DNA of 64,000 nucleotides, taken from Rhabdaerophilum calidifontis. Lineage in GTDB: Bacteria; Pseudomonadota; Alphaproteobacteria; Rhizobiales; Beijerinckiaceae. This document shows, piece by piece, positions 1 through 64,000 of the stretch. How positions within the stretch are numbered: the stretch's first letter is position 1; each line of letters opens with the position of its first letter. The stretch lies in assembly GCF_008641065.1 (NCBI RefSeq), contig NZ_VTRS01000001.1:186001-250000 (forward strand), given 5' to 3'. The position numbers were made by a program, and so were the translations under genes. The notes below the pieces were generated by a model that searched no databases, was not told the DNA's origin, and saw only the letters and a list, made by a program, of their open reading frames with translations.

Positions 1-182
1 GCCTTCCATTCGCCGAAGACGCCGATCTGGAACGTCTGGCCCGCGCCTTGCGCGGCGCCGGCGGCGGGGGCCGCCGAGCTGGCCTTGGGCGCCGCCGGGC
101 GCTGCTGCGCGTCTGCCGCCGGCGCCAGCGCTCCGGCAAGGAGGAGGGCGGCGCCGAGGCGGAGGAACATGGTCCGGTGCAT
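1..182 (-). CDS. IalB-like secreted protein (5' end only)
   Basis: Only the first 60 codons lie in the window; the gene runs off the left edge. The frame begins MHRTMFLRLGAALLLAGALA, a clear Sec-type signal peptide with a charged start, a hydrophobic core and an Ala-rich cleavage region. An Ala/Pro/Gly/Gln-rich linker follows, then FQIGVFGEWKA at residues 50-60. A signal peptide, low-complexity linker and F-G-(D/E)-W-x-A entry is typical of the invasion-associated locus B (IalB) family of periplasmic proteins in alphaproteobacteria. A second in-frame ATG lies at 170; the one at 182 is preferred because a GGGAAGA stretch lies upstream. The family call rests on a short segment, so it is tentative; the signal peptide is firm. 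Confidence 0.55.
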   Translation of the reverse strand, partial: MHRTMFLRLGAALLLAGALAPAADAQQRPAAPKASSAAPAAGAAQGAGQTFQIGVFGEWK

Positions 183-469
183 GGTGGTCAATGCGGTCTT
201 CCCTGATTCCAAAAAGGCCGGCGATCCGGCTGTCTTCCCCGCCGCCTGCCCCCGGCGGCGATGCGTTTCGCCGTCTAGCGCCCGATCCGCGGCAAATGCA
301 AGGCAGAAGCCGGCTGAATGCAGCATGAAACCGCGCCGCCGGCGCGGACGAATCCTCACGCGGCAATGTAACGCAGCGCTGCGCGGCCGCCAAATCGCTC
401 GATGGCGGGCTTGCGAGCCGGGGCGGTGCGATTTCCCCTCGCGCGCGGGGAAAGCGCCATGCTAGCATC

Positions 470-1108
470 GTGCAACAGCAGCGTTTCGCGGTGCGCGGCC
501 CGAGCGGCCGGTTTCGCCCCGCCGATGGGGATTGTGGAGTGCAGCCCGCGGAGCATTGGGCCAAGCTGGTCGAGGCCGTTGCACGGCATCGGGACCGCCA
601 GGCCTTCACCGAGATCTTCGATCATTTCACGCCACGCCTCGAAGCCTATCTCGCGCGCCTCGGCCTTGATCCGGGCGCGGCGGAGGAGATCGCGCAGGAC
701 GTGATGATCACGCTCTGGCGCAAGGCGGATCTGTTCGATCCCGCCAAATCCTCGCTCGCGACCTGGCTCTACCGCATCGCGCGCAACCGCCGCATCGACC
801 TCTCCCGGCGCGACCGGACGGATTACGTCGATCCGCAATCCCCGACGATCCTCGATATCGCTGGCGAGAGCCGGATCGACGCCGAACTCGACGGCCAGCA
901 GCGCGACGATGCCGTGCGGGCGCTGATCGGCGCGCTGCCCGGCGAGCAGAGGGATCTCGTCCAGCTCGCCTTCTACGAGGGGCTGTCGCATTCGCAGATC
1001 GCCGAGCGAACCTGCCTTCCCCTTGGCACGGTGAAATCGCGGCTGCGCCTCGCCTTTACGCGGCTGCGGCGCGCGCTCGAGGCCGAGGGGATTTCAGAAT
1101 CCCGGTGA
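470..1108 (+). CDS. ECF-type RNA polymerase sigma factor
   Basis: A 212-residue group 4 sigma factor. Region 2 spans about residues 46-114 (core binding and -10 recognition, with WRKADLFDPAKSSLATWLYRIARNRRIDL) and region 4 about 146-203 (helix-turn-helix, GLSHSQIAERTCLPLGTVKS). A short acidic linker joins them. The annotated start is a GTG. Another GTG at 539, preceded by a purine-rich GGGGATTGTGGA, would give a 189-residue protein of more usual ECF length and may be the real start. Many such factors in this class are followed by a ChrR-type or other anti-sigma gene. Here the next gene is a tail-to-tail DUF1232 protein overlapping by 15 bases, and the gene upstream is divergent, so no adjacent anti-sigma factor is visible. 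The signal it answers to is unknown. Confidence 0.9.
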   Translation: MQQQRFAVRGPSGRFRPADGDCGVQPAEHWAKLVEAVARHRDRQAFTEIFDHFTPRLEAYLARLGLDPGAAEEIAQDVMITLWRKADLFDPAKSSLATWLYRIARNRRIDLSRRDRTDYVDPQSPTILDIAGESRIDAELDGQQRDDAVRALIGALPGEQRDLVQLAFYEGLSHSQIAERTCLPLGTVKSRLRLAFTRLRRALEAEGISESR

Positions 1109-1489
1109 GGCGGGCCCTTCCTCGGCGAGCGCCTCGCGCGCCCGGGCGCGGTGCTCCGGGCGGATGGCACCGCGCACGGCGGTGAGCGCGGCGGCGAGCA
1201 CCGCGGCGTCGTCCGTGAAGCCGAAGACCGGCAGCACATCCGGCATCGCGTCGAGCGGCATCACGAAATAGGCCAGCGCGCCGAGCAGGATCATCTTGAC
1301 GCGCGGGCTCGTGGCGGGATCACGGACGCAATGATAGGCGGCGACCACATCCTCCGCGAAGGGCAGGGCGCGCGCGAGGCGGCGCGCCAGCGCTAGGGCT
1401 TCGTCGAGCAGGCGCGGCTCATCGCGCAGCGCGGCACGGATCCGCGCCATTTCCGCCTTGGAGAACGGTTCTTGCCAGCGTTCCGCCAT
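1094..1489 (-). CDS. DUF1232 (YkvA-like) small membrane protein
   Basis: 131 residues. The C-terminal half carries the DUF1232 signature: a hydrophobic segment followed by PLDAMPDVLPVFGFTDDAAV, the conserved P-x-D-x-x-P-D pattern of this family, whose biochemical role is unknown. The start at 1489 (MAERWQEPFSKAEM) has AGGAGG six bases upstream. An in-frame ATG at 1504, with an identical ribosome-binding site, would add MRRRD. Both signals belong to a tandem repeat described separately. The gene overlaps the 3' end of the convergent sigma-factor gene by 15 bases. Confidence 0.8.
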   Translation of the reverse strand: MAERWQEPFSKAEMARIRAALRDEPRLLDEALALARRLARALPFAEDVVAAYHCVRDPATSPRVKMILLGALAYFVMPLDAMPDVLPVFGFTDDAAVLAAALTAVRGAIRPEHRARAREALAEEGPASPGF

Positions 1490-1561
1490 GTCGCGCCTCC
1501 TCATGTCGCGCCTCCTCAGGTCGCGCCTCCTCAGGTCGCGCCTCCTCAGGTCGCGCCTCCT
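1487..1561 (-). repeat. Five-copy 15-bp tandem repeat, each copy a ribosome-binding site
   Basis: Read on the minus strand, this is three copies of AGGAGGCGCGACCTG followed by two of AGGAGGCGCGACATG, all perfect otherwise. Every unit holds a consensus Shine-Dalgarno AGGAGG, a 6-base spacer and a start-like codon: CTG in the three upstream units, ATG in the two next to the DUF1232 gene. All five lie in the same reading frame as that gene, because the unit is 15 bases (five codons) long. What the extra units do is inference. Confidence 0.9.
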
Positions 1562-1707
1562 TCCGACGCCGAACCGGCGCAGCTTGGGAACTGGATCGGG
1601 CGCGATTATGGCGGTGTCAAGGAACCCGATTCGATGACGGGACGCGCCGCAAGCCCCGTTGCGCGGACGGCGATTCCGCGCATAACGGAACCAGCAGGGA
1701 GGGGAAC

Positions 1708-2493
1708 ATGCAGCTCGATTCATCCATCGCCGCCATCGTCACCGGCGGTGCCTCGGGGCTCGGCGAGGCGACGGCGCGGCATCTCGCCGCGCGCGGGGTC
1801 CGGGTCGGGGTCCTTGATCTCAACGCCGAGCGGGGCGCCCGGGTCGCGGCCGAGATCGGCGGCGTGTTCCAGCCCTGCGACGTGACCGACGATGCTTCCG
1901 TCGCCGCGGCTCTGGCCGGCGCGCGCGAGCGGCATGGCGTCGAGCGCATCCTCGTCAATTGCGCCGGCATCGTCGCCGGACGGCGGACGGTCTCGAAGGA
2001 TCGTGCCACCGGGGCGATGCAGCCGCATGATCTCGCGAGCTTCTCCCGCGTGATCTCGATCAACCTGATCGGCACCTTCCGCATGATCGCGCAATCCGCG
2101 GCGGCCATGGCGGCGCTCGATCCGGTGACGGCGCAGGGCGAGCGCGGGGTGGTGGTGACCACGGCCTCCGTCGCCGCCGAGGACGGGCAGATCGGCCAGG
2201 CGGCCTATTCCGCCTCGAAGGGCGGCGTTCTCGCCATGACGCTGCCGGTCGCGCGGGATCTTTCCGGGCTCGGCATCCGCGTCGTCTCGATCCTGCCGGG
2301 CATCTTCCACACGCCGATGTTCGACCAGATCACCGAGGAATACCGCGCCTCGCTGGCGCAGCAGGTGCCGTTTCCGCAACGGCTCGGCGACCCGGCGGAA
2401 TATGCGGCGCTGGTCGAGACGATCTGCCGCAACGAATATCTCAACGGCACCGGGATCCGCCTCGACGGCGCGATCCGGCTCGCGCCGAAATAA
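1708..2493 (+). CDS. Short-chain dehydrogenase/reductase (3-hydroxyacyl-CoA dehydrogenase-like)
   Basis: 261 residues, a classical SDR length. It has the Rossmann glycine motif TGGASGLG (12-19), NCAG (84-87), catalytic Ser154, Tyr167 and Lys171 (YSASK), and the late P-G-I-F-H-T-P motif. Asp37 after the second strand suggests NAD(H) preference. The overall pattern resembles the HSD17B10 / type II 3-hydroxyacyl-CoA dehydrogenase group, including an insertion around residues 93-110. This would oxidise 3-hydroxyacyl-CoA in fatty-acid or branched-chain breakdown, but the substrate cannot be fixed from sequence. A strong GGGAGGGG lies just before the ATG. It stands alone, divergent from the DUF1232 gene and convergent with phhB, with a 3-base gap. 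Confidence 0.85.
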   Translation: MQLDSSIAAIVTGGASGLGEATARHLAARGVRVGVLDLNAERGARVAAEIGGVFQPCDVTDDASVAAALAGARERHGVERILVNCAGIVAGRRTVSKDRATGAMQPHDLASFSRVISINLIGTFRMIAQSAAAMAALDPVTAQGERGVVVTTASVAAEDGQIGQAAYSASKGGVLAMTLPVARDLSGLGIRVVSILPGIFHTPMFDQITEEYRASLAQQVPFPQRLGDPAEYAALVETICRNEYLNGTGIRLDGAIRLAPK

Positions 2494-2496
2494 GGC

Positions 2497-2790
2497 TCAG
2501 CGCGCCGCGATCGCCTCGATCGCCTGCGCCAGTTCCAAGTCCCGCGGCGTGAGGCCGCCGGTGTCGTGCGTCGTCAGCCGGATCGCGACGCGCCCGTAGA
2601 CATTCGTCCATTCCGGGTGGTGATCCGCAGCCTCGGCCACCAGCGCCACTTCGGTCATGAAGGCGAAGGCGGCACGGAAATGCGGGAAGCGGAATTCCTT
2701 GCGGATCGCCCGGCCATCGGCCTCGCGGGTCCAGCCGGGCAATGCGGCGAGCGCCGATGCGATCGCGGGTTCGTCGAGCGGGGCGGGCAT
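2497..2790 (-). CDS. phhB: Pterin-4a-carbinolamine dehydratase
   Basis: 97 residues, the normal length of the PCD/DCoH family. The family motif D-H-H-P-E-W is at 56-61, with a downstream H-D-T-G-G-L-T segment carrying the third active-site residue. The enzyme dehydrates 4a-hydroxytetrahydropterin, recycling the cofactor of aromatic amino-acid hydroxylases. No phenylalanine hydroxylase gene is in the window, so the partner is elsewhere, or the protein serves another pterin enzyme. It lies 17 bases downstream of thpR on the same strand and is probably co-transcribed with it. Confidence 0.92.
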
Positions 2791-2807
2791 CGGCGCCTCC
2801 GCCGGGC

Positions 2808-3362
2808 TCAGGCGGCGATGCGCTCGTGAAGCGGGTAGGCCGCCTCGACGATATAGGGCCCGCCGCCAAAGGTCTCCCGCGCCGAGAACAGGGCGAACCG
2901 TTCGGCCGTGAAACGCGTCTGCGGAAAATGGCCGGCGGCGGCGAGATAATCCGCGACATCGAGCACGGAGGCGGAGCGCAGCCGCGCCAGCGTGACATGG
3001 GGCGTGAATTTCCGCCCGTCCGGCTTGTGGCCGAGCCGGCGCAGGCAGCGCTCGCTCTCCGCCTGAAGCTCGATCAACGCGCGGTTGGGCGCGATGCTGG
3101 CATAGATCGTGTGCGGCTTGTCGCCGCCGAAAACCCCGAGCCCGTTGATCGTGATCGGCACCGGCGCCCGTTCGATCTCGGCGAGTTCGTCCTCGATCTC
3201 GCGCGCGGCGCGGCGGTCGATATCGCCGATGAAGCGCAGCGTCATGTGATAATCGGTGGGGTCGGTCCAGCGCGCGCCGGGCAGCCCGCCGCGCAGGGAA
3301 GAGAGCGAGGACGCGATCTCATCCGGCAGTTCGAGCCCGACAAAGAGACGAGGCATGGCCAC
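2808..3362 (-). CDS. thpR: RNA 2',3'-cyclic phosphodiesterase ThpR (2H family)
   Basis: 184 residues with the two H-x-T-x motifs of the 2H phosphoesterase superfamily: HMTL at 39-42 and HVTL at 122-125, the usual spacing for ThpR/LigT. These enzymes open 2',3'-cyclic phosphates on RNA ends and were first described as 2'-5' RNA ligases. The N-terminus [13 protein letters not shown] is typical. It probably forms a two-gene unit with phhB downstream. Confidence 0.9.
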
Positions 3363-3498
3363 CCTCCCGAATCACGCTGCTGAACAACGCTAGCATCGCG
3401 ACAAAAGGTTGCCCATGCCTTTACCATATTTCGGTTTCCCGCGGTGCATTGTCGCGGCCCGTGCGCCGTTCCGCCGGCGGAACGGCACCGGGACCTGA

Positions 3499-4059
3499 TC
3501 AGGTCTTGCGGAAAATCCGCAGGCTCTCGTAGCCGGGTTCCTCGACAAAGCCCGTTCCCGCCTGCCAATCGGGGATCAGCCGCGCCGCGGCGTCATAGGC
3601 GAAGGAACCTGTGTAAAATAGCACGAGCCCGCCCGTGCGGACCTTGCGCGAAAGCGCTTCCAGCACGCCGCGATCATCCAGCGCGGCGAAGGGCGCGTTC
3701 GCCTGCGACCAGAATTCGCAGAGATGGAACAGCGTCACGATATCGAATTCCGGCAAAAGGCGCGGATTGATCTGGTAGATGTCCGAGAACAGCACCTTGT
3801 AGAACTTGCCGAGATGCGGGTTCTCGACCGCCAGCCGGATATAGGAGACATATTCCGGCTCCGTCGCGGTGATGCCGAGAACGGCATGGTTCCCGGCCGG
3901 CGCCTGAAGCCCGACATGGTGGTGGTCGCCGGTCCCGAGATGGAAGATGCGCTGGCCGCTAAGGCCGCGCTCCGCGAGAAAGCGCGTGAAATGCACGTCG
4001 CAGGGGCATTGCCCGACATCGAGCGGCCAGGGATCCTTCCAGAGATCGAGCCTCGACAT
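3499..4059 (-). CDS. SAM-dependent methyltransferase-like protein
   Basis: 186 residues starting MSRLDLWKDPWPLD; the start is supported by AAAGGGGGGCG immediately upstream. Residues 37-50 (RIFHLGTGDHHHVG) resemble motif I of class I methyltransferases. A later FDIVTLFHLCEFW and a GGLVLFYTGS segment fit the middle and late strands of the same fold. The glycine loop is not canonical and the His-rich LGTGDHHH is unusual, so catalytic activity and substrate are unknown. It is the last gene of a leftward pair with the esterase gene 97 bases upstream. Confidence 0.6.
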   Translation of the reverse strand: MSRLDLWKDPWPLDVGQCPCDVHFTRFLAERGLSGQRIFHLGTGDHHHVGLQAPAGNHAVLGITATEPEYVSYIRLAVENPHLGKFYKVLFSDIYQINPRLLPEFDIVTLFHLCEFWSQANAPFAALDDRGVLEALSRKVRTGGLVLFYTGSFAYDAAARLIPDWQAGTGFVEEPGYESLRIFRKT

Positions 4060-4156
4060 GATTCGCCCCCCTTTGTGCCGCATCCACCCGCCGGACACGA
4101 TTTTTCCGCGCACCATGGCGGCGGATGCCGGGAAGGGCAAGCCCGCCGGCATCTGA

Positions 4157-4828
4157 TCAATGCCCGCGCGCGGCCCGCACCAGCGTCTCGACCTGCGGCA
4201 GGATGCCCTCGGCGATGATCCGCACGCCCTTCGGGTTGGGATGGATCCGGTCGGCGAGATTGAGCGCGGGATCGCCGGCGACCCCGGCCAGGAAGAAGGG
4301 ATAGAGCGCCACGCCGTGCTTCGCCGCGAGGCGGGGATAGAGGGAATCGAAGGCTGCGACATAGGCATCGCCGTTGTTGCGCGGCGCGTGCATGCCGGCG
4401 AGCAGAACCGCGATGCCGCGCGCCCTGAGCCGCGCGAGGATCGAATCGAGCGCAGCCTCGGTGATGCGGGGATCGATGCCGCGCAGCGCGTCATTGGCGC
4501 CGAGCTCGACGATCACGAGGTCCGTGCCGTCGGGCACGCTCCAGTCGAGGCGGTCGGCGCCGGCCGAGGCGGTGTCGCCGGAAACGCCGGCATTCTCGAC
4601 CGCGACATCGAGGCCGCGCGCCTTCAGCATCGCCTCCAGCACCGCGGGGAAGGCATCCTGCGCCGGAAGCTGGTAGCCGGCGCTGAGCGAATCACCGAGC
4701 GCGACGATCCGGATCGTGCGGGCGGCAGCGGCGCCGGGCAGCACGAGAAGCGCGGCGAGCAGCAGGGCGAGAACCGGAAGCCGGCGCCGCGCGTAGACGG
4801 GCAGGCCGGAGAGCGGAACGGAAATCAC
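4157..4828 (-). CDS. tesA: TesA-like GDSL esterase/thioesterase
   Basis: 223 residues from a GTG preceded by CAGGAGAGG. A signal peptide (about 1-36, ending GAAAA) sends it to the periplasm. SGNH-hydrolase blocks are present: GDSL at 45-48 with nucleophile Ser47, Gly84 in GVSGDT, Asn112 in GAND, and Asp193/His196 in DRIHP. The family hydrolyses acyl-CoA thioesters, aryl esters and lysophospholipids. It is divergent from an ABC exporter of the YbbA-YbbP type, the arrangement seen in many proteobacteria (tesA next to ybbA-ybbP), which supports the assignment. Confidence 0.9.
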   Translation of the reverse strand: MISVPLSGLPVYARRRLPVLALLLAALLVLPGAAAARTIRIVALGDSLSAGYQLPAQDAFPAVLEAMLKARGLDVAVENAGVSGDTASAGADRLDWSVPDGTDLVIVELGANDALRGIDPRITEAALDSILARLRARGIAVLLAGMHAPRNNGDAYVAAFDSLYPRLAAKHGVALYPFFLAGVAGDPALNLADRIHPNPKGVRIIAEGILPQVETLVRAARGH

Positions 4829-4885
4829 GCGGGGCCTCTCCTGACAAATGCCATGTTCGGCTCCATCTAGTGCCGGCGAGGGGCC

Positions 4886-5617
4886 ATGGAAAGGCAAAGC
4901 ATGCCGAGCGAGATCACCGCATCGAATCCCGCCGCGATCGCGATGCGCGACGTGCATCTGAGCCTCGGCGAGGGCGCCTCACGCGTGCACATCCTGCGCG
5001 GCGTCACGCTGTCCGTCGAGCGCGGCGTGGCGATCGGCCTGGTCGGCCCGTCCGGCTCCGGGAAATCGACGCTGCTGATGACGGCGGCCGGGCTGGAGCG
5101 CCCCGATTCCGGCTCGGTGACGATCGCCGGCGAGGAGATCACCGGCCTGTCGGAGGACCGGCTGGCGCGCTTCCGCGGCCAGCGGATCGGCATCGTCTTC
5201 CAGGCCTTTCACCTGATCCCGACCATGACGGCGCTGGAGAATGTCGCGATTCCGCTCGAACTGGCCGGCATGCCCGACGCGGCGGAGCGGGCGGCAGCGG
5301 AACTCGCGGCCGTGGGGCTCGGGGCGCGACTCGGGCATTATCCCGGCCAGCTATCCGGCGGCGAGCAGCAGCGCGTGGCGATCGCGCGGGCGCTGGCGCC
5401 GCGGCCGGCGATCCTTGTCGCCGACGAGCCGACCGGCAATCTCGACGAGGCGACCGGGCGGGACATCATCGACCTGCTGTTCGGCCTCCGGCAGGCGCGG
5501 GGCACGACCCTGCTGCTGGTGACGCATGATCTCGCGCTCGCGGAGCGATGCGACCGCGTGATCCGGCTGCGCGCCGGACAGATCGTCGAGGACGACCGCG
5601 CGCGGGCCGTGGCATGA
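4886..5617 (+). CDS. ybbA: ABC transporter ATP-binding protein (YbbA/LolD-like)
   Basis: 243 residues. Walker A GPSGSGKST is at 54-62, the Q-loop Gln at about 106, the signature LSGGE at 156-160, Walker B ILVADEP at 176-182 and the switch His in LLVTHD near the end. The LSGGEQQRVAIARAL string and length match the MacB/LolD/YbbA subfamily that works with FtsX-type permeases rather than importers. A second ATG at 4901 has a better ribosome-binding site (GGAAAGG) and may be the true start. The stop overlaps the permease start by four bases (ATGA), so the two are translationally coupled. Confidence 0.9.
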   Translation: MERQSMPSEITASNPAAIAMRDVHLSLGEGASRVHILRGVTLSVERGVAIGLVGPSGSGKSTLLMTAAGLERPDSGSVTIAGEEITGLSEDRLARFRGQRIGIVFQAFHLIPTMTALENVAIPLELAGMPDAAERAAAELAAVGLGARLGHYPGQLSGGEQQRVAIARALAPRPAILVADEPTGNLDEATGRDIIDLLFGLRQARGTTLLLVTHDLALAERCDRVIRLRAGQIVEDDRARAVA

Positions 5618-8184
5618 ACGGGCGGCTGCTGGCGCCGCTGGCGCTGATCCTTCGCCTCGTGCGCCGCGAGATCCCGCAATCCATCGGGCAGTTCGGCATT
5701 CTCATCGCCTGCATCGCGCTCGGCGTCGGGGCGATCGTGGCAGTGGTGTCGCTCTCTCGCGCGCTCGACGAGGGGCTCCAGCGCGAAGGCAGGGTGATCC
5801 TCGGGGCGGATGCCGCCTTCACCCTCATCCAGCGGCCGGCCAGCGCCGAGGAGCGCGCCGCCCTCGCGCGCGAGGGCGGGCTTTCCGAACTCGTCCTGTC
5901 CCGCGCGATGGCGCGGGCGGGGGATGAGAGCGCGCTCGTCGAGATCAAGGCGATCGATTCCGCCTATCCGATCGCCGGCCGGCTCGATCTCGCCGGGCAG
6001 GACGGGCCGGAGACGCGCCCGCTCGCGGCGCTGCTCGCGCCCGATGCTGCCGGACAGTACGGCATCGTCGTCGATCCCGTGCTCAGCGGAAGGCTCAATC
6101 TCGGGGTCGGCGGCATCGTCGAGATCGGCGCCGCGCGCTTCCGGATCGCCGCGCTGCTGGCGAGCGAGCCGGACAAGCTTTCCGGCGGGATCGGCTTCGG
6201 GCCGCGCGTGTTGATGTCGCGCGCCGGGCTCGACCAGACCGGCCTGGTGCAGCCCGGCTCGCTGACCCGCTTCGTCTACCGGCTCGATCTCGGCGCCGGG
6301 GCGGGAGAAGCCCGGCTCGCGGCGGCGCTGGCGGCGATCGCCCGCGCGGTTCCGGATGCCGGCTGGCAGGTGGCGAGCCGCATGCGCGCCTCCCCGCAGC
6401 TCCAGCGCCAGGTGGCGCGGTTCACGGAATTCCTGACGCTGGTCGGTCTCACGGCGCTGCTGATCGGCGGTGTCGGCGTCGCCAATGCAGCGCGCGCCTT
6501 CGCCGAGCGGCAGGTGCCGCGCATCGCCACCCTGAAGAGCCTCGGGGCCACGCGCGGCTTCGTTTTCCTCTCGGCGCTGGCGCAGGTCCTGGCCTTCGCG
6601 CTGATCGGCATCGCCATCGGGCTGGTGCTCGGCGCGGCGCTGCCCTGGCTTGCGATCACGCTGTTCGGGCATCTGCTGCCCTATCCGCTGGTGGCGGGGA
6701 TCTATCCTTCGGAGATGGCGCTCGGGCTCGCCTATGGCGTCGCGACCGTGATCCTGTTCTCGATCCTGCCGCTCGCGCGCGCCAAGGCCGTGCCGGCCTC
6801 GACGCTGTTCCGCGACGCGATCGGCGCCGAGCGCTTCCGGCCCGACGCCCTCGACCTCGTGTTGCTGCTGACGGCCAGTGTGGCCTTCGTGGCGCTGGCG
6901 ATCGGCTCCGCCTCGGACCAGCGCATCGCGACGATTTACATCATCGCGGCATTGGCGGCGATCGCCGCCCTGCGCGGGATCGCCTGGGCGGCGATGCGCC
7001 TCGCCCGCGCCCTGCCGCGCCCGGCAAGCCCGGTGCTCCGCCTGGCGCTCGCCAATCTCCACCGGCCGGGCAGCCTCACCCCCCCGGTGATCCTGTCGCT
7101 GGGGCTGGGGCTCGCACTGTTGGTGGCGCTGACCCTGATCGACGTCAATCTCTCGCGGCAATTCCGTGCCGCGCTGCCGGGGGTCGCGCCGAGCTTCTTC
7201 TTCATCGACATCCCTGCGCGGGATTCGGCGCAGTTCGAATCCTTCCTGCGCGCCCGCCAGCCGGAGGCGAGAATCGAGACCGTGCCGCAATTGCGCGGGC
7301 GGATCGTCGCGCTCAAGGGCGTGCCGGCGGCCGAGATCGCGGCAGCCGAGCGCGTCTCCTGGGTGCTCGACGGCGATCGGGGCATCACCTATGCCGCGCG
7401 CCCGCCGGAAGGCTCGACCGTGATCGCGGGGGAATGGTGGCCGGAGGATTATCGCGGCCCGCCGCTGGTTTCCTTCGCGCGCGACATTGCGGAGGGGCTC
7501 GGGCTCGATGTCGGCGACGCGGTGAGCGTGAACGTGCTCGGGCGCAGGATCACGGCGCGGATCGCCAATCTGCGCGAGATCCGCTGGCAGCGGCTCGGGA
7601 TCAATTTCGTGATGGTGTTCTCGCCGAACACCTTCGCCGGCGCCCCCCACACCCAGCTCGTGACGCTCGCCGCGCCGGCCGGAATGCTGCCGGCGGAGGA
7701 GGTCGCGCTGGCGCGCGCGGTCGCCCGCGCCTTCCCCGCCATTTCCTCGGTGCGGGTGCGCGATGCGCTGCTCGCCGTGGATTCGATCGTCTCGCAGCTT
7801 GCCCTGGCGATCCGCGCGTCGAGTGCGCTGGCGCTGCTCTCCTCGATCCTGGTGCTGGGCGGCGCGCTCGCCGCCAGCGCCCGGACCCGCCAGCGCGAGG
7901 GGGTGATCCTCAAGACGCTCGGCGCCACGCGGGCGGTCCTCATGCGGGCGATGCTGGTCGAATACGCTGCTCTGGGGGCGATTGCCGTCGTTTTCGGGCT
8001 GATCTGCGGAGCAATCGCGGCCGGCTTCGTCATCGGGCGGATCATGAATCTCGAATTCACAATAGCCTGGGTTGAAGTTGTCTCGATTGCTTTTGCCTCA
8101 CTTCTGATGACAGTTGTTTTAGGAATGGCTGGGACATGGCGCATACTCGGGCAAAAACCTGCATCTTACTTGCGCCATGCCTGA
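5614..8184 (+). CDS. ybbP: FtsX-family ABC transporter permease (YbbP-like)
   Basis: 856 residues, about the length of YbbP. One membrane segment near the N-terminus (GILIACIALGVGAIVAVVSL) is followed by a large periplasmic domain, a three-helix FtsX core around residues 270-420, more helices, a second periplasmic domain and a C-terminal FtsX core. This two-core layout is characteristic of YbbP. The start overlaps the ATPase stop as ATGA. The pair probably moves or extracts lipids or lipoproteins at the inner membrane, but the YbbAP substrate is not established. Codon use shifts to more A/T over the last 150 bases. Confidence 0.88.
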   Translation: MNGRLLAPLALILRLVRREIPQSIGQFGILIACIALGVGAIVAVVSLSRALDEGLQREGRVILGADAAFTLIQRPASAEERAALAREGGLSELVLSRAMARAGDESALVEIKAIDSAYPIAGRLDLAGQDGPETRPLAALLAPDAAGQYGIVVDPVLSGRLNLGVGGIVEIGAARFRIAALLASEPDKLSGGIGFGPRVLMSRAGLDQTGLVQPGSLTRFVYRLDLGAGAGEARLAAALAAIARAVPDAGWQVASRMRASPQLQRQVARFTEFLTLVGLTALLIGGVGVANAARAFAERQVPRIATLKSLGATRGFVFLSALAQVLAFALIGIAIGLVLGAALPWLAITLFGHLLPYPLVAGIYPSEMALGLAYGVATVILFSILPLARAKAVPASTLFRDAIGAERFRPDALDLVLLLTASVAFVALAIGSASDQRIATIYIIAALAAIAALRGIAWAAMRLARALPRPASPVLRLALANLHRPGSLTPPVILSLGLGLALLVALTLIDVNLSRQFRAALPGVAPSFFFIDIPARDSAQFESFLRARQPEARIETVPQLRGRIVALKGVPAAEIAAAERVSWVLDGDRGITYAARPPEGSTVIAGEWWPEDYRGPPLVSFARDIAEGLGLDVGDAVSVNVLGRRITARIANLREIRWQRLGINFVMVFSPNTFAGAPHTQLVTLAAPAGMLPAEEVALARAVARAFPAISSVRVRDALLAVDSIVSQLALAIRASSALALLSSILVLGGALAASARTRQREGVILKTLGATRAVLMRAMLVEYAALGAIAVVFGLICGAIAAGFVIGRIMNLEFTIAWVEVVSIAFASLLMTVVLGMAGTWRILGQKPASYLRHA

Positions 8185-8287
8185 ATAAAAGCCAAGGTGA
8201 AAACCGCCGTTTTTCTGCCAAAGTTCTTTTTGAGCGCGCGTCCGGCGCGGCATAAAGCATGTCGTTGATGCGAAACACTCTACCCCC

Positions 8288-8316
8288 TTGAGAAATTCTC
8301 GGTCTGACGCCATATT
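8288..8316 (+). promoter_or_regulatory. Candidate promoter for the Bax-inhibitor gene
   Basis: TTGAGA at 8288-8293 and CATATT at 8311-8316 are separated by exactly 17 bases, upstream of the gene at 8388. An imperfect palindrome GAGAA-A-TTCTC (8290-8300) overlaps the -35 element. The surrounding 200-base gap (8185-8387) is noticeably A/T-richer than the coding DNA. This is a visual match only. Confidence 0.4.
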
Positions 8317-8387
8317 ACGCTGGTCCGCAGACGGACATTCACCGACCGGCGGGGCTTGTCCTGCCGGCCGATTCCAAAGAGGGTTCG

Positions 8388-9161
8388 ATGGCTGATTTCG
8401 ATCGCAACGCTTATGCCCCTTATGCCGCGGGCATGGGCCGTACCATAAGCGCTGCCCAGTACGATCAGGGCCTGCGCTCCTATATGCTCGGCATCTACAA
8501 CCATATGTCGATCGCGCTGGCGATTTCGGGTCTGGTCGCGATCGGCGCCTTCATGCTCGGGACGACGACGGGCGCCAATGGCCGGCTCGCGCTGACGCCG
8601 TTCGGCGCCGCGATCTGGACGAGCCCGCTCAAATGGGCCGTCATGCTCGCCCCGCTGGCCTTCGTCTTCCTGCTTTCCTTCCGCTGGGAACGGATGAGCT
8701 TCGGCGCGCTGCTCGGGACCTTCTACGGCTTTGCGGCGATCATGGGCCTGTCGCTGTCGTCGATCTTCGTGATCTACAAGCTCGGGTCGATCGCGCAGGT
8801 CTTCTTTATCACCGCAGCCTCGTTCGGCGCGTTGTCGCTGTTCGGCTACACGACGAAGAAGGATCTGTCCGGCGTGGGCAAGTTCATGATCATGGGGCTG
8901 TTCGGCCTCGTGATTGCGGGCCTCGTCAACATCTTCATGCAGTCCTCGGCGCTCCAGTTCGCGATCAACGTGATCGGCGTCCTGGTGTTTGCGGGCCTCA
9001 CGGCCTGGGACACGCAGCGGCTGAAGGAGGAATATGACGCGGTCGCCGGCGACCAGGTTCTGCTCCAGAAATGGTCGCTGATGGGCGCGCTGACACTGTA
9101 TCTGAACTTCATCAACATGTTCCAGATGCTGCTCAGCCTGTTCGGCAACCGCAACGAATAA
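8388..9161 (+). CDS. Bax inhibitor-1 / YccA family membrane protein
   Basis: 257 residues with about seven hydrophobic segments spaced through residues 40-250 and a soluble N-terminus carrying the R-x-Y-(M/L)-x-x-(I/V)-Y-N-x-M pattern (RSYMLGIYNHMS) seen in bacterial BI-1/YccA proteins. The late segment FAGLTAWDTQRLKEEYD contains the conserved family D-x-Q. Members are integral inner-membrane proteins; YccA of E. coli interacts with the FtsH protease, and others act as pH-sensitive calcium leak channels. The gene stands alone with its own promoter candidate and a strong terminator. Confidence 0.92.
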   Translation: MADFDRNAYAPYAAGMGRTISAAQYDQGLRSYMLGIYNHMSIALAISGLVAIGAFMLGTTTGANGRLALTPFGAAIWTSPLKWAVMLAPLAFVFLLSFRWERMSFGALLGTFYGFAAIMGLSLSSIFVIYKLGSIAQVFFITAASFGALSLFGYTTKKDLSGVGKFMIMGLFGLVIAGLVNIFMQSSALQFAINVIGVLVFAGLTAWDTQRLKEEYDAVAGDQVLLQKWSLMGALTLYLNFINMFQMLLSLFGNRNE

Positions 9162-9185
9162 GGCCACGGTGTCCGGCGAGAATCG

Positions 9186-9215
9186 AAAGCCCCGGGGAAC
9201 CGGGGCTTTTGCTTT
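9186..9215 (+). terminator. Rho-independent terminator after the Bax-inhibitor gene
   Basis: A perfect 10-base stem AAAGCCCCGG / CCGGGGCTTT with a GGAA loop, followed by TTGCTTT. It lies 24 bases past the stop codon at 9161. Confidence 0.88.
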
Positions 9216-9238
9216 GACAGCACCCGGTTGCGGCCGGC

Positions 9239-9619
9239 TCAGCCGACGATCCGCGCCGGCTTGTCGATGACGTTGAGCACGCGCGCGAGATCCTCGCCGC
9301 GCTTGAGCACGGCGCCGCCGGCGGCGACCACCGAATAGGCGCCCTGCCTCGCCGCCCGCGCGGGCTCCTTGATCACGCGATAGAGCGGCATCTCGCCGCT
9401 GCGCTTGAGAATGGCGAAAATCGCCCGCTCGCGGCCGAACTCGATCGCGTAATCACGCCATTCGCCGGTGGCGACGTGGCGCCCATAGACACGGAGGATC
9501 TCCGACAATTCGCGCCGGTCGAAGCGCACGAGTTCCACCGCGCGCGCATTCCCGTGCGAGCGCGGGAAGGGAAGGATAATCGCCGCCTCGGATTCCGTGC
9601 CCTGATCGAATGCCGCCAT
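9239..9619 (-). CDS. DUF2794 domain protein
   Basis: 126 residues from an ATG preceded by GGTGGAGAAACGG. The body (VRFDRRELSEILRVYGRHVA, then GEWRDYAIEFGRERAIFAI and PLYRVIKEP) matches the DUF2794 family, found almost only in alphaproteobacteria and of unknown function. No signal peptide or membrane segment is seen. It is convergent with the Bax-inhibitor gene, sharing the short region with that gene's terminator. Confidence 0.8.
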   Translation of the reverse strand: MAAFDQGTESEAAIILPFPRSHGNARAVELVRFDRRELSEILRVYGRHVATGEWRDYAIEFGRERAIFAILKRSGEMPLYRVIKEPARAARQGAYSVVAAGGAVLKRGEDLARVLNVIDKPARIVG

Positions 9620-9886
9620 CCGTTTCTCCACCCGGTCAGTGTCGCAAATTGCCGCCGCTTGGCAAGCCTCGGCAGGAGCCGGCCAGCCCCGGCAGGAGCC
9701 GGCTAAGTCTTCCAGCATCGCCCGGTTTGGTTAGCGATTTCACAATTTGGCCCGATTTCCACCATTCGGCAGCCCGATGAGCCGGACAAGCTGCAAACAA
9801 TGCCAAGGCAGGATGGTCGAGCAGGACCCTACGCCCCCCAGCCCCCCTGCTCACCGTCGGATCCCCCCGGATCTGCCAGACGGCAT

Positions 9887-9924
9887 GGCGGCTCGGGCCC
9901 CCCGCGCGAGCCGCCCTCTTTTTT
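9887..9924 (+). terminator. Terminator-like hairpin, first of a pair
   Basis: Stem GGCGGCTCG (9887-9895) pairs with CGAGCCGCC (9907-9915), followed by CTCTTTTTT. The orientation is plus strand. No known gene ends just upstream. Confidence 0.65.
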
Positions 9925-9955
9925 GGCGGAACGCCTCGGCGTTCCGCCTTTTTCT
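9925..9955 (+). terminator. Terminator-like hairpin, second of a pair
   Basis: Stem GGCGGAACGCC (9925-9935) and GGCGTTCCGCC (9938-9948) form a perfect inverted repeat followed by TTTTTCTTG. It abuts the preceding terminator without a gap, again in plus orientation. Confidence 0.7.
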
Positions 9956-10074
9956 TGTTCCACTTTTCTTTATGCTCTTCTTCCCGGGCGTCTCTCCGCT
10001 TCTCCGCCCGTTTTGCCGTGAGGCGCTCGGCGAGCCGCGATGTCAACGGGCCGCGCGATCAGCGGATTGCGGTT

Positions 10075-10683
10075 TCAGCGGCCCTGGGCGTGATATTCGG
10101 GGTTCGGCTGCATGCCGACGGCGGAAGCCATGCGGTTCGACATGGCGAAGAAGGCCGCGACGGCCGCGATATCCCAGATCTCGGCCTCGGAGAACCCTGC
10201 CTCGCGCAGCCGCGCGCGGTCCGGCTCCTCGATCTCTGCCGAGGCGCGCGCGACCTTGAGCGCGAAATCCAGCATGGCCCGCTCGCGCGGGGCGAGGTCG
10301 GCGGCGCGGTAGTTGAAGGCCAGCGCCTCGCCGAGTTCCGGCCGCCCCGAAAGCTGGCGCACGGCGGCACCATGCGCGACCAGGCAATACCAGCAGCGGT
10401 TCTCGGCGGAAACGACGACCGCGATCATCTCCCGCTCCAGCTTGGTCAGCCCGGACGGGGCGAGCATCAGCTCGTTGTAGAACGCGGCGAAGGTCTCGAG
10501 CTTCGGCATGGCATGGCCATAGGCGACGAGGACATTCGGCACGAACCCCAACTTTTCCTCGCATTTGGTGAAATAGGCGGCCATTTCCGGCGAGAGCGGA
10601 GCCGGCTTCAGATCAAGCGCGGTCACATCCGCCGGATTTTGCCGGCTCGGCACCATGCTTGCCTCGCTTTTTTTGTTCGTCAT
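10075..10683 (-). CDS. Peroxidase-related AhpD-like (carboxymuconolactone decarboxylase family) protein
   Basis: 202 residues. The AhpD-type redox motif E-N-R-C-W-Y-C-x-x-x-H is present, with Cys97, Cys100 and His104; Glu94 completes the proton-relay pattern. Length and sequence fit the 'uncharacterised peroxidase-related' subgroup of the carboxymuconolactone decarboxylase family, probably a thiol-dependent alkylhydroperoxidase. Two in-frame starts, at 10683 and 10656, both follow the string GAGGCAAGC, and an A7 run lies between them; the first has the better GGGAGG. It is divergent from the glutamate dehydrogenase gene, with a 141-base shared upstream region. Confidence 0.85.
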   Translation of the reverse strand: MTNKKSEASMVPSRQNPADVTALDLKPAPLSPEMAAYFTKCEEKLGFVPNVLVAYGHAMPKLETFAAFYNELMLAPSGLTKLEREMIAVVVSAENRCWYCLVAHGAAVRQLSGRPELGEALAFNYRAADLAPRERAMLDFALKVARASAEIEEPDRARLREAGFSEAEIWDIAAVAAFFAMSNRMASAVGMQPNPEYHAQGR

Positions 10684-10824
10684 GCTTGCCTCCCGGATGC
10701 GCGCAGCGCATTAGACTTGTGGCGTAGACCCGGCCATCCACTGACCCGCCCACCATGATCCTGCCGGCGACGCCCCGCAAGCTTCCGTCCGTCGCGCGTC
10801 GTTCGGCCCATCGCGGAGCTTCCC

Positions 10825-13800
10825 ATGCCTCATGACGCCAGCCGCCCGAAACCTGTGTCCGCCGGCGCCCGTGAGCCGGCGAGCGAGGCCGATATCCGGA
10901 AGATGGCGGAGCTGCTTTTCGCGCAGGTCGATCCCGAGGATGCGGCGGCGATCGATGCGGCGGCGCGGCTCAAGCTCGGCGAGGCGGCGCTGCGGACGCT
11001 GGGCAAGCACCGCCCCGGCCGCCCGAAGCTGCGGGTGGAGCCGCTCGCCGGCCGCACAGGCGGGCGGGGGACGCTACTGGAGGTGGTGAACGACGACATG
11101 CCGTTCCTGCTCGATTCGACGCTTGCCGAATTGAGCGAACGCGGGCTGCCGATCGCGCTCGTCGCGCATCCGATCCTGGCGGTCGAGCGCGACGGTGCCG
11201 GGCGGCTCCAGCGGCTGATCGGCGCGGCGCAAGGGCGGGAATTGCCGCCGGTGCGGCGCGAGAGCCTGATCCACATCCATATCGCCGCGCGGCTCGATGC
11301 AGCGGCGCGCGCGGCGCTCGAGGCGAGCCTCGATGCGATCTACGCCGATATCCGCGCCGCCGTGGTCGATTGGGGGCCGATGCGCACCCGCCTCGCGGAG
11401 GTTGCGACCCGCTTCCGCGCCAATCCGCCGCTGCTGCCGGCGGACGAGATCGCCGAGGCCGTGCAATTCCTCGATTGGCTGCTCGCCGACAATTTCACCT
11501 TCCTCGGCATCCGCGAATACCGGTTCGACGATCCCGACACGCTCAACGATCCCAAGGCGGCGGACGGGCTCGGCATCCTGCGCGACCCCGAGGTGAAGGT
11601 GCTGCGCCGCGGCCGAGAACTCGTGGTGATGACGCCGGAGATCCGCGCCTTTCTCAAGGAGCCGACTCCGCTCTTCGTCGCCAAGGCCAATGTCAAATCC
11701 CTGATCCATCGCCGTGTCTATCTCGATTATATCGGCGTCAAGCTGATGGATGCGGCCGGCCGGCTCGAGGGCGAGTTGCGCGTCGTCGGGCTCTTCACTT
11801 CCACCGCCTATACCGGTTCGACGCGCGCGGTGCCCTATCTGCGCCACAAGGTCGCGCGTGTCTTCGAGCGGGCCGGGTTCGACCCCGCGAGCCATTCCGG
11901 CAAGTCGCTGATGAACGTGCTCGAAACCTACCCGCGCGACGAATTGTTCCAGGTCGATCTCGATACGCTCTACCGCTTCGCCATGGCGGTGATGGCGCTC
12001 GGCGAGCGGCCGCGGCTGCGCGCGCTGGCCCGCACCGACCGGTTCGACCGCTTCGTCTCGGTGCTCGTCTTCGTGCCGAAGGACCGCTACGACACCAGGG
12101 TTCGGCTCCGGATCGGCGATTATCTCGCGCGGGTTTATGAGGGGCGGATCTCGGCCGCCTATCCCGCCTATCCCGAAGGTCCGCTCGCGCGGACGCATTT
12201 CATCATCGGCCGGTTCGAGGGCGCGACGCCGGTGATCGACCAGGCGGTTCTGGAGGCCGAGATCGGCGCCATCATCCGGGTCTGGGCCGACGATTTCCGC
12301 GAGGCGCTGGCCGAGGAGGCGCCGGCGGACAAGGCCGTCGAATGGGAGCGGCGCTGGTCGGAAGCGTTCGGCGCGGCCTATCGCGAGGCGTTCACCGCCT
12401 CGGAGGCGATCGCGGATATCGTGCTGCTCGAGACGCTCGGCCCGGAAAAGCCGCTCGCCTTCAACATCTATCGCAAGGCCGGCGACGAGCCGACGCGCGC
12501 CAATCTCAAGGTGTTCTCGCATGCGCGGGCGATCCCGCTGTCGCGGCGCGTGCCGGTCCTGGAGAATCTCGGCTTCACGGTCATCAACGAGCGGACCTAC
12601 CGCATCCAGCCGGGCGACGAGGGCGCAGCGCGGCTCTGGCTGCACGACATGACGCTCGAGCGCCAGAAGGGCGGCGAGATCGACATTGCCGCGCTCGAAC
12701 TCGCGCTGGAAGCGGCGCTCGACGGCATCTTCTCCGGCCGGCTCGATGCGGACCGTTTCAACGTGCTCGTCGCGGAAGCCGGGCTCAGCCCGCGCGAGGC
12801 GGATATCCTGCGCGGCTATGCCCGCTATCTGCGCCAGATCGGCGTGCCTTACGGGCAGGTCTATATCGCCGACGCGCTGGCGCGCTACCCCTCCGCGACG
12901 CGCAACCTCGCGCGGCTCTTCGCGCTGCGCTTCGATCCCGATCTCAAGCTGAAGGAGAGCGAGCGGGCACGCCAGATCGCCGCCAAGGAGGCGGCGCTGC
13001 TCGGCGAGATCGACACGATCACCAGCCTCGACGATGACCGCATCTTCCGGCGCATGCTCAACCTCGTGAAGGCGACGCTGCGCACCAATGCCTATCAGCG
13101 CGGCGAGGACGGCGCCCCGCGCCCGACGATCGCGTTCAAGTTCGCCTGTTCCGAGATCGAGAACCTGCCGCTGCCGAGGCCCAGCTTCGAGATCTTCGTC
13201 GCCTCGCCGCAGGTCGAGGGCCTGCATCTGCGCTTCGGCCGTGTCGCGCGCGGCGGCCTGCGCTGGTCCGACCGGCCGATGGATTTCCGCACCGAGATCC
13301 TCGGCCTCGTCAAGGCGCAGCAGGTCAAGAACGCCGTCATCGTCCCGGTGGGCGCCAAGGGTGGCTTCGTGCCGAAGAACCTGCCGCCGCCGACCGATCG
13401 CGACGCCTGGTTCGCGGAGGGCACCAGCGCCTACAAGACCTTCGTTTCGGCCCTGCTCGACGTGACCGACACGATCCGCGGCGAGGAGATCGTGCCGCCG
13501 GCCCGAACCGTCCGCTATGACGGCGATGACCCCTATCTTGTCGTCGCCGCCGACAAGGGCACGGCGACCTTCTCCGACACCGCCAACGCCATTTCGGAGG
13601 CGCGCGGGCACTGGCTCGGCGATGCCTTCGCCTCCGGCGGCTCGGCGGGCTACGACCACAAGAAGATGGGCATCACCGCGCGCGGTGCCTGGGAGGCCGT
13701 GAAGCGGCATTTCCGCGAGATCGATATCGATATCCAGACCATGCCCTTCACCGTCGCCGGGGTCGGCGACATGTCCGGCGACGTGTTCGGGAACGGCATG

Positions 13801-15633
13801 CTGCTCTCGCCGCAGATCCGCCTCGTGGCGGCGTTCGACCATCGCGACATCTTCCTCGATCCGGCGCCGGATGCGGCGGCGAGCTTCGCGGAGCGCCAGC
13901 GGCTCTTCGACAAGGCGCGGTCGAGCTGGCAGGATTACGATCGGGCGCTGATCTCGCCGGGTGGCGGCGTGTTCTCGCGCATGGCGAAGAAGATCCCGCT
14001 GACGGCGGAAATCCGCGCCCTGCTCGGCCTCGAGGGCGAGGAGGCGACGCCGCAGCAGGTCATGACCGCCATTCTCGGGGCGAAGGTCGATCTGCTCTGG
14101 TTCGGCGGCATCGGCACCTATATCCGCGCGAGCCACGAGAGCGATGCCGAGGTCGGCGACCGCGCCAACGATCCGATCCGCATCATGGCGGCCGGGATCG
14201 GTGCCCGGGTGATCGGCGAGGGCGCCAATCTCGGCATGACCCAGGCGGCGCGGATCGAGGCCGGGCGGCGCGGCATTCGCCTCAATACCGACGCGATCGA
14301 CAATTCCGCCGGCGTCAATTCGTCGGATGTCGAGGTCAATCTCAAGATCGCGCTGGCGCGGCCGGAGCAGGACGGCCGGCTGACGCGCGCCGAGCGCAAC
14401 GCGCTGCTCGCCTCGATGACCGACGAGGTCGCCCGGCTGGTCCTGCGCAACAATTACCTGCAATCGCTGGCGCTTTCGCTCACCGAGCGCGCCGGCGCTG
14501 GCGCCAATCCCGACATGGTCGAGCTGATGCACGCGCTCGAGGCCGAGGGGCGGCTCGACCGTGCGGTCGAGGTCCTGCCCGGTGACGCCGAGATCGCCGA
14601 GCGCTCGGCGCGCGGCGAGGGCTTGACGCGGCCGGAACTCGCGGTGCTGCTCGCCTATGCCAAGCTCTCGCTGCATGACGCGCTGCTTGCCTCCGACGTG
14701 CCGGACGATCCCTATCTCGTCGAGGAATTGCGGCGCTATTTCCCGGCCGCCATGCAGCGGGCCTATCCGGATGCGATCGAACAGCATCGGCTGCGCCGGG
14801 AGATCGTGGCCACCCAGCTCGCCAATGCCGTGATCAATCGCGGCGGGCCGGCGATCGCTGTGCGCCTCGCGGGGCGGACGGGGCGGCCGCTGCCGGATGT
14901 CGCCCGCGCCTATGCGCTGGCGCGCGACGTGTTCGGCATCCTCGACATAAACCTCGCGATCGATGCGCTCGATGCGCGGATCGCCGGCGAGATGCAGCTC
15001 GCGCTCTACGGGGCGGCGGAAGCCCATGTCAGCGCGCGCATGCTGTGGTTCCTGCGCAATGTCGATTTCGCGCCGGGGCTCGCGGCGCTGGTGCAGCGCT
15101 TCCGCGCCGGGGTCTCGGCGATCATCGCCGATCCCGCGGCGCTGCTGGCGCCGGCGGCGCAGGCCCAGCGCGCGGCCGAGATCACGGCGCTGACCGGGCG
15201 CGGCGTGCCGGAAGCGCTCGCGGCGCGCATTGCCGATATTCCGCTGGCGGCCGGCGCGCTCGACGCCCAGCTCCTTGCGGAGCGCGCGGACATCGGCATC
15301 GTCGATGCGGCGCGGACCATCTTCGCGCTGGCCGATGCCTTCCGCCTCGGCGAGGCGCTGGAAGGCGCCCGGGCGATTCGGGTCACGGATCCCTACGAAC
15401 GACTGGCGCTCGACCGGGCGCTGGCGGCGATCGGCGAGGCGACGCGGCTCATCGCGGCCGAGATCGTGGCGCGGCACGGCGCCGGGGCGGGCAATGTCGC
15501 GGCCTGGATCGAGGCCGGCAGCGGCGCCATCGCCCGCGTCCAGCGCGGGATGGCGGATCTCACCGCCGGCGGGCTCAATCAGGCGAAGCTCACCGTGCTC
15601 GGCGGCATGCTCGGCGATCTCGCCCGGCGCTGA
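10825..15633 (+). CDS. NAD-specific glutamate dehydrogenase, large (GDH-180 type)
   Basis: 1602 residues, the expected size for the large bacterial NAD-GDH class. The enzyme deaminates glutamate to 2-oxoglutarate and ammonia, feeding carbon from amino acids into the TCA cycle. The N-terminal third holds ACT-like regulatory segments. The catalytic core lies near residues 800-1200, with [19 protein letters not shown], a substrate-binding lysine in [10 protein letters not shown], and the dinucleotide-binding stretch around [12 protein letters not shown]. The C-terminal 400 residues are the usual helical extension. Start ATG is preceded by GGAG. The gene is monocistronic, convergent with purH 19 bases away. 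Confidence 0.97.
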
Positions 15634-15642
15634 GGCGCCGGG
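15623..15642. terminator. Hairpin between convergent gdh and purH
   Basis: A perfect inverted repeat CCCGGCGC-TGAG-GCGCCGGG spans the gdh stop codon. It sits between two genes that end 19 bases apart and has no T-run on either strand, so it may be a weak bidirectional or Rho-assisted terminator. Confidence 0.35.
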
Positions 15643-15652
15643 TTCAGCCGGC

Positions 15653-17248
15653 TCAATGGCGGAAATGCCGGGTTCCGGTGAAGACCATCGCGATCCCGGC
15701 CTTGTCCGCCGCCGCGATCACCTCGGCATCGCGCATCGAGCCGCCGGGCTGGATCACGGCGGTGGCACCAGCCGCGACCAGGGCCTCGAGCCCGTCCGCG
15801 AAGGGGAAGAAGGCGTCCGAGGCCGCGACGGAGCCGAAGGTGAGCGGCTTCTCGGCGCCAGCCGCCTTGGCCGCCTCCCCGGCCTTCCAGGCGGCGATGC
15901 GCGCCGAATCGACGCGGCTCATCTGTCCGGCGCCGATGCCGACCGTGGCGGCATCCTTGGCATAGACGATCGCGTTCGATTTTACATGCTTCACCACCCG
16001 CCAGGCGAAGCGCAGATCGGCGCGCTCGGCCTCGGTGGGCGCGCGCCGGGTCACCGTCGTCAGCGCGAGATCGTCGACGGTCCGGTTGTCGCGGGTCTGG
16101 ACGAGCTGGCCGCCGGCGATGCTGCGCACGAGCAGGTCCTCGGCCCGGCGATCCGGGAGCGCGCCGGTGAGCAGCAGGCGGAGATTCTTCTTGGCGCCGA
16201 TGATGGCGATCGCCTCCTCGGTCGCGTTCGGGGCGATGATCACTTCGGTGAAGATCTCGGTGATCGCCCGCGCCGCCTCGGCGTCGAGAATCGCGTTCGC
16301 GGCGACGATGCCGCCAAAGGCCGAGACGGGATCGCAGGCAAGCGCCTTGCGATAGGCGGCGACGAGCGATTCGCCTTCCGCGACCCCGCAGGGATTGGCG
16401 TGCTTGATGATGGCCACGGCCTTTGTGCGGGCGGGATCGAATTCCGCCACGCATTCGAAGGCCGCGTCGGCGTCGTTGAGATTGTTGTAGGACAGTTCCT
16501 TGCCCTGAACCTGCCGTGCCGAGGCGATGCCGGGCCGCGCCGCGCCGGGATCGGTGACGAGCCAGGCGCGCTGATGCGGGTTCTCGCCATAGCGCAGGGC
16601 AGTGCGGCGCGGCGCATGCGCGTCCGGCGCGAGGGCGGGTCCGTCGGCCGTGACGGTCGCGAACCATTCGGCGATCGCGCGGTCATAGGCGGCGGTATGC
16701 GCGAAAGCCTTGGCGGCCAGTGCCCGGCGGAAGGTGCTGCGCGTCTCGCCGCCCTGCGAGTCCAGCTCCGCGAGCAGCGCCGGATAATCCGCCGGGTCGA
16801 CGACGACGGTCACGCCCACGTGGTTCTTGGCCGAGGAGCGGATCATTGCCGGGCCGCCGATATCGATATTCTCGATGATGGTCGCGAAATCCGCGCCCTT
16901 GGCCAAAGTCTCGCGGAACGGGTAGAGATTCGAGACAAGCAGGTCGATCGGTGCGATCCCATGCGCGAGCAGCGCCGCCTCGTGTTCGGGATTGCCGCGC
17001 ACCGCAAGCAACCCGCCATGCACGCGGGGATGCAGCGTCTTCACGCGGCCATCCATCATTTCCGGGAAGCCGGTCACCTCGGCGATATCGGTCACCGACA
17101 GGCCGGCCGCCTCGATCGCCGCGCGCGAGCCGCCGGTGGAAACCAGCGTCACGCCGCGCGCCACGAGCGCCCCGGCGAGCGGGGCGAGGCCGGTCTTGTC
17201 GTAAACCGAGATCAGCGCGCGCTGGATGGGGCGGGAATTCTGGGGCAT
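15653..17248 (-). CDS. purH: Bifunctional AICAR formyltransferase / IMP cyclohydrolase
   Basis: 531 residues, standard length. The N-terminal MGS-like IMP cyclohydrolase domain covers roughly residues 1-200 ([36 protein letters not shown]), followed by the AICARFT domain with [27 protein letters not shown] and the terminal [11 protein letters not shown] and QPGGSMRD motifs. It catalyses the last two steps of de novo IMP synthesis. In several Rhizobiales purH follows a heparinase-like gene and rsmB, as here. A strong hairpin lies in its 108-base upstream gap. Confidence 0.98.
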
Positions 17249-17289
17249 GGCCGGCTCCGGTCTCGTCGCTAAAGCGCTCCGCCTAGCAC

Positions 17290-17322
17290 AGCCCTTCGCG
17301 CCGCACCATGGCGCGAAGGGCT
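17290..17322 (-). other. Perfect 12-bp inverted repeat in the purH leader region
   Basis: AGCCCTTCGCGC (17290-17301) pairs perfectly with GCGCGAAGGGCT (17311-17322) around a 9-base loop. It lies 35 bases past the heparinase-like stop and 42 bases before purH. Neither strand has a T-run after the stem, so it is not a classical terminator. It may be a Rho-assisted terminator, an mRNA-stabilising hairpin or a purH leader structure. Confidence 0.6.
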
Positions 17323-17356
17323 GGTTTCCGGGCTGAAGGGCGCCGATCCACCGCGT

Positions 17357-19084
17357 TCAGCCGTGATAGGGCACGATGCGCCAGCGGATCTCGGTCGTGC
17401 CGGAAATCGGCACGTCGAGAATGATCGCCTCGGTGCGGGCGAGGCCGGTCTCCTGCTCGAAACAGCGGCTCTCTTCGAGATGGAGCGGGAAGCCCGGTGC
17501 TTCGAACAGCCACATATCCTGACCGGGTTCGCGATGCGGCAGGCGCAGCACGACGGCATCCTGGCGCGAGAGGGGCACGGGCAGCACGCGCGGGTGCAGG
17601 TGGAAGGCCAGCGTGAAGCGGCAGGTCTCGCCGCGCTGGTCGATGTCCAGCGCCCGGTCCAGCGCGGTCAGCCCGCCGCGGGGCAGCAGCGCGAAGCGGC
17701 GTTCGAGCACGTAGCCATAGGCGGCGCGCAACCCGTCATGGCCGATCATCAGCACGTCGTGGCCCTCGATGCGCGAGCGCTCCGCTACCAGCCCCGCGCC
17801 GTTCGAGACCGGGGCGTGAAGATGGCGGCCGATGAGATCCTCCCGCGTGCCGATGGTCGCGACCGCCTGATCGTCGAGCAGCATGGTTGAATGCGCCGGA
17901 CCGCCGAGATAGCTCAGCAGCCCCGGCCCCTCCGCGGCGCGCGGAATGCCGCAATTGACGATGATCCGGTCCGTCCGGGTCGAATATTCGAAGGCGAGGG
18001 CGCCGGCGCCGGCATGGCCGCCGAAGCCGGGCGCGGGCAACACCCCGGCATCGGCGATCAGCACGCCGTTCTCGTCCTCAAGGCGCTCGAAACCGGTTTC
18101 CGGTGCGGAATCCGGCCGACCGATGCGGCTGGAGGCGAAGCGCGTCACCTCGGAGACGAGATCGCGCGGCACCAGCCCCGCGCCGTTGAACAGCGCCAGC
18201 GCGCCGTCGGGATGCTGCATCAACCGGCCGAACGCGATCAGCTTTTGCAAGGCCGCGCCGATGAATTCGGGTGCGGCGCGCTGGCGGGCGCGGTAGAGCG
18301 CCAGCAGCGGCACGAGATCGGCGGCAAGCCGGATCGCGGTGCCGGCATCGCGGTCGCGCGGGCCGCCATCGGAGGCGATCGAATCGGCGAGCGCGGCGCG
18401 GAGCAGCTTCTCGCCCTGCGCGATCGCCGCCGCCGGGCGGTTGAGCGCCAGCGCGTGGAACATCAGCGCGATGGCGGCCCTGAGCCGCAGCATGCCGATT
18501 TCCGGCGTTTCGGCCAGCACCGCGAGCATCGCGGCATCCATGGCGAGATGGCGCAGGAGCCGGCGGTAGAAGGCGAAATCGGCATTCTCGGTGATCAGCG
18601 CCGAATGCGTCGTCCAGGCGATGACCCGGCGGATGACGGCCTCCGGCAATTCCGCGTCCGGCTGCCGGCCAGCCTCGCGGCGTTCGAGCCATTGCCGCAG
18701 CAGGCGCCGGGCGCCCTCGCGCACCGGCGTGCTGCCGCTGGCCTCGAAATGACGCAGCCATTCGAAGCCGTTGAGCGCCGCGGCAAAGGCGCGGCTCGGG
18801 GCGGCGAGGTCGAGGATCGGGCGCCCGCCGGCGAGCACCGAGCGGCCGGCGAGCACGATCTGGCCGGCAAGGAAATCCGAGGCCATGCTCGGATCGGCGA
18901 GGTGAAGATGCGGCGGAACATAGAGGAAGCGGCTTGCGCCATAGCCGAGATGCCCGAACCGGCTGCGGGCACGCCGAAGGCGCAGGCGCAGCAGGGCGCG
19001 CCGCGCCCGGAACCCGAGGCTACGGCCCGGTGCCTGATTCTCCCTGGTTTCCTGAACCGGATTCACCCGCCCGCGATCTCCCAT
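17357..19084 (-). CDS. Heparinase II/III family protein
   Basis: 575 residues from an ATG with AGAAGG nine bases upstream; a TTG at 19099 would add five residues. The N-terminal half is an all-helical toroid (about 60-330). The C-terminal half is the beta-rich heparinase II/III domain, with GALAFEYSTRTDRIIVNCG, GPAHSTMLLDDQAV and HDGLRAAYGYVLERRFAL. Such orphan members are widespread between rsmB and purH in Rhizobiales, where they may act on an uronic-acid-containing polysaccharide, but their substrate is not established. No signal peptide is obvious, unusual for a polysaccharide lyase. The start lies 16 bases past the rsmB stop, so co-transcription is likely. Confidence 0.85.
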   Translation of the reverse strand: MGDRGRVNPVQETRENQAPGRSLGFRARRALLRLRLRRARSRFGHLGYGASRFLYVPPHLHLADPSMASDFLAGQIVLAGRSVLAGGRPILDLAAPSRAFAAALNGFEWLRHFEASGSTPVREGARRLLRQWLERREAGRQPDAELPEAVIRRVIAWTTHSALITENADFAFYRRLLRHLAMDAAMLAVLAETPEIGMLRLRAAIALMFHALALNRPAAAIAQGEKLLRAALADSIASDGGPRDRDAGTAIRLAADLVPLLALYRARQRAAPEFIGAALQKLIAFGRLMQHPDGALALFNGAGLVPRDLVSEVTRFASSRIGRPDSAPETGFERLEDENGVLIADAGVLPAPGFGGHAGAGALAFEYSTRTDRIIVNCGIPRAAEGPGLLSYLGGPAHSTMLLDDQAVATIGTREDLIGRHLHAPVSNGAGLVAERSRIEGHDVLMIGHDGLRAAYGYVLERRFALLPRGGLTALDRALDIDQRGETCRFTLAFHLHPRVLPVPLSRQDAVVLRLPHREPGQDMWLFEAPGFPLHLEESRCFEQETGLARTEAIILDVPISGTTEIRWRIVPYHG

Positions 19085-19099
19085 CGGCCTTCTGGACAA

Positions 19100-20446
19100 T
19101 TATTCACGACGCCGCAACCTTGCCGCGAAAAATCCATCCATGCCGCCATAGCTTGCACCATGCGACGGCAAAACACGCAGCAACCCTCCGGTGGTCACAG
19201 CGGCGGGTTCGATCCCCAATTCGCCGGGCCGGACCGGCTCGATCATGAAATCCGGCCGCTCTTCCAGGAAGCGTGCGATCTGGCGCTCGCCTTCCTCGGG
19301 TTCGAGCGAGCAGGTTGCGTAGACGAGGCGGCCGCCGGCGCGCACCAGCGTCGCGGCATGCGCAAGGAGACGTGCCTGCGCGCCGGCCAGGGTGAGAATA
19401 TCCTCCAGCCGCTTCGACCAGGCGATCTCGGGATGGCGGCGGATCGTCCCGGTGGCCGAGCATGGCGCGTCGAGCAGCACCGCGTCGAAGGGCCCGCCCG
19501 TGAATGTGCCGGCATCGGCGATCACGAGTTCCGCCTCGAGGCGCAGGCGGGCGAGGTTCTCGCGGATGCGGGTGGCGCGCATGGCGCTGCGTTCCACGGC
19601 GACGACCTGCGCGCCGGTCAGCGCAAGTTGCGCGGTCTTGCCGCCGGGCGCGGCGCAGAGATCGGCGATCCGCTGGCCCGGCTGCGCGCCGACGAGGCGG
19701 GCGGGCAGGGCGCTCGCCGCGTCCTGGACCAGGAAGGCGCCCTCGGCATAGCCGGGCAGGTCGGCGATCCGCCCCTCGCGCCGCAGCCGCACGGAGCCCG
19801 TGGGCAGCACCTCGCCGCCGGTCGCGGCTGCGAGTGCGGCGGCGGGGCCGGTCGGCGTCAGGTCGATATGCGGCGGCAGGCGATGCGCGTCGGCGATGGC
19901 GCGTACGGTTGCCTCGCCATAGGCGGCGCCCCAGCGCGCGCGCAGCCAGCCCGGCATGTCGGTGGTCAGCGTGTCGCTTGCGGCGAGGATTTCCCCGGTC
20001 TCCCCGGCGATCCGCCGCAGGACGGCGTTGACAAGCGGCGCGTAATGCATGGCGCGCGCATCGGATTTGACGAGTTCGACCGAAAGATGGACGGCGGCGT
20101 GATCCGGCACCTCCATGAACAGGATCTGCGCGGCGCCGATGAGCAGCGCCCCGTCGAGCAGTTCGATATCCGGCGGGGAACCGTCGCGCAGCCGTTCCGC
20201 CAGGGCGGCGCGGATCGTGCCCATGCGGCGGAAGGCGACGGTGGCGATGGCGCGCGCCAGCGCGGCGTCCGGCGGCTCGATGGCGGCAGCACCGGCGAAT
20301 TGCAGCGCCTCGTCGAGGCTGCGGCGCTCGCGCAGCACGCGGCGGATTGCCTCGGCCGCCACGCGCCGGGGCGCGAGGCCGGGCACCGCCATGCCGGCGG
20401 GGCGGCGGCGCCGGGGGGAGCCGGAGCGTGGATTCGCCACAATCAT
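19100..20446 (-). CDS. rsmB: 16S rRNA (cytosine-967 C5)-methyltransferase RsmB
   Basis: 448 residues. An N-terminal NusB-like RNA-binding domain (about 25-160) precedes the Sun/NOL1-type methyltransferase core with LCAAPGGKTAQLA (SAM loop), LLDAPCSATGTIRRHP (first Cys) and YATCSLEPEEGE (second, catalytic Cys). The two-cysteine arrangement is diagnostic of m5C RNA methyltransferases. GGAGG directly abuts the ATG at 20446, too close for efficient initiation; an in-frame GTG at 20440 has ideal spacing from the same GGAGG, and MAVPGL at codon 19 is another option. The start is therefore uncertain by up to about 18 residues. Confidence 0.93.
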   Translation of the reverse strand: MIVANPRSGSPRRRRPAGMAVPGLAPRRVAAEAIRRVLRERRSLDEALQFAGAAAIEPPDAALARAIATVAFRRMGTIRAALAERLRDGSPPDIELLDGALLIGAAQILFMEVPDHAAVHLSVELVKSDARAMHYAPLVNAVLRRIAGETGEILAASDTLTTDMPGWLRARWGAAYGEATVRAIADAHRLPPHIDLTPTGPAAALAAATGGEVLPTGSVRLRREGRIADLPGYAEGAFLVQDAASALPARLVGAQPGQRIADLCAAPGGKTAQLALTGAQVVAVERSAMRATRIRENLARLRLEAELVIADAGTFTGGPFDAVLLDAPCSATGTIRRHPEIAWSKRLEDILTLAGAQARLLAHAATLVRAGGRLVYATCSLEPEEGERQIARFLEERPDFMIEPVRPGELGIEPAAVTTGGLLRVLPSHGASYGGMDGFFAARLRRRE

Positions 20447-20462
20447 CCTCCGTGGAGCGGGG

Positions 20463-21188
20463 TCAGAGCCTGTCGGGCAGGTCGGCGAGCGGCGTGGAAT
20501 CGATGGCCAGCAACGCGAGGAACCCGCTCATAGCGGAAGGGAGCGGCGCCGTCACCCGGATTGGCGCGTCGCCCTTGCGCGGGCCCGGCACGACGATTCG
20601 CCAGGCGTGAAGCTGGAGCGCGCGCGACGCGGCCATGGCGCGATCCCCGCCATAGATGCGGTCCCCGGCGATCGGGAAGCCGGAGCCGGCGCAATGCACG
20701 CGGAGCTGATGCGTCCGGCCGGTCTCGGGCGCCAGCGCCAGCAGGGCGAGCCCCTCGCCGCGGCCGAGCACGCGATAGCGCGTGAGCGCCGGGTCGCCGG
20801 CGGGGTCGGCCTTCATCCACCAGGAGCGCCGGTCATGGCTCCTGCGAGCCAGCGGCAGATCGATCAGTCCGGCCTCGGCCTCCGGCGCGCCGCAGGTGAT
20901 GGCGCAATAGGTCTTGGCGATGCGCCCGGCGGCGAAGGCGGCGCCGAGCCGCCTCAGTGCGGCGCGGCTGCGGCCGAGCACGAGGCAGCCGGAGGTCTCG
21001 CGGTCGAGCCGATGCGCGAGTTGCGGGATCTCGGCGGCGCCGAAGGCGAGATCGGGCAGGAAGGCATCGAGCGTCACGCCGCCCTTCGGCCCCTTGTGCA
21101 CCGCGATTCCGGCTGGCTTGTCGAGCACCAGCATCTCGGCATCGCGATAGAGGATGCGGGCGGTGATCTCGGCGGCGGTCGGCAGCAT
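20463..21188 (-). CDS. RluA-family RNA pseudouridine synthase
   Basis: 241 residues. The catalytic motif HRLDRETSGCLVLG is at 59-72 with Asp62; LAPETGRTHQLRVHC and GDRIYGGD complete the family pattern. No N-terminal S4 domain is present, so it resembles the shorter RluA/TruC group that modifies 23S rRNA or tRNA. The exact target cannot be read from sequence. It lies 16 bases upstream of rsmB on the same strand, so two RNA-modification genes probably share a transcript. The frame is open farther upstream, but similarity begins at MLPTAAEIT. Confidence 0.9.
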   Translation of the reverse strand: MLPTAAEITARILYRDAEMLVLDKPAGIAVHKGPKGGVTLDAFLPDLAFGAAEIPQLAHRLDRETSGCLVLGRSRAALRRLGAAFAAGRIAKTYCAITCGAPEAEAGLIDLPLARRSHDRRSWWMKADPAGDPALTRYRVLGRGEGLALLALAPETGRTHQLRVHCAGSGFPIAGDRIYGGDRAMAASRALQLHAWRIVVPGPRKGDAPIRVTAPLPSAMSGFLALLAIDSTPLADLPDRL

Positions 21189-21270
21189 GGCATGGCCCCC
21201 GACGGGCTCTGGCTTTCGGTCGTCGCCCGTCCTATCTCTCCGGCAGAAACCGGGAGCGGGGTCATAGCCG

Positions 21271-21504
21271 ATGTCCGAGAAATCCGAAACCGCCGCGAGC
21301 GCTGCCGTTGCCGATCCCTCGGCGCCCCGCCGGCCGCCGAGCGCGGCGGCGCGCCGGGCGCTCGCCGAGGCTGCCGAACGGCGCGCTGCGCAGGAGGCGC
21401 GCGAGGCGGAGCTCGCGAAGACGCGCGAGATCAAGGGCCGCGGCGGCAAGGACCCGGTGCGCTACGGCGACTGGGAAGCAAAGGGGATCGCGAGCGATTT
21501 CTGA
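21271..21504 (+). CDS. DUF1674 / SDHAF4-like succinate dehydrogenase assembly factor
   Basis: 77 residues. The C-terminus IKGRGGKDPVRYGDWEAKGI followed by ASDF is the family hallmark (G-R-G-G-x-x-P-x-R-Y-G-D-W-E-x-x-G), shared with eukaryotic SDHAF4, which helps mature the flavoprotein subunit of succinate dehydrogenase. The N-terminal half is Ala/Pro/Arg-rich and probably disordered. It is divergent from the RluA-type gene. No sdh genes are in the window. Confidence 0.88.
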   Translation: MSEKSETAASAAVADPSAPRRPPSAAARRALAEAAERRAAQEAREAELAKTREIKGRGGKDPVRYGDWEAKGIASDF

Positions 21505-21525
21505 TCCGGCGGCGGCCCGGCGCGA

Positions 21526-22053
21526 TCACGCCACGACATGCACCTGCGCCCCCACCCGCACGCGCGGGTAGAGATCGAGAATGTCCTCGTCGAGCATGCG
21601 GATGCAGCCGAACGAGGCGAAGGAGCCGATCGAGGCGCGCATCGCGGCGCTTGTGCCATGGATCGCGTATTCGCCGGGATAGATCGTGAGCGCCGCCGCG
21701 CCCATCGGGTTGTTCGGCGCGCCGCCGGGGATGAAATCGGGAATCGCGGGGTTGGCGCGCTTCACCTCGGCGGGCGGCGCCCAGGCAGGGCGGATATGCT
21801 TGCCGTCGATGAGGCGCGTGCCGAACCATTGCTTGCCGGGCTTGCCGACCGCGACCGGATAGCGGATCGCGGCACCGTTCCCTTCCGCGAAATACAGCAT
21901 CCGCTGGCGGGTGGAGACCAGGATGTCGCCGGCTTCGAGCATCGCCGGGAGCATGATGCGCTCCCGCGCCTCCAGCTTCGGAGCGAGCGTGACCGCGGGC
22001 ACGAGGAGCAGCAGGGAACGGCGATCGACCAAGGCGGATTCCGATGGTTGCAC
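21526..22053 (-). CDS. L,D-transpeptidase (YkuD domain)
   Basis: 175 residues with an N-terminal signal-like segment RRSLLLLVPAVTLAP at about 11-25. The YkuD core has His132 in YAIHGT and the catalytic Cys150 and Arg152 in SFASFGCIRM. The enzyme class forms 3-3 peptidoglycan cross-links or attaches outer-membrane proteins to peptidoglycan. The position before Gly-Cys, usually His in S-H-G-C, is Phe here. PDFIPGGAPNNPMGAAAL is the typical substrate-loop segment. It is convergent with the SDHAF4-like gene. Confidence 0.9.
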   Translation of the reverse strand: MQPSESALVDRRSLLLLVPAVTLAPKLEARERIMLPAMLEAGDILVSTRQRMLYFAEGNGAAIRYPVAVGKPGKQWFGTRLIDGKHIRPAWAPPAEVKRANPAIPDFIPGGAPNNPMGAAALTIYPGEYAIHGTSAAMRASIGSFASFGCIRMLDEDILDLYPRVRVGAQVHVVA

Positions 22054-22248
22054 GTGGTTCGGGCGAAGGATCGCGGGCGGATCTCGCCAATTCCTTATCC
22101 GCGACAGGCGCGACGCGAACGCGGTTAAGAATGTGTGAGGGGGCGGATGCGCGGACGGGCTCGGATCGCATGCGACGCAGCATTCTTGCCAGCGCGGCCG
22201 CGTCGTGCATTCCTGCGCGTCCGATCCACGCGCCGGACGAGATCACCC

Positions 22249-23574
22249 GTGCAAGCCAGGCCCGTCGATATCCGCCGCGTCGAGAAGAGCCGGGCGCTGC
22301 TGCGGCTCCTGGGCGAGGCGTTCCCGCTCGGCATTCCGGTCGAACTCTGGGACGGGAGCGTCGAGATGCTCGGGCCGCACCGGCGGCACGAGCGCTTGCG
22401 GCTCCATCTGCGCGATCCCGGCTTGATCCCGAGCCTCATCCGGCGGCCGCGGCTGTCGACCCTGCTCAAGGGCTACGCCGCCGGCGCGATCGACCTTTCC
22501 GGCGGCACTTTCCTCGATGCCGCCGCCCTGCGTCCCTCGGAGAAGCCGGGCAAGGTGCTCCGGCGCATCGGCATAGCGCGCCTTGCGGGCGCTCTTCTGC
22601 CCCTCGCCTTCGCGAAGGGGATGGCGGCGGGGACGGGCTTTGACAGCCAGGGTCGCCCGCTCGCGCGCGAGGGAACCAAGCAAAACGCGGTCGATATCCC
22701 GTTCCATTACGATCTCTCGAACCAATTCTACCAGCTTTTTCTGGACGCGCGCATGGTCTATACCTGCGCCTATTTTCCCGAATGGCACGAGGATATCGAT
22801 CGGGCGCAGGCCGACAAGCTCGACATGATCTGCCGGAAACTGCGGCTCCAGCCCGGCGAGAGCCTGCTCGATATCGGCTGCGGCTGGGGCGCGCTGCTGA
22901 TCCACGCGGCGAAGCATTACGGTGTCAAAGGGCATGGTGTGACGCTCTCACCGGCGCAGATCGAGGAGGGGCGCCGCCGGGTCGAGGCGGCGGGCGTCGC
23001 GCATCTGGTGACGCTCGAACTCAAGCCCTACGAGGCGATGGAGGGGCAATTCGACAAGATCGCCTCGATCGGCATGTACGAGCATGTCGGTTTCTCGGCG
23101 CATGCGACGTATTTCGCGGCGGTCAACCGCCTGCTCAAGCCCGGCGGGCTCTATCTCCATCACGCGATCACCCGGCGCGGGCGGCGCAGCGAGAAGGCCT
23201 TCCACCGCATGCGGCCGGAATACAAGGCGATGACCGCCTACATCTTCCCGGGCGGCGAGGTCGATCATATCGGCCATTCGACGATGATGCTCGAGGCGCA
23301 TGGCTTCGAGGTGCACGATATCGAGGGCTGGCGCGCGCATTATGCCCGCACCTGTGCACTCTGGTGCCGCCGCCTTTATGCCCGCCGCGACGAAGCCGAG
23401 GCGATGATCGGCCCGGAGCGCACGCGGATCTGGCTCGCCTATCTCGCCGGGGTGAGCCTCGCCTTCTCGCGCGGCTCGCTCGCGATCTTCCAGACGCTCG
23501 CATCAAAAAAGAAGCGCGAGGGGGACGCCCTCGCGCTGAATGTTCCGCCTTCGCGGGCCGATCTCTACCGCTGA
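22249..23574 (+). CDS. cfa: Cyclopropane-fatty-acyl-phospholipid synthase
   Basis: 441 residues from the chosen GTG (MQARPVDIRRVEKSRALLRL); the frame is open to 22135, but that part is Arg-rich without family character. The N-terminal domain (about 1-140) is followed by the SAM-dependent core with LDIGCGWGALLIHAAKHYG, YEHVG and FPGGE, and Tyr/Cys/His residues of the bicarbonate-binding pocket. The enzyme adds a methylene bridge from S-adenosylmethionine to unsaturated membrane acyl chains, often in stationary phase or under acid stress. It is divergent from the L,D-transpeptidase gene and convergent with acs, with a 7-base gap. Confidence 0.93.
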   Translation: MQARPVDIRRVEKSRALLRLLGEAFPLGIPVELWDGSVEMLGPHRRHERLRLHLRDPGLIPSLIRRPRLSTLLKGYAAGAIDLSGGTFLDAAALRPSEKPGKVLRRIGIARLAGALLPLAFAKGMAAGTGFDSQGRPLAREGTKQNAVDIPFHYDLSNQFYQLFLDARMVYTCAYFPEWHEDIDRAQADKLDMICRKLRLQPGESLLDIGCGWGALLIHAAKHYGVKGHGVTLSPAQIEEGRRRVEAAGVAHLVTLELKPYEAMEGQFDKIASIGMYEHVGFSAHATYFAAVNRLLKPGGLYLHHAITRRGRRSEKAFHRMRPEYKAMTAYIFPGGEVDHIGHSTMMLEAHGFEVHDIEGWRAHYARTCALWCRRLYARRDEAEAMIGPERTRIWLAYLAGVSLAFSRGSLAIFQTLASKKKREGDALALNVPPSRADLYR

Positions 23575-23581
23575 GGCCGGC

Positions 23582-25528
<1,947 letters not shown>

Positions 25529-25754
25529 GGTCACCTCCCGCACATCCCGGCGGCCTGGGCCCGCGAGGGCCGGCCACCCCGTTTTCTGTTAGGACTTTTG
25601 TAGCGGAAAGCCGGCAGTGGCGGAAGGCGCGCCGCCTCGGCAATTGGGAGGAGGCGGGAGCGCCGCGACAGATTTCGCGCCAAGTGGAATTGATCTCCAT
25701 CATCGCGACCCTGTTCAGGAGGAAGCAGGTTTGCTCGAAACCGGAGGTGTCGCC

Positions 25755-26177
25755 ATGTCGCGCATTGCTTTGTCCGCTCTGCCGCAGGCGCCGTTTCAGG
25801 CGATCGTGGAATGGTTCAGGCGTCAGGCGCGTGCCCGGGAACTCGACGCGCTCGACGCGGAGGAATTGCGGCACATCGCCGCCGATCTGCGCGTCAGCAT
25901 CGACGACCTGCGCGACACGACGTGCCGGAGCGGGGCCGTGATCGGGCTCATGCGCCGGATGATGGCGCTGCATGGCCTCGATCCGGGACGGATCGAACGG
26001 GAATCGCCGGAACTGATGCGCGACATGACGCTCACCTGCGCGCGCTGCGCACAGGAGCGGCGTTGCGCGCATGGTCTCGCCGAGGGCATCGAGCCGTCGG
26101 AAGCCGGCGCGTTCTGCCCCAATGCCGGCACGATGGCGGCTCTGGCACGCGCGCAGCATTCTGAATGCGGCCCCTGA
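25755..26177 (+). CDS. DUF6455 family cysteine-rich protein
   Basis: 140 residues from an ATG eight bases after GGAGG. The N-terminal half is helical (EELRHIAADLRVSIDDLRD); the C-terminal half carries Cys95, Cys98, Cys104 and Cys121 in TCARCAQERRC and FCPNAGT. This C-x2-C-x5-C...C-P-N-A layout matches the alphaproteobacterial DUF6455 group and could bind a metal. Function is unknown. It is divergent from acs across a 226-base region that probably holds both promoters. Confidence 0.75.
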   Translation: MSRIALSALPQAPFQAIVEWFRRQARARELDALDAEELRHIAADLRVSIDDLRDTTCRSGAVIGLMRRMMALHGLDPGRIERESPELMRDMTLTCARCAQERRCAHGLAEGIEPSEAGAFCPNAGTMAALARAQHSECGP

Positions 26178-26633
26178 CGGACGGTCAGAAGCGTCGCACG
26201 ACGCCGACGCTGAGCCCGTAGCCGCGGAGCTTCATTTCCATATTGGTCGCCCGGGGCGATGAGGAGCCGGGGCGCAGGATTGGCGCCGCGCCGCGGCCGA
26301 TGGCCGGGCGCGCGCCCACCGGCTGCGTGGGCGCCTCGCCGGGCCCTGAACCGAAGCCGGGTTGAAACCCGCCTGCCGGGGCGCCGTGCCTGCCCGGACA
26401 AATCTCTCCCCGAGGCAGTGAAGTACAATCATTGGCGAGCGCCGCAGGAGGAACAAGCCGAAGAAGAGCGGTGCGATGCAAAACGAGACCCACATCCCGA
26501 ACCCCGACAAGCTGAATGGCTGACGACATCCGAGATCAATTATTGTCTAAGGCCTTTGAACAGGCAAATTAACTCTAGGATAGAACCCAGAAAGATGATT
26601 ACATGGACAGAATTTGTTAAATAAAATTAAGAA
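26178..26633. other. Unresolved 456-base stretch with an OMP-like end and an A/T-rich part
   Basis: No intact gene can be defended. On the minus strand a frame ends at 26185 with MEMKLRGYGLSVGVVRRF (26185-26241), alternating residues and a terminal Phe that look like the last beta-strand of an outer-membrane barrel. The sequence before it is Pro/Gly-rich without a barrel pattern. In another minus frame, from an ATG at 26495, MWVSFCIAPLFFGLFLLRRSP looks like a membrane segment. Bases 26520-26640 are strikingly A/T-rich compared with everything around them. A decayed outer-membrane-protein gene is one reading. Confidence 0.3.
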
Positions 26634-27053
26634 TTAGCCCCCTTCGCTCATCGCGAGAATTGCGTTCCATTCCGCCTCCGTCACGGGCTGCACCGAAAGC
26701 CGCATCGAGGTGACGAGGCTCATCTTCGAGAGAGCGGGGTTTGCCTTGATCTCGCGGAGGCTTACCGGGCGCTTCAGCGCGCGCAGGGCCGCAAAATCGA
26801 CGACCACCCAGGGTTCGCCCGGCGTGGCGGTGGGATCCGGATAGGCCTCGCGGATCACCTCGACGATGCCGACGATCTCGAGCCCCTCGTTCGAATGGTA
26901 GAAGAAGACCTGCTCACCCTTGCGCATCGCCATCAGGTTGAGCTTGGCGGAATGGTTGCGCACGCCGTCCCAGAACGTGCCTTGCGCGCCCGCCGCGACC
27001 TGCATCTCCCACGACCATTTGAACGGTTCGCTTTTCACGAGCCAATGCGCCAT
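26634..27053 (-). CDS. EVE domain protein
   Basis: 139 residues, essentially one EVE domain. It begins MAHWLVKSEPFKWSWE, with WDGVRNHSAKLNLMAMRKGE and FFYHSNEGLEIVGIVEV, the aromatic-cage signature. EVE domains are PUA-like and bind modified bases in DNA or RNA; the exact ligand of this housekeeping type is unsettled. It lies 17 bases downstream of gpsA on the same strand, in the tsaD-gpsA-EVE order, so it is probably the last gene of that unit. Confidence 0.93.
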   Translation of the reverse strand: MAHWLVKSEPFKWSWEMQVAAGAQGTFWDGVRNHSAKLNLMAMRKGEQVFFYHSNEGLEIVGIVEVIREAYPDPTATPGEPWVVVDFAALRALKRPVSLREIKANPALSKMSLVTSMRLSVQPVTEAEWNAILAMSEGG

Positions 27054-27070
27054 TGTGTGGCTTCTCCTTC

Positions 27071-28057
27071 CTATTCCGCCCTGAGCGGCCGGCTCATCAG
27101 TTCCCGCACCGCGTCGGGAACGGAAATGGCGCCGGCGAGCACGCGGGCAACCGCCGTCACGATCGGCATCTCCACCTGGCGGCGCGCGGCCATGTCGGCG
27201 AGGATCGCGGCGGTGAAGGCGCCCTCGGCCAGCTTGCCGGAGGGGTTGGCCGCCGCCAGCGGCTTGCCCGCCCCCAGCGCGAGGCCCAGCGCGTAATTGC
27301 GCGATTGCGGCGAGGAGGCGGTGAGCACGAGGTCGCCGAGGCCGGAAAGGCCCATCAGCGTCTCGGGCCGGGCGCCGTGGCTCGCCGCGAAGCGCCGCAA
27401 TTCGGCGAAGCCGCGCGCGATCATCGCGGCGCGGGCGCTCTCCCCGAGGCCCATCCCGGCCACGATGCCGGCGGCGATCGCCAGCACGTTCTTGGCGGCG
27501 CCGCCGATCTCGACGCCGCGGATATCGGTGGAATGGTAGACGCGGAAGCCGGGGCCGGAGAGCGCCTGGGCGATGCGTTCGGCGGTCTCGGCCTCGGCGA
27601 GCGCCAGCACGATCGCGGTCGGCAGGCCGCGCGCGACATCGGCGGCGAAGGAGGGGCCGGAGAGCACGCCGAATCGGTGCGGCCCCAGCGCATCCGCCAT
27701 GCTCTCGGTGACGAAATAGCCGGTCTCGCGCTCGATGCCCTTGGCGGCGGAGAGGATGATCGCGGTCGGCGCGACTTCGCCGCGCAGCTGCCGCGCCATC
27801 GTCCAGAGCGCCTGTGTCGGCACCGCCATCACGATCAGCGGATGCGCGGCGAGTTCGGCCAGGGCGGAAACCGGCCGGATTCCCGGTTCGAGCGCGATTC
27901 CGGGCAGGATCTCGCCGCAGGTCCGGCTGTTTGCCATCGCCTGCATCCGCGCGGCGTCGCGGCCCCAGAGCGTCACCGCCCGGCCGGCGCGGGCGAAGGC
28001 CAGCGCCAGCGCCGTGCCCCAGGCGCCGGCGCCGATGATGGCGACGCGATCCGTCAT
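27071..28057 (-). CDS. gpsA: NAD(P)-dependent glycerol-3-phosphate dehydrogenase
   Basis: 328 residues from MTDRVAIIGAGAWGTALA, with GGGAGG upstream. The dinucleotide-binding loop G-A-G-A-W-G is at 9-14, SAAKGIE and SGPSFAADVARG are family blocks, and the catalytic Lys is in GGAAKNVLAIAAGI, followed by NPSGKLAEGAFTA near the end. It reduces dihydroxyacetone phosphate to sn-glycerol-3-phosphate for phospholipid synthesis. It is 43 bases downstream of tsaD, likely co-transcribed. Confidence 0.97.
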   Translation of the reverse strand: MTDRVAIIGAGAWGTALALAFARAGRAVTLWGRDAARMQAMANSRTCGEILPGIALEPGIRPVSALAELAAHPLIVMAVPTQALWTMARQLRGEVAPTAIILSAAKGIERETGYFVTESMADALGPHRFGVLSGPSFAADVARGLPTAIVLALAEAETAERIAQALSGPGFRVYHSTDIRGVEIGGAAKNVLAIAAGIVAGMGLGESARAAMIARGFAELRRFAASHGARPETLMGLSGLGDLVLTASSPQSRNYALGLALGAGKPLAAANPSGKLAEGAFTAAILADMAARRQVEMPIVTAVARVLAGAISVPDAVRELMSRPLRAE

Positions 28058-28100
28058 GCCACGCCGCCTCCCGGCAGATCCACCGCGCTGCCCCGCATGG

Positions 28101-29159
28101 TCACGCCCGCGCCCCCGGCTGCGCCCGCGCGGCATCGAGCGGCCAGCGCGGCCGCGCCGCGACATCCAGCCCATCGACGAGGCCGCGATCGAGCCGCTCG
28201 ATTCCTGCCCAGGCGATCATCGCGCCGTTATCGGTGCAGAGCGCCGGCGGCGGCACGACGAGGCGCAGCCCGGCCTCGGTGGCGGAGCGTTGCAGGGCCT
28301 GGCGGATGGCGCGGTTGGCGCCGACACCGCCCGCGACGACGAGCGCCGAGGGTGTCCCGATCTCGCGGCGGAAGGCGCGGATCGCGACGCGCGTGCGGTC
28401 GATCACGCAATCGACCACCGCTGCCTGGAAGCTCGCGCAGAGATCGGCGATATCGGTCGCCGTCAGCGGCTCGACGGATTCGGCGGTGAGCCGCACCGCC
28501 GTCTTCAGGCCGGAGAGGGAGAAATCCGGGTCCGGCTTGCCGAGCATCGGCCGGGGCAGCGCGAACCGCTCGGGATCGCCGTCGCGCGCCGCGCGCTCGA
28601 CGGCGGGACCGCCCGGAAACCCGAGGCTCAGCATCTTGGCGACCTTGTCGAACGCTTCGCCGATCGCATCGTCGATCGTGGTGCCGAGCCGGGTGTAGCG
28701 GCCGACCTCCCGCACCGCGACGAGCTGGGTGTGCCCGCCCGAAGCGAGCAGCAGCAGATAGGGGAAATGCACGTCGTCGACGAGGCGCGGGGTCAGCGCG
28801 TGCGCCTCGAGATGGTTGACCGCCAGCAGCGGCCGGCCGAGCCCGAGCGCCAGCGCCTTTGCCGTGGTCAGCCCCACCATCACGCCGCCGATCAGACCCG
28901 GCCCGGCGGCGGCGGCGATGGCGTCGAGATCGCCGAAGCCGATCCCCGCCTCGTCCATGGCCTCGGCGATCATCCTGTCGAGCACCTCGACATGGGCACG
29001 GGCGGCGATTTCCGGAACCACGCCGCCGAAGCGCGCGTGCTCCGCGACCTGCGAGCGGATCCGGTTCGCCCGGATACGGCGCTCGCCGTCGGACCGGCGC
29101 TCGACGATCGCCGCGGCGGTTTCGTCACAGGTCGTCTCGATTCCGAGCACCAGGGTCAT
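28101..29159 (-). CDS. tsaD: tRNA N6-adenosine threonylcarbamoyltransferase
   Basis: 352 residues from [20 protein letters not shown]. The metal-binding His pair is in NHLEAH, and [24 protein letters not shown] and [12 protein letters not shown] are the classic Kae1/TsaD motifs. With TsaB, TsaC and TsaE it makes t6A37 on ANN-decoding tRNAs, which include the tRNA-Thr encoded at 34157. The first gene of the leftward tsaD-gpsA-EVE unit, divergent from hemC with a 132-base shared promoter region. Confidence 0.97.
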
Positions 29160-29291
29160 CGCGCCGTCTTTCGGTTGCGGATGCCGCGGCGCGACGCGCC
29201 GCCCTTGTTCGCTGTCCCATAGCGCGATAGAGCCTCGCGCGGCCGCGGGCCAGCCCCTCCATGGCCTGACGGCTGAGATTCGGACAGAAAA

Positions 29292-30236
29292 ATGGCGAAG
29301 ATTGCGCCGATCATGCGGATCGGAACCCGTGGAAGCCCCCTCGCGCTGGCCCAGGCCCGGATGACCCGCGATGCGCTCGCCGCCGCGCATGGCCTCGCGC
29401 CGGAGCGGATCGCGATCGAGATCATCACCACGACCGGGGATCGCACGCAGGACCGGCCGCTGGCCGAGATCGGCGGCAAGGGCCTGTTCACGAAGGAGAT
29501 CGACCTCGCGCAAATCGAGGGACGGATCGATATCGCCGTGCATTCCGCCAAGGATCTGCCGACGATCCTGCCCGAAGGGCTGGTGCTTGCCGGCTGCCTG
29601 CCGCGCGAGGATGCGCGGGATGCGCTGGTTGCGCCGCGCGCCGGCACGCTCGATGCCCTGCCATCCGGCGCACGGATCGGCACCGTCTCGCTGCGTCGGC
29701 AGGCGATGCTCCGGCATCTGCGGCCCGACCTGCGCGTCGAGCCGCTGCGCGGCAATGTCGAGACGCGGCTCGACAAGGCGCGCTCTGGCGCGTTCGATGC
29801 GGTGATCCTCGCCATGGCCGGGTTGCGGCGCCTCAGATTGGCGGATGCGGTGACCGAGATTCTCGACGAGGCCCGTTTCATCCCGGCGGTGGGGCAGGGA
29901 GCGATCGCGCTGGTGGCACGCGCGGCGGATCCTGCGACGCGGAACTGGCTGGCGCCGATTCTCGATGCCGGAACCGGCACCGAACTCGCCGCCGAGCGCG
30001 CCTTTCTCGCCGAGCTTGACGGCTCCTGCCGCACACCGATCGGCGGCCATGCCCGGTTGTCCGGCGGCCATCTCGCTTTCCGTGGCATCGTGCTGGCGCC
30101 GGACGGGCGCGACGCGGTGCCGATCGCGGGCGATGCGCCGGCCGCGGAGGCGGCGGCGCTCGGCCGCGCGCTCGGTCGCGAGATCCGCGCCGCGCTGCCG
30201 CCCGGCTTCATGGGCGCCGGCACTGGAGGGCCTTGA
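29292..30236 (+). CDS. hemC: Hydroxymethylbilane synthase (porphobilinogen deaminase)
   Basis: 314 residues. Motifs: [43 protein letters not shown] and the dipyrromethane-cofactor cysteine in [13 protein letters not shown]. It polymerises four porphobilinogens into hydroxymethylbilane for haem and, in this genome, cobalamin. The ribosome-binding site is weak (CGGACAGAAAA). First gene of hemC-hemD-mitofilin-hemY. Confidence 0.97.
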
Positions 30237-30240
30237 GGCC

Positions 30241-30978
30241 ATGGCGCGGGTTCTCGTCACCCGCCCCGCGGCCGAGGCTGCGGAAAGCGCTGCAATGCTG
30301 CGCGAGGCGGGGCATGTGCCGATCGTCGCGCCGCTGCGGATCGTCGAGCCGCTCTCGGAGCCCTGGCCCTTCGCGTGGCCATTCTCACGGCCCGCCTCGC
30401 AGGCCGGCGAGAGGCCGGATGCCGTGATCGCCACCAGCCGCAACGCCTTCCGCGGCGCGCCGGCGCCGACGGGTTTGCAGGATCTTCCGGTGTTCTGCGT
30501 CGGCGCCCGGACGGCGGAGGCTGCCGCCGAGGCCGGGTTCGCGCGGATCGCCGCCGCCGCGGCGGATGCCGGGGCGCTCTTCGCGGCGATTGTCGAGGGC
30601 CTGCCGCCGCCCGCGACCCTGCTTTACGCCGCCGGCGTGCCGCGCCGACCGGAACTGGAGGCGGCGCTGAGCCGCGCCGGGTATCGGATGGCGCTCACCC
30701 TGCGCTATCGCGTCCGGCCGGCGGGTGAATTACCGGAGCCGGCGCGGGCGGCGCTGGCGGCCGCAACCTGCGACGCCGTATTGCATTTCTCGGCAGAATC
30801 CGCGCGCACCTATTTCGCGCTGGCCGGCGCTGCCGGGCTCGCCGAGGCGGCGGCGCGGCCGCGCCAGCTCTGCCTTTCGCCCGCCATTGCCGAGGCGGCA
30901 ACGCGGGCGGCGCGGCACCGGCTGGAGATCGCCGTGGCTGCCCGTCCGGATGCCGCGAGCCTCATCGCCTGTCTCTGA
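30241..30978 (+). CDS. hemD: Uroporphyrinogen-III synthase
   Basis: 245 residues starting [20 protein letters not shown], four bases after the hemC stop, with GGAGGGCC overlapping the end of hemC as ribosome-binding site. HemD sequences diverge widely; support comes from the N-terminal [38 protein letters not shown] and [15 protein letters not shown], plus its position after hemC. It closes the linear tetrapyrrole with ring-D inversion, making the common precursor of haem and cobalamin. Confidence 0.92.
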
Positions 30979-31109
30979 ACGTCGGCGCGACGGGCGACCT
31001 TTTCCCGATTGACGCCCCGGCCCGATTCCGGTTCATGGACGCATGGAGCGCCGGAACCTCGCGTCGCCCGGCGCCCGATGGGCCTCACTCAGAGACGGGA
31101 ACGCGCGGG

Positions 31110-32405
31110 ATGCCTCAGACAGCGGATAACGGCGACGATCCCAAATCCGAGGCTGCCTCCGGCGCGGCGCCGAAATCGGCGCAGGGCGGGCGCACTCCGC
31201 GATCGAAATCCGCGATCGCCATCGACCTTCCCGCCGAGGCCGTGCGGGAGGTGAACGAGACGGCCGCACCGGCCGCACCGGACGTCCCGATACCCGAACC
31301 GGCTCTCTCCAATCCCGCGCCGGGCGCGGAGAAGGGGCCGGAGATTTCCACGCCGCCGCCCTCGCCCGCGCCATCCTTCCCTCCGGCGGAAGCGACACCG
31401 CGCCGCGGCGCTGCTCCGGTGCTCTTCGCACTGGCGGCGGGGCTTGCCGGCGGCTTCGCGGGCGGCGTGCTGTCGGATCGCCTGGCGCCGACGCAGGAAG
31501 CCGTCTCGGCGCGGATCGAGGCCCTCGAGCGCCGGATCGCCGCGCTTCCTCCGCTTCCGGCCGCGGCCGACGCGCTCGCCGAGCGCATCGCCGGGTTTGA
31601 GGCTCGGCTTGCCGAGGATCCGGCGGCGCTGAAGGCCCTCCGCGCGGACCTTGCCCGCCTTGACGCCGCGCTTGCCAGGGAGAGCGCCGAGCGTGCTGCG
31701 GCCCTGGAAACGCTGGCGCGACGCTCGGCGCCGGCCGGCGGTTCCGCCGGCGAGCATGCCGCGCTGGCCGGCCGGGTCGCGGCGCTGGAGGCGGGCGGCA
31801 AGGTGCTTCCGGAGCGGATCGAGGCCTTGGCCACGACAATCGCAGCGCTCGAATCCCGCCTCGCCGCACGCGCCGCGGGCGAGGCGATCGGCCGCGCGCA
31901 GGCGCGCCTCGCGGCGGTGACGCTGGCGCAGGAGGCGTTCCGTGCCGGCCGCCCTCTGGCGACGCCGCTCGATCTCCTGGCGAAAGCCGGCATCGCATCC
32001 GAAAGGCTCGCCGCGTTGCGGCCCTTCGCCGCAACCGGCGCGCCGGGCGCGCGCGGGCTGCTCGACGACCTTCGCGACGCCCGGCCCAAGGCCGATGCCC
32101 GGCCGGCGGAAGGCTCGACGCTCGACCGCCTCCGCGCCAGCGCGCTCTCGCTTGTCGAGATCCGCAAGGCCGGCGAAACGACCGGCAGCGATGATGCCGT
32201 GCATCTCGCCCGCGCCGAGCAGGCCCTCCTCCGGGAAGACATCGCCGCGGCGCTGCGCGCGATCGGTCAGTTGTCCCCGGCATCGGCGCCGGCGCATGCG
32301 GAATGGCTGAAGCGCGCCACGGCGCGCCAGCAGGCGGAGGCGGTGCTGGCGGCGCTCGGGGGCGAGGCGCTCGCCGCCCTGGCCGCGGCGGCCGGCGGAC
32401 AATAG
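31110..32405 (+). CDS. Mitofilin-like (COG4223) membrane protein
   Basis: 431 residues. A Pro/Ala-rich cytoplasmic N-terminus (1-99), one membrane segment at about 102-121 (AAPVLFALAAGLAGGFAGGV), a long Ala/Glu/Arg-rich coiled coil (about 130-270) and a C-terminal alpha-helical domain. This is the architecture of the alphaproteobacterial mitofilin/Mic60-related family that sits between hemD and hemY, thought to shape intracytoplasmic or envelope membranes. The ATG at 31110 is preceded by GACGGGAACGCG. A TTGACG at 31009 may mark an internal promoter in the 131-base gap after hemD. Confidence 0.87.
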   Translation: MPQTADNGDDPKSEAASGAAPKSAQGGRTPRSKSAIAIDLPAEAVREVNETAAPAAPDVPIPEPALSNPAPGAEKGPEISTPPPSPAPSFPPAEATPRRGAAPVLFALAAGLAGGFAGGVLSDRLAPTQEAVSARIEALERRIAALPPLPAAADALAERIAGFEARLAEDPAALKALRADLARLDAALARESAERAAALETLARRSAPAGGSAGEHAALAGRVAALEAGGKVLPERIEALATTIAALESRLAARAAGEAIGRAQARLAAVTLAQEAFRAGRPLATPLDLLAKAGIASERLAALRPFAATGAPGARGLLDDLRDARPKADARPAEGSTLDRLRASALSLVEIRKAGETTGSDDAVHLARAEQALLREDIAAALRAIGQLSPASAPAHAEWLKRATARQQAEAVLAALGGEALAALAAAAGGQ

Positions 32406-32433
32406 CAACACGCGGCGGGAGCGAGGCGGACCC

Positions 32434-34095
32434 ATGATCAGGCTGGTGCTGTTCCTCGGCGTGCTGCTCGTGCTCGCCCTTGGTCTTGCCGAGGTCGCGG
32501 ATACGCCGGGGCATGTGGTTCTCCAGGTCGGGGATACGGAATTCCGGGTATCGCTGATCACCGGTATCGGCGTGATCGCGGCGCTGACGCTGGCGCTGAT
32601 GGTCGGCTGGACCCTGCTTCGTCTGCTCCTGAGGCTGCCGAGCCTGATCGGGCTCGCGAACCGGATGCGGCGGCAGGCCCGCGGCCAGCAGGCGGTGGGG
32701 CGCGGGCTCATCGCGGTCGGCACCGGCGACACCCGGCTGGCGCAGCGCCATGCGCAGGAGGCGGAACGGCTGTTGGGGCACGAGCCGCTGGCGCTGCTGT
32801 TGCGCGCGCAGGCGGCCCAACTCGCGGGTGATCCGCGCGGCGCCGAAACCGCCTTCCGCGCCATGCTCGAGCGTGCGGATACCGCGAGCCTCGGCCTGCG
32901 CGGGCTCTATATCGAGGCGATGCGCAAGGGCGATGCAGCCGAGGCGCTCCGTCTTGCCGAGGCGGCGCTGGCGCGCGCCCCGGATTCGGCCTGGCCCAAC
33001 GAGGCCATGCTCGGCTTCCGTGCGGCGAGCGGGGATTGGAAAGGCGCGATCGCCATCGTCGATCAATCGGTGTCGCGGCGGCTGATCGGCCGTGCCGAAG
33101 GCCGGCGAAGCCGCGCGATCCTGTTGGCGGCGGCGGCGCGCGCTGTCGTCGAAACCAGCCCCGACGAGGCGCTCGCTCTAGCGCTCGACGCGCTGCGCGC
33201 CGAGCCGGGCCTCGTGCCGGCGGCGGTGGTGGCGGCGCGCCGGCTCTCGGCCCGCGGCGATTATGCCCGCGCGGCGCGCATTCTCGAAACCGCCTGGAAG
33301 ACCGGCCCGCACCCCGACCTTTCCGAGGCCTATCTCGGCGTCCGGCCCGGCGATTCGGCGCTCGACCGGCTGAAGCGCGCACGGACCCTGCGCAGGCTCG
33401 CGCCGCATGCCCGCGAATCGCGCTTCGCTGTCGCCCGCGCGGCGCTCGACGCGCGCGAATTCACCGACGCGCGCGAGGCGCTGGAATCGCTGGCGCTCGA
33501 AAAGCCGACGGCGCGCGCCTGCCTGATGATGGCCGAGCTGGAGGAGCTCGAGAGCGGCAACCAGGGGCTCGTTCGCGCCTGGCTCGCACGGGCCTCGCGG
33601 GCGCCGCGCGACCCGGCCTGGGTGGCCGACGGCGTCGTGGCGGACGAATGGGCGCCGGTCTCGCCGGTGACGGGCCGGATCGGCGCCTTCGAATGGCGCG
33701 ATCCGCCGCAGGCAAGCGAGACGCATCTGCGCGCCCGGATCGATGCCGACCGGTTCGATCCGGCGCCGGCGATTCCGGCTGCGCCAGCCGAAGCGGCGGT
33801 CCGGTCCGGGATCATGCCCGATCCGGATCCGATTCCGGGGCAGGTTCCGCCGGAGAAGGGCGTGCCGGCGAAGGATATGGCCGGAAACAGCGCCGCGGGG
33901 GCGACCATCCTCGAAGTCGAGGCGCCGCCCGCTCCTGACGCAAGCCCCGCCGAGACGCAACCGCCGGCCGAGATGGCGGAGGCGCCCGGCCCTTTGCCGG
34001 TTTTCGACCCGTTCCGGCCGGTCAATGCCGATGATCCGGGCCCTGAGCCCGGCCCGGCACCGGCCAAGACCGGCTTCCGACTGTTCGGCGGTTGA
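32434..34095 (+). CDS. hemY: HemY-type tetratricopeptide membrane protein
   Basis: 553 residues. Two N-terminal membrane segments (about 3-20 and 41-68) form the HemY_N domain, followed by TPR-like helices to about residue 380 and a Pro/Ala-rich disordered tail. This is the COG3898 protein of the hem operon, not the protoporphyrinogen oxidase also called HemY; its role in late haem steps is not settled. The gene follows the mitofilin-like gene by 28 bases and ends the operon. Confidence 0.88.
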   Translation: MIRLVLFLGVLLVLALGLAEVADTPGHVVLQVGDTEFRVSLITGIGVIAALTLALMVGWTLLRLLLRLPSLIGLANRMRRQARGQQAVGRGLIAVGTGDTRLAQRHAQEAERLLGHEPLALLLRAQAAQLAGDPRGAETAFRAMLERADTASLGLRGLYIEAMRKGDAAEALRLAEAALARAPDSAWPNEAMLGFRAASGDWKGAIAIVDQSVSRRLIGRAEGRRSRAILLAAAARAVVETSPDEALALALDALRAEPGLVPAAVVAARRLSARGDYARAARILETAWKTGPHPDLSEAYLGVRPGDSALDRLKRARTLRRLAPHARESRFAVARAALDAREFTDAREALESLALEKPTARACLMMAELEELESGNQGLVRAWLARASRAPRDPAWVADGVVADEWAPVSPVTGRIGAFEWRDPPQASETHLRARIDADRFDPAPAIPAAPAEAAVRSGIMPDPDPIPGQVPPEKGVPAKDMAGNSAAGATILEVEAPPAPDASPAETQPPAEMAEAPGPLPVFDPFRPVNADDPGPEPGPAPAKTGFRLFGG

Positions 34096-34156
34096 GACTT
34101 CGCGCGGGAAGCGGGTTGCGCGGCAGCGCGAGTCCCGCTATGGGCTACTTTCCCAA

Positions 34157-34232
34157 GCCGCAATAGCTCAGCTGGTAGAGCACGTCATTCGTAATGATGG
34201 GGTCGGGGGTTCGATTCCCTCTTGCGGCACCA
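34157..34232 (+). tRNA. tRNA-Thr (anticodon CGU)
   Basis: 76 bases including an encoded CCA. The acceptor stem GCCGCAA pairs with TTGCGGC, the D arm is GCTC...GAGC, and the anticodon stem CGTCA/TGATG (one G-T pair) closes the loop TTCGTAA with U33 and anticodon CGT at 34-36, reading ACG. The T arm contains GGTTCGATTCC. A37 next to the anticodon is the t6A target of TsaD. Confidence 0.96.
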
Positions 34233-34316
34233 ATTCTTCCCCTTTCCGGACGTTTTCCGAACTTCTCAAGCGACTGAAAGTTCTAGCAAATGCGCGCGGT
34301 TCCTTCGGGTTCTGCA

Positions 34317-35306
34317 TCAGCGCGCTGCGGAATCCGCCGCGCAAGCGTGGCTGATCGCATCGAGGCGGAGCCTGCCGGCGGTGTCGAGCTGCCCGGCGAG
34401 AGCCTGTGCCCAGAGGCCTTCCGCCTTCAGTCCCTCGACCGCGCACCGGCACAGCGCCTGGCAGCTCAGAACCTCTCCGCCCGTCGCGCGGCATTCGGCT
34501 CGGCAGGCGGAGAGGAAGCCGCGCGCTTCCGGGTCTGGCGCAGGCTGGATCGCCAGCGCGAGCAGCCAGAGCGCCCCGAACAGGATCGGCTGATGCAGCA
34601 GGTAGATTGCGAGACTGCGGCGTCCGGCCCAGGCCAGCGCCTTGCCGGGCCGGGAGACCGGCGCGGCGGTTGCGGCGGGGATATCGCCGAGCCCGGCGAG
34701 GCGGGCGAAGGCGATTCCCGCGAGCACCATGCCGAACCAGGGGAAAAGCGGCACGAAATCATTGGTCACGGGCTCGCGTGTACCGAGCCCCAGCCAGACC
34801 AGCCAGGGCGATGAGAACGCCTCGCTGCGCCAGAGCCAGGGCAGGGCGAAGATCGCGAGCGCCAGCGCGATCACGATCGCGACAGGCAGCCGCAGCGCCG
34901 GCAGGGCGAGAAGGCTGAAGACGGCGATGGCATGCAGGATGCCGAAGAACACGAAGCTTCCGGGGAACACGAGGTAGGTTCCGGCGGTGACGAGCAGCGC
35001 GCCGCCGGCGATCCGCGCCAGCCGCCGCCCGAAGGCGGGCGCGTCGAACCCGCGCCGATGCGCCAGCACAAGCCCGATCCCGGTCAGCGCCAGGAAGCTC
35101 GCGGCGATGGCGCGGGCAAAGCCCGTCCAGAGCGTGCTGTCGCGGATATCGACCGCGCTCAGCCCGAGGAAGGAGAGGTTCCAGGCGGTGTGATAGACAA
35201 TCATCGCCACGATCGCCATGCCGCGCGCAATGTCGAGCGCGGCCATGCGCCGGGTGGCGTGCGTGTGGCCTGCGACATCCCGGGGCCCGACGGCATCATC
35301 TCCCAT
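34317..35306 (-). CDS. DUF1624 / heparan-alpha-glucosaminide N-acetyltransferase-like membrane protein
   Basis: 329 residues with about eight hydrophobic segments. The opening RRMAALDIARGMAIVAMIVYHTAWNL carries the conserved Asp-x-x-R-G and His of the acyltransferase-like DUF1624 family; LAWAGRRSLAIYLLHQPILFG is the usual last-helix motif. The Cys-containing C-terminal tail (ACRAECRATGG, CQALCRCAV) extends beyond the domain. Substrate unknown. It is divergent from the lig operon and shares a 223-base regulatory region with it. Confidence 0.82.
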   Translation of the reverse strand: MGDDAVGPRDVAGHTHATRRMAALDIARGMAIVAMIVYHTAWNLSFLGLSAVDIRDSTLWTGFARAIAASFLALTGIGLVLAHRRGFDAPAFGRRLARIAGGALLVTAGTYLVFPGSFVFFGILHAIAVFSLLALPALRLPVAIVIALALAIFALPWLWRSEAFSSPWLVWLGLGTREPVTNDFVPLFPWFGMVLAGIAFARLAGLGDIPAATAAPVSRPGKALAWAGRRSLAIYLLHQPILFGALWLLALAIQPAPDPEARGFLSACRAECRATGGEVLSCQALCRCAVEGLKAEGLWAQALAGQLDTAGRLRLDAISHACAADSAAR

Positions 35307-35434
35307 GTCGATCGTCTCCCATGTCGGGCCCGGCGAGCGGAGGCGTATTCAGGGGCTTTTCCGGCCGGTTTCCGGTCGCCTCCAGAGCGGAATCCTCCGG
35401 CGGGGGGCCTGACCCGTCAGTTCGGCTCTCGGAG

Positions 35435-35457
35435 TTTCATGAAGTAAATTCATGAAA
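35435..35457. promoter_or_regulatory. Operator-like perfect inverted repeat upstream of the lig operon
   Basis: Arms TTTCATGAA and TTCATGAAA (9 bases each, perfect) are separated by GTAAA. Each arm is itself nearly palindromic (TTCATGAA). It sits 73 bases before the first lig-operon start and 129 bases from the divergent DUF1624 start, in locally A/T-rich DNA. Such a site suits a dimeric transcription factor. The regulator is not identifiable here. Confidence 0.6.
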
Positions 35458-35529
35458 TGGCGCAAACAAAGCATTTGTATTCTCAGTTCCCGGATCGACA
35501 ATCTGTCGCGCAACAACACGGAGAACGCA

Positions 35530-36243
35530 ATGGCGGGACCGCGGATCGTGTTCATGCCGGGGCTGCTCTGCGATGCCTCGGTCTTCACCGCGCAGGTTGC
35601 GGCGCTCGCGCCCCATGCCGAGATCCGCGTTGCGGATTTCTCCCGGCACAACAGCCTTGCCGCGATGGCCGAGGCGGCGCTCGGCCTGTTCGAGGGCGAG
35701 GTCGTGCTGGTCGGCTTCTCGATGGGCGGGCGCGCGGCGCTTCAGGCCGTCCGGCAGGCGCCGGATCGGGTGGCGGCGTTGTGCCTGATGGATACCGGCG
35801 CCGGGCCGGCGCGCGCGGACGAGGCGGCGGTGCGGCAGCCGCTCGTCGATCTCGCGCGGCGGGAGGGCATGCGCGCGCTGGCCGCGCGCTGGCTGCCGCC
35901 GATGCTCCACCCCGACCGCGAGGACGACCCGACGCTGATCGGGCCGCTGACCGCGATGGTCGAGCGGGCGACGCCGGAACAGCATGCGCGGCAGGTGCAG
36001 GCGCTGCTCGCCCGGCCCGACATGCGGCCGGCCTTGCCGGATATCCGCTGCCCGGTGCTGGTGATGGTCGGCCGCCAGGATCGCTGGAGCCCGCTCGCGC
36101 AGCACGAGGAAATGGCGGCCGCGATCCCCCGCGCGCGGCTGGCGATCATCGAGGAGAGCGGCCATTTCGCGCCCGTCGAGCAGCCGGGCCAGGTCAGCGC
36201 CGCGCTGGCGGATTGGCTTGCGCTGCCGCGCGCCGGAACATGA
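35530..36243 (+). CDS. Alpha/beta hydrolase, first gene of the extradiol operon
   Basis: 237 residues from an ATG with CGGAGAACGC upstream. The nucleophile elbow GFSMGG has Ser64; the acid is in GRQDRWSP and the base in ESGHFAP near the C-terminus, a complete triad. Proteins of this type cleave esters, lactones or ring-fission products. Its stop overlaps an ATG (ATGA at 36240-36243) leading into ligA, so it is translationally coupled to the dioxygenase. It may process an ester substrate or a lactone intermediate of the same pathway; this role is inferred from position. Confidence 0.85.
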   Translation: MAGPRIVFMPGLLCDASVFTAQVAALAPHAEIRVADFSRHNSLAAMAEAALGLFEGEVVLVGFSMGGRAALQAVRQAPDRVAALCLMDTGAGPARADEAAVRQPLVDLARREGMRALAARWLPPMLHPDREDDPTLIGPLTAMVERATPEQHARQVQALLARPDMRPALPDIRCPVLVMVGRQDRWSPLAQHEEMAAAIPRARLAIIEESGHFAPVEQPGQVSAALADWLALPRAGT

Positions 36244-36254
36244 AGGAGAGGGCG

Positions 36255-36593
36255 ATGGACCCCGACCGCATTCCCGATACCCCGCTCTTCGACCGGGCCC
36301 GCCAGCGCCGTGGCTACAATCTCAACAAGATGGCGATGGGGCTCGGCACGCCCGCGAACCGCGATGCCTTCCGCGCCGATGAGAGCGCCTATCTCAACCG
36401 GTTCGGGCTCAGCCCCGAGGAGAAACGGGCCGTGATGGCGCGGGATTGGCGGGAGATGGTGCGCCTCGGCGGCAATGTCTTCTACCTGCTCAAGATCTCG
36501 GCGATCGATCCGGTGCGGATGACCGAGATCGGCGCCCATCAGGCGGGAATGGATCACGAAACCTTCCTGCGCGAACGTCTGGGGAAGCGGTAA
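36255..36593 (+). CDS. ligA: Protocatechuate 4,5-dioxygenase alpha subunit (LigA-like)
   Basis: 112 residues from MDPDRIPDTPLFDRARQRRG, with AAGGAGAGG directly upstream; an ATG at 36240 would add five residues. The small helical LigA domain is recognisable in GYNLNKMAMGL, the Asn/Arg-rich middle and EMVRLGGNVFYLLKISAIDPVRM. It is somewhat shorter than the 139-residue Sphingobium LigA. The alpha subunit caps the active site of the beta subunit in the extradiol dioxygenase heterotetramer. The stop is immediately followed by the ligB start. Confidence 0.9.
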   Translation: MDPDRIPDTPLFDRARQRRGYNLNKMAMGLGTPANRDAFRADESAYLNRFGLSPEEKRAVMARDWREMVRLGGNVFYLLKISAIDPVRMTEIGAHQAGMDHETFLRERLGKR

Positions 36594-37442
36594 ATGGCAC
36601 AGCTCATCGGAGGTCTCGGGGCCTCGCATGTTCCCTCGATCGGCGCGGCGCTCGACAAGGGCCTGCGCGAAACGCCGGACTGGAAGCCGTTCTTCGACGG
36701 CACGGTGCCGGGCCGGGCCTGGTGCGAAGCCAACCGCCCGGATGTGGCGGTGGTGATCTTCAACGATCACGGCAACGCCTTCTTCCTCGACAAGGTGCCG
36801 ACTTTCGCGATCGGCTGCGCGGAGGAATACCGGCCGATCGACGAGGGCTGGGGGCCGCGCGCCATCCCGGTCTTCGCGGGTCATGCCGCTTTCGGCTGGC
36901 ATCTCGTCGACAGGCTGGTCGAGAGCCATTTCGACCCCATGATTGTCCAGGAGATCGAGGTCGATCATGGTCTGCAGGTGCCGATGGAGCTGTTCTTCGG
37001 CCGGCCGGAAACCGCGTGGCCGGTGAAGATCGTGCCGATCTTCGTCAATGTCATCCAGTATCCGATTCCCCTGCCGGCGCGCTGCTACCAGCTCGGGCGG
37101 GCGCTGCGGCAGGCGATCGACAGCTTCGACAGCGACGAACGCTTCGTGGTGATCGGTACCGGCGGGCTCTCGCATCAATTGCAGGGGAGCCGCGCCGGCT
37201 TCACCAATGCCGAGGCGGACCGCGCCTTCCTCGCCGATATCGCCGCCGATCCCGACCGTCTCGCCGCGATGTCGCGCGAGGATTACGTGCGGCTCTTCGG
37301 TTCCGAAGGCGCGGAACTGATGATGTGGCTGGTGATGCGCGGGGCGATGGACCGCGAGGTCGAGGTCCGGCACACGCATTACCACCTGCCGGCCTCGATG
37401 ACCGGTGCCGGCATGATCGTGCTCGAGAACCGGGCGGCCTGA
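36594..37442 (+). CDS. ligB: Class III extradiol dioxygenase beta subunit (LigB-like)
   Basis: 282 residues. Iron ligands match LigB: His12 in GASHVP, His59 in FNDHGN and a Glu in FGSEGAELMMW (about 236-239). IGTGGLSHQLQG contains the catalytic His conserved in this class. With LigA it would open the ring of protocatechuate, gallate or a related catechol acid at the 4,5 position. The next meta-cleavage steps (ligC, ligI, ligJ, ligK) are not adjacent; a CoA-dependent aldolase-like gene lies 17 kb away. The start codon follows the ligA stop with no gap. Confidence 0.93.
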   Translation: MAQLIGGLGASHVPSIGAALDKGLRETPDWKPFFDGTVPGRAWCEANRPDVAVVIFNDHGNAFFLDKVPTFAIGCAEEYRPIDEGWGPRAIPVFAGHAAFGWHLVDRLVESHFDPMIVQEIEVDHGLQVPMELFFGRPETAWPVKIVPIFVNVIQYPIPLPARCYQLGRALRQAIDSFDSDERFVVIGTGGLSHQLQGSRAGFTNAEADRAFLADIAADPDRLAAMSREDYVRLFGSEGAELMMWLVMRGAMDREVEVRHTHYHLPASMTGAGMIVLENRAA

Positions 37443-37500
37443 GCCCGAAAGAGGGAGGGTCGCATCCGGCCGATCATCGGAACCGGGAGCCAGCGTGCTG

Positions 37501-37513
37501 CCCCCCCCCCCCC
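37501..37513. repeat. 13-base poly-C tract
   Basis: A run of thirteen C residues between the ligB stop and the cobB stop, in an otherwise undistinguished 132-base gap. Such runs slip during replication and are also common sequencing-error sites. Confidence 0.9.
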
Positions 37514-37574
37514 GGCCGCATCATTCCTGGCTGGGCGCCTGTGCTCTCGGCCCGCGGTGCCGGCGGGGTTCGTT

Positions 37575-38900
37575 TCAGGCGTCGCGCGCGATCAGATGAA
37601 AGAACGATCCTGTCACATGCCCGCGCCGGCTGCCGGTTTCCGGCATCACGGCCCCCGTCGGATCGCGGATGACGGCGAGCGGCGCATCGGGCTGGTGGGT
37701 GATCCCGGCATAGTGGAATTCATGGCCGATCAGCCTGGTGCCTGCGGCCAGCCCGGGCATGGCTTCCAGCAGGGTGGCACGACGATAGCCAAGCCGCATG
37801 CGCTTCGGCAGGAAGCTGGTTTCAAGCCCCAGCAGACCGAGCATGGCATGGCGCGCTCCGTCACGGGTCGTGATGCCCGCGCCAAGGGTCATGTATCCGC
37901 CGCACTCGCCATGGACGGGTTTCCTGCGGGCGAAGGCCTGCATGCCGCTGCGAAACCGGCCCGCATCCGTCAGACGCGGCGCATGCAATTCCGGATATCC
38001 CCCTGGCAGCCAGACGATATCCGCGCTCTCGTCCGGGGGCTCGTCGGCGAGCGGCGAGAACGGCAGGATGGTGGCGCCGGATGCGCGCCACCCGGCGATC
38101 ATGTGCGGGTATATGAACGAGAAGGCCGCATCGCGGGCAAGGGCTATCCGCCCGCCCGGAGGTGCCATGCGCAGGGGGTGTTGCCCGGTAAGGCGCGCGG
38201 GCCGCGCCAGCCGGATCAGGGCCTCGAGATCGATACCTGCTGCGACGTGCTCTGCCAGCCCTTCGATGATGCTCGCGAGGTTCGACATCTCGCCGGACTG
38301 CACGAGACCGAGATGGCGAGAGGGCAGATGGCCCTCCTTGCGCGCAGGCAGGCTTCCGAGCAGCGGAATGCCGGCCTGATCGAGGCCCGTTTCGGCAAGT
38401 TCCCGGTGCCGTTCGCTGGCGACGCGGTTGAGGATCACGCCGGCCACGAGAACATCCGGCCTGAAGGTTGCGCAGCCCAGCGCGATGGCGCCGGCGGTCT
38501 GCGCCATCTTTGCGGCATCGATGACCAGGATCACGGGCCAACCGGTTGCCGCGGCGATATCGGCGGTCGAACCGGCGCCGGTCCTGCCCGGGGCAGGGCC
38601 GGCATCGAACAGGCCCATCACGCCTTCCGCGATGGCGAGATCATGGCTGCCGGCGAGCGCAAGGATTCCGGCCATCTCGGCGGTTCCCATCGCAAAGCCG
38701 TCGAGATTGAAGCAGGGCCGCCCCGCCGCAGCGCCGAGAAAGCCCGGATCGATGTAATCCGGACCACATTTGAACGGCTGGATCCGCAACCCTTTCCGGC
38801 ACAGGGCGAAGATGAGGCCGGTGGTCAGGCTGGTCTTGCCCGCGCCGGAATGCGTCGCCGCGATGATCAGGCCGGATTGACCCGGATAGGGCGGGCTCAT
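37575..38900 (-). CDS. cobB: Cobyrinate / hydrogenobyrinate a,c-diamide synthase
   Basis: 441 residues. The N-terminal ATP-binding domain has the P-loop HSGAGKTS (17-24) and IQPFKCGPDYIDPGF; the C-terminal glutamine amidotransferase domain has the Cys in HGECGGYMTLG and a late His. In the aerobic pathway CobB amidates hydrogenobyrinic acid just before CobN-dependent cobalt insertion, so its place directly after cobN (4-base overlap) fits. This is the corrin enzyme, not the sirtuin also named CobB. Last gene of the leftward riboswitch-controlled operon. Confidence 0.95.
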   Translation of the reverse strand: MSPPYPGQSGLIIAATHSGAGKTSLTTGLIFALCRKGLRIQPFKCGPDYIDPGFLGAAAGRPCFNLDGFAMGTAEMAGILALAGSHDLAIAEGVMGLFDAGPAPGRTGAGSTADIAAATGWPVILVIDAAKMAQTAGAIALGCATFRPDVLVAGVILNRVASERHRELAETGLDQAGIPLLGSLPARKEGHLPSRHLGLVQSGEMSNLASIIEGLAEHVAAGIDLEALIRLARPARLTGQHPLRMAPPGGRIALARDAAFSFIYPHMIAGWRASGATILPFSPLADEPPDESADIVWLPGGYPELHAPRLTDAGRFRSGMQAFARRKPVHGECGGYMTLGAGITTRDGARHAMLGLLGLETSFLPKRMRLGYRRATLLEAMPGLAAGTRLIGHEFHYAGITHQPDAPLAVIRDPTGAVMPETGSRRGHVTGSFFHLIARDA

Positions 38901-41900
38901 GAGGCCGGCCCTGCAACAGCCGCCGCCGAACCGGACAATTCGGCGAGGATCGCCCTGGCTCCATTCGAACGCGGCTGCCAGAACCCGCGCCGGATCGCTT
39001 CCTCGAAGCGCAGGGCCATTTCGCGCAGCGCATCGGGATTATGCTCGCGGATAAACGTCCGAACGGCGTTGTCCGCCAGATAGGCGTCGAAGAGCTGATC
39101 GAAATGATGGCTCTTGACGGCATGCGTCGTCGCGGCGAATGCGAACAGGTAATCCAGTGTGGCGGCCATTTCGAACGCACCCTTGTAGCCGTGACGCATG
39201 ATTCCGGCGATCCATTTGGGGTTCGCGGCACGGCCCCGGACGACGCGGGCGATCTCTTCGGCAAGCGTCCTGACCTTGGGGTCTTCCGGACGCGAAGTAT
39301 CCGTATGGTAGATCGGGACGGGTCTTCCCGACAGCGTTTCGATGCTCGCGGCAAGGCCGCCCATGAACTGGTAGTAATCGTCGGAATCGAGCAGATCATG
39401 CTCGCGATTGTCCTGCGCCTGCAGCACGGCATCGGCGGCTCGCAGCCGGCGCTCCAGGGCTTCCCGGTCGGCGCGGCCATCCTGTCCGCCGCCATAGGCG
39501 AATCCGCTCCAGGCGAGGTAGAGTTCCGATAGGTCTGCGCGCCCCGTCCAGGCACCGCTGTCGATCGGCGCCTGAAGGCCCGCCCCGTAAGCGCCCGGCA
39601 TGGCACCGAACACGCGGGCGCTCGCCAATCGTGTTGCGGAGGGCAGGTCGTGTCCGGCCTTTCTCAAAGCCCTCACCTCGCGTCTGACGGCGGCAGCGAC
39701 AGGGTTCTGATGCGCGTCCTCGTCCAGCGCGGCGACGGCTTTGACGGCGCTGTCGATCAGATCCATCTGGGTCGGGAAGGCGTCGCGGAACAGGCCCGAA
39801 ACCCGGAAGGTTACATCGACGCGCGGGCGTCTCATCTCGGAGGCGGGCAGGATCTCGAATCCGGTCACACGGCCCGATGCGGGTTCCCAGACAGGCCGAC
39901 AGCCGAGAAGCGCCAGCGCCTGCGCCACGTCATCGCCGCCGGTGCGCATGTTGGCGGTGCCCCAGGCGGAAAAGGCAACGGATCTGAGCCAGCTTCCCGT
40001 CTCGTCCCAATGGCGCTTGACCAGCGCTTCGGCACTGGCCTTGCCGATGGCAAAGGCCGACGGTGTCGGCACCGCGCGCGGATCAACGGCATAGAAATTG
40101 CGGCCGGTCGGCAGTACGTCCGGGCGGCCCCGGCTCGGTGCGCCGCTCGGACCGGGTGCGACATGCCTGCCGTCGAGGGCCGCGAGGATCGCCGCTGTTT
40201 CCGCCGCTCCGCAGGCATCCACGGCCGGCAGCAGCGTCGATCTGATCCAGGCAAGAACCGCAGATGTCCGCGCCCATTCAGAAGGGCAATTCCGGGTCTC
40301 GCCAACAAGCTGTTGCGCCAGCAATTCGACCCGCTCGACGGTATCGCCCGCGCTCCGCCATGGATCGGCGGAGAGGCGGATCAGCGCGTGCGGTCTCGGG
40401 CCCGTCCAGGCGGCGGAAAGGTCCCGCGTGAGGGGGTCGAAATCGCCGAGGCCGAGATCGGCCGCGATCGCCCGGTGAAGCGAGCGCGCGGCCGGTGCCT
40501 CGCCGGGACGCGGCACCCTCGCGATCGAGACCGCGAGATCGGTGCGCAAACGCCCCTGCGGGGAAGAACCGATCACATGCAGTCCATCGCGGATCTGCAT
40601 TTCCTTGAGATCGCACAGATGCGCGTCAACGCGGCGAACCTGCTCCTCGATCGGCATCGCGGCGTTCAGCCCGATATCCTCGTCGAGGCGAAGCACGGAT
40701 GCATAGCCCGCGATTTCATCGGCCAGCCTGCGGGCACGGCGCGGGTCGAGATCGGTCGCCAATGCATGCTCATCGACCAGCGTTTCAAGCTGCGCCAGAT
40801 CGCCATGCAGCTCTCCCCGCGTCAGCGGCGGCGTGAGATGATCTATGATGACCGCAGAAATGCGCCTCTTGGCCTGCACGCCTTCACCCGGATCGTTGAC
40901 AATGAACGGGTAGATGTTCGGCAGAGGGCCGATCAGCGCGGCGGGCCAACAGGCTTGCGACAGGCCGACCGCCTTGCCGGGCAGCCATTCCAGATTGCCG
41001 TGCTTGCCGAGATGGATGAAGGCATGGGCCTGGAACTCCGTCCGGAGCCAGAGATAGGTCGCGATGTAACGGTGCGGCGGCACAAGGGCCGGATCATGAA
41101 AGGTCGCGGCCGGGTCGACATCATACCCTCGGGAAGGCTGTATGCAGAGGACCAGGTTGCCGAAGCGGTGCAGCGCCAGCTGGATCGCGCCGCCGACGGC
41201 ATGCGGGTCGGCCTCCGGCTCGCCCCATTGATCGCGCGCTTGCTGCCGGAGATCGGCGGGAAGCGCGGCGAAGGCCCTTCGGTAGGCCTCGAGTGGCCAC
41301 GCGACGGAGGCAGGCGCGGTCTTGTCCGCCGCGTTGGTGGGGCCGGCCGCCAGCAATGCCATAAGGCCCGCCGATGTGCGCGGCGCGTCGCCGGTCAGAT
41401 ATCCGTTTGCTTCGAGGGCTGCGACAAGATCGGCGCAGGATTGCGGCGTGTCGAGGCCGACCCCATTGGCCAGACGGCCATCGCGGTTCGGATAATTTGC
41501 GAGGATGATGGCCAGCCGCCGCTCGCCCGGCTTCGTGCGCTGCAGCTTCACCAGTGCCGCCGCGCGCGCCGCCAGCGCGGCCACCTGCGAAGGCTCTGCC
41601 TGCAGCACGGTCGGAACATGGTGCGCTTCGGCATCCCAGGCGATCTTCGTCTTGAAGGCGACGGGGCTTGTGAAGATGCGTCCGTCAAGCTCGGGCATCA
41701 CCACATGCATGGCGAGATCGGACGGCCCCATGCCGCGTTGGGAAGCCGCCCATTCCCTGCGCGACTGGCCCGCAAAGGCCGTCTGGAGCACGGGTGTTTC
41801 CCGAAAAAGGGCAGCGGTATCAGCCGCAAAAGCGGTCGCGTTGATGACCACGGATGGCGCCACCACCTTCAGGGCCGAAGCAACCACGTCGCGCGCCACG

Positions 41901-42595
41901 GGATCCTTCAGGCTGGAAACATAAAGGATGCTCAGGCGCAGGCCCTGCTGTTTCAGGGCTTCCCGCAGGGCATCGGCAGGCTCGAGATCGCCGGCCTGGG
42001 CGAGGGCGCGGTAGATGATCAGAGCCGCATCGGCGGGGCATGCGTCTTCCGAAGCGACGAAGCCGGCCAGCGGCATCGGCTCGGGGGGTGGCACCTCCTC
42101 CCTCCCGTCGAGCAGCGATGCCATGAAATGCAGGCCGTTGCGGACATTGCGCGCACCGCCCTCGCTCAGATAGCGCCAGAGCGATCGGGTCTTTTCGAGC
42201 CCTGCGGTTCCCCGCGCAGCATATTGCTCGTCCCAGACCGTTCCGCCGGGCACGAGGGCGAGCTGGCGGCCCGGTTTCGCGAAAGCCCATTCCCGCAGCG
42301 CATCGACGCCTTCCGGCCAATAGCTCTCCCCGCCGATCTGGCGCAGGACGACGAGCCTTGTGCCGCGAAGGGTTTCCTCGATGTAGGGGGCGATCGCCGA
42401 AGGATTCGTCAGCGTCAGGTAATTCGTCAGGGTCAGAGACGGCGCATCCGCGCCGATATCGCGATGACATTCGGCCAGAAGGCGCAATTCGCTGTCATGG
42501 GCACTGATGAAGACGATATCGGCGGTTGGTTGATGCTCCTCGCGGTTCGGGGCGCCGAAATCGATCTTGCCTTTCTGGAACAGCCGCATGTGCAT
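38897..42595 (-). CDS. cobN: Aerobic cobaltochelatase subunit CobN
   Basis: 1232 residues, the usual length. Family features include WLPGKAVGLSQACWPAALIG, HLGKHGNLEWLPGK, VNDPGEG, the ranges around YFAVDPRAVPTPSAF-like YAVDPRAVPT and the C-terminal MRHGYKGAFEMAATLDYLFAF. CobN is the large chelatase subunit that inserts Co2+ into hydrogenobyrinate a,c-diamide with CobS and CobT, which are not in the window. A 161-base gap separates it from btuF. No cobW precedes it, although cobW-cobN is a common arrangement. Confidence 0.96.
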   Translation of the reverse strand: MHMRLFQKGKIDFGAPNREEHQPTADIVFISAHDSELRLLAECHRDIGADAPSLTLTNYLTLTNPSAIAPYIEETLRGTRLVVLRQIGGESYWPEGVDALREWAFAKPGRQLALVPGGTVWDEQYAARGTAGLEKTRSLWRYLSEGGARNVRNGLHFMASLLDGREEVPPPEPMPLAGFVASEDACPADAALIIYRALAQAGDLEPADALREALKQQGLRLSILYVSSLKDPVARDVVASALKVVAPSVVINATAFAADTAALFRETPVLQTAFAGQSRREWAASQRGMGPSDLAMHVVMPELDGRIFTSPVAFKTKIAWDAEAHHVPTVLQAEPSQVAALAARAAALVKLQRTKPGERRLAIILANYPNRDGRLANGVGLDTPQSCADLVAALEANGYLTGDAPRTSAGLMALLAAGPTNAADKTAPASVAWPLEAYRRAFAALPADLRQQARDQWGEPEADPHAVGGAIQLALHRFGNLVLCIQPSRGYDVDPAATFHDPALVPPHRYIATYLWLRTEFQAHAFIHLGKHGNLEWLPGKAVGLSQACWPAALIGPLPNIYPFIVNDPGEGVQAKRRISAVIIDHLTPPLTRGELHGDLAQLETLVDEHALATDLDPRRARRLADEIAGYASVLRLDEDIGLNAAMPIEEQVRRVDAHLCDLKEMQIRDGLHVIGSSPQGRLRTDLAVSIARVPRPGEAPAARSLHRAIAADLGLGDFDPLTRDLSAAWTGPRPHALIRLSADPWRSAGDTVERVELLAQQLVGETRNCPSEWARTSAVLAWIRSTLLPAVDACGAAETAAILAALDGRHVAPGPSGAPSRGRPDVLPTGRNFYAVDPRAVPTPSAFAIGKASAEALVKRHWDETGSWLRSVAFSAWGTANMRTGGDDVAQALALLGCRPVWEPASGRVTGFEILPASEMRRPRVDVTFRVSGLFRDAFPTQMDLIDSAVKAVAALDEDAHQNPVAAAVRREVRALRKAGHDLPSATRLASARVFGAMPGAYGAGLQAPIDSGAWTGRADLSELYLAWSGFAYGGGQDGRADREALERRLRAADAVLQAQDNREHDLLDSDDYYQFMGGLAASIETLSGRPVPIYHTDTSRPEDPKVRTLAEEIARVVRGRAANPKWIAGIMRHGYKGAFEMAATLDYLFAFAATTHAVKSHHFDQLFDAYLADNAVRTFIREHNPDALREMALRFEEAIRRGFWQPRSNGARAILAELSGSAAAVAGPAS

Positions 42596-42756
42596 GGCGT
42601 GTCACCGCGCCGCGTGGGCAGGGGGCAGGCTGGCGGCATGCGGCAGGCCCGTCCATCCGGGATCGGCATGATGCCGGGAACGCGACGTGGACCCTGTCCC
42701 GCCGCACGGCAACCGCGCAAGAAGGCATGCACCCAGGGTTCCGGGAGAGACAGGCA

Positions 42757-43692
42757 TCATGGTTCCCGGGGCTGGCGCGGCGCGAGGCGGGCGATCTGTC
42801 CAGCCAGGCTCCGTATCGCCTCGACCAGCATCGGCCCGCCGCAGATTGTCAGCCGCTCGGGGATGACGATGCGTCGCTCGGGCGGAAACAGCGACTGGAG
42901 GGCAGGATGCAGCAGGAGCGCCCTGCCCTGATCCTCGGCCACGTTGTCATCGCGCGCGATCAGAATGGCATCCGGCTTCAGCATCACGATCTGCTCCAGC
43001 GCGATGCGCCCGCCCGTCCTGATCCCAAGTTCCGCCGCGGCGTTGACAAGCCCGGCCTGCGCGAGAAGCTCCGACATCAGCGAGTGTGCGCCCGAAACCC
43101 AGGCCCGGCGGGAAAGCGGCAATACTGTCAGCTTCCGGGCGGAGGCGGCAGCGCGCAATTCGGCCAGCGCCGCATCGATCTCGGCATTCCGTGCCGAGGC
43201 CCTGGCGCCGGCCCCCGTGATCTCTCCAAAGCGCGTGATCTGACGTTTCGTCTCGGCCACGGAACGCACCGGCGCAAATTCTTCGAGATTGATGCCGCGT
43301 GCGCGGATGAACTCCCGGGTTGCACGCTTGGTGAACGTGCCGGTCACGACGAGATCGGGCTTGAGCACCATGATCTCCTCCGCGGACCCGGAGAGGATGG
43401 GCAGGCTCTTCGCGCGACTTGCCATGAAGGAGCGGGCAGCATCGGCCGCAAACGGGCTGAGGCCCGCGATCTGCTCCGGCGCGGCAAGGTCGAGCAGCAC
43501 CTGATCCGTGCACATGTTGAGCGAAATGATCCGCCTCGACGGGTCAGCCTGGGCGCAGACAATGCCGCCCAGCAAGCAAAAACCCGCGTAGGTCACACGG
43601 ATGAGGCGCAGGCCGGGAAACGCGGACGGGCGCAGAAACGCGAGCCCCCCTCTCGGGCAGCGCCGCCGGCTTCCGCTCACGCCAATCCCCAT
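42757..43692 (-). CDS. btuF: Cobalamin/corrinoid ABC transporter substrate-binding protein (BtuF-like)
   Basis: 311 residues with an N-terminal hydrophobic segment GLRLIRVTYAGFCLLGGIVCAQA acting as signal peptide after a basic leader. The mature part begins RRIISLNMCTDQVLLDLAAPEQIAGLSPFA, typical of class III periplasmic-binding proteins (BtuF/FhuD fold), with VLKPDLVV and a long backbone helix. The start overlaps the btuD end by 16 bases. Its position among btuB-C-D and cob genes under a cobalamin riboswitch supports corrinoid specificity over iron-siderophore. Confidence 0.88.
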   Translation of the reverse strand: MGIGVSGSRRRCPRGGLAFLRPSAFPGLRLIRVTYAGFCLLGGIVCAQADPSRRIISLNMCTDQVLLDLAAPEQIAGLSPFAADAARSFMASRAKSLPILSGSAEEIMVLKPDLVVTGTFTKRATREFIRARGINLEEFAPVRSVAETKRQITRFGEITGAGARASARNAEIDAALAELRAAASARKLTVLPLSRRAWVSGAHSLMSELLAQAGLVNAAAELGIRTGGRIALEQIVMLKPDAILIARDDNVAEDQGRALLLHPALQSLFPPERRIVIPERLTICGGPMLVEAIRSLAGQIARLAPRQPREP

Positions 43693-44453
43693 GGCGTCAC
43701 GATCTCTTCTCCGTCGATGGTCTGACGCAGCGCCGTAATGCCGTAGACTTTGGCGAGATGCTCATCCGTCAAGACGTCGGCCGGCGCCCCCCGGGCCACG
43801 AGGAGCCCCTCGTGCATCAGCATGATCTCGTCCGCGAGACGACTGGCCAGGGCGATGTCATGCGTGACCGCGACCACCAGGGCGCCGCGCCGGGCCTCGG
43901 AGCGCAGATCCTGCATGACGGTGATCTGATACCGCGGATCGAGTGACGCCGTCGGTTCGTCGACCAGCAGGATCTCGGGTTGCCCCGCCAGCACTCGGGC
44001 CAGCATCACGCGGGCCCGCTCGCCGCCCGAGAGCGTCGTCACGGCCTGATCGGCGAACCGCGTCGTGTCGGTGCGCATCATCGCGGTGTTCACGGCCGTG
44101 GCGTCGGCCCCGCGCATGGCCGCGGGATCGGCAAGGCCGTGGGGAAAGCGCCCGAGCGCCACCACGTCGCAGGTGCTGAGCGGCCAGTGCACCTGATGTC
44201 CTTGCGGGAGATATCCCATGCGCTGCGCGCGCTGCTTGCGGCTGAGTGCCGCCAGGGGCTGATTGCCGATGCGCACAATGCCGCGCGCAGGCAGGAGGCC
44301 GGCCATGGCTTTCAGCAGGGTCGTCTTGCCGGCACCGTTGGGGCCGAGCAGCGCGACAAACCGGGCCGCGCCCAGCGCCAATGTCACGTCGCGCACGACA
44401 TCGCGGCCCCCGAGAGCAACGCTGATCCGGTCCAGGGTCAGTGCCGCGCTCAT
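43677..44453 (-). CDS. btuD: Cobalamin ABC transporter ATP-binding protein (BtuD-like)
   Basis: 258 residues. Walker A GPNGAGKTT is at about 38-46, the signature LSGGERARVMLARVL and Walker B ILLVDEPTASLD follow, and the switch His is in VAVTHD. It belongs to the FecE/BtuD group of importer ATPases. The start overlaps the btuC stop by four bases (ATGA), indicating coupled synthesis of transporter parts. Confidence 0.92.
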   Translation of the reverse strand: MSAALTLDRISVALGGRDVVRDVTLALGAARFVALLGPNGAGKTTLLKAMAGLLPARGIVRIGNQPLAALSRKQRAQRMGYLPQGHQVHWPLSTCDVVALGRFPHGLADPAAMRGADATAVNTAMMRTDTTRFADQAVTTLSGGERARVMLARVLAGQPEILLVDEPTASLDPRYQITVMQDLRSEARRGALVVAVTHDIALASRLADEIMLMHEGLLVARGAPADVLTDEHLAKVYGITALRQTIDGEEIVTPWGLA

Positions 44454-45460
44454 GCCACACCGCCCGCAAGGCTGCGACGTTGATGCATGATCAGATACAG
44501 GAAGAACGGTACGCCGATAAGCGAGGTCAGAACGCCAACCTTGATGTCGCTGGTTGCGGGAATGAGCCTGACCGCAATGTCGGCTGCCATCAGCAGACAG
44601 GCTCCCGTCAAGGCCGCGGGGATCATCAGGCGAGCCGGATCATGCCCGACCAGCGGCCGCACGAGGTGCGGTGCGACCAGACCGATGAAGGAAATGGTTC
44701 CTGCGACCGCGACCGACGCGCCCACTCCAAGCGCCACGCCGAGGATCACGACGAGCCGGAGCAGATCGACATTGACGCCAAGGCTCTGGGCTGCCTCCTC
44801 GCCCAGCGTGAGCGCGCGGAACGCCCCCCGCTGCAGGAACAGCAACACGGCCGCGACAGCGATGAATGGCAGCGCCATCACGACATGGCGCATGCTGCGA
44901 TCTTCCAAGGATCCCAAAAGCCAGAAGGCGATCTCGAGTGCTGCAAACGGGTTGGGCGCAAGGTTCATCGCCAGCGCCGTTCCAGCCCCGGCCAGTGCCG
45001 AGACGGCAAGACCGGAGAGGATCAGCAGCAAGAGCGACGCGCTGCGCCCCGCCACGGCGATCAACAGAAAAACGGAGAGGAATGCGCCGCCGATGGATGC
45101 AACCGGCAGGCCCCAGGAGAGCGTGTCATTCCAACCCAGCGCGATGGTCGATACCGCCGCGAAAGCCGCCGTCTGCGGGGCTCCGAACAGCGAAGGCGCC
45201 GCCAGCGGGTTGCGCAACAGGCCCTGCATGGCCGCGCCCGAAAGCCCGAGAATCGCGCCGATCATCAGCGCAAGCACGGCACGCGGCAGGCGGATCTCCC
45301 TGACGATGATGCCATGCGCATCCAGGCCGATGCCGGCAAGACCGCTCCAGACCTCGGTGAAGGTCAGCCTCACCGGTCCGACCGCAAGGCAGGCCGTGAA
45401 CAGGGTCGCGGCAAGCAGCGCCAGCGCAGGCAGCAGCCACGAGCGGGGCAGGTTCCTCAT
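44450..45460 (-). CDS. btuC: Cobalamin ABC transporter permease (BtuC-like)
   Basis: 336 residues from MRNLPRSWLLPALALLAATL, with about ten membrane segments, the BtuC/FecCD number. Family motifs include RLPRAVLALMIGAILGLSGAAMQGLLRNPLAAP and the L-loop region GTISFIGLVAPHLVRPLVGHDPARL that docks the ATPase. It begins seven bases after the btuB stop and overlaps btuD. Confidence 0.93.
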   Translation of the reverse strand: MRNLPRSWLLPALALLAATLFTACLAVGPVRLTFTEVWSGLAGIGLDAHGIIVREIRLPRAVLALMIGAILGLSGAAMQGLLRNPLAAPSLFGAPQTAAFAAVSTIALGWNDTLSWGLPVASIGGAFLSVFLLIAVAGRSASLLLLILSGLAVSALAGAGTALAMNLAPNPFAALEIAFWLLGSLEDRSMRHVVMALPFIAVAAVLLFLQRGAFRALTLGEEAAQSLGVNVDLLRLVVILGVALGVGASVAVAGTISFIGLVAPHLVRPLVGHDPARLMIPAALTGACLLMAADIAVRLIPATSDIKVGVLTSLIGVPFFLYLIMHQRRSLAGGVA

Positions 45461-45467
45461 GCGGGCG

Positions 45468-47489
45468 TTACCATGTCGCGGCCAACCCCGCATAAGCGGC
45501 GCGGCCTGTCGTGCCGAAATTATAAACGTCCTGATACTTGGCGTTGGTGATATTCTCCACACGTAGCGAAGCCTTCCAGGTTTCGTTGAACCTGTAGCTG
45601 GTCGCCATGTCGAGCCGCGCAAAGGGTGCCAGCCTGTCGCGCTCGTTGGATCTTGAAAACCGCTCGGAGATCAGGGTCACCGAAGGCTCAATCAATACCT
45701 GCGGCAACGGCATCCATTGCAGTGCGATCCGGCCCGTATGTTGGGGGCGGCGCTGGAGCGTGAGATTCGTCGCCTCATCCTTGGCGTGAAGATAAGTATA
45801 GGCCGCCGTCATCGAAAGCATGCCTTCGATGATCTCGGCCCGCGCGCTGGCCTCCAGCCCCGAGGTCACCGCGCGATCGACATTGAAGTAACAGCGCGAC
45901 TCGGTCTGTGCGATGCAGCCTGCCGAGTTGTTGAACTGCACAAGATTGCGGATATTGTTGTGAAATATTGTCAATGAGAGTTTGGCGCGGCCTTTTAGGA
46001 ATGACTGGTCGATGCCCGCGTCGAAGCCGGTGCTGAATTCGGGCCGGAGATCGGGTGTGCCGACCACGGCAAAGCGCTGGAACAGGGTCGGGGCCTTGGC
46101 GCCCGTGCCGGCGCTGGCGCGGAGAACCGTGCCGGTTTCGAAGATCTGGTAGGCGGCGGTCGTGCGCCAGGTGCTGAACCCCCTGCTGTCGCTGATTTTG
46201 TCGTGCCTTGCCCCCAGTGAAACCATCAGCCGTTCGCCGATCGGCACTTGCCACAGGCCAAAGCCAGACATCGTGTCCTGATGGGCACCGACATTCCGGA
46301 TGCGTGGCCCGGGTATGGGCAGAACATTGGTGGCAAAGGTGTCGGCGCTCTCGCGTTCGATGCGCGCTCCGGCGATCAGGGAGCCGAATTGCTGCATGCG
46401 GAATGTCGCCTGATACTCGGTGCCGAGCCGATCACCGATGAAATCACTCGTCGTCCGCGTCTCCCGCAGCACGCCGCCCGTCCGCGACAAGGTCGAATTG
46501 ACGAAATTGCGCTCGGTGCGCGCGGCAAACAGCTGGATCGCGTGGGTCAGGGCTCCGTCCCAAGTGTCCAGCTCGGTCCGCGCCGTGATCTGGTTCAGAC
46601 GCCTCGCCGCCGAACTGGCCGTATCGGGGAATGTCGTTGACCCTGGCGATGCAAGGCCCGAACCTGCATCCGTTTCGGCGCGCGTATCAACCGAGATGCC
46701 CGCCAGCTCGAAGCGAAACCCGGTTCCCGGATCGTAGCCAAGGCGGCCATAGCCGCCGAAGCGCTCGAAACCGTCCGCCTCCAGCTTTCCGCCGCGTATT
46801 CCGTGGATGTTATTGGCATTGGACAATCGATCAATCCTGTAGCCATAACGCGAGAATCCGTCGGCGCGCTGAGCCGTGCCGGAGAAGGCGAAGCTCCAGG
46901 GGCCGACGGTGCCGGTGGCGGAGCCGACCGTGCTGACGGTGCCGTAGCTGCCGGCCTCGACCCCGAAGCTGAAACTCGGCTGGCCTCGTCCGCGCTTGGT
47001 GATGATGTTGACCACGCCGCCGATGGCATCCGAGCCGTAAAGCGCCGATTGCGGGCCGCGCAGCACCTCGATGCGCTCGATCAGGGAAGGCGCGATGATC
47101 GAAGCGTCGAATTCGCCGCTGGCCTGTGCCGGATCGTTGATGCGCACACCGTCGATCAGAACCAGCGTGTGGTTGGGATTCGCGCCGCGCAGCCTGATGT
47201 CGCTGGTGCCGCCGGGCCCGCCGGCCTCGGTCAGCGAGACGCCGGGCACGCTGCGCAGCACATCCACCAGCGAGGCGGGATTGGTGCGCTCGATCTCCGC
47301 CCGCGGGACGACCGTGATGGCGCTGCCGGTCCGTTGAATCGCGGTTGGCAGCCGGTTCGCCGTCAGCGTGATTTCGAGAACGGGTTCGGCAGGTTGTCGG
47401 GGTGTTGTCTGCGCGAGCGCCGGAGCGGCCCATGTCAGCAGAAGACAAGCAAAGGACGTGGCGCAAGCCACGCGAGACAGACCAGACAT
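45468..47489 (-). CDS. btuB: TonB-dependent outer-membrane cobalamin receptor (BtuB-like)
   Basis: 673 residues from an ATG after GGAGGAAAC. A signal peptide ends LLLTWAAPALAQ; a TonB-box-like segment (EPVLEITLTANR) and the plug domain follow (ITVVPRAEIERTNPASLVDVL, RGANPNHTLVLIDGVRINDP, VEVLRGPQSALYGSDAIGGV-type segment), then a 22-stranded barrel ending AGLAATW. The terminal residue is Trp rather than the more common Phe. First gene of the operon, directly behind a cobalamin riboswitch, which sets its substrate as a corrinoid with good confidence. Confidence 0.94.
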   Translation of the reverse strand: MSGLSRVACATSFACLLLTWAAPALAQTTPRQPAEPVLEITLTANRLPTAIQRTGSAITVVPRAEIERTNPASLVDVLRSVPGVSLTEAGGPGGTSDIRLRGANPNHTLVLIDGVRINDPAQASGEFDASIIAPSLIERIEVLRGPQSALYGSDAIGGVVNIITKRGRGQPSFSFGVEAGSYGTVSTVGSATGTVGPWSFAFSGTAQRADGFSRYGYRIDRLSNANNIHGIRGGKLEADGFERFGGYGRLGYDPGTGFRFELAGISVDTRAETDAGSGLASPGSTTFPDTASSAARRLNQITARTELDTWDGALTHAIQLFAARTERNFVNSTLSRTGGVLRETRTTSDFIGDRLGTEYQATFRMQQFGSLIAGARIERESADTFATNVLPIPGPRIRNVGAHQDTMSGFGLWQVPIGERLMVSLGARHDKISDSRGFSTWRTTAAYQIFETGTVLRASAGTGAKAPTLFQRFAVVGTPDLRPEFSTGFDAGIDQSFLKGRAKLSLTIFHNNIRNLVQFNNSAGCIAQTESRCYFNVDRAVTSGLEASARAEIIEGMLSMTAAYTYLHAKDEATNLTLQRRPQHTGRIALQWMPLPQVLIEPSVTLISERFSRSNERDRLAPFARLDMATSYRFNETWKASLRVENITNAKYQDVYNFGTTGRAAYAGLAATW

Positions 47490-47529
47490 GTTTCCTCCAA
47501 CGGCCCGCCGCCGTGGTTCGGGTTGCACA

Positions 47530-47715
47530 TGCTCTCGGCCGGTCTCCTGGCTTGCGGCTCAAATGTCGGTTCGACCCTTCCCGATCCTTCGGATCAGTGG
47601 TCATGTCGAAACGGCTCGCCGCTCACAGTTGCGGGGGCAGCCGCCGATTTCAGCCCTGCGGGCCGTCACGGCGTTCCCGTTTCACCTTTCTCCCGAAAGG
47701 CACCGAAAGCGATCC
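47530..47715 (-). ncRNA. Cobalamin riboswitch upstream of btuB
   Basis: On the minus strand the element has the B12 box AGCCAGGAGACCGGCC at 47552-47537, the central GCTGCCCCCGCAACTGTG near 47621-47640 and a 5' GGTGCC at about 47704, in the consensus order. It ends about 40 bases before the btuB start, so it can sequester the ribosome-binding site or affect elongation when adenosylcobalamin is bound. The 130 bases upstream (47721-47851) probably hold the promoter; no clear -35/-10 pair was found. Confidence 0.93.
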
Positions 47716-47851
47716 TGGTTAAGCACGGAACATGGCCCGGGACAAGAACGGGTCGGGAGAACGAAGCCCCCAGCCTGTCGACCGGCACCAGGAGGTCTGA
47801 CTGGACAGACAGCGCGGGCGAAGCGGCATGGCCCCGCCCGCCGCCAGCGTC

Positions 47852-48529
47852 TCAGGCGCGGTTGTAGAGGCGGTTCACCACGAAACCTGTGCGGGAGAGG
47901 CCATGCGCAAACTTCGCCGCTGCCAGCAGCGCGAGGTCAACCAACGGCTCTGCCAGAATGACGCTCATGTAGGCGCCGCCGAACTTGGCAAGGCCGGCGA
48001 ACGTCTCGACCGAAAAGCCCGATCCGTAAAGAACCCAGAAGATGACCCAGCCGACAATGCCGGCCTGGAAGGCCGTGGAGAGCGCCAGCGCCTGACGATA
48101 GGAGATTTCGACATAGGCCGTGCCTGGCGCGATCAGGCGCCTGGCAAGCATTTCGATGCCGAAGAGCGGCACCAGCAGCGTGGTGACGTTCATGCCGTAT
48201 TGCGGCAGGTCTTGCGGAGCAAAGAACACGCTCTGCGTGGCAAGCCCAAGCACGAGGCCGACACCCGCGGCCGCGGCACCGAACAACAGGAAGAGAGTGG
48301 AGCCGAGGATGAAATGGACCTCCGAAACCCCGACCGGGTAATGCGGGAAGACCTCGAAGAATGAAAAGACCGCAAGCGAGGTGATCAGCGCGCGCTGCAC
48401 GAACGACGGCAGCCCCTGTTCGCGGATGTTCGCAACTGCGAGCTTGCCGAGATAGCCCATCGACGCGGCGGCTGTTGCGTAGCTCAGCACCATCTTCGTG
48501 CCGTCAACAATTCCAGGCTCAATATGCAT
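47852..48529 (-). CDS. cbiM: CbiM-like energy-coupling-factor cobalt permease, stand-alone
   Basis: 225 residues from MHIEPGIVDGTKMVLSYATA, with AGGAGGAAC upstream. The N-terminal Met-His start is the metal-binding hallmark of CbiM/NikM substrate-specificity subunits, and at least six hydrophobic segments follow, with FEVFPHYPVGVSEVHFILGSTL as a His/Glu-rich metal site. No CbiN, CbiQ or CbiO genes are adjacent, so it works with distant partners or alone. It lies behind its own cobalamin riboswitch, consistent with cobalt supply for corrin synthesis. Confidence 0.87.
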   Translation of the reverse strand: MHIEPGIVDGTKMVLSYATAAASMGYLGKLAVANIREQGLPSFVQRALITSLAVFSFFEVFPHYPVGVSEVHFILGSTLFLLFGAAAAGVGLVLGLATQSVFFAPQDLPQYGMNVTTLLVPLFGIEMLARRLIAPGTAYVEISYRQALALSTAFQAGIVGWVIFWVLYGSGFSVETFAGLAKFGGAYMSVILAEPLVDLALLAAAKFAHGLSRTGFVVNRLYNRA

Positions 48530-48589
48530 CGTTCCTCCTCGCCGTCTTCCCCGACGGCGGTAACGGGGTTGGAATTGCGGCGCGCGGAG

Positions 48590-48750
48590 CGCCGGATGGC
48601 AGGTTTCCTGACTCGCGGGTCGCTGCTGAAGGCCGCCTTCCCGGTTGCCCAGTGGCATCTTGGCCTCAGCTCGTCGCTTACAGTTGCGGGGGCAGTCCCG
48701 GCTTCCAACCGGGTTCCCTTTGAAGCCCTTTCGGGCACCATCGCAATCCG
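48590..48750 (-). ncRNA. Cobalamin riboswitch upstream of the CbiM-like gene
   Basis: On the minus strand: B12 box AGTCAGGAAACCTGCC at 48613-48598, GACTGCCCCCGCAACTGTAA around 48690-48709 and GGTGCC at 48739-48734. The order matches the first riboswitch. The box lies about 70 bases before the start codon. Bases 48760-48843, up to the vanB stop, hold no feature I can name and should contain this unit's promoter. Confidence 0.92.
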
Positions 48751-48843
48751 GTCTGGGCGAAGGCCGGTCACGTGTCAAACAAAATGCACCTGGGATGCGG
48801 GGTGCGCATCGAGGGGCTGGCAGCGGGCCGAGCCCGGGCGCGG

Positions 48844-49824
48844 TCAGATCGCGTCCGGGCGATAATCGGAATCGATGGTCAGCGTGCCCGTCGCGCGCGA
48901 GACGCAGGCGCAGATGCGTCCGTTCGCCGCCTTCTCGTGATCCGAGAAGAACACGTCGCGATGGTCGATCTCGCCCTCCACGGCAAGAACGTCCATGGCG
49001 CAGAGGCCGCATTCGCCGCGCCGGCAATCCGAGATCACCCCGATGCCTGCGCGCTCCAGCGCGTCGAGCAGCGTCATGGTGCGCGGCACGATCAGGTCGA
49101 CGCCGTGGCGCGGCACGCGGACGCGGAAATCCTCCGCGCCGAGGCGTCCGGAGGAGCCGAAGGTCTCCCAGCGCAGGTTTGCCGCCGGCCGTCCGGCGGC
49201 GGCCCAGAGCCGGCGCGCCGCGTCGAGCATCGGCATGGGGCCGCAGAGCGCGCAGAGCGCATCCGGCGCGAGTCGCGCGAATTCGGCGCCGAGATCGATC
49301 CGCCGGCCCTCCTCCGAGAGCATGGGGATGTAATCCGCCCCGAGCAGCGCCGCGAGTTCCCTCTCGAAGCCGAGATCGGCGCGCTGCCGCGCCGCATGCA
49401 GCAGGCGGAACCGCGCGCCGCGGCGCTTCAGCAGGCCGGCCATGCCGATCAGCGGCGTGATGCCGATGCCGCCGGCGACGAGCAGGAATTCGGAATGCTC
49501 GAAATCGAGCGTGAAGGCGCTCTTCGGGGCGGTGATCGCCAGTCTCGCGCCGGGGGCGAGACTCCAGAGATAATCCGAGCCGCCACGGCTGTCCGCCCGC
49601 CGCCGGACGCCGATCCGGTAGCTGTCGCCGCCGGCCTCGCCGATCAGCGAATAGGAGCGCGTCTCCGGCTGGCCATTGACCATCACGCGGATATCGAGAT
49701 GCGCGCCGGGGGTGAATGGCAGCAGATTGCCGGCCTGCGGCACGAGATCGAAGACGCGGATCGTCGGGGCGACATCGCGGATGGCGCGGAGCGTGGCCTC
49801 GCCCCAATGGGCAGCAAAACGCAT
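48844..49824 (-). CDS. vanB: Vanillate O-demethylase-type oxidoreductase (VanB-like reductase)
   Basis: 326 residues in the class IA phthalate-dioxygenase-reductase layout: an FMN/FAD-binding barrel (TRSYSLIGEAGGDSYRIGV), an NAD-binding domain (LLVAGGIGITPLIGM, CALCGPMPMLDA) and a C-terminal plant-type [2Fe-2S] domain with Cys-x4-Cys-x2-Cys in CRRGECGLC and the fourth Cys in GRICACVSRA. It passes electrons from NAD(P)H to the VanA oxygenase. It starts 10 bases after the gntR stop. Confidence 0.92.
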   Translation of the reverse strand: MRFAAHWGEATLRAIRDVAPTIRVFDLVPQAGNLLPFTPGAHLDIRVMVNGQPETRSYSLIGEAGGDSYRIGVRRRADSRGGSDYLWSLAPGARLAITAPKSAFTLDFEHSEFLLVAGGIGITPLIGMAGLLKRRGARFRLLHAARQRADLGFERELAALLGADYIPMLSEEGRRIDLGAEFARLAPDALCALCGPMPMLDAARRLWAAAGRPAANLRWETFGSSGRLGAEDFRVRVPRHGVDLIVPRTMTLLDALERAGIGVISDCRRGECGLCAMDVLAVEGEIDHRDVFFSDHEKAANGRICACVSRATGTLTIDSDYRPDAI

Positions 49825-49833
49825 GGCGGTCTC

Positions 49834-50598
49834 CTATTCGGTCCGGATCTGGATGAGCGCCGCGCCCGGCACCCGGGCGAGCGCGGCGCGCGAGCGCAGC
49901 GCCATTGCGAGGTTGCGGCCGGCGAGGCGGGAATGCTCGCGCATCAGCGCCTCGGCGCGGGCGCCCTCGCGACGGGTGATCGCGTCGACGATGCAATGAT
50001 GCTGATCCTGCGCCAGGATCAGGATCCGCCCCGCCTCGGGGCTCTCGCTCTGCGCCCGCACGAAGGCGCTCGGCGAGGCGAAGGGCAGGGACATCGCCCG
50101 CTCGATCTGGCGCTCGACGACTCGGCTCGCCGCAAGCCGCGTGATCTCGCGGTGGAAGGCGGCGTTGAGATCGATATAGAGCGTGAAGGCGTCCTCGCTC
50201 GCGGCGATCCGCGCGACCGCCTCGTCGAGCCGGGCGAGCAGATCGCGCAGCCGGTCGAGTGCGGTCGAACTCGCCCCGCGTTCGGCGGCGAGCCGCGCGG
50301 CGAGGCCCTCCAGCGTGCCGCGCAGTTCGATCGCATCGAGCACCTCACGCTCGCCGAAGGCGCGGGCGGCATAGCCGCCGGAGGGGATCGCCTCCAGCAG
50401 CCCTTCCTCCGCGAGCTTCATCAGCGCCGCCCGCACCGGAGTCCGCGACACCCCGATCCGCTCGACGATCGCGAGTTCGGCGAGCCGCTCGCCGGGCCGG
50501 ATCTCGCCGGCGAGGATCAGATCGCGCAGCATCAGTTCGGCGCGAACCGTCTGCGAGACGGCACGATCCTCCGCCAGCGGGGCGCCTGCGGTCGCCAT
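49834..50598 (-). CDS. GntR-family (FCD domain) transcriptional regulator
   Basis: 254 residues. A winged helix-turn-helix N-terminus (about 20-85; PGERLAELAIVERIGVSRTPVRAALMKLAEEGLL) is followed by the all-helical FCD ligand-binding domain with AAFHREI and a late His, the usual metal/ligand residues. The gene is sandwiched between vanA (2-base gap) and vanB (10-base gap), so the regulator is made from the operon it probably controls. Candidate sites lie upstream of vanA. Vanillate or a related aromatic acid is the likely effector by position. Confidence 0.9.
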   Translation of the reverse strand: MATAGAPLAEDRAVSQTVRAELMLRDLILAGEIRPGERLAELAIVERIGVSRTPVRAALMKLAEEGLLEAIPSGGYAARAFGEREVLDAIELRGTLEGLAARLAAERGASSTALDRLRDLLARLDEAVARIAASEDAFTLYIDLNAAFHREITRLAASRVVERQIERAMSLPFASPSAFVRAQSESPEAGRILILAQDQHHCIVDAITRREGARAEALMREHSRLAGRNLAMALRSRAALARVPGAALIQIRTE

Positions 50599-50600
50599 GC

Positions 50601-51656
50601 TCACTCCGCCGCCTGCGGCATGGCGGGGCCGCCTTGTTCGGCCTCGATCATCGAATCGATCAGCCGCCGCGCCCACATCGACCCGGAATCGATGTTGAGA
50701 TTGTAGAAGATCCGGCCGGGATTTTCCGCGATCGCGCGCTGCTGCGCCTCAAGGATCTCCTCATCCTCGCGAAAGATCGTGCTGACGCCCTCGCAGATCT
50801 GCGTGGTCAGCGCCTGGTCGCGCAGCCGGTAATTGCGGACGAAGGCCCAGAAATAATGGCAGGTTTCGTCGGTTTCCGGGGTGACCGTGTTCAGAACCAT
50901 GCCGTTGACGCCCTGGGAGCGGTCGCCCTCCGGCGCGCCGGTGCCGGCCGGTGCGACGCCGACATCGATGGCGATGGTCGCCGGCGCCTCGAAGCGGATG
51001 ATCTGCCAGCGATCGACATGGCCGGGCTTGCCGAGCTGCGCGGCCCAGAAGGGCGGCGGCTCGATGTTCCGCATCCAGCGCGTCACGGTGGCGGTGCGCT
51101 CGCCATGCGTCGTCACGAAGGGGGCCTCGGCCACGGCGTCGTTGCCGATCGAGGAGCCATGCACGAAGGTCTCGTGGGTCAGGTCCATCAGGTTGTCGAT
51201 CACGAGGCGGTATTCGCATTTGGCGTGGATCCGCTTGCCGTCCCCCTCCCATTCCGGGTCGCGGTTCCAGTGCAGGTCCGGGATCTTCGCGGGGTCCGCC
51301 AGCGCGGGATCGCCCGGCCACAGCCAGATGAAACGATGCTTCTCGACGACCGGATAGGCGCGCACGCAGGCCGAGGGGTTGATCGTCTCCTGGCTGGGCA
51401 TGAAGGTGCAGCGCCCCTGCGCGTTGAAGACCAGGCCGTGATAGGGGCAGACGACCTCGTCGCCCTTGAGATGCCCGCGCGAGAGCGGCACCAGGCGGTG
51501 CCAGCAGGCATCCGCCAGCGCCGCCACCGCGCCGTCGGCCTTCCGGTAGAGTACGATCTTCTGGTTGCAGATGGTGCGCGCGAGAAGCGCCCGCTTCACC
51601 TCGATGTCCCACGCCGCGCAATACCAGGCATTGAGCGGGAAGGCGGATGCCGACAT
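50601..51656 (-). CDS. vanA: Rieske non-haem iron oxygenase, VanA-like
   Basis: 351 residues. The Rieske cluster ligands are Cys51-x-His53 and Cys70-x2-His73, and the mononuclear iron site is in NLMDLTHETFVHG (Asp, His, His). Length and layout match vanillate O-demethylase oxygenase, which turns vanillate into protocatechuate and formaldehyde; other O-demethylase substrates are possible. Its presumed product, protocatechuate, is the substrate class of the ligAB product encoded 13 kb away. First gene of vanA-gntR-vanB; GGAGGAATACC precedes the start. Confidence 0.92.
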   Translation of the reverse strand: MSASAFPLNAWYCAAWDIEVKRALLARTICNQKIVLYRKADGAVAALADACWHRLVPLSRGHLKGDEVVCPYHGLVFNAQGRCTFMPSQETINPSACVRAYPVVEKHRFIWLWPGDPALADPAKIPDLHWNRDPEWEGDGKRIHAKCEYRLVIDNLMDLTHETFVHGSSIGNDAVAEAPFVTTHGERTATVTRWMRNIEPPPFWAAQLGKPGHVDRWQIIRFEAPATIAIDVGVAPAGTGAPEGDRSQGVNGMVLNTVTPETDETCHYFWAFVRNYRLRDQALTTQICEGVSTIFREDEEILEAQQRAIAENPGRIFYNLNIDSGSMWARRLIDSMIEAEQGGPAMPQAAE

Positions 51657-51667
51657 GGTATTCCTCC

Positions 51668-51768
51668 TGTATACATTATTTCTGGAATGAATCCACTATC
51701 TTCTGAAATTGTCAACGGCGCATGCGGTTATGCCGCATCACATGTAGAATCAAACGCAGATGGTATAC
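51668..51768 (-). promoter_or_regulatory. vanA promoter and candidate GntR operators
   Basis: On the minus strand a perfect TTGACA (51715-51710) is followed 17 bases later by ATTCAT (51692-51687). Two GTATAC cores, at 51669-51674 (inside TGTATACA) and 51763-51768, flank it 94 bases apart. An inverted repeat ATGCGG-N5-CCGCAT lies upstream of the -35. The region is A/T-rich relative to its neighbours. T-G/G-T-A-T-A-C-A palindromes fit FCD-type GntR operators. Confidence 0.55.
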
Positions 51769-51788
51769 AGTGGCCGGAGATGTCGTTC

Positions 51789-52700
51789 TCAGCGCGCCGG
51801 CTCCGCGAGAAGCCGGATCGCCGCCGCCGCCATGCCGGCATTGTCATGGGCGATGCCGGGCACCTCGACGAGACGCCAGCGGAACGGCGCGCCGAGCCGT
51901 TCCGCCGCCTCCCGCGCGGCGGCGAAGAAGGCGTGGCCGCGCGCCAGCCGATGCGGGCCCTGCGCTGCGGCGCCGGGCTGGCGGGGCAGGGATTCATGGT
52001 CGGGATCATTATCCCGGTCTCCGAGCAGGATCACGGCGGGCCGCGCGAGGGCTCGCCACAGATCCGCGTCGGAGAGTGCGATCCCGCCGAGACCGAAGGG
52101 GAAGGGCACGTCGCGCCGGGGCATGGTGTAGGAACCGGCATTGGCGATGATCACCGGTTCCGCCCGGCTCGCGGGGGCGAGGAGCAGGAAGCGATGCGTG
52201 AACTGCGCGCCGGCCGAATGGCCGTAGAGCGCGTAATGCGGCCGTGTCGCCCCGGTGCGGGCGCAGATCGCGTCATGCACGCGATCGATGATCGGGAAGG
52301 CCCAGTCCTGGGGCGGGCGCGGTGCGCCGTGCTGATCGACCACCCCGCCCCAATTGTAGGCAGCCGTGCCGGGGAAATTGTCGCGATCGAATTCCGGGAC
52401 CGCAACCAGCACCCGCCCCGCCTCGGCATGGAGGATCCATTGATCGCGGTATTCGGCGGCGTTGCGTCCGCGACCATGCAGCACGATCAGGACCTGATCC
52501 GCCGCGCGCCAGGCGGCGGGGCGGTAGAGATGCACCGAGATCGGCCGCGCGCCGGTGCCGAAACGGTCGGCGAGCGTGAAACGCGACGCGCCGGACGGGG
52601 TCTCGGCGCGGGCAAGGCGCGGCAGGATCAGCGTCTGAAGCCCCAGGGCGAGCGCCATGCGACGGGTCGGCGCCGGCCGTGCCGGGAACGGGGAAGGCAT
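51789..52700 (-). CDS. Secreted alpha/beta hydrolase (esterase/depolymerase-like)
   Basis: 303 residues from MPSPFPARPAP, with GGAGATACACC upstream. TRRMALALGLQTLILPRLARA resembles a Tat-type signal (twin Arg, hydrophobic core, A-R-A cleavage), so export is likely. LIVLHGRGRNAAEYRD holds the oxyanion hole, YGHSAGAQ the nucleophile Ser, LLGDRDNDPD the acid and PGIAHDN the His. It resembles poly(3-hydroxyalkanoate) depolymerase/feruloyl-esterase-like hydrolases. Being next to vanA, it could release an aromatic acid from an ester; that is only inference from position. Confidence 0.8.
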   Translation of the reverse strand: MPSPFPARPAPTRRMALALGLQTLILPRLARAETPSGASRFTLADRFGTGARPISVHLYRPAAWRAADQVLIVLHGRGRNAAEYRDQWILHAEAGRVLVAVPEFDRDNFPGTAAYNWGGVVDQHGAPRPPQDWAFPIIDRVHDAICARTGATRPHYALYGHSAGAQFTHRFLLLAPASRAEPVIIANAGSYTMPRRDVPFPFGLGGIALSDADLWRALARPAVILLGDRDNDPDHESLPRQPGAAAQGPHRLARGHAFFAAAREAAERLGAPFRWRLVEVPGIAHDNAGMAAAAIRLLAEPAR

Positions 52701-52808
52701 GGTGTATCTCCGGAAGGTCGTGGGGAGGCGCATTCTGCCATTCGGCATGCGCGCGCGGAAGCCGCGGCGCGCGCATGCTCCCGGTGATCCGCCCGATCGG
52801 AGAATGCC

Positions 52809-53489
52809 CTAGAGAATCCGGAGCTGGCCCGTCGTCACGTCGAAGACCGCGCCATGGAGATGCAGCCGGCCCTTGCCGTGCAGGATGTTGATGCATGGGA
52901 AGGTCAGCAGGTTCTCGATCGAGTTGCGGATCGAGGCGATGGCCAGCCTTTCGGCATAATCGTGATCGCTCTCACCCTCGGAGGCTGGCAGCGTTTCCGC
53001 CGCCGGGGTGATCAGCGTCATCCATTTGCCGATGAAATCGCCGGGCGAAAGCGCGTCGTCGCTTTGGGGATTGCGCAGCCGCCGCACGAAGGCATGGACG
53101 CCGCCGCAGCGGCCGTGCCCCATCACGACGATGTGGCGGACCTTGAGCGCCTGGACCGCGAATTCCAATGCCGCGGAGGTGCCGTGCAATTCCCCGTCCG
53201 GCGAATAGGGCGGCACGAGATTGGCGACGTTGCGGACGACGAAGATCTCGCCCGGCCGGGCATCGAAGATGACTTCCGGCGAGACGCGGCTGTCGCAGCA
53301 GGCGATGATCATCGTCTCGGGTTTCTGGCCGACTTCGGCCATGGCTGCGAAGCGCGCGCGCTCCTGCGGCAGGCGCCCCTCGCGAAAGGCGGCGTAGCCG
53401 TCGAGCAGGCGCTGGGGAAAGGGCTCGGCCCGGCTGGGAGCGGCCTCCCGCTCCGGTGGGGCGGCGTGGCTGGTCGTGGCGAAGGACAC
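52809..53489 (-). CDS. Beta-class carbonic anhydrase
   Basis: 226 residues from a GTG. The zinc site is complete: Cys65-Asp66-x-Arg68 in CCDSRVSP and His125/Cys128 in GHGRCGG. It interconverts CO2 and bicarbonate. VVRNVANLVPPY and GTSAALEFAVQ are standard beta-CA blocks. The start was chosen because family similarity begins near residue 25; upstream frame is antisense to the DUF429 gene. It lies 73 bases downstream of that gene on the same strand. Confidence 0.93.
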   Translation of the reverse strand: MSFATTSHAAPPEREAAPSRAEPFPQRLLDGYAAFREGRLPQERARFAAMAEVGQKPETMIIACCDSRVSPEVIFDARPGEIFVVRNVANLVPPYSPDGELHGTSAALEFAVQALKVRHIVVMGHGRCGGVHAFVRRLRNPQSDDALSPGDFIGKWMTLITPAAETLPASEGESDHDYAERLAIASIRNSIENLLTFPCINILHGKGRLHLHGAVFDVTTGQLRIL

Positions 53490-53562
53490 GGTTCTGGCCT
53501 CACGGTTTGGAACATTTCGCAAGATGTCCGCGCCGGGGCTTTCGGCAAGTGGCGGCGCAGCA

Positions 53563-54321
53563 TCAGACCCAGATGGCGATCGGCAATCCATGGCGGTCGC
53601 GCGGGAAGGGGTCCGGGTTGGGGCGTGCCTCGCCGCGGGCATGGCGCAGGGCCGTGAGCGCGCAGGCGAGCGCGTCGAGGCGATCGTTCTCGGCGGCGCC
53701 GGCGGGCGGAGTTCCGACGAGCAGCGCCGGCGGCAGGCCTGCGGCCGCGAGCAGCGCCCGCCGCTCCGCGAGGCCCGCGGCGGTTTTCTTCGGATGCGCG
53801 AGCGGCGCGCCGGCCAGCGCGCGGAACACCACTTCCGGGTGCGTCTCGACCGCGCGGGCGGCCAGGCCGGGATCGGCACGAAGGGCGGCATCGACCTCGC
53901 GGATGCGCGGAAAGAGGTTGAAGCCCTGTTTCGAGACCTTGCGCGGCGGTGTGCTCGTCGCCAGTGCCGCCCGGCATGCGGATGCATAATCCGCGGCCTC
54001 GACTGCGGCCCGTGCGGGGATCGAGAAGACGCTCGATTGCCGCGCGCCGAGCCGACCCCGCACCGCCTGCTCAGCCGCGCGGCCGGGCCCCGCGATCCAG
54101 TCCGGCAGGCCGATCGGCATGTCCACGGCGATCGCGGCAAGTCGCGGCTGGGCGGTGATGAAACCCGCGAAATCCGTCCAGAGGCCGATCCGTCCCGGCG
54201 CGTCGCCGGCCAGCGGGAGCAGGGCGACGATCCAGCCGGCCGGGCAGCCGTCGAGCCCCGCGACGAAGCCCGCGTCGTTCCCGTCTGCTTCGCCTGTCTC
54301 GCCCCTCGCCAGCATGGGCAT
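53563..54321 (-). CDS. DUF429 family protein (predicted RNase H-fold)
   Basis: 252 residues. It begins its domain with FVAGLDGCPAGWIVAL, the first beta-strand with the acidic residue of the RNase H-like fold, then AVDMPIGLPD and VETHPEVVFRALAG, all DUF429 signatures. ENDRLDALACALTAL completes the acidic pattern. Predicted to be a nuclease, but no member's role is well defined. It is divergent from a CoA lyase gene. Two starts, at 54321 and 54315, are possible. Confidence 0.8.
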   Translation of the reverse strand: MPMLARGETGEADGNDAGFVAGLDGCPAGWIVALLPLAGDAPGRIGLWTDFAGFITAQPRLAAIAVDMPIGLPDWIAGPGRAAEQAVRGRLGARQSSVFSIPARAAVEAADYASACRAALATSTPPRKVSKQGFNLFPRIREVDAALRADPGLAARAVETHPEVVFRALAGAPLAHPKKTAAGLAERRALLAAAGLPPALLVGTPPAGAAENDRLDALACALTALRHARGEARPNPDPFPRDRHGLPIAIWV

Positions 54322-54381
54322 AAGCTGATAGCGGATCGCCGGCGCCCGGCAAGGGCGAACCGGCCGGCAAGGGAGAGACGC

Positions 54382-55257
54382 ATGAGGGAGCAACCGCGCC
54401 TGCGTTCGGTGCTTTATGTTCCGGCGGCGAATTCGCGGGCGCTTGCCAAGGCGGCCGAACTCGCCTGCGATGCCGTGATCCTAGATCTCGAGGATGCCGT
54501 GCATCCCGAGGCCAAGGCCGGGGCGCGGCTCGCCGCGCGCGCCGCCCTCGAGAGCGGCGCCTTTGCCGGCCGGTTCGTCGCGGTGCGCGTCAACGGCTTC
54601 GATGAGGCGGAGGATGGGCCGGGCTGGCTGGTCGAGGATCTGGCGGCGATTGTGCCTGCCGGGCCCGATGCCGTGCTGTTCCCGAAGATCCGGACCCGCG
54701 ACGATGCCGAGCGCGCGCAATCGGCGCTCGACCATCATTTCGCGCCGCCGGCGCTGCGCCTGTGGCTGATGATCGAGACGCCGCGGGCGGTTCTCGATAT
54801 CGCCGCGATCGCCGGGCTTGCGGGGGAGCCGGATTCCCGCCTTGCCGCCCTGGTGCTCGGCACCAACGATCTCGCCAAGGAGATGCGGCTGCCGCCGGTG
54901 CCCTCGCGGCTGCCGCTGCTGCACGCGCTCTCGGCCTGCGTGCTTGCCGCCCGGTCGCATGGCCTTGCCGTGCTCGACGGTGTCCACGCCGCGCTCGGCG
55001 ATACCGTCGGGTTCGAGGCCGAGTGCCTGCAGGGGCGCGGCCTCGGCTTCGACGGCAAGACGCTGATTCACCCCGCCCAGATCGAGCCCGCCAACCGCCT
55101 GTTCGGGCCGAGCGAAGCGGAGCTTGCAGATGCGCGCGCGCTCATCGCCGCCTTCGAGGCGCCGGAGAATGCCGGACGCGGCGTCATCGTTGTCGATGGC
55201 CGGATGGTGGAGCGCCTGCATTACGAGATGGCGCTGCGGCTCGTCGCGCTGGCCTGA
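54382..55257 (+). CDS. CitE-like HpcH/HpaI aldolase (CoA-ester lyase)
   Basis: 291 residues from an ATG after GGGAGAG. TIM-barrel motifs of the CitE/malyl-CoA lyase family: RSVLYVPAANSRAL, DAVILDLEDAVHPEAK with the Mg-binding Glu/Asp, LWLMIETPRAV with Glu, LVLGTNDLAKEM and GFDGKTLIHPAQIEPAN. Such enzymes cleave or make malyl-, citramalyl- or (3S)-3-hydroxyacyl-CoA esters; the exact one is not readable. The nearby polycarboxylate operon makes a CoA-linked hydroxyacid plausible as substrate. Confidence 0.88.
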   Translation: MREQPRLRSVLYVPAANSRALAKAAELACDAVILDLEDAVHPEAKAGARLAARAALESGAFAGRFVAVRVNGFDEAEDGPGWLVEDLAAIVPAGPDAVLFPKIRTRDDAERAQSALDHHFAPPALRLWLMIETPRAVLDIAAIAGLAGEPDSRLAALVLGTNDLAKEMRLPPVPSRLPLLHALSACVLAARSHGLAVLDGVHAALGDTVGFEAECLQGRGLGFDGKTLIHPAQIEPANRLFGPSEAELADARALIAAFEAPENAGRGVIVVDGRMVERLHYEMALRLVALA

Positions 55258-55299
55258 TCCCGCCAGTTCCGCTGGAAGCGGAGATTGCCGGGTTTCGCC

Positions 55300-55836
55300 C
55301 TAGGCGCCCGCCTCGCGGGCCCGTTCGACCGCGCGGCTGATCAGCGCGCGCGCCTCGGCGGCATCGCCCCAGCCGAGGAGCTTCACCCATTTGCCGGGTT
55401 CGAGATCCTTGTAATGCAGGAAGAAATGCTCGATCTGCTTCCAGGTGATCTCCGGCATGTCGGTGTAATTTTCGACACGCTCGTAACGCCGGGTCAGCTT
55501 GAGCGAGGGCACGGCGATGATCTTCTCGTCGCCGCCGCCGTCATCCTCCATCTTCAGCACGCCGATCGGCTTCACATTGATCACCGCGCCGGGAATGATC
55601 GGCCGGGTATTGGCGACCAGCACGTCGATCGGGTCGCCGTCATCGGAAAGGGTATGCGGCACGAAGCCGTAATTCCCGGGGTAGCGCATCGGCGTGTAGA
55701 GGAAGCGGTCGACGATCAGCGTCCCCGCCGCCTTGTCCATTTCGTATTTGATCGGCTCGCCGCCGATCGGCACCTCGACGATCACGTTGACATCGTGGGG
55801 CGGGTTCTTGCCGATCGGGATCGCATCGATGCGCAT
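55300..55836 (-). CDS. ppa: Inorganic pyrophosphatase, family I
   Basis: 178 residues, the bacterial standard length. The active-site residues are in [25 protein letters not shown] and the acidic [10 protein letters not shown], with [17 protein letters not shown] near the C-terminus. It hydrolyses pyrophosphate, pulling acs-type and other activating reactions forward. CCGGAGC precedes the start. Convergent with the CoA-lyase gene. Confidence 0.97.
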
Positions 55837-55966
55837 GGGAAGCTCCGGTTTCGTTGCGCGAGCCTCTAGCCGGGATTGGTGCGCCGCACAACTCCCGGCC
55901 GCGAGCACGATGCCATGCGCGGGCGGCGCGGTTTCCCTTGCGGCAAAAATCCTCTAAGCCGGCGCC

Positions 55967-56689
55967 ATGCCGCGCCTGCCGCGAACCGTCGAATATTACA
56001 CCGCCCGCCGCGAGAAGCGCGAGGCCCGCTGGAACCGCGCGATCGAAACGCCGGGCGAGCGGCTGCGCGCCTGGCTCGACCTGCTGATCGTCGATCACGG
56101 CGTGCTCCGCCTCTTCCATCTCAACCGGCACCGGGTCGGGCGCCGGCTCTGGCGCTCGGCGCAGCCTTCGCCGCGGGATATCGCGCGGCTCGCGCGCGAG
56201 GGGCTGAGGACCATCGTCAATCTGCGCGGTGGGCGCGCGCATGGCGCCTGGCAGCTCGAGAAGGATGCGGCCCAGCGGCACGGCATCACGATCGTCGATC
56301 TCGTGCTGCGCTCGCGCGAGGCGCCGGACCGCGCGACCCTGCTCGCCCTGCCGGATTTCTTCGCGGGCCTCGCCTATCCCGCGCTGGCGCACTGCAAATC
56401 CGGCGCCGACCGCGCCGGGCTGTTCGCGGCGCTCTACCTGCTCGTGGTGGAAAAGGCGGAGGCAGCGCGGGCATTGCGGGAACTCAGCCTGCGCAAGGGC
56501 CATTTCCGCTACGCGCAGACCGGAATCCTCGACGCTTTCCTCGAAGCCTATCGCGACGAGGGCGAGGCGCGCGGCAAGGCGTTCATCGATTGGGTGCGCG
56601 AGGATTACGACCCCGAGGCGCTGAAGGCCCGGTTCCGGCCCCGGCCGCTCGCCAGCCTCGTCGTCGATCTCGTGCTCCGGCGCGAATAG
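55967..56689 (+). CDS. Tyrosine/dual-specificity phosphatase-like protein
   Basis: 240 residues. The P-loop HCKSGADRAG has Cys143 and Arg149 (C-x5-R), with upstream RSAQPSPRDIARLAREGLRT and VNLRGG, as in bacterial DSP/PTP-like proteins related to plant-type PFA-DSPs. The acid/base Asp is not obvious. Function unknown; divergent from ppa and convergent with the citryl-CoA-lyase-like gene, whose stop lies 1 base away. Confidence 0.83.
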   Translation: MPRLPRTVEYYTARREKREARWNRAIETPGERLRAWLDLLIVDHGVLRLFHLNRHRVGRRLWRSAQPSPRDIARLAREGLRTIVNLRGGRAHGAWQLEKDAAQRHGITIVDLVLRSREAPDRATLLALPDFFAGLAYPALAHCKSGADRAGLFAALYLLVVEKAEAARALRELSLRKGHFRYAQTGILDAFLEAYRDEGEARGKAFIDWVREDYDPEALKARFRPRPLASLVVDLVLRRE

Positions 56690-56690
56690 C

Positions 56691-57527
56691 TCAATCCCCG
56701 GGCACGGGCCGCGCCGGCGGGCCGGCATAGGCCCAGAGCCATTCCCGCGGCAGCGGGCCCTTGTTGCGCGCCGGCGCCTGCATCTGCTCCCAGGCATGGG
56801 CGAGGATACCGACCGAACGCGAGAGCACGAAGAGGCCACGCGTCAGCGGCGGGGGGAAGCCGAGTTCGCCGTAGATCACCGCGGTGGCGCCGTCGATATT
56901 GAGCGGGATTACCCGACCCTTGCGCCGCTCGAGATCGGCGCCGATCGCCTCGGCGATGGCGGCGAAACGGCCCGGAACCGTTCCGGCGGCGGCGGCGGCG
57001 TGCGCCAGCGCGAGAAGCGGCGCCGCGCGCGGATCCACCGGGTGGAAGCGGTGGCCGAAGCCGGGAACATAGCCGCCCTCCGTGGCGAGGAAACGGTCGA
57101 GCCGGGCCGTGACGGCCGCCGCAAGGCCGGCACCGGCATCCATCGCCGCCGCGATCTCGCCGAAAAAGGCCAGCGCCTGCTCGCCCGCGCCGCCATGGAT
57201 GTCGCCGAGCACGTTGATCGCCGAGGCCATGGCGGCGTTGATCCCCACGCCGCAGGTGGCGGCCATGCGCGCGATGGCGATCGAGGGCGCCTGGGGTCCG
57301 TGATCGACCGCGGCGGCCAGCGCATGGCCGAGCAGCTCCGCCTGCGCCTCCGTGGGCAATTCACCATGCAGCATCAGCCAGATCATCGCCGGGAACGAGA
57401 CATGGCCGATCAGATCCTCGATCGCATAGCCGCGCAGCCGGATCATGCCGGGGCGCATCTCGATGATGCCGGTCTCCCACCAGGCTTCGCCGCGGGCGCG
57501 GCCGGGATCGGCGGGGGGGTCCGTCAT
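56691..57527 (-). CDS. Citrate-synthase-like protein, probable citryl-CoA lyase
   Basis: 278 residues, much shorter than citrate synthase (about 430) but the length of stand-alone citryl-CoA lyase. The citrate-synthase catalytic residues are present: His111 in GDIHGGAGEQA, His159 in PGFGHRFHPVDPR and Asp212 in NIDGATAVIYGELGF. The N-terminal domain is trimmed. Such enzymes cleave citryl-CoA to acetyl-CoA and oxaloacetate or act on similar acyl-CoAs. The ATG overlaps the end of the CoA-transferase gene by four bases, the last step of the tct operon. Confidence 0.85.
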   Translation of the reverse strand: MTDPPADPGRARGEAWWETGIIEMRPGMIRLRGYAIEDLIGHVSFPAMIWLMLHGELPTEAQAELLGHALAAAVDHGPQAPSIAIARMAATCGVGINAAMASAINVLGDIHGGAGEQALAFFGEIAAAMDAGAGLAAAVTARLDRFLATEGGYVPGFGHRFHPVDPRAAPLLALAHAAAAAGTVPGRFAAIAEAIGADLERRKGRVIPLNIDGATAVIYGELGFPPPLTRGLFVLSRSVGILAHAWEQMQAPARNKGPLPREWLWAYAGPPARPVPGD

Positions 57528-58729
57528 GACAAATTCCCGCGGGGCCGCACATCGGCGAGGATCTCGCCGGAATGTTCGCCGAGCCGCGGCGGCGGCCGCA
57601 AGGGCCGGGGCGCGATGCCATCGACCAGGAAGCCGCCGCGCGTGACGCTCAGCGGCCGGTCGATGCCCGGCACCGCCTCGAACCGCGCCGTCATCGCGCG
57701 GCCGGCCACCTGGGGTTCGGCGAGGATCTCGGGGATCGAGAGGATCCGCCCGGCCGGGATGCCGCGCGCATTGAGCCGCGCCTCCCATTCGGCCGCCGGC
57801 GCTGCGGCGAGTGCGGCCTCGATCTCGGCCTTGAGCGCGAAGCGGTTGGCCTTGCGCGCCTCGCGCCCGGCGAAGCGCGGATCGGCCGCGAGGTCGGGCC
57901 GGCCGATCAGGTCGCAGAGCGCCTCGAACTGCGCCTGCTTGTTGGCGGCGATGTTGAGGAGACCGTCGGCGGCGCGGAAGGCGCCGGAGGGCGCCGCCGT
58001 CATGTTCTCGTTGCCCATCGCCTGCGGCGGGATGCCGGCGGTGAGATAGTTGGAGACCGGCCAGCCGAGCGCGCTCAGCGTGCATTCGAGCATCGACACA
58101 TCGAGCACGGCGCCGGCGCCGTGCCGTTCGCGCCGCAGCAAGGCCGCGACGATGGCGAAGGCGCCGAACAGGCCGCCGAGCGTGTCGCAGATCGGGTATC
58201 CGACGCGCAGCGGCGCCGTCTCGGGCGTGCCGGTGATGCTCATGACGCCGGAAAGCCCCTGGATGATCTGGTCATAGGCCGGGTTGGCGCGCATCGGTCC
58301 GGTCTGGCCGAAGCCGGAGATCGCGCAATAGACGAGATCGGGGCGCACGGCCCGCAGCGCCTCGGGGCCGAGGCCGAGCCGCTCCATCACGCCGGGGCGG
58401 AAATTCTCGACGAGTGCGTCGGCGGTCGCGACGAGGGCGAGGAAATCGGCGCGACCCTCCGGCGTCTTGAGATCGAGCGCGACGGAGCGTTTGCCCGCGT
58501 TCTGCGCGAGGAACGAGGCGCCCATCCCGGCCGCGTTCAGTTCCGGCGCGGCGCCGAGCTGGCGGGCGAGGTCGCCGCCCTCCGGCGCCTCGACCTTGAT
58601 GACATCGGCGCCGAGCAGCGCGAGCTGGTAGGCGCAATAGGGGCCGGCCAGCACATTGGTGAGATCGAGCACGCGATAGCCGGCGAGCAGGGCCAGTGCG
58701 GGCGCCGGATCAGGCATCGCCGGGGACAT
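57524..58729 (-). CDS. CaiB/BaiF-type (family III) CoA-transferase
   Basis: 401 residues. It begins [31 protein letters not shown], the family opening, with [13 protein letters not shown] carrying the catalytic Asp153 equivalent, [14 protein letters not shown] and [10 protein letters not shown]. It moves CoA between acyl groups. The start overlaps the tctA end by 20 bases (or 8 bases from MPDPAP at 58717); no clear ribosome-binding site, so translation is probably coupled. By position it would activate the imported carboxylate. Confidence 0.92.
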
Positions 58730-60227
58730 GGTCGGGCTTGGGGTTCCGGTTCCGGAAGAACATGTGCAGCTTCGGGCCGAGCAGCAGGATCAGGGTGAGC
58801 GCGAGCAGGCTCGCCGAGAGCGGCCGCGTGAGGAAGGTCGACCAATCGCCGTTCGAGATCGTCATGGCCTGGCGGAAATTGGTTTCCGCCATCGGGCCGA
58901 GGATCATGCCGATGATCACCGGGGCGGTGGGAAAGTCGAACTTGCGCATGAAGAAGCCCATGATCCCGATGAGATAGAGCAGGATCAGGTCGATGACCGA
59001 GCGCGAGATGCCGTAGCTGCCGATCGTCGCGAAGATCAGGATGCCGCCATAGAGCAGCGGCGCCGGGATCTTCAGCATCTTCACCCAGAGCCCCACCAGC
59101 GGCAGGTTGAGCACCAACAGCATCACGTTGCCGACATAGAGCGAGGCGATCAGCCCCCAGACGAGCTGCGGGTTGCTCTCCAGCAGCTGCGGGCCGGGAT
59201 TGATGCCGTAGCTCTGGAAGGCGGAGAGCATGATCGCGGCGGTTGCCGAGGTCGGAAGGCCCAGGGCGAGCATCGGCACCAGCACGCCGGCGGCGGAGGC
59301 GTTGTTGGCCGCCTCCGGGCCGGCCACGCCCTCGATCGCGCCATGGCCGAATTCCTCCGGCTTCGGCGAGAGCTTCTTTTCGAGCGAATAGGAGAAGAAG
59401 GTCGGGATCTCGGCGCCGCCCGCCGGCATCGCGCCGATGGGGAAGCCGATCAGCGAGCCGCGGATCCATGGCTTCCAGGAGCGTGCCCAATCCTCGCGGC
59501 TCATCCAGATCGAATCCTTGATGTCGAGAACCTCGTCCCTGACCTTCGGCTGCGCGGCGAGCCAGAGCGTCTCGCCGATCGCGAACAGCCCGACCGCGAC
59601 GATGATGACGTTGATCCCGTCATAAAGCTCGGTGATCCCGAAGGCGAAGCGGATCTGGCCCGATTGGTTGTCGACGCCGATCATGCCGAGGAACATGCCG
59701 ATGAAGAGTGCCGTCAGCCCGCGCACTGCCGAATTGCCGAGCACCGCCGAGACGGTGACGAAGCACAGGACCATCAGCGAGAAATAATCGGCCGGGCCGA
59801 ATTTCAGCGCGAAATCCACGACCGGACCGGCGAGGAAGGTGATGCCGATCGTCCCGATCGTGCCCGCGACGAAGGAGCCGATCGCGGCGGTGGCGAGCGC
59901 AGCGCCGGCGCGGCCGCGCTTCGCCATGCGGTTGCCCTCGAGCGCGGTGACGATCGTCGCGCTTTCCCCCGGCGTGTTGAGCAGGATCGAGGTCGTCGAG
60001 CCGCCATACATCGCGCCGTAATAGATGCCGGCGAACAGGATGAAGGCGGCGGTGGGGTCGACCTTGGTGGTGATCGGCAGCAGCAATGCGATGGTCAGGG
60101 CCGGGCCGAGGCCGGGCAGCACGCCAATCGCGGTGCCGACCGCCACGCCGATCAGCGCCCACATCAGGTTGATCGGCGTCAGGGCCACGGCAAAGCCTTG
60201 CGCGAGATGGCCCAGCGTTTCCATCAC
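58710..60227 (-). CDS. tctA: Tripartite tricarboxylate transporter large permease
   Basis: 505 residues with about twelve membrane segments. The family motif [60 protein letters not shown] and GALIAGFP-like [28 protein letters not shown] are clear. TctA is the channel part of the TctABC secondary transporters that use a periplasmic binding protein. Overlaps tctB by four bases and caiB by 20. Confidence 0.95.
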
Positions 60228-60721
60228 AGGAACCTTTCGATGATCCCGGAGCCGATCTGGTAGCCGAGCACGCGGTCGAATCCGATATAGGCGACGATGG
60301 TCAGCACGAGGCCGAACGCGAGATCACGCAGGAACCGGCGGCTGCCGAAGGCGCGCGCCGTGCAGGCGAACAGGATCGTCGAGGCGATGATGAAGCCCAT
60401 CCGCGGCAGGATCACCGTCTCGCCGATGCTCAGCCCGTCGATCAGCAGCAGGTTCGCGGCGAGGCCCGTGCCGAGCCAGAGGATGCCCGGAAGATCGAGC
60501 ACCGTGCCCTCGTCATGCTCCCATCCGCCCCGCAATCCCTCGATCGTCAGCAGCGCGCCGAGCGCGGCAAGCCCGGCGGTGATCGCCCAGGGGAAGGCGG
60601 CCGGGCTGATCCGGGCATAGGTCGATTGCGGGATGGCGGCCGTGGCCCAGCCGACCAGGGCCGCGAGCGCAAGAACCCCGAGCCCGACAAAGAGCTCGGG
60701 GAGGGCGGGGCGGATCGTCAT
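60224..60721 (-). CDS. tctB: Tripartite tricarboxylate transporter small permease
   Basis: 165 residues with four membrane segments (about 10-28, 43-60, 82-100 and 105-160 as two close ones), the TctB size and topology. Sequence is poorly conserved in this family, and identification rests on position between tctC (3-base gap) and tctA (4-base overlap) plus topology. Confidence 0.88.
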
Positions 60722-60724
60722 GGC

Positions 60725-61699
60725 TCAGCTCGCAAGCCCGAGATCCTTGAGGATGCCGGTAATGCGCGTGACCTCGGATTCGATGTATTTCCCGAAACCG
60801 TCACCGGAGAGGTAAATCCCCGTCCAGTCGCGTTTCGCGAGTTCGGCCTTCCAGCCGGCGCTGGCATTGAGCTTGTCGAACAGCCCGATCAGTGCTGCCT
60901 GCTGCTCCTTGGTGATGCCCGGCGCGCCGAACACGCCGCGCCAGTTGAACAGCTCGACATCGACCCCCTCCTCCTTCAGCGTCGGGGCGTCGATGCCCTG
61001 CTGGCGCTTGTCGGCCGAGAGCGCGAGCACGCGCAGCTTGCCCGCCTTCACCTGTTCGGCGAATTCGCCGTAGCCCGAGACGCCGCAGGAAACCTGGTTG
61101 CCGAGCAGCGCCGCCACGGCCGGGCCGCCGCCGGCGAAGGCAACATAGGCGACCTTCTTCGGATCGACGCCGACCGCCTTGGCGATCATGCCCGCGAGGA
61201 TGTGGTCGGTGCCGCCGGCCGATCCGCCGGCCCAGGAGACCTTCGCCGGGTCGGCCTTGAACGCGGCGACGAGGTCCTTCATCGTCTTGAACGGGCTCGC
61301 CGCCGGCACGACGATCGCCTCGAACTCGCCTGTCAGGCGGGCGATCGGCGGCAGGTCCGTCAGCTTGAGCGGCGCCTTGTTGGCGATGATCGCGCCGACC
61401 ATCACCATGCCGCCGACCATCACCGCGTTGGGTTGGCCCTTCTTCGAGGACATGAATTTCGGCAGGCCGACGACGCCGCCGGCGCCCGGCGCGTGCTCGA
61501 ACTGGAAGCTCTCCATGATCTTCTCGGCGCGCATCACCTGCTCGATGGCCCGCCCGGTGCCGTCCCAGCCGCCGCCGGGCGCGGCGGGCACGAAGATCTG
61601 GAGGCTCTGGAGCGCCTGGGCCTCGGCGCGGCTGAACGGCAGCATCGCCGCGCCGCCGAGCGCGAGCGAGGTGGTGAGCAGGGTGCGGCGGTTCAGCAT
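60725..61699 (-). CDS. tctC: Tripartite tricarboxylate transporter substrate-binding protein
   Basis: 324 residues from MLNRRTLLTTSLALGGAAML, with GGGAGGACATC upstream. The twin-Arg N-terminus and A-x-A site (SRAEAQA) suggest Tat or Sec export. Bug/TctC features: IFVPAAPGGGWDGTGRAIEQ and HAPGAGGVVGLPKF, loops that bind carboxylates. First gene of the operon. The 95-base gap upstream holds a -10-like TATAGT near 61757-61762 without a convincing -35. Confidence 0.95.
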   Translation of the reverse strand: MLNRRTLLTTSLALGGAAMLPFSRAEAQALQSLQIFVPAAPGGGWDGTGRAIEQVMRAEKIMESFQFEHAPGAGGVVGLPKFMSSKKGQPNAVMVGGMVMVGAIIANKAPLKLTDLPPIARLTGEFEAIVVPAASPFKTMKDLVAAFKADPAKVSWAGGSAGGTDHILAGMIAKAVGVDPKKVAYVAFAGGGPAVAALLGNQVSCGVSGYGEFAEQVKAGKLRVLALSADKRQQGIDAPTLKEEGVDVELFNWRGVFGAPGITKEQQAALIGLFDKLNASAGWKAELAKRDWTGIYLSGDGFGKYIESEVTRITGILKDLGLAS

Positions 61700-61794
61700 G
61701 ATGTCCTCCCGGATGTCTTTTACGGCGAAGGGCCGTCCGGCCTTCAGGCCGAGCCAGACTATACGTGGCGAATTTTTGGCCGCGCCGCAACCGG

Positions 61795-62871
61795 CTACTC
61801 GCCGGCCGGGCTCCGTTCGATCGCTTTCGCCCATTCGCGCAGGAAGCGGATGCGGCGGGCCCTGTCCTGCATCGGCAACAGGCCGGGGCCGATGACGATC
61901 GGCCGGATGTTGCCGGCGTCGAGCACGGGGGCGGCGGCCTCGACGCCTTCCGGAACCGCGCCGCTGACATCGAAGAAGAAGGCTTCCTCGCGCACCACCT
62001 TCTGCCCCCGTGGCGAGAGCAGGAAATCGAGGAAGCGCCGCGCAAGCGCCGGTTCACCCCCGCGGACTGGGATCATCGCGCCGCGGCTGAGGACGAGGAC
62101 GTAATCCTCCGGCAGCACGATGCCGATCGGCGCGCCCTGGCGTTGCGCGGCATAGGCATAGGAGCCGAGGAGATTGTAGGCGAGGTGCAGGCGGCCTTCG
62201 GCGAGTTCCTGGATCAGGTCGCCGCTGCAGCAGCGGGTCACGAGGTTCAGGCGGCCGAATCCCTCGATCAGCCGGCCATAGACCAGAGCGTTGCGGGCGT
62301 CGAAGGCTGCGAACAGGTAACCGATGCCCGAGCGCGCGATGTCATAGCCGCCGATGCGCCCGGCAAGCCGCACGGGCTGCTCGCGCATCAGCTCGATCAG
62401 CGCCAGGCGGGTGCGCGGCACTTCCTCCCGCGCCATCAGCGCGCGATTGTAGACGATCACCGCCGGTTCGAAGGTGAAGCCGAAGATCTCGTCGCGCCAG
62501 CGCGTCCAGGCCGGCGCGGCCAGCGTTTCGGCCGAGCGATGCGCGCGCGCGCAGCCTTCGTTCGCCAGCACGACGAGATGGTCGACCGAGGAGGTGATGA
62601 CCAGATCGGCGTTCCGCCGCCCGTCGGCGCATTCCTGGCGCACGCGCTCGAACAGCGTGTTGGTCACCATCTCGCGATAACGGATCGTCACATCCGGCTC
62701 TTCGCGCTGGAAGGCGAGGATCAGCGGCTGGAACGCCGCGAGATCCGTGGCGGTGTCGAGGGTCAGGACATGCCGTTCGGTTCCCGGCGCCGTGAAGATC
62801 GTGACATCCTCGCCCGCCGCGGCGGTCGGGGCGGCGAGCAGGGCCAGCAGCAGGAGCATGCGCCGCATCAT
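61795..62871 (-). CDS. Periplasmic binding protein linked to the sensor kinase (PgtC-like)
   Basis: 358 residues with a signal peptide MMRRMLLLLALLAAPTAAAG. The mature part has the ABC-type iron/phosphoglycerate-binding-protein fold (VTIFTAPGTERHVL, ADLVITSSVDHLV, FEPAVIVYNRALM, LLSPRGQKVV). No transporter genes sit next to it; it overlaps the sensor-kinase gene by four bases, as PgtC-type regulatory binding proteins do. It therefore probably presents a ligand to the kinase rather than feeding a transporter. Its stop lies 95 bases before the tctC start. Confidence 0.83.
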   Translation of the reverse strand: MMRRMLLLLALLAAPTAAAGEDVTIFTAPGTERHVLTLDTATDLAAFQPLILAFQREEPDVTIRYREMVTNTLFERVRQECADGRRNADLVITSSVDHLVVLANEGCARAHRSAETLAAPAWTRWRDEIFGFTFEPAVIVYNRALMAREEVPRTRLALIELMREQPVRLAGRIGGYDIARSGIGYLFAAFDARNALVYGRLIEGFGRLNLVTRCCSGDLIQELAEGRLHLAYNLLGSYAYAAQRQGAPIGIVLPEDYVLVLSRGAMIPVRGGEPALARRFLDFLLSPRGQKVVREEAFFFDVSGAVPEGVEAAAPVLDAGNIRPIVIGPGLLPMQDRARRIRFLREWAKAIERSPAGE

Positions 62872-64000
62872 GCCGCGGCCTCCGCAAGACGGAGCGGAAC
62901 GGTTCCGGCCTCGGCGAGCGGAAAGGCGAGCAGCACGGCGAAATGCCCGTCGGCACGACGCGCGAAGCCGAGCGTGCCGCCATGGGCGGCCATCACATCG
63001 GCGGCGATGGCGAGGCCGAGGCCGGAGCCGGCCGGCTCGACGCCGAGCCGCGTGAAGGGCTTGACGACTTCCGGCCAGGATTCCGGCGGGATGCCCGGCC
63101 CGTCATCGGCGATCTCGACGAGGGCGCGGCCGGCCTCGGCCCGGATCCGCGCCGCGATCAGCCCCGGCGCGCCGTGACGGACGGCGTTGTGGACGAGATT
63201 GCCGATCACCTCGCGGATCGAGACGGGATCGCCCATCACGACCAGGCTTTCCGTCTCCGCCTCGAAGCCCACCCGGATGTCGCGGTCGAGCGAGAGCGGG
63301 ACGGTTTCCGCCAGCGCGGCGCGGACGAGCGGGACGAGATCGACCGGCGTCAGCGCCACCACCTCGCGGCGATGGATCACCATGGCATGGTTGAGAAGCT
63401 GGCTCGTCAGCCGGCCGAGCTGCTCGGCGCGCTCGCGGATGCGCGCGATCTGGGCGCGGCGGAGATCGGCGCGCGTCTCGGCCGAGAGCAGGTCGATCTG
63501 CGCCAGCAGGGCGGTCAGCGGCGTGCGCATCTGGTGCGCGGCATCGGCGATGAAACGCTCCATGCCGCCGATCCGCGCGGCGAGCCGGCCGAGAAAATGA
63601 TTGATGGAGGCGATCAGCGTGCCGATCTCGCGCGGCGCCGCAATCGCGACGGGACGCAGATCCTTCGGATCACGCGCGGCGATTGCCGATTCGACCTGGC
63701 TCAGCGGGCGCAGCGCGAGGCGCACCGCCACCACCAGCGCGACGAGCGCCAGCAGGCTCATCCCGAGCACCAGCAGCACGGATTTCAGTGTCAGATCGCG
63801 CGCGAGGGCGAGACGCGCGAGCCGCGTCTGTGCCACGCTCACCTCCACCCAGCCGGCAATGCCCGGCCCGGTGACGTAGCGGCCGAGGGTGACGATGCGC
63901 ACGGGAAAGCCGCGATAGCGGGCATCGGCCATCACCGGCATCCGCCCCAGCGGCGTGCCGTCGAGCGCGGAGACGAGGTCCTCCTGACCGGTGAGATGCG
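62868..64000 (-). CDS. tctE: TctE-like sensor histidine kinase (5' end missing)
   Basis: 378 codons are visible; the frame is open through the right edge and continues upstream with HLTGQEDLVSALDGTPLGRM, a periplasmic sensor segment. After a periplasmic part come a membrane helix (LKSVLLVLGMSLLALVALVVAV), a HAMP-like linker, the phospho-acceptor His in AAHQMRTPLTALLAQIDLL, N-box NLVHNAVRHG and G-boxes DDGPGIP and GSGLGLAI. This is the layout of TctE-like kinases controlling Tct transporters. The response regulator is expected just outside the window. Confidence 0.92.
   Translation of the reverse strand, partial: HLTGQEDLVSALDGTPLGRMPVMADARYRGFPVRIVTLGRYVTGPGIAGWVEVSVAQTRLARLALARDLTLKSVLLVLGMSLLALVALVVAVRLALRPLSQVESAIAARDPKDLRPVAIAAPREIGTLIASINHFLGRLAARIGGMERFIADAAHQMRTPLTALLAQIDLLSAETRADLRRAQIARIRERAEQLGRLTSQLLNHAMVIHRREVVALTPVDLVPLVRAALAETVPLSLDRDIRVGFEAETESLVVMGDPVSIREVIGNLVHNAVRHGAPGLIAARIRAEAGRALVEIADDGPGIPPESWPEVVKPFTRLGVEPAGSGLGLAIAADVMAAHGGTLGFARRADGHFAVLLAFPLAEAGTVPLRLAEAAA

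Follow-up and report, generated by a model that had tools for sequence, protein, structure and literature searches.

The window, a 64,000-nt stretch of Rhabdaerophilum calidifontis DNA, carries on its minus strand between 56691 and 64000 genes for a sensor kinase, a lone solute-binding protein (SBP), the transporter subunits TctC, TctB and TctA, a CaiB-type CoA-transferase and a short citrate-synthase homologue, all present among the window's open reading frames (Table 1). The kinase gene runs off the window at 64000, leaving its N-terminus outside; locus L204 extends it up to a response regulator. The kinase and lone SBP frames overlap by 4 nt, as described in the initial annotation, and the lone SBP is presumed to be the kinase's sensor partner.

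Table 1. Coordinates and profile matches of the genes at the locus
Feature	Position	Strand	Profile evidence
Sensor histidine kinase, TctE-like	62868->64000	-	2CSK_N PF08521, HAMP, HisKA PF00512, HATPase_c PF02518
Lone periplasmic solute-binding protein, SBP_bac_11 type	61795-62871	-	Pfam, PF13531
tctC, TTT-family binding protein	60725-61699	-	PF03401, 95 bits vs cut-off 27
tctB, small membrane subunit	60224-60721	-	PF07331, 53 bits vs cut-off 29
tctA, large membrane subunit	58710-60227	-	PF01970, 524 bits
caiB, family III CoA-transferase	57524-58729	-	PF02515, 401 bits
Short citrate-synthase homologue, citryl-CoA lyase group	56691-57527	-	PF00285; NF004864, 424 bits vs cut-off 261

The longest open reading frame of tctC starts at 61834, within the SBP gene; the likely start is 61699, chosen for a signal-peptide-like N-terminus and a GGGAGGA ribosome-binding site just upstream, and with this start a 95-nt gap follows the SBP gene. 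The genes from tctC onwards had been described as overlapping end to end, which proved true of tctB-tctA (4 nt), tctA-caiB (20 nt, or 8 nt if the second in-frame ATG of CaiB is used) and caiB-lyase (4 nt), whereas tctC and tctB are separated by 3 nt. The head-to-tail order supports the proposal that the import, CoA-transfer and cleavage genes form one unit, and the TTT set is complete, with TctA, TctB and TctC together and all three above their cut-offs. Promoter-like sites (0 versus 0.4 in shuffles) and terminator-like sites (2 versus 2.4) showed no excess in 56000-64000. A conserved promoter before tctC was considered and dropped, as the upstream region has no visible alignment to those of the congeners.

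The CoA-transferase and the citrate-synthase-like protein

PF02515 covers residues 15-387 of CaiB (profile positions 1-366), which places the protein in family III (CaiB/BaiF). No named transferase model among NCBIfam reached its cut-off for CaiB, the best being NF052585 (310 versus a cut-off of 750). The short citrate-synthase homologue recognized in the initial annotation falls in the citryl-CoA lyase group, its whole protein passing the NCBI 'citryl-CoA lyase' model (NF004864 / PRK06224.1-1), and its nearest solved protein is 6hxp (1e-39), deposited as 'Citryl-CoA lyase'. The lyase residues H76, H111, H159, R160, R167, D212, R237 and R254 were invariant in 81/81 rows of the alignment. Its HR, DPR, NID and SR motifs line up with those of the citrate synthase encoded in the same genome, and its DHG and HGG motifs with those of 6hxp. 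We take the invariant His/His/Asp to be the citrate-synthase catalytic residues and the arginines to be substrate-binding, presumably those that hold the second carboxylate in citrate synthase. The fold of the lyase is clear from sequence and, by these alignments, it keeps the citrate-synthase active-site residues. We propose that CaiB puts CoA onto an imported tricarboxylate and that the lyase splits the resulting CoA ester. In the literature searched, we found no test of the name 'citryl-CoA lyase' for this group.

The caiB-lyase pair across bacteria and its coupling to transporters

A collection with one genome per species contained at least 494 stretches with lyase relatives, from which 80 loci were kept; L051 was left out for want of an anchor, giving 79 usable loci. 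A CaiB-type gene lay within two genes of the lyase in 78/79 anchored loci and directly before it in 75, and the called frames overlapped in 37 of these 75, as judged by a home-made codon-usage caller whose starts, overlaps and small genes may err. The same five-gene order, which the initial annotation had proposed seeking in other genomes, recurred with the same transporter type in 7 of the 80 other loci (L003-L008 and L013; L003 is from Mesorhizobium), so the arrangement is not due to chance. The conserved core is the caiB-lyase pair, and the transporters vary. With gene order, protein families and active-site conservation, the recurrent linkage of transporter and pair is established. The initial annotation knew of no established pathway with this gene set; no characterization of a caiB-lyase pair was found in the literature searched, but the pair is widespread, and database records already carry lyase relatives automatically annotated as 'citryl-CoA lyase' beside a CoA transferase. 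In the available part of a Polynucleobacter paper, 'citryl-CoA lyase' is named in an expression table and not studied further there.

In the transporter trees, the transporters of the window and of congener G026 share a native clade (99-100). The caiB-lyase pairs of the two, however, belong to separate clades (AU p 5e-44), and descent of the pairs of the window and its congeners from one ancestor was rejected by AU tests in which the groups were named after the tree had been seen, the tree was quick and the window's letter make-up was flagged as unusual. The concatenated tree held 81 rows, with loci lacking a long CaiB left out; the trees were quick and without bootstrap, and long-branch warnings attach to the transporter trees. 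The 32-row transporter tree implied at least four linked/unlinked changes between transporter and pair. Because one native transporter has been combined in two congeners with pairs of separate acquisition, these trees give good evidence that the importer and the caiB-lyase enzymes act together; where separately acquired pairs are repeatedly joined to one transporter, operon assembly itself would predict function. Elsewhere in the Alphaproteobacteria, this type of transporter is mostly found on its own, as would be expected if it carried a common metabolite. In the window, the transporter seems to have been relocated to its present site, L155 keeping its old flank with the transporter absent.

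Substrate and proposed pathway

The suggestion that the substrate lies near citrate gained support from genes in or beside the operons of some relatives. In Aurantimonas (L012), a full AcnA is encoded between CaiB and the lyase in overlapping frames (TIGR01341, 1071 bits, cut-off 945), and this aconitase fails the AcnD model (830 versus a cut-off of 1420). In L022, tctC and caiB flank a gene akin to PrpF and 4-oxalomesaconate tautomerase that scores below both cut-offs. In L033, TcuA (673, cut-off 369) and TcuB are encoded some 3 kb away from caiB, while L087 and L093 have TcuA-like genes (358 and 350, just below 369), L093 also having acnA. Vibrionaceae loci encode a DcuS/DpiB-like kinase and a DpiA-like regulator, both below cut-off. 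Weighing against this reading, the CaiB proteins of L012, L022, L063, L087 and L093 are distant ones (31-39% to that of the window). Tricarboxylate enzymes were found in 6/94 loci (1.70 Mb; 93 places, L073 and L129 being the same place in one genome) versus 0/24 transporter control loci (0.38 Mb), a difference too small for significance. Other contexts point elsewhere, namely shikimate genes, a TPP enzyme and aldehyde dehydrogenase (L039, L075), RraA with a 2-hydroxyacid dehydrogenase (L049) and gentisate-like genes (L091), where cluster names beyond those tested with Pfam/NCBIfam rest on similarity to few members. Naming the TctC ligand from relatives with solved structures (4x9t, Bug27 and others) was not decisive, as these differ in name; ligands of TTT transporters vary, according to the available part of PMC8102459. 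The presence of aconitase, PrpF-like and TcuA/B genes in or near some of these operons suggests that the substrate is a tricarboxylate; citrate, the simplest choice, would be split to acetyl-CoA and oxaloacetate.

Our favoured explanation, at about even odds, is that the operon is an import-and-cleave system for citrate or a very close tricarboxylate. We infer both reactions, the CoA donor and the substrate: TctABC would import the acid, CaiB would transfer CoA to it from acetyl-CoA or succinyl-CoA, and the citrate-synthase-like protein would cleave the CoA ester, releasing acetyl-CoA together with a keto acid, which for citrate would be oxaloacetate. If acetyl-CoA is the donor, the net conversion would be citrate to oxaloacetate and acetate, as with citrate lyase, and free CoA and two small proteins would take the place of the CitDEF complex with its acyl carrier. 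Elsewhere among bacteria, extra steps by aconitase, a PrpF-like isomerase or a TcuA-like dehydrogenase may feed the pair. We tentatively extend this, a little short of even confidence, to one more natural means of citrate cleavage: a citrate lyase of two proteins, a CoA-transferase and a stand-alone citryl-CoA lyase, that works without an acyl carrier. It would be a Proteobacteria-wide plug-in, combined time and again with various importers and with enzymes that convert aconitate or tricarballylate. Should citrate or acids derived from aconitate be cleaved by the pair, this would be a route that metabolic models may miss, would matter for what becomes of plant and plankton organic acids, and would offer a two-protein tool for converting citrate to acetyl-CoA and oxaloacetate.

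In citrate lyase CitDEF, the transferase CitF makes the citryl thioester and the lyase CitE splits it. The pair follows the same logic with CoA instead of an acyl carrier and with enzymes of other families, and so resembles a citrate lyase in CoA-based form; no CitF match was found in the window's genome (3/14 control genomes match, E. coli included), in agreement with the earlier view that the system avoids citrate lyase and its acyl carrier protein. The citryl-CoA synthetase/lyase route, whose synthetase uses ATP, likewise relies on a short, stand-alone lyase of the citrate-synthase type that acts on a free CoA ester; unlike that route, the pair here is linked to an importer and appears catabolic. 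There, citryl-CoA synthetase forms the CoA ester, as given in the available part of PMC9768450, whereas here a CaiB-type transferase presumably does so. TctABC/TctDE citrate uptake in Salmonella, Bordetella and Advenella shares the TTT transporter and a TctD/TctE-type two-component system; the present locus differs in its extra lone SBP, in a regulator below the TctD cut-off and in a sensor paired with another tctCBA in congeners. Itaconate/citramalate degradation (RipABC, Ict-Ich-Ccl) shares a CoA-transferase followed by a C-C lyase, but its lyase has the HpcH/HpaI fold and the window's operon contains no hydratase. A CitE-like HpcH gene (54382-55257, plus strand) scored below the CitE (144 versus 443) and RipC NF038242 (133 versus 375) cut-offs and was rejected as part of the system, no HpcH match above 60 bits being among those listed in the 80 loci.

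The host is an aerobe whose genome encodes its own citrate synthase. Counted against the citrate route, such an organism could oxidize citrate through the TCA cycle, and a pair operating alongside citrate synthase would form a futile cycle unless regulated. The aerobe's need for a CoA route would be explained if the pair acted on a citrate analogue unusable by aconitase, such as citramalate (giving acetyl-CoA and pyruvate), 2-methylcitrate (giving propionyl-CoA and oxaloacetate), homocitrate or an oxalocitramalate-derived acid. Some contexts do suggest pathways ending in branched hydroxy-polycarboxylates (the PrpF/4-oxalomesaconate-tautomerase-like gene, an RraA-type gene related to LigK at 136 versus a cut-off of 179, Amidohydro_2 and shikimate genes). 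We nevertheless consider an analogue somewhat unlikely, since the conserved arginines, in the role we take them to have, suit oxaloacetate better than pyruvate, the in-operon aconitase of L012 is AcnA rather than AcnD, and no itaconate or citramalate gene was named in the annotations of the regions examined, a comparison by names only. It is more improbable still that the lyase-like protein acts as a synthase, or is a relative of citrate synthase with no lyase function, and that CaiB serves an unrelated acid. Such a reading is favoured by the fact that family names are transferred by similarity, and by the case of Rv2498c: first named citryl-CoA lyase, it did not cleave citryl-CoA, according to the available part of PMC6689899. 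The deposition of 6hxp as a citryl-CoA lyase and the presence of a CaiB gene beside the lyase almost everywhere argue for cleavage. Rv2498c is also a poor parallel, being CitE-like and different in fold.

The sensor unit

The initial annotation saw the kinase and lone SBP as a matching sensor for the operon, which now appears doubtful because in 4/5 congeners the response regulator-kinase-SBP unit is divergent from a second tctCBA, without the window's transporter or caiB-lyase behind it. The second tctCBA in the window is likewise divergent, just upstream of the sensor unit, and among six genomes of the genus examined, only that of the window has the caiB-lyase operon behind the SBP gene. The regulator scored 225 versus the TctD equivalog cut-off of 337. 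A sensor dedicated to the caiB-lyase operon was rejected on congener synteny; the unit was probably not built for this operon and may be co-transcribed with it.

Regulation is a separate question, and control of tctCBA-caiB-lyase by the regulator, kinase and lone SBP, which would sense the imported acid and act through read-through, seems to us possible but rather doubtful. Against it stand the congener arrangement, the apparent relocation of the transporter and a published case showing that an sbp gene and a kinase gene may adjoin without being linked, as far as the available part of PMC11113362 goes. Read-through is favoured in that tctC follows the SBP gene on the same strand after 95 nt, and this interval contains no terminator-like site. 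Sensor control is also favoured by related kinase, regulator and SBP genes beside caiB-lyase in Thalassospira (L016, L017, L019, L029), Roseibium (L065) and G072/L126, and by a kinase and regulator in Ruegeria (L090).

Gene arrangement and conservation of the caiB-lyase pair

The operon genes run along the minus strand in the order TctE-like kinase, lone periplasmic binding protein, tctC, tctB, tctA, caiB and lyase, and past the window's end the kinase frame extends up to an OmpR-type response regulator. The kinase and lone binding-protein genes overlap by 4 nt. The end-to-end overlap described in the initial annotation held for tctB/tctA (4 nt), tctA/caiB (20 nt) and caiB/lyase (4 nt), but tctC and tctB are separated by a 3-nt gap.

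Locations of the operon and of features discussed in the text
Feature	Location	Strand	Remark
Kinase-to-lyase gene series	window, window end down to 56691	−	
tctC, likely start	window 61699	−	95 nt from upstream binding-protein gene
Second TTT importer set, tctCBA-2	L002:1228-4332		just upstream of window's end; divergent from response regulator
CitE/RipC-like HpcH/HpaI lyase gene	window 54382-55257	+	near operon; below both curated cut-offs
Rieske-type oxygenase-like gene adjoining GntR-like regulator gene	window 49834-51656	−	translations read by eye
acnA, Aurantimonas endophytica	L012:7381-10011		complete; between caiB and lyase, overlapping both ends
Amidohydro_2 genes (Bradyrhizobium, Methylobacterium)	L043:10840-11889; L086:6840-7883		directly 3' of lyase

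The lyase is a 278-residue citrate-synthase homologue that scored 424 bits against NF004864, 'citryl-CoA lyase' (cut-off 261), and its best solved relative, 6hxp, was deposited as citryl-CoA lyase. Residues H76, H111, H159, R160, R167, D212, R237 and R254 were the same in 81 of 81 family rows. In alignments, the HR, DPR, NID and SR motifs coincided with motifs of the genome's own citrate synthase, and DHG and HGG with those of 6hxp; these sites have catalytic roles in citrate synthase. CaiB was a family III CoA-transferase over its full length and reached no named substrate model (best 310 bits, cut-off 750). A single ordinary citrate synthase is encoded in the genome, which gave no match to CitF, consistent with the earlier view that citrate lyase is bypassed.

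The lyase had at least 494 relatives, of which the best 80 were kept; one locus without an anchor (L051) was left out. Of the remaining 79, all but L047 (78 loci) had a CaiB-type gene no more than two genes away from the lyase. In 75 it came directly before the lyase, and the called frames overlapped in 37 of these 75. The caiB-lyase pair is the conserved core of the operon. Of the 79 loci, 41 had an IclR-type cluster (IclR by Pfam on two members), 40 encoded TctC-type proteins and 32 encoded TctA; DASS, ABC, MFS or TRAP importers occurred elsewhere. The search for the five-gene order in other genomes, proposed in the initial annotation, recovered the exact order with the window's own transporter type in 7 of the 80 loci kept (L003-L008, L013). 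Vibrionaceae, Roseibium, Ruegeria and one further genome (G072) shared this order but had TTT importers of other types.

Joining of transporter, pair and sensor

The lyase scored above cut-off in 7 of 149 genomes of the window's taxonomic family, including three of the six in its genus. The caiB-lyase pairs of these three genus members fell into three different clades: the window's with Mesorhizobium and one Rhodobacteraceae genome (support 99), that of G026 (locus L073) with Rhodoplanes (support 98) and that of G094 with Bradyrhizobium (support 94). A common ancestral pair in the genus was not supported: AU tests on groups picked after the tree was viewed rejected the window with L073 (p 5.5e-44), the window with L124 (p 1.5e-4) and all three together (6e-10).

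The transporter of the window and G026, by comparison, was native to the genus, its TctA and TctC forming clades with those of congeners G117 and G137 (support 99). G117, G137, G094 and G065 kept this transporter with no adjacent pair; in G117 and G137 a distant CaiB paralogue (32%) lay some kilobases away. In G026 the pair comes first (caiB-lyase-tctCBA) and an IclR gene is divergent from it, and in the window the importer genes come first (tctCBA-caiB-lyase). In the window's genome the transporter's old flank persists and the transporter itself is gone from there. On a 32-row transporter tree (11 rows linked, labels assigned by the analyst), at least four linked/unlinked changes were needed, gain and loss not being told apart, and at least four once three rows near contig ends were dropped. 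One of 20 class-level loci of this transporter type (L190), some cut by contig ends, was linked to the pair. That separately acquired pairs became joined to one transporter in different orders would be hard to put down to chance if the importer did not supply the pair's substrate. Importer-enzyme coupling is well supported by these comparisons, and the proposal that import, activation and cleavage form one unit gains from the joining of one native transporter to separately acquired pairs.

In four of five congeners (G117, G026, G065, G137), the regulator-kinase-lone binding protein unit was divergent from tctCBA-2, without caiB-lyase, and therefore tctCBA-2 was probably the sensor's original partner; G094 had no close binding protein of this kind. 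In the window, the caiB-lyase operon may be co-read by read-through across the gap behind the binding-protein gene. The matching sensor suggested earlier is adjacent and perhaps co-transcribed, but its unit is paired with tctCBA-2 in most congeners. Related sensor units adjoin caiB-lyase loci in other genomes. According to published work, TctE-TctC signalling occurs in TTT systems (PMC8102459), and linkage of neighbouring binding-protein and kinase genes is not universal (PMC11113362).

Candidate substrate and reaction

We infer the reaction, donor and exact substrate as follows. TctABC would take up a tricarboxylate, CaiB would form its CoA ester, and the lyase would run the citrate-synthase condensation backwards, yielding acetyl-CoA and a dicarboxylic keto acid. 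If the CoA donor is acetyl-CoA too, this would be citrate lyase chemistry on free CoA, resembling known citrate cleavage in its citryl thioester route. The component families are known; the combination, a CoA-transferase-fed citryl-CoA lyase, is undescribed as far as seen. In agreement with the initial annotation, which knew of no established pathway, no study of the pair was found in the full-text literature searched, a body outside which most subscription papers lie.

Citrate is the simplest choice of substrate, since many relatives carry this importer on its own and one operon, that of A. endophytica, includes an aconitase (AcnA 1071 bits, cut-off 945). An aerobe's need of the route would, however, make more sense for an analogue that is no substrate of aconitase. 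In Alkalilacustris (L022), a gene between tctC and caiB was related to both 4-oxalomesaconate tautomerase (243 bits, cut-off 440) and PrpF (218, cut-off 441), below both cut-offs. L033 carried TcuA (673, cut-off 369) and TcuB about 3 kb from caiB, TcuB scoring 353 against 247 by TIGR02484 and 383 against 524 by NF011607. TcuA-like genes just below cut-off followed the pair in Azospirillum and Agrobacterium, where CaiB is distant, and the Agrobacterium locus also held acnA. A DcuS/DpiB-like kinase occurred in Vibrionaceae and one Desulfuromonas genome, mostly with a DpiA-like regulator (one member typed per cluster, scores under cut-offs), and acetate kinase and phosphate acetyltransferase genes adjoined the pair in Ruegeria (L090). 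These contexts, a minority of loci, fit citrate and its neighbours.

Matches to aconitase, PrpF, TcuA or TcuB were present in 6 of 94 loci (L012, L022, L033, L065, L087, L093; a weak TcuA-like match at the edge of L125 was left out) and in 0 of 24 transporter control loci, one of which (L190) carries caiB-lyase; over 1.70 versus 0.38 Mb searched, this difference proves nothing. The stronger point is that the aconitase and PrpF-like genes are positioned inside operons. Contexts of the pair that speak against this substrate class comprised quinate/shikimate, TPP-enzyme and aldehyde dehydrogenase genes at some loci, RraA with 2-hydroxyacid dehydrogenase at others, and gentisate-like genes at yet others.

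In Aromatoleum, Thiobacillus, Thauera and Azoarcus loci (L039, L053, L075, L077, L088), the pair sat amid split QuiC-like, 3-dehydroquinase, TPP-enzyme and mostly aldehyde dehydrogenase genes, where a ring-cleavage product could be turned into a citrate-like acid. An RraA-type gene lay near the pair in L049, L058, L062 (Halomonas), L009, L010 and L031, five of the six also having a D-2-hydroxyacid dehydrogenase gene. No CitE/RipC-like HpcH/HpaI gene was seen near caiB-lyase among the best 80 of at least 494 relatives. An SMP-30/gluconolactonase-like gene (one member typed) lay near the lyase in L027, L032, L048 and L082, where a lactone is perhaps opened first.
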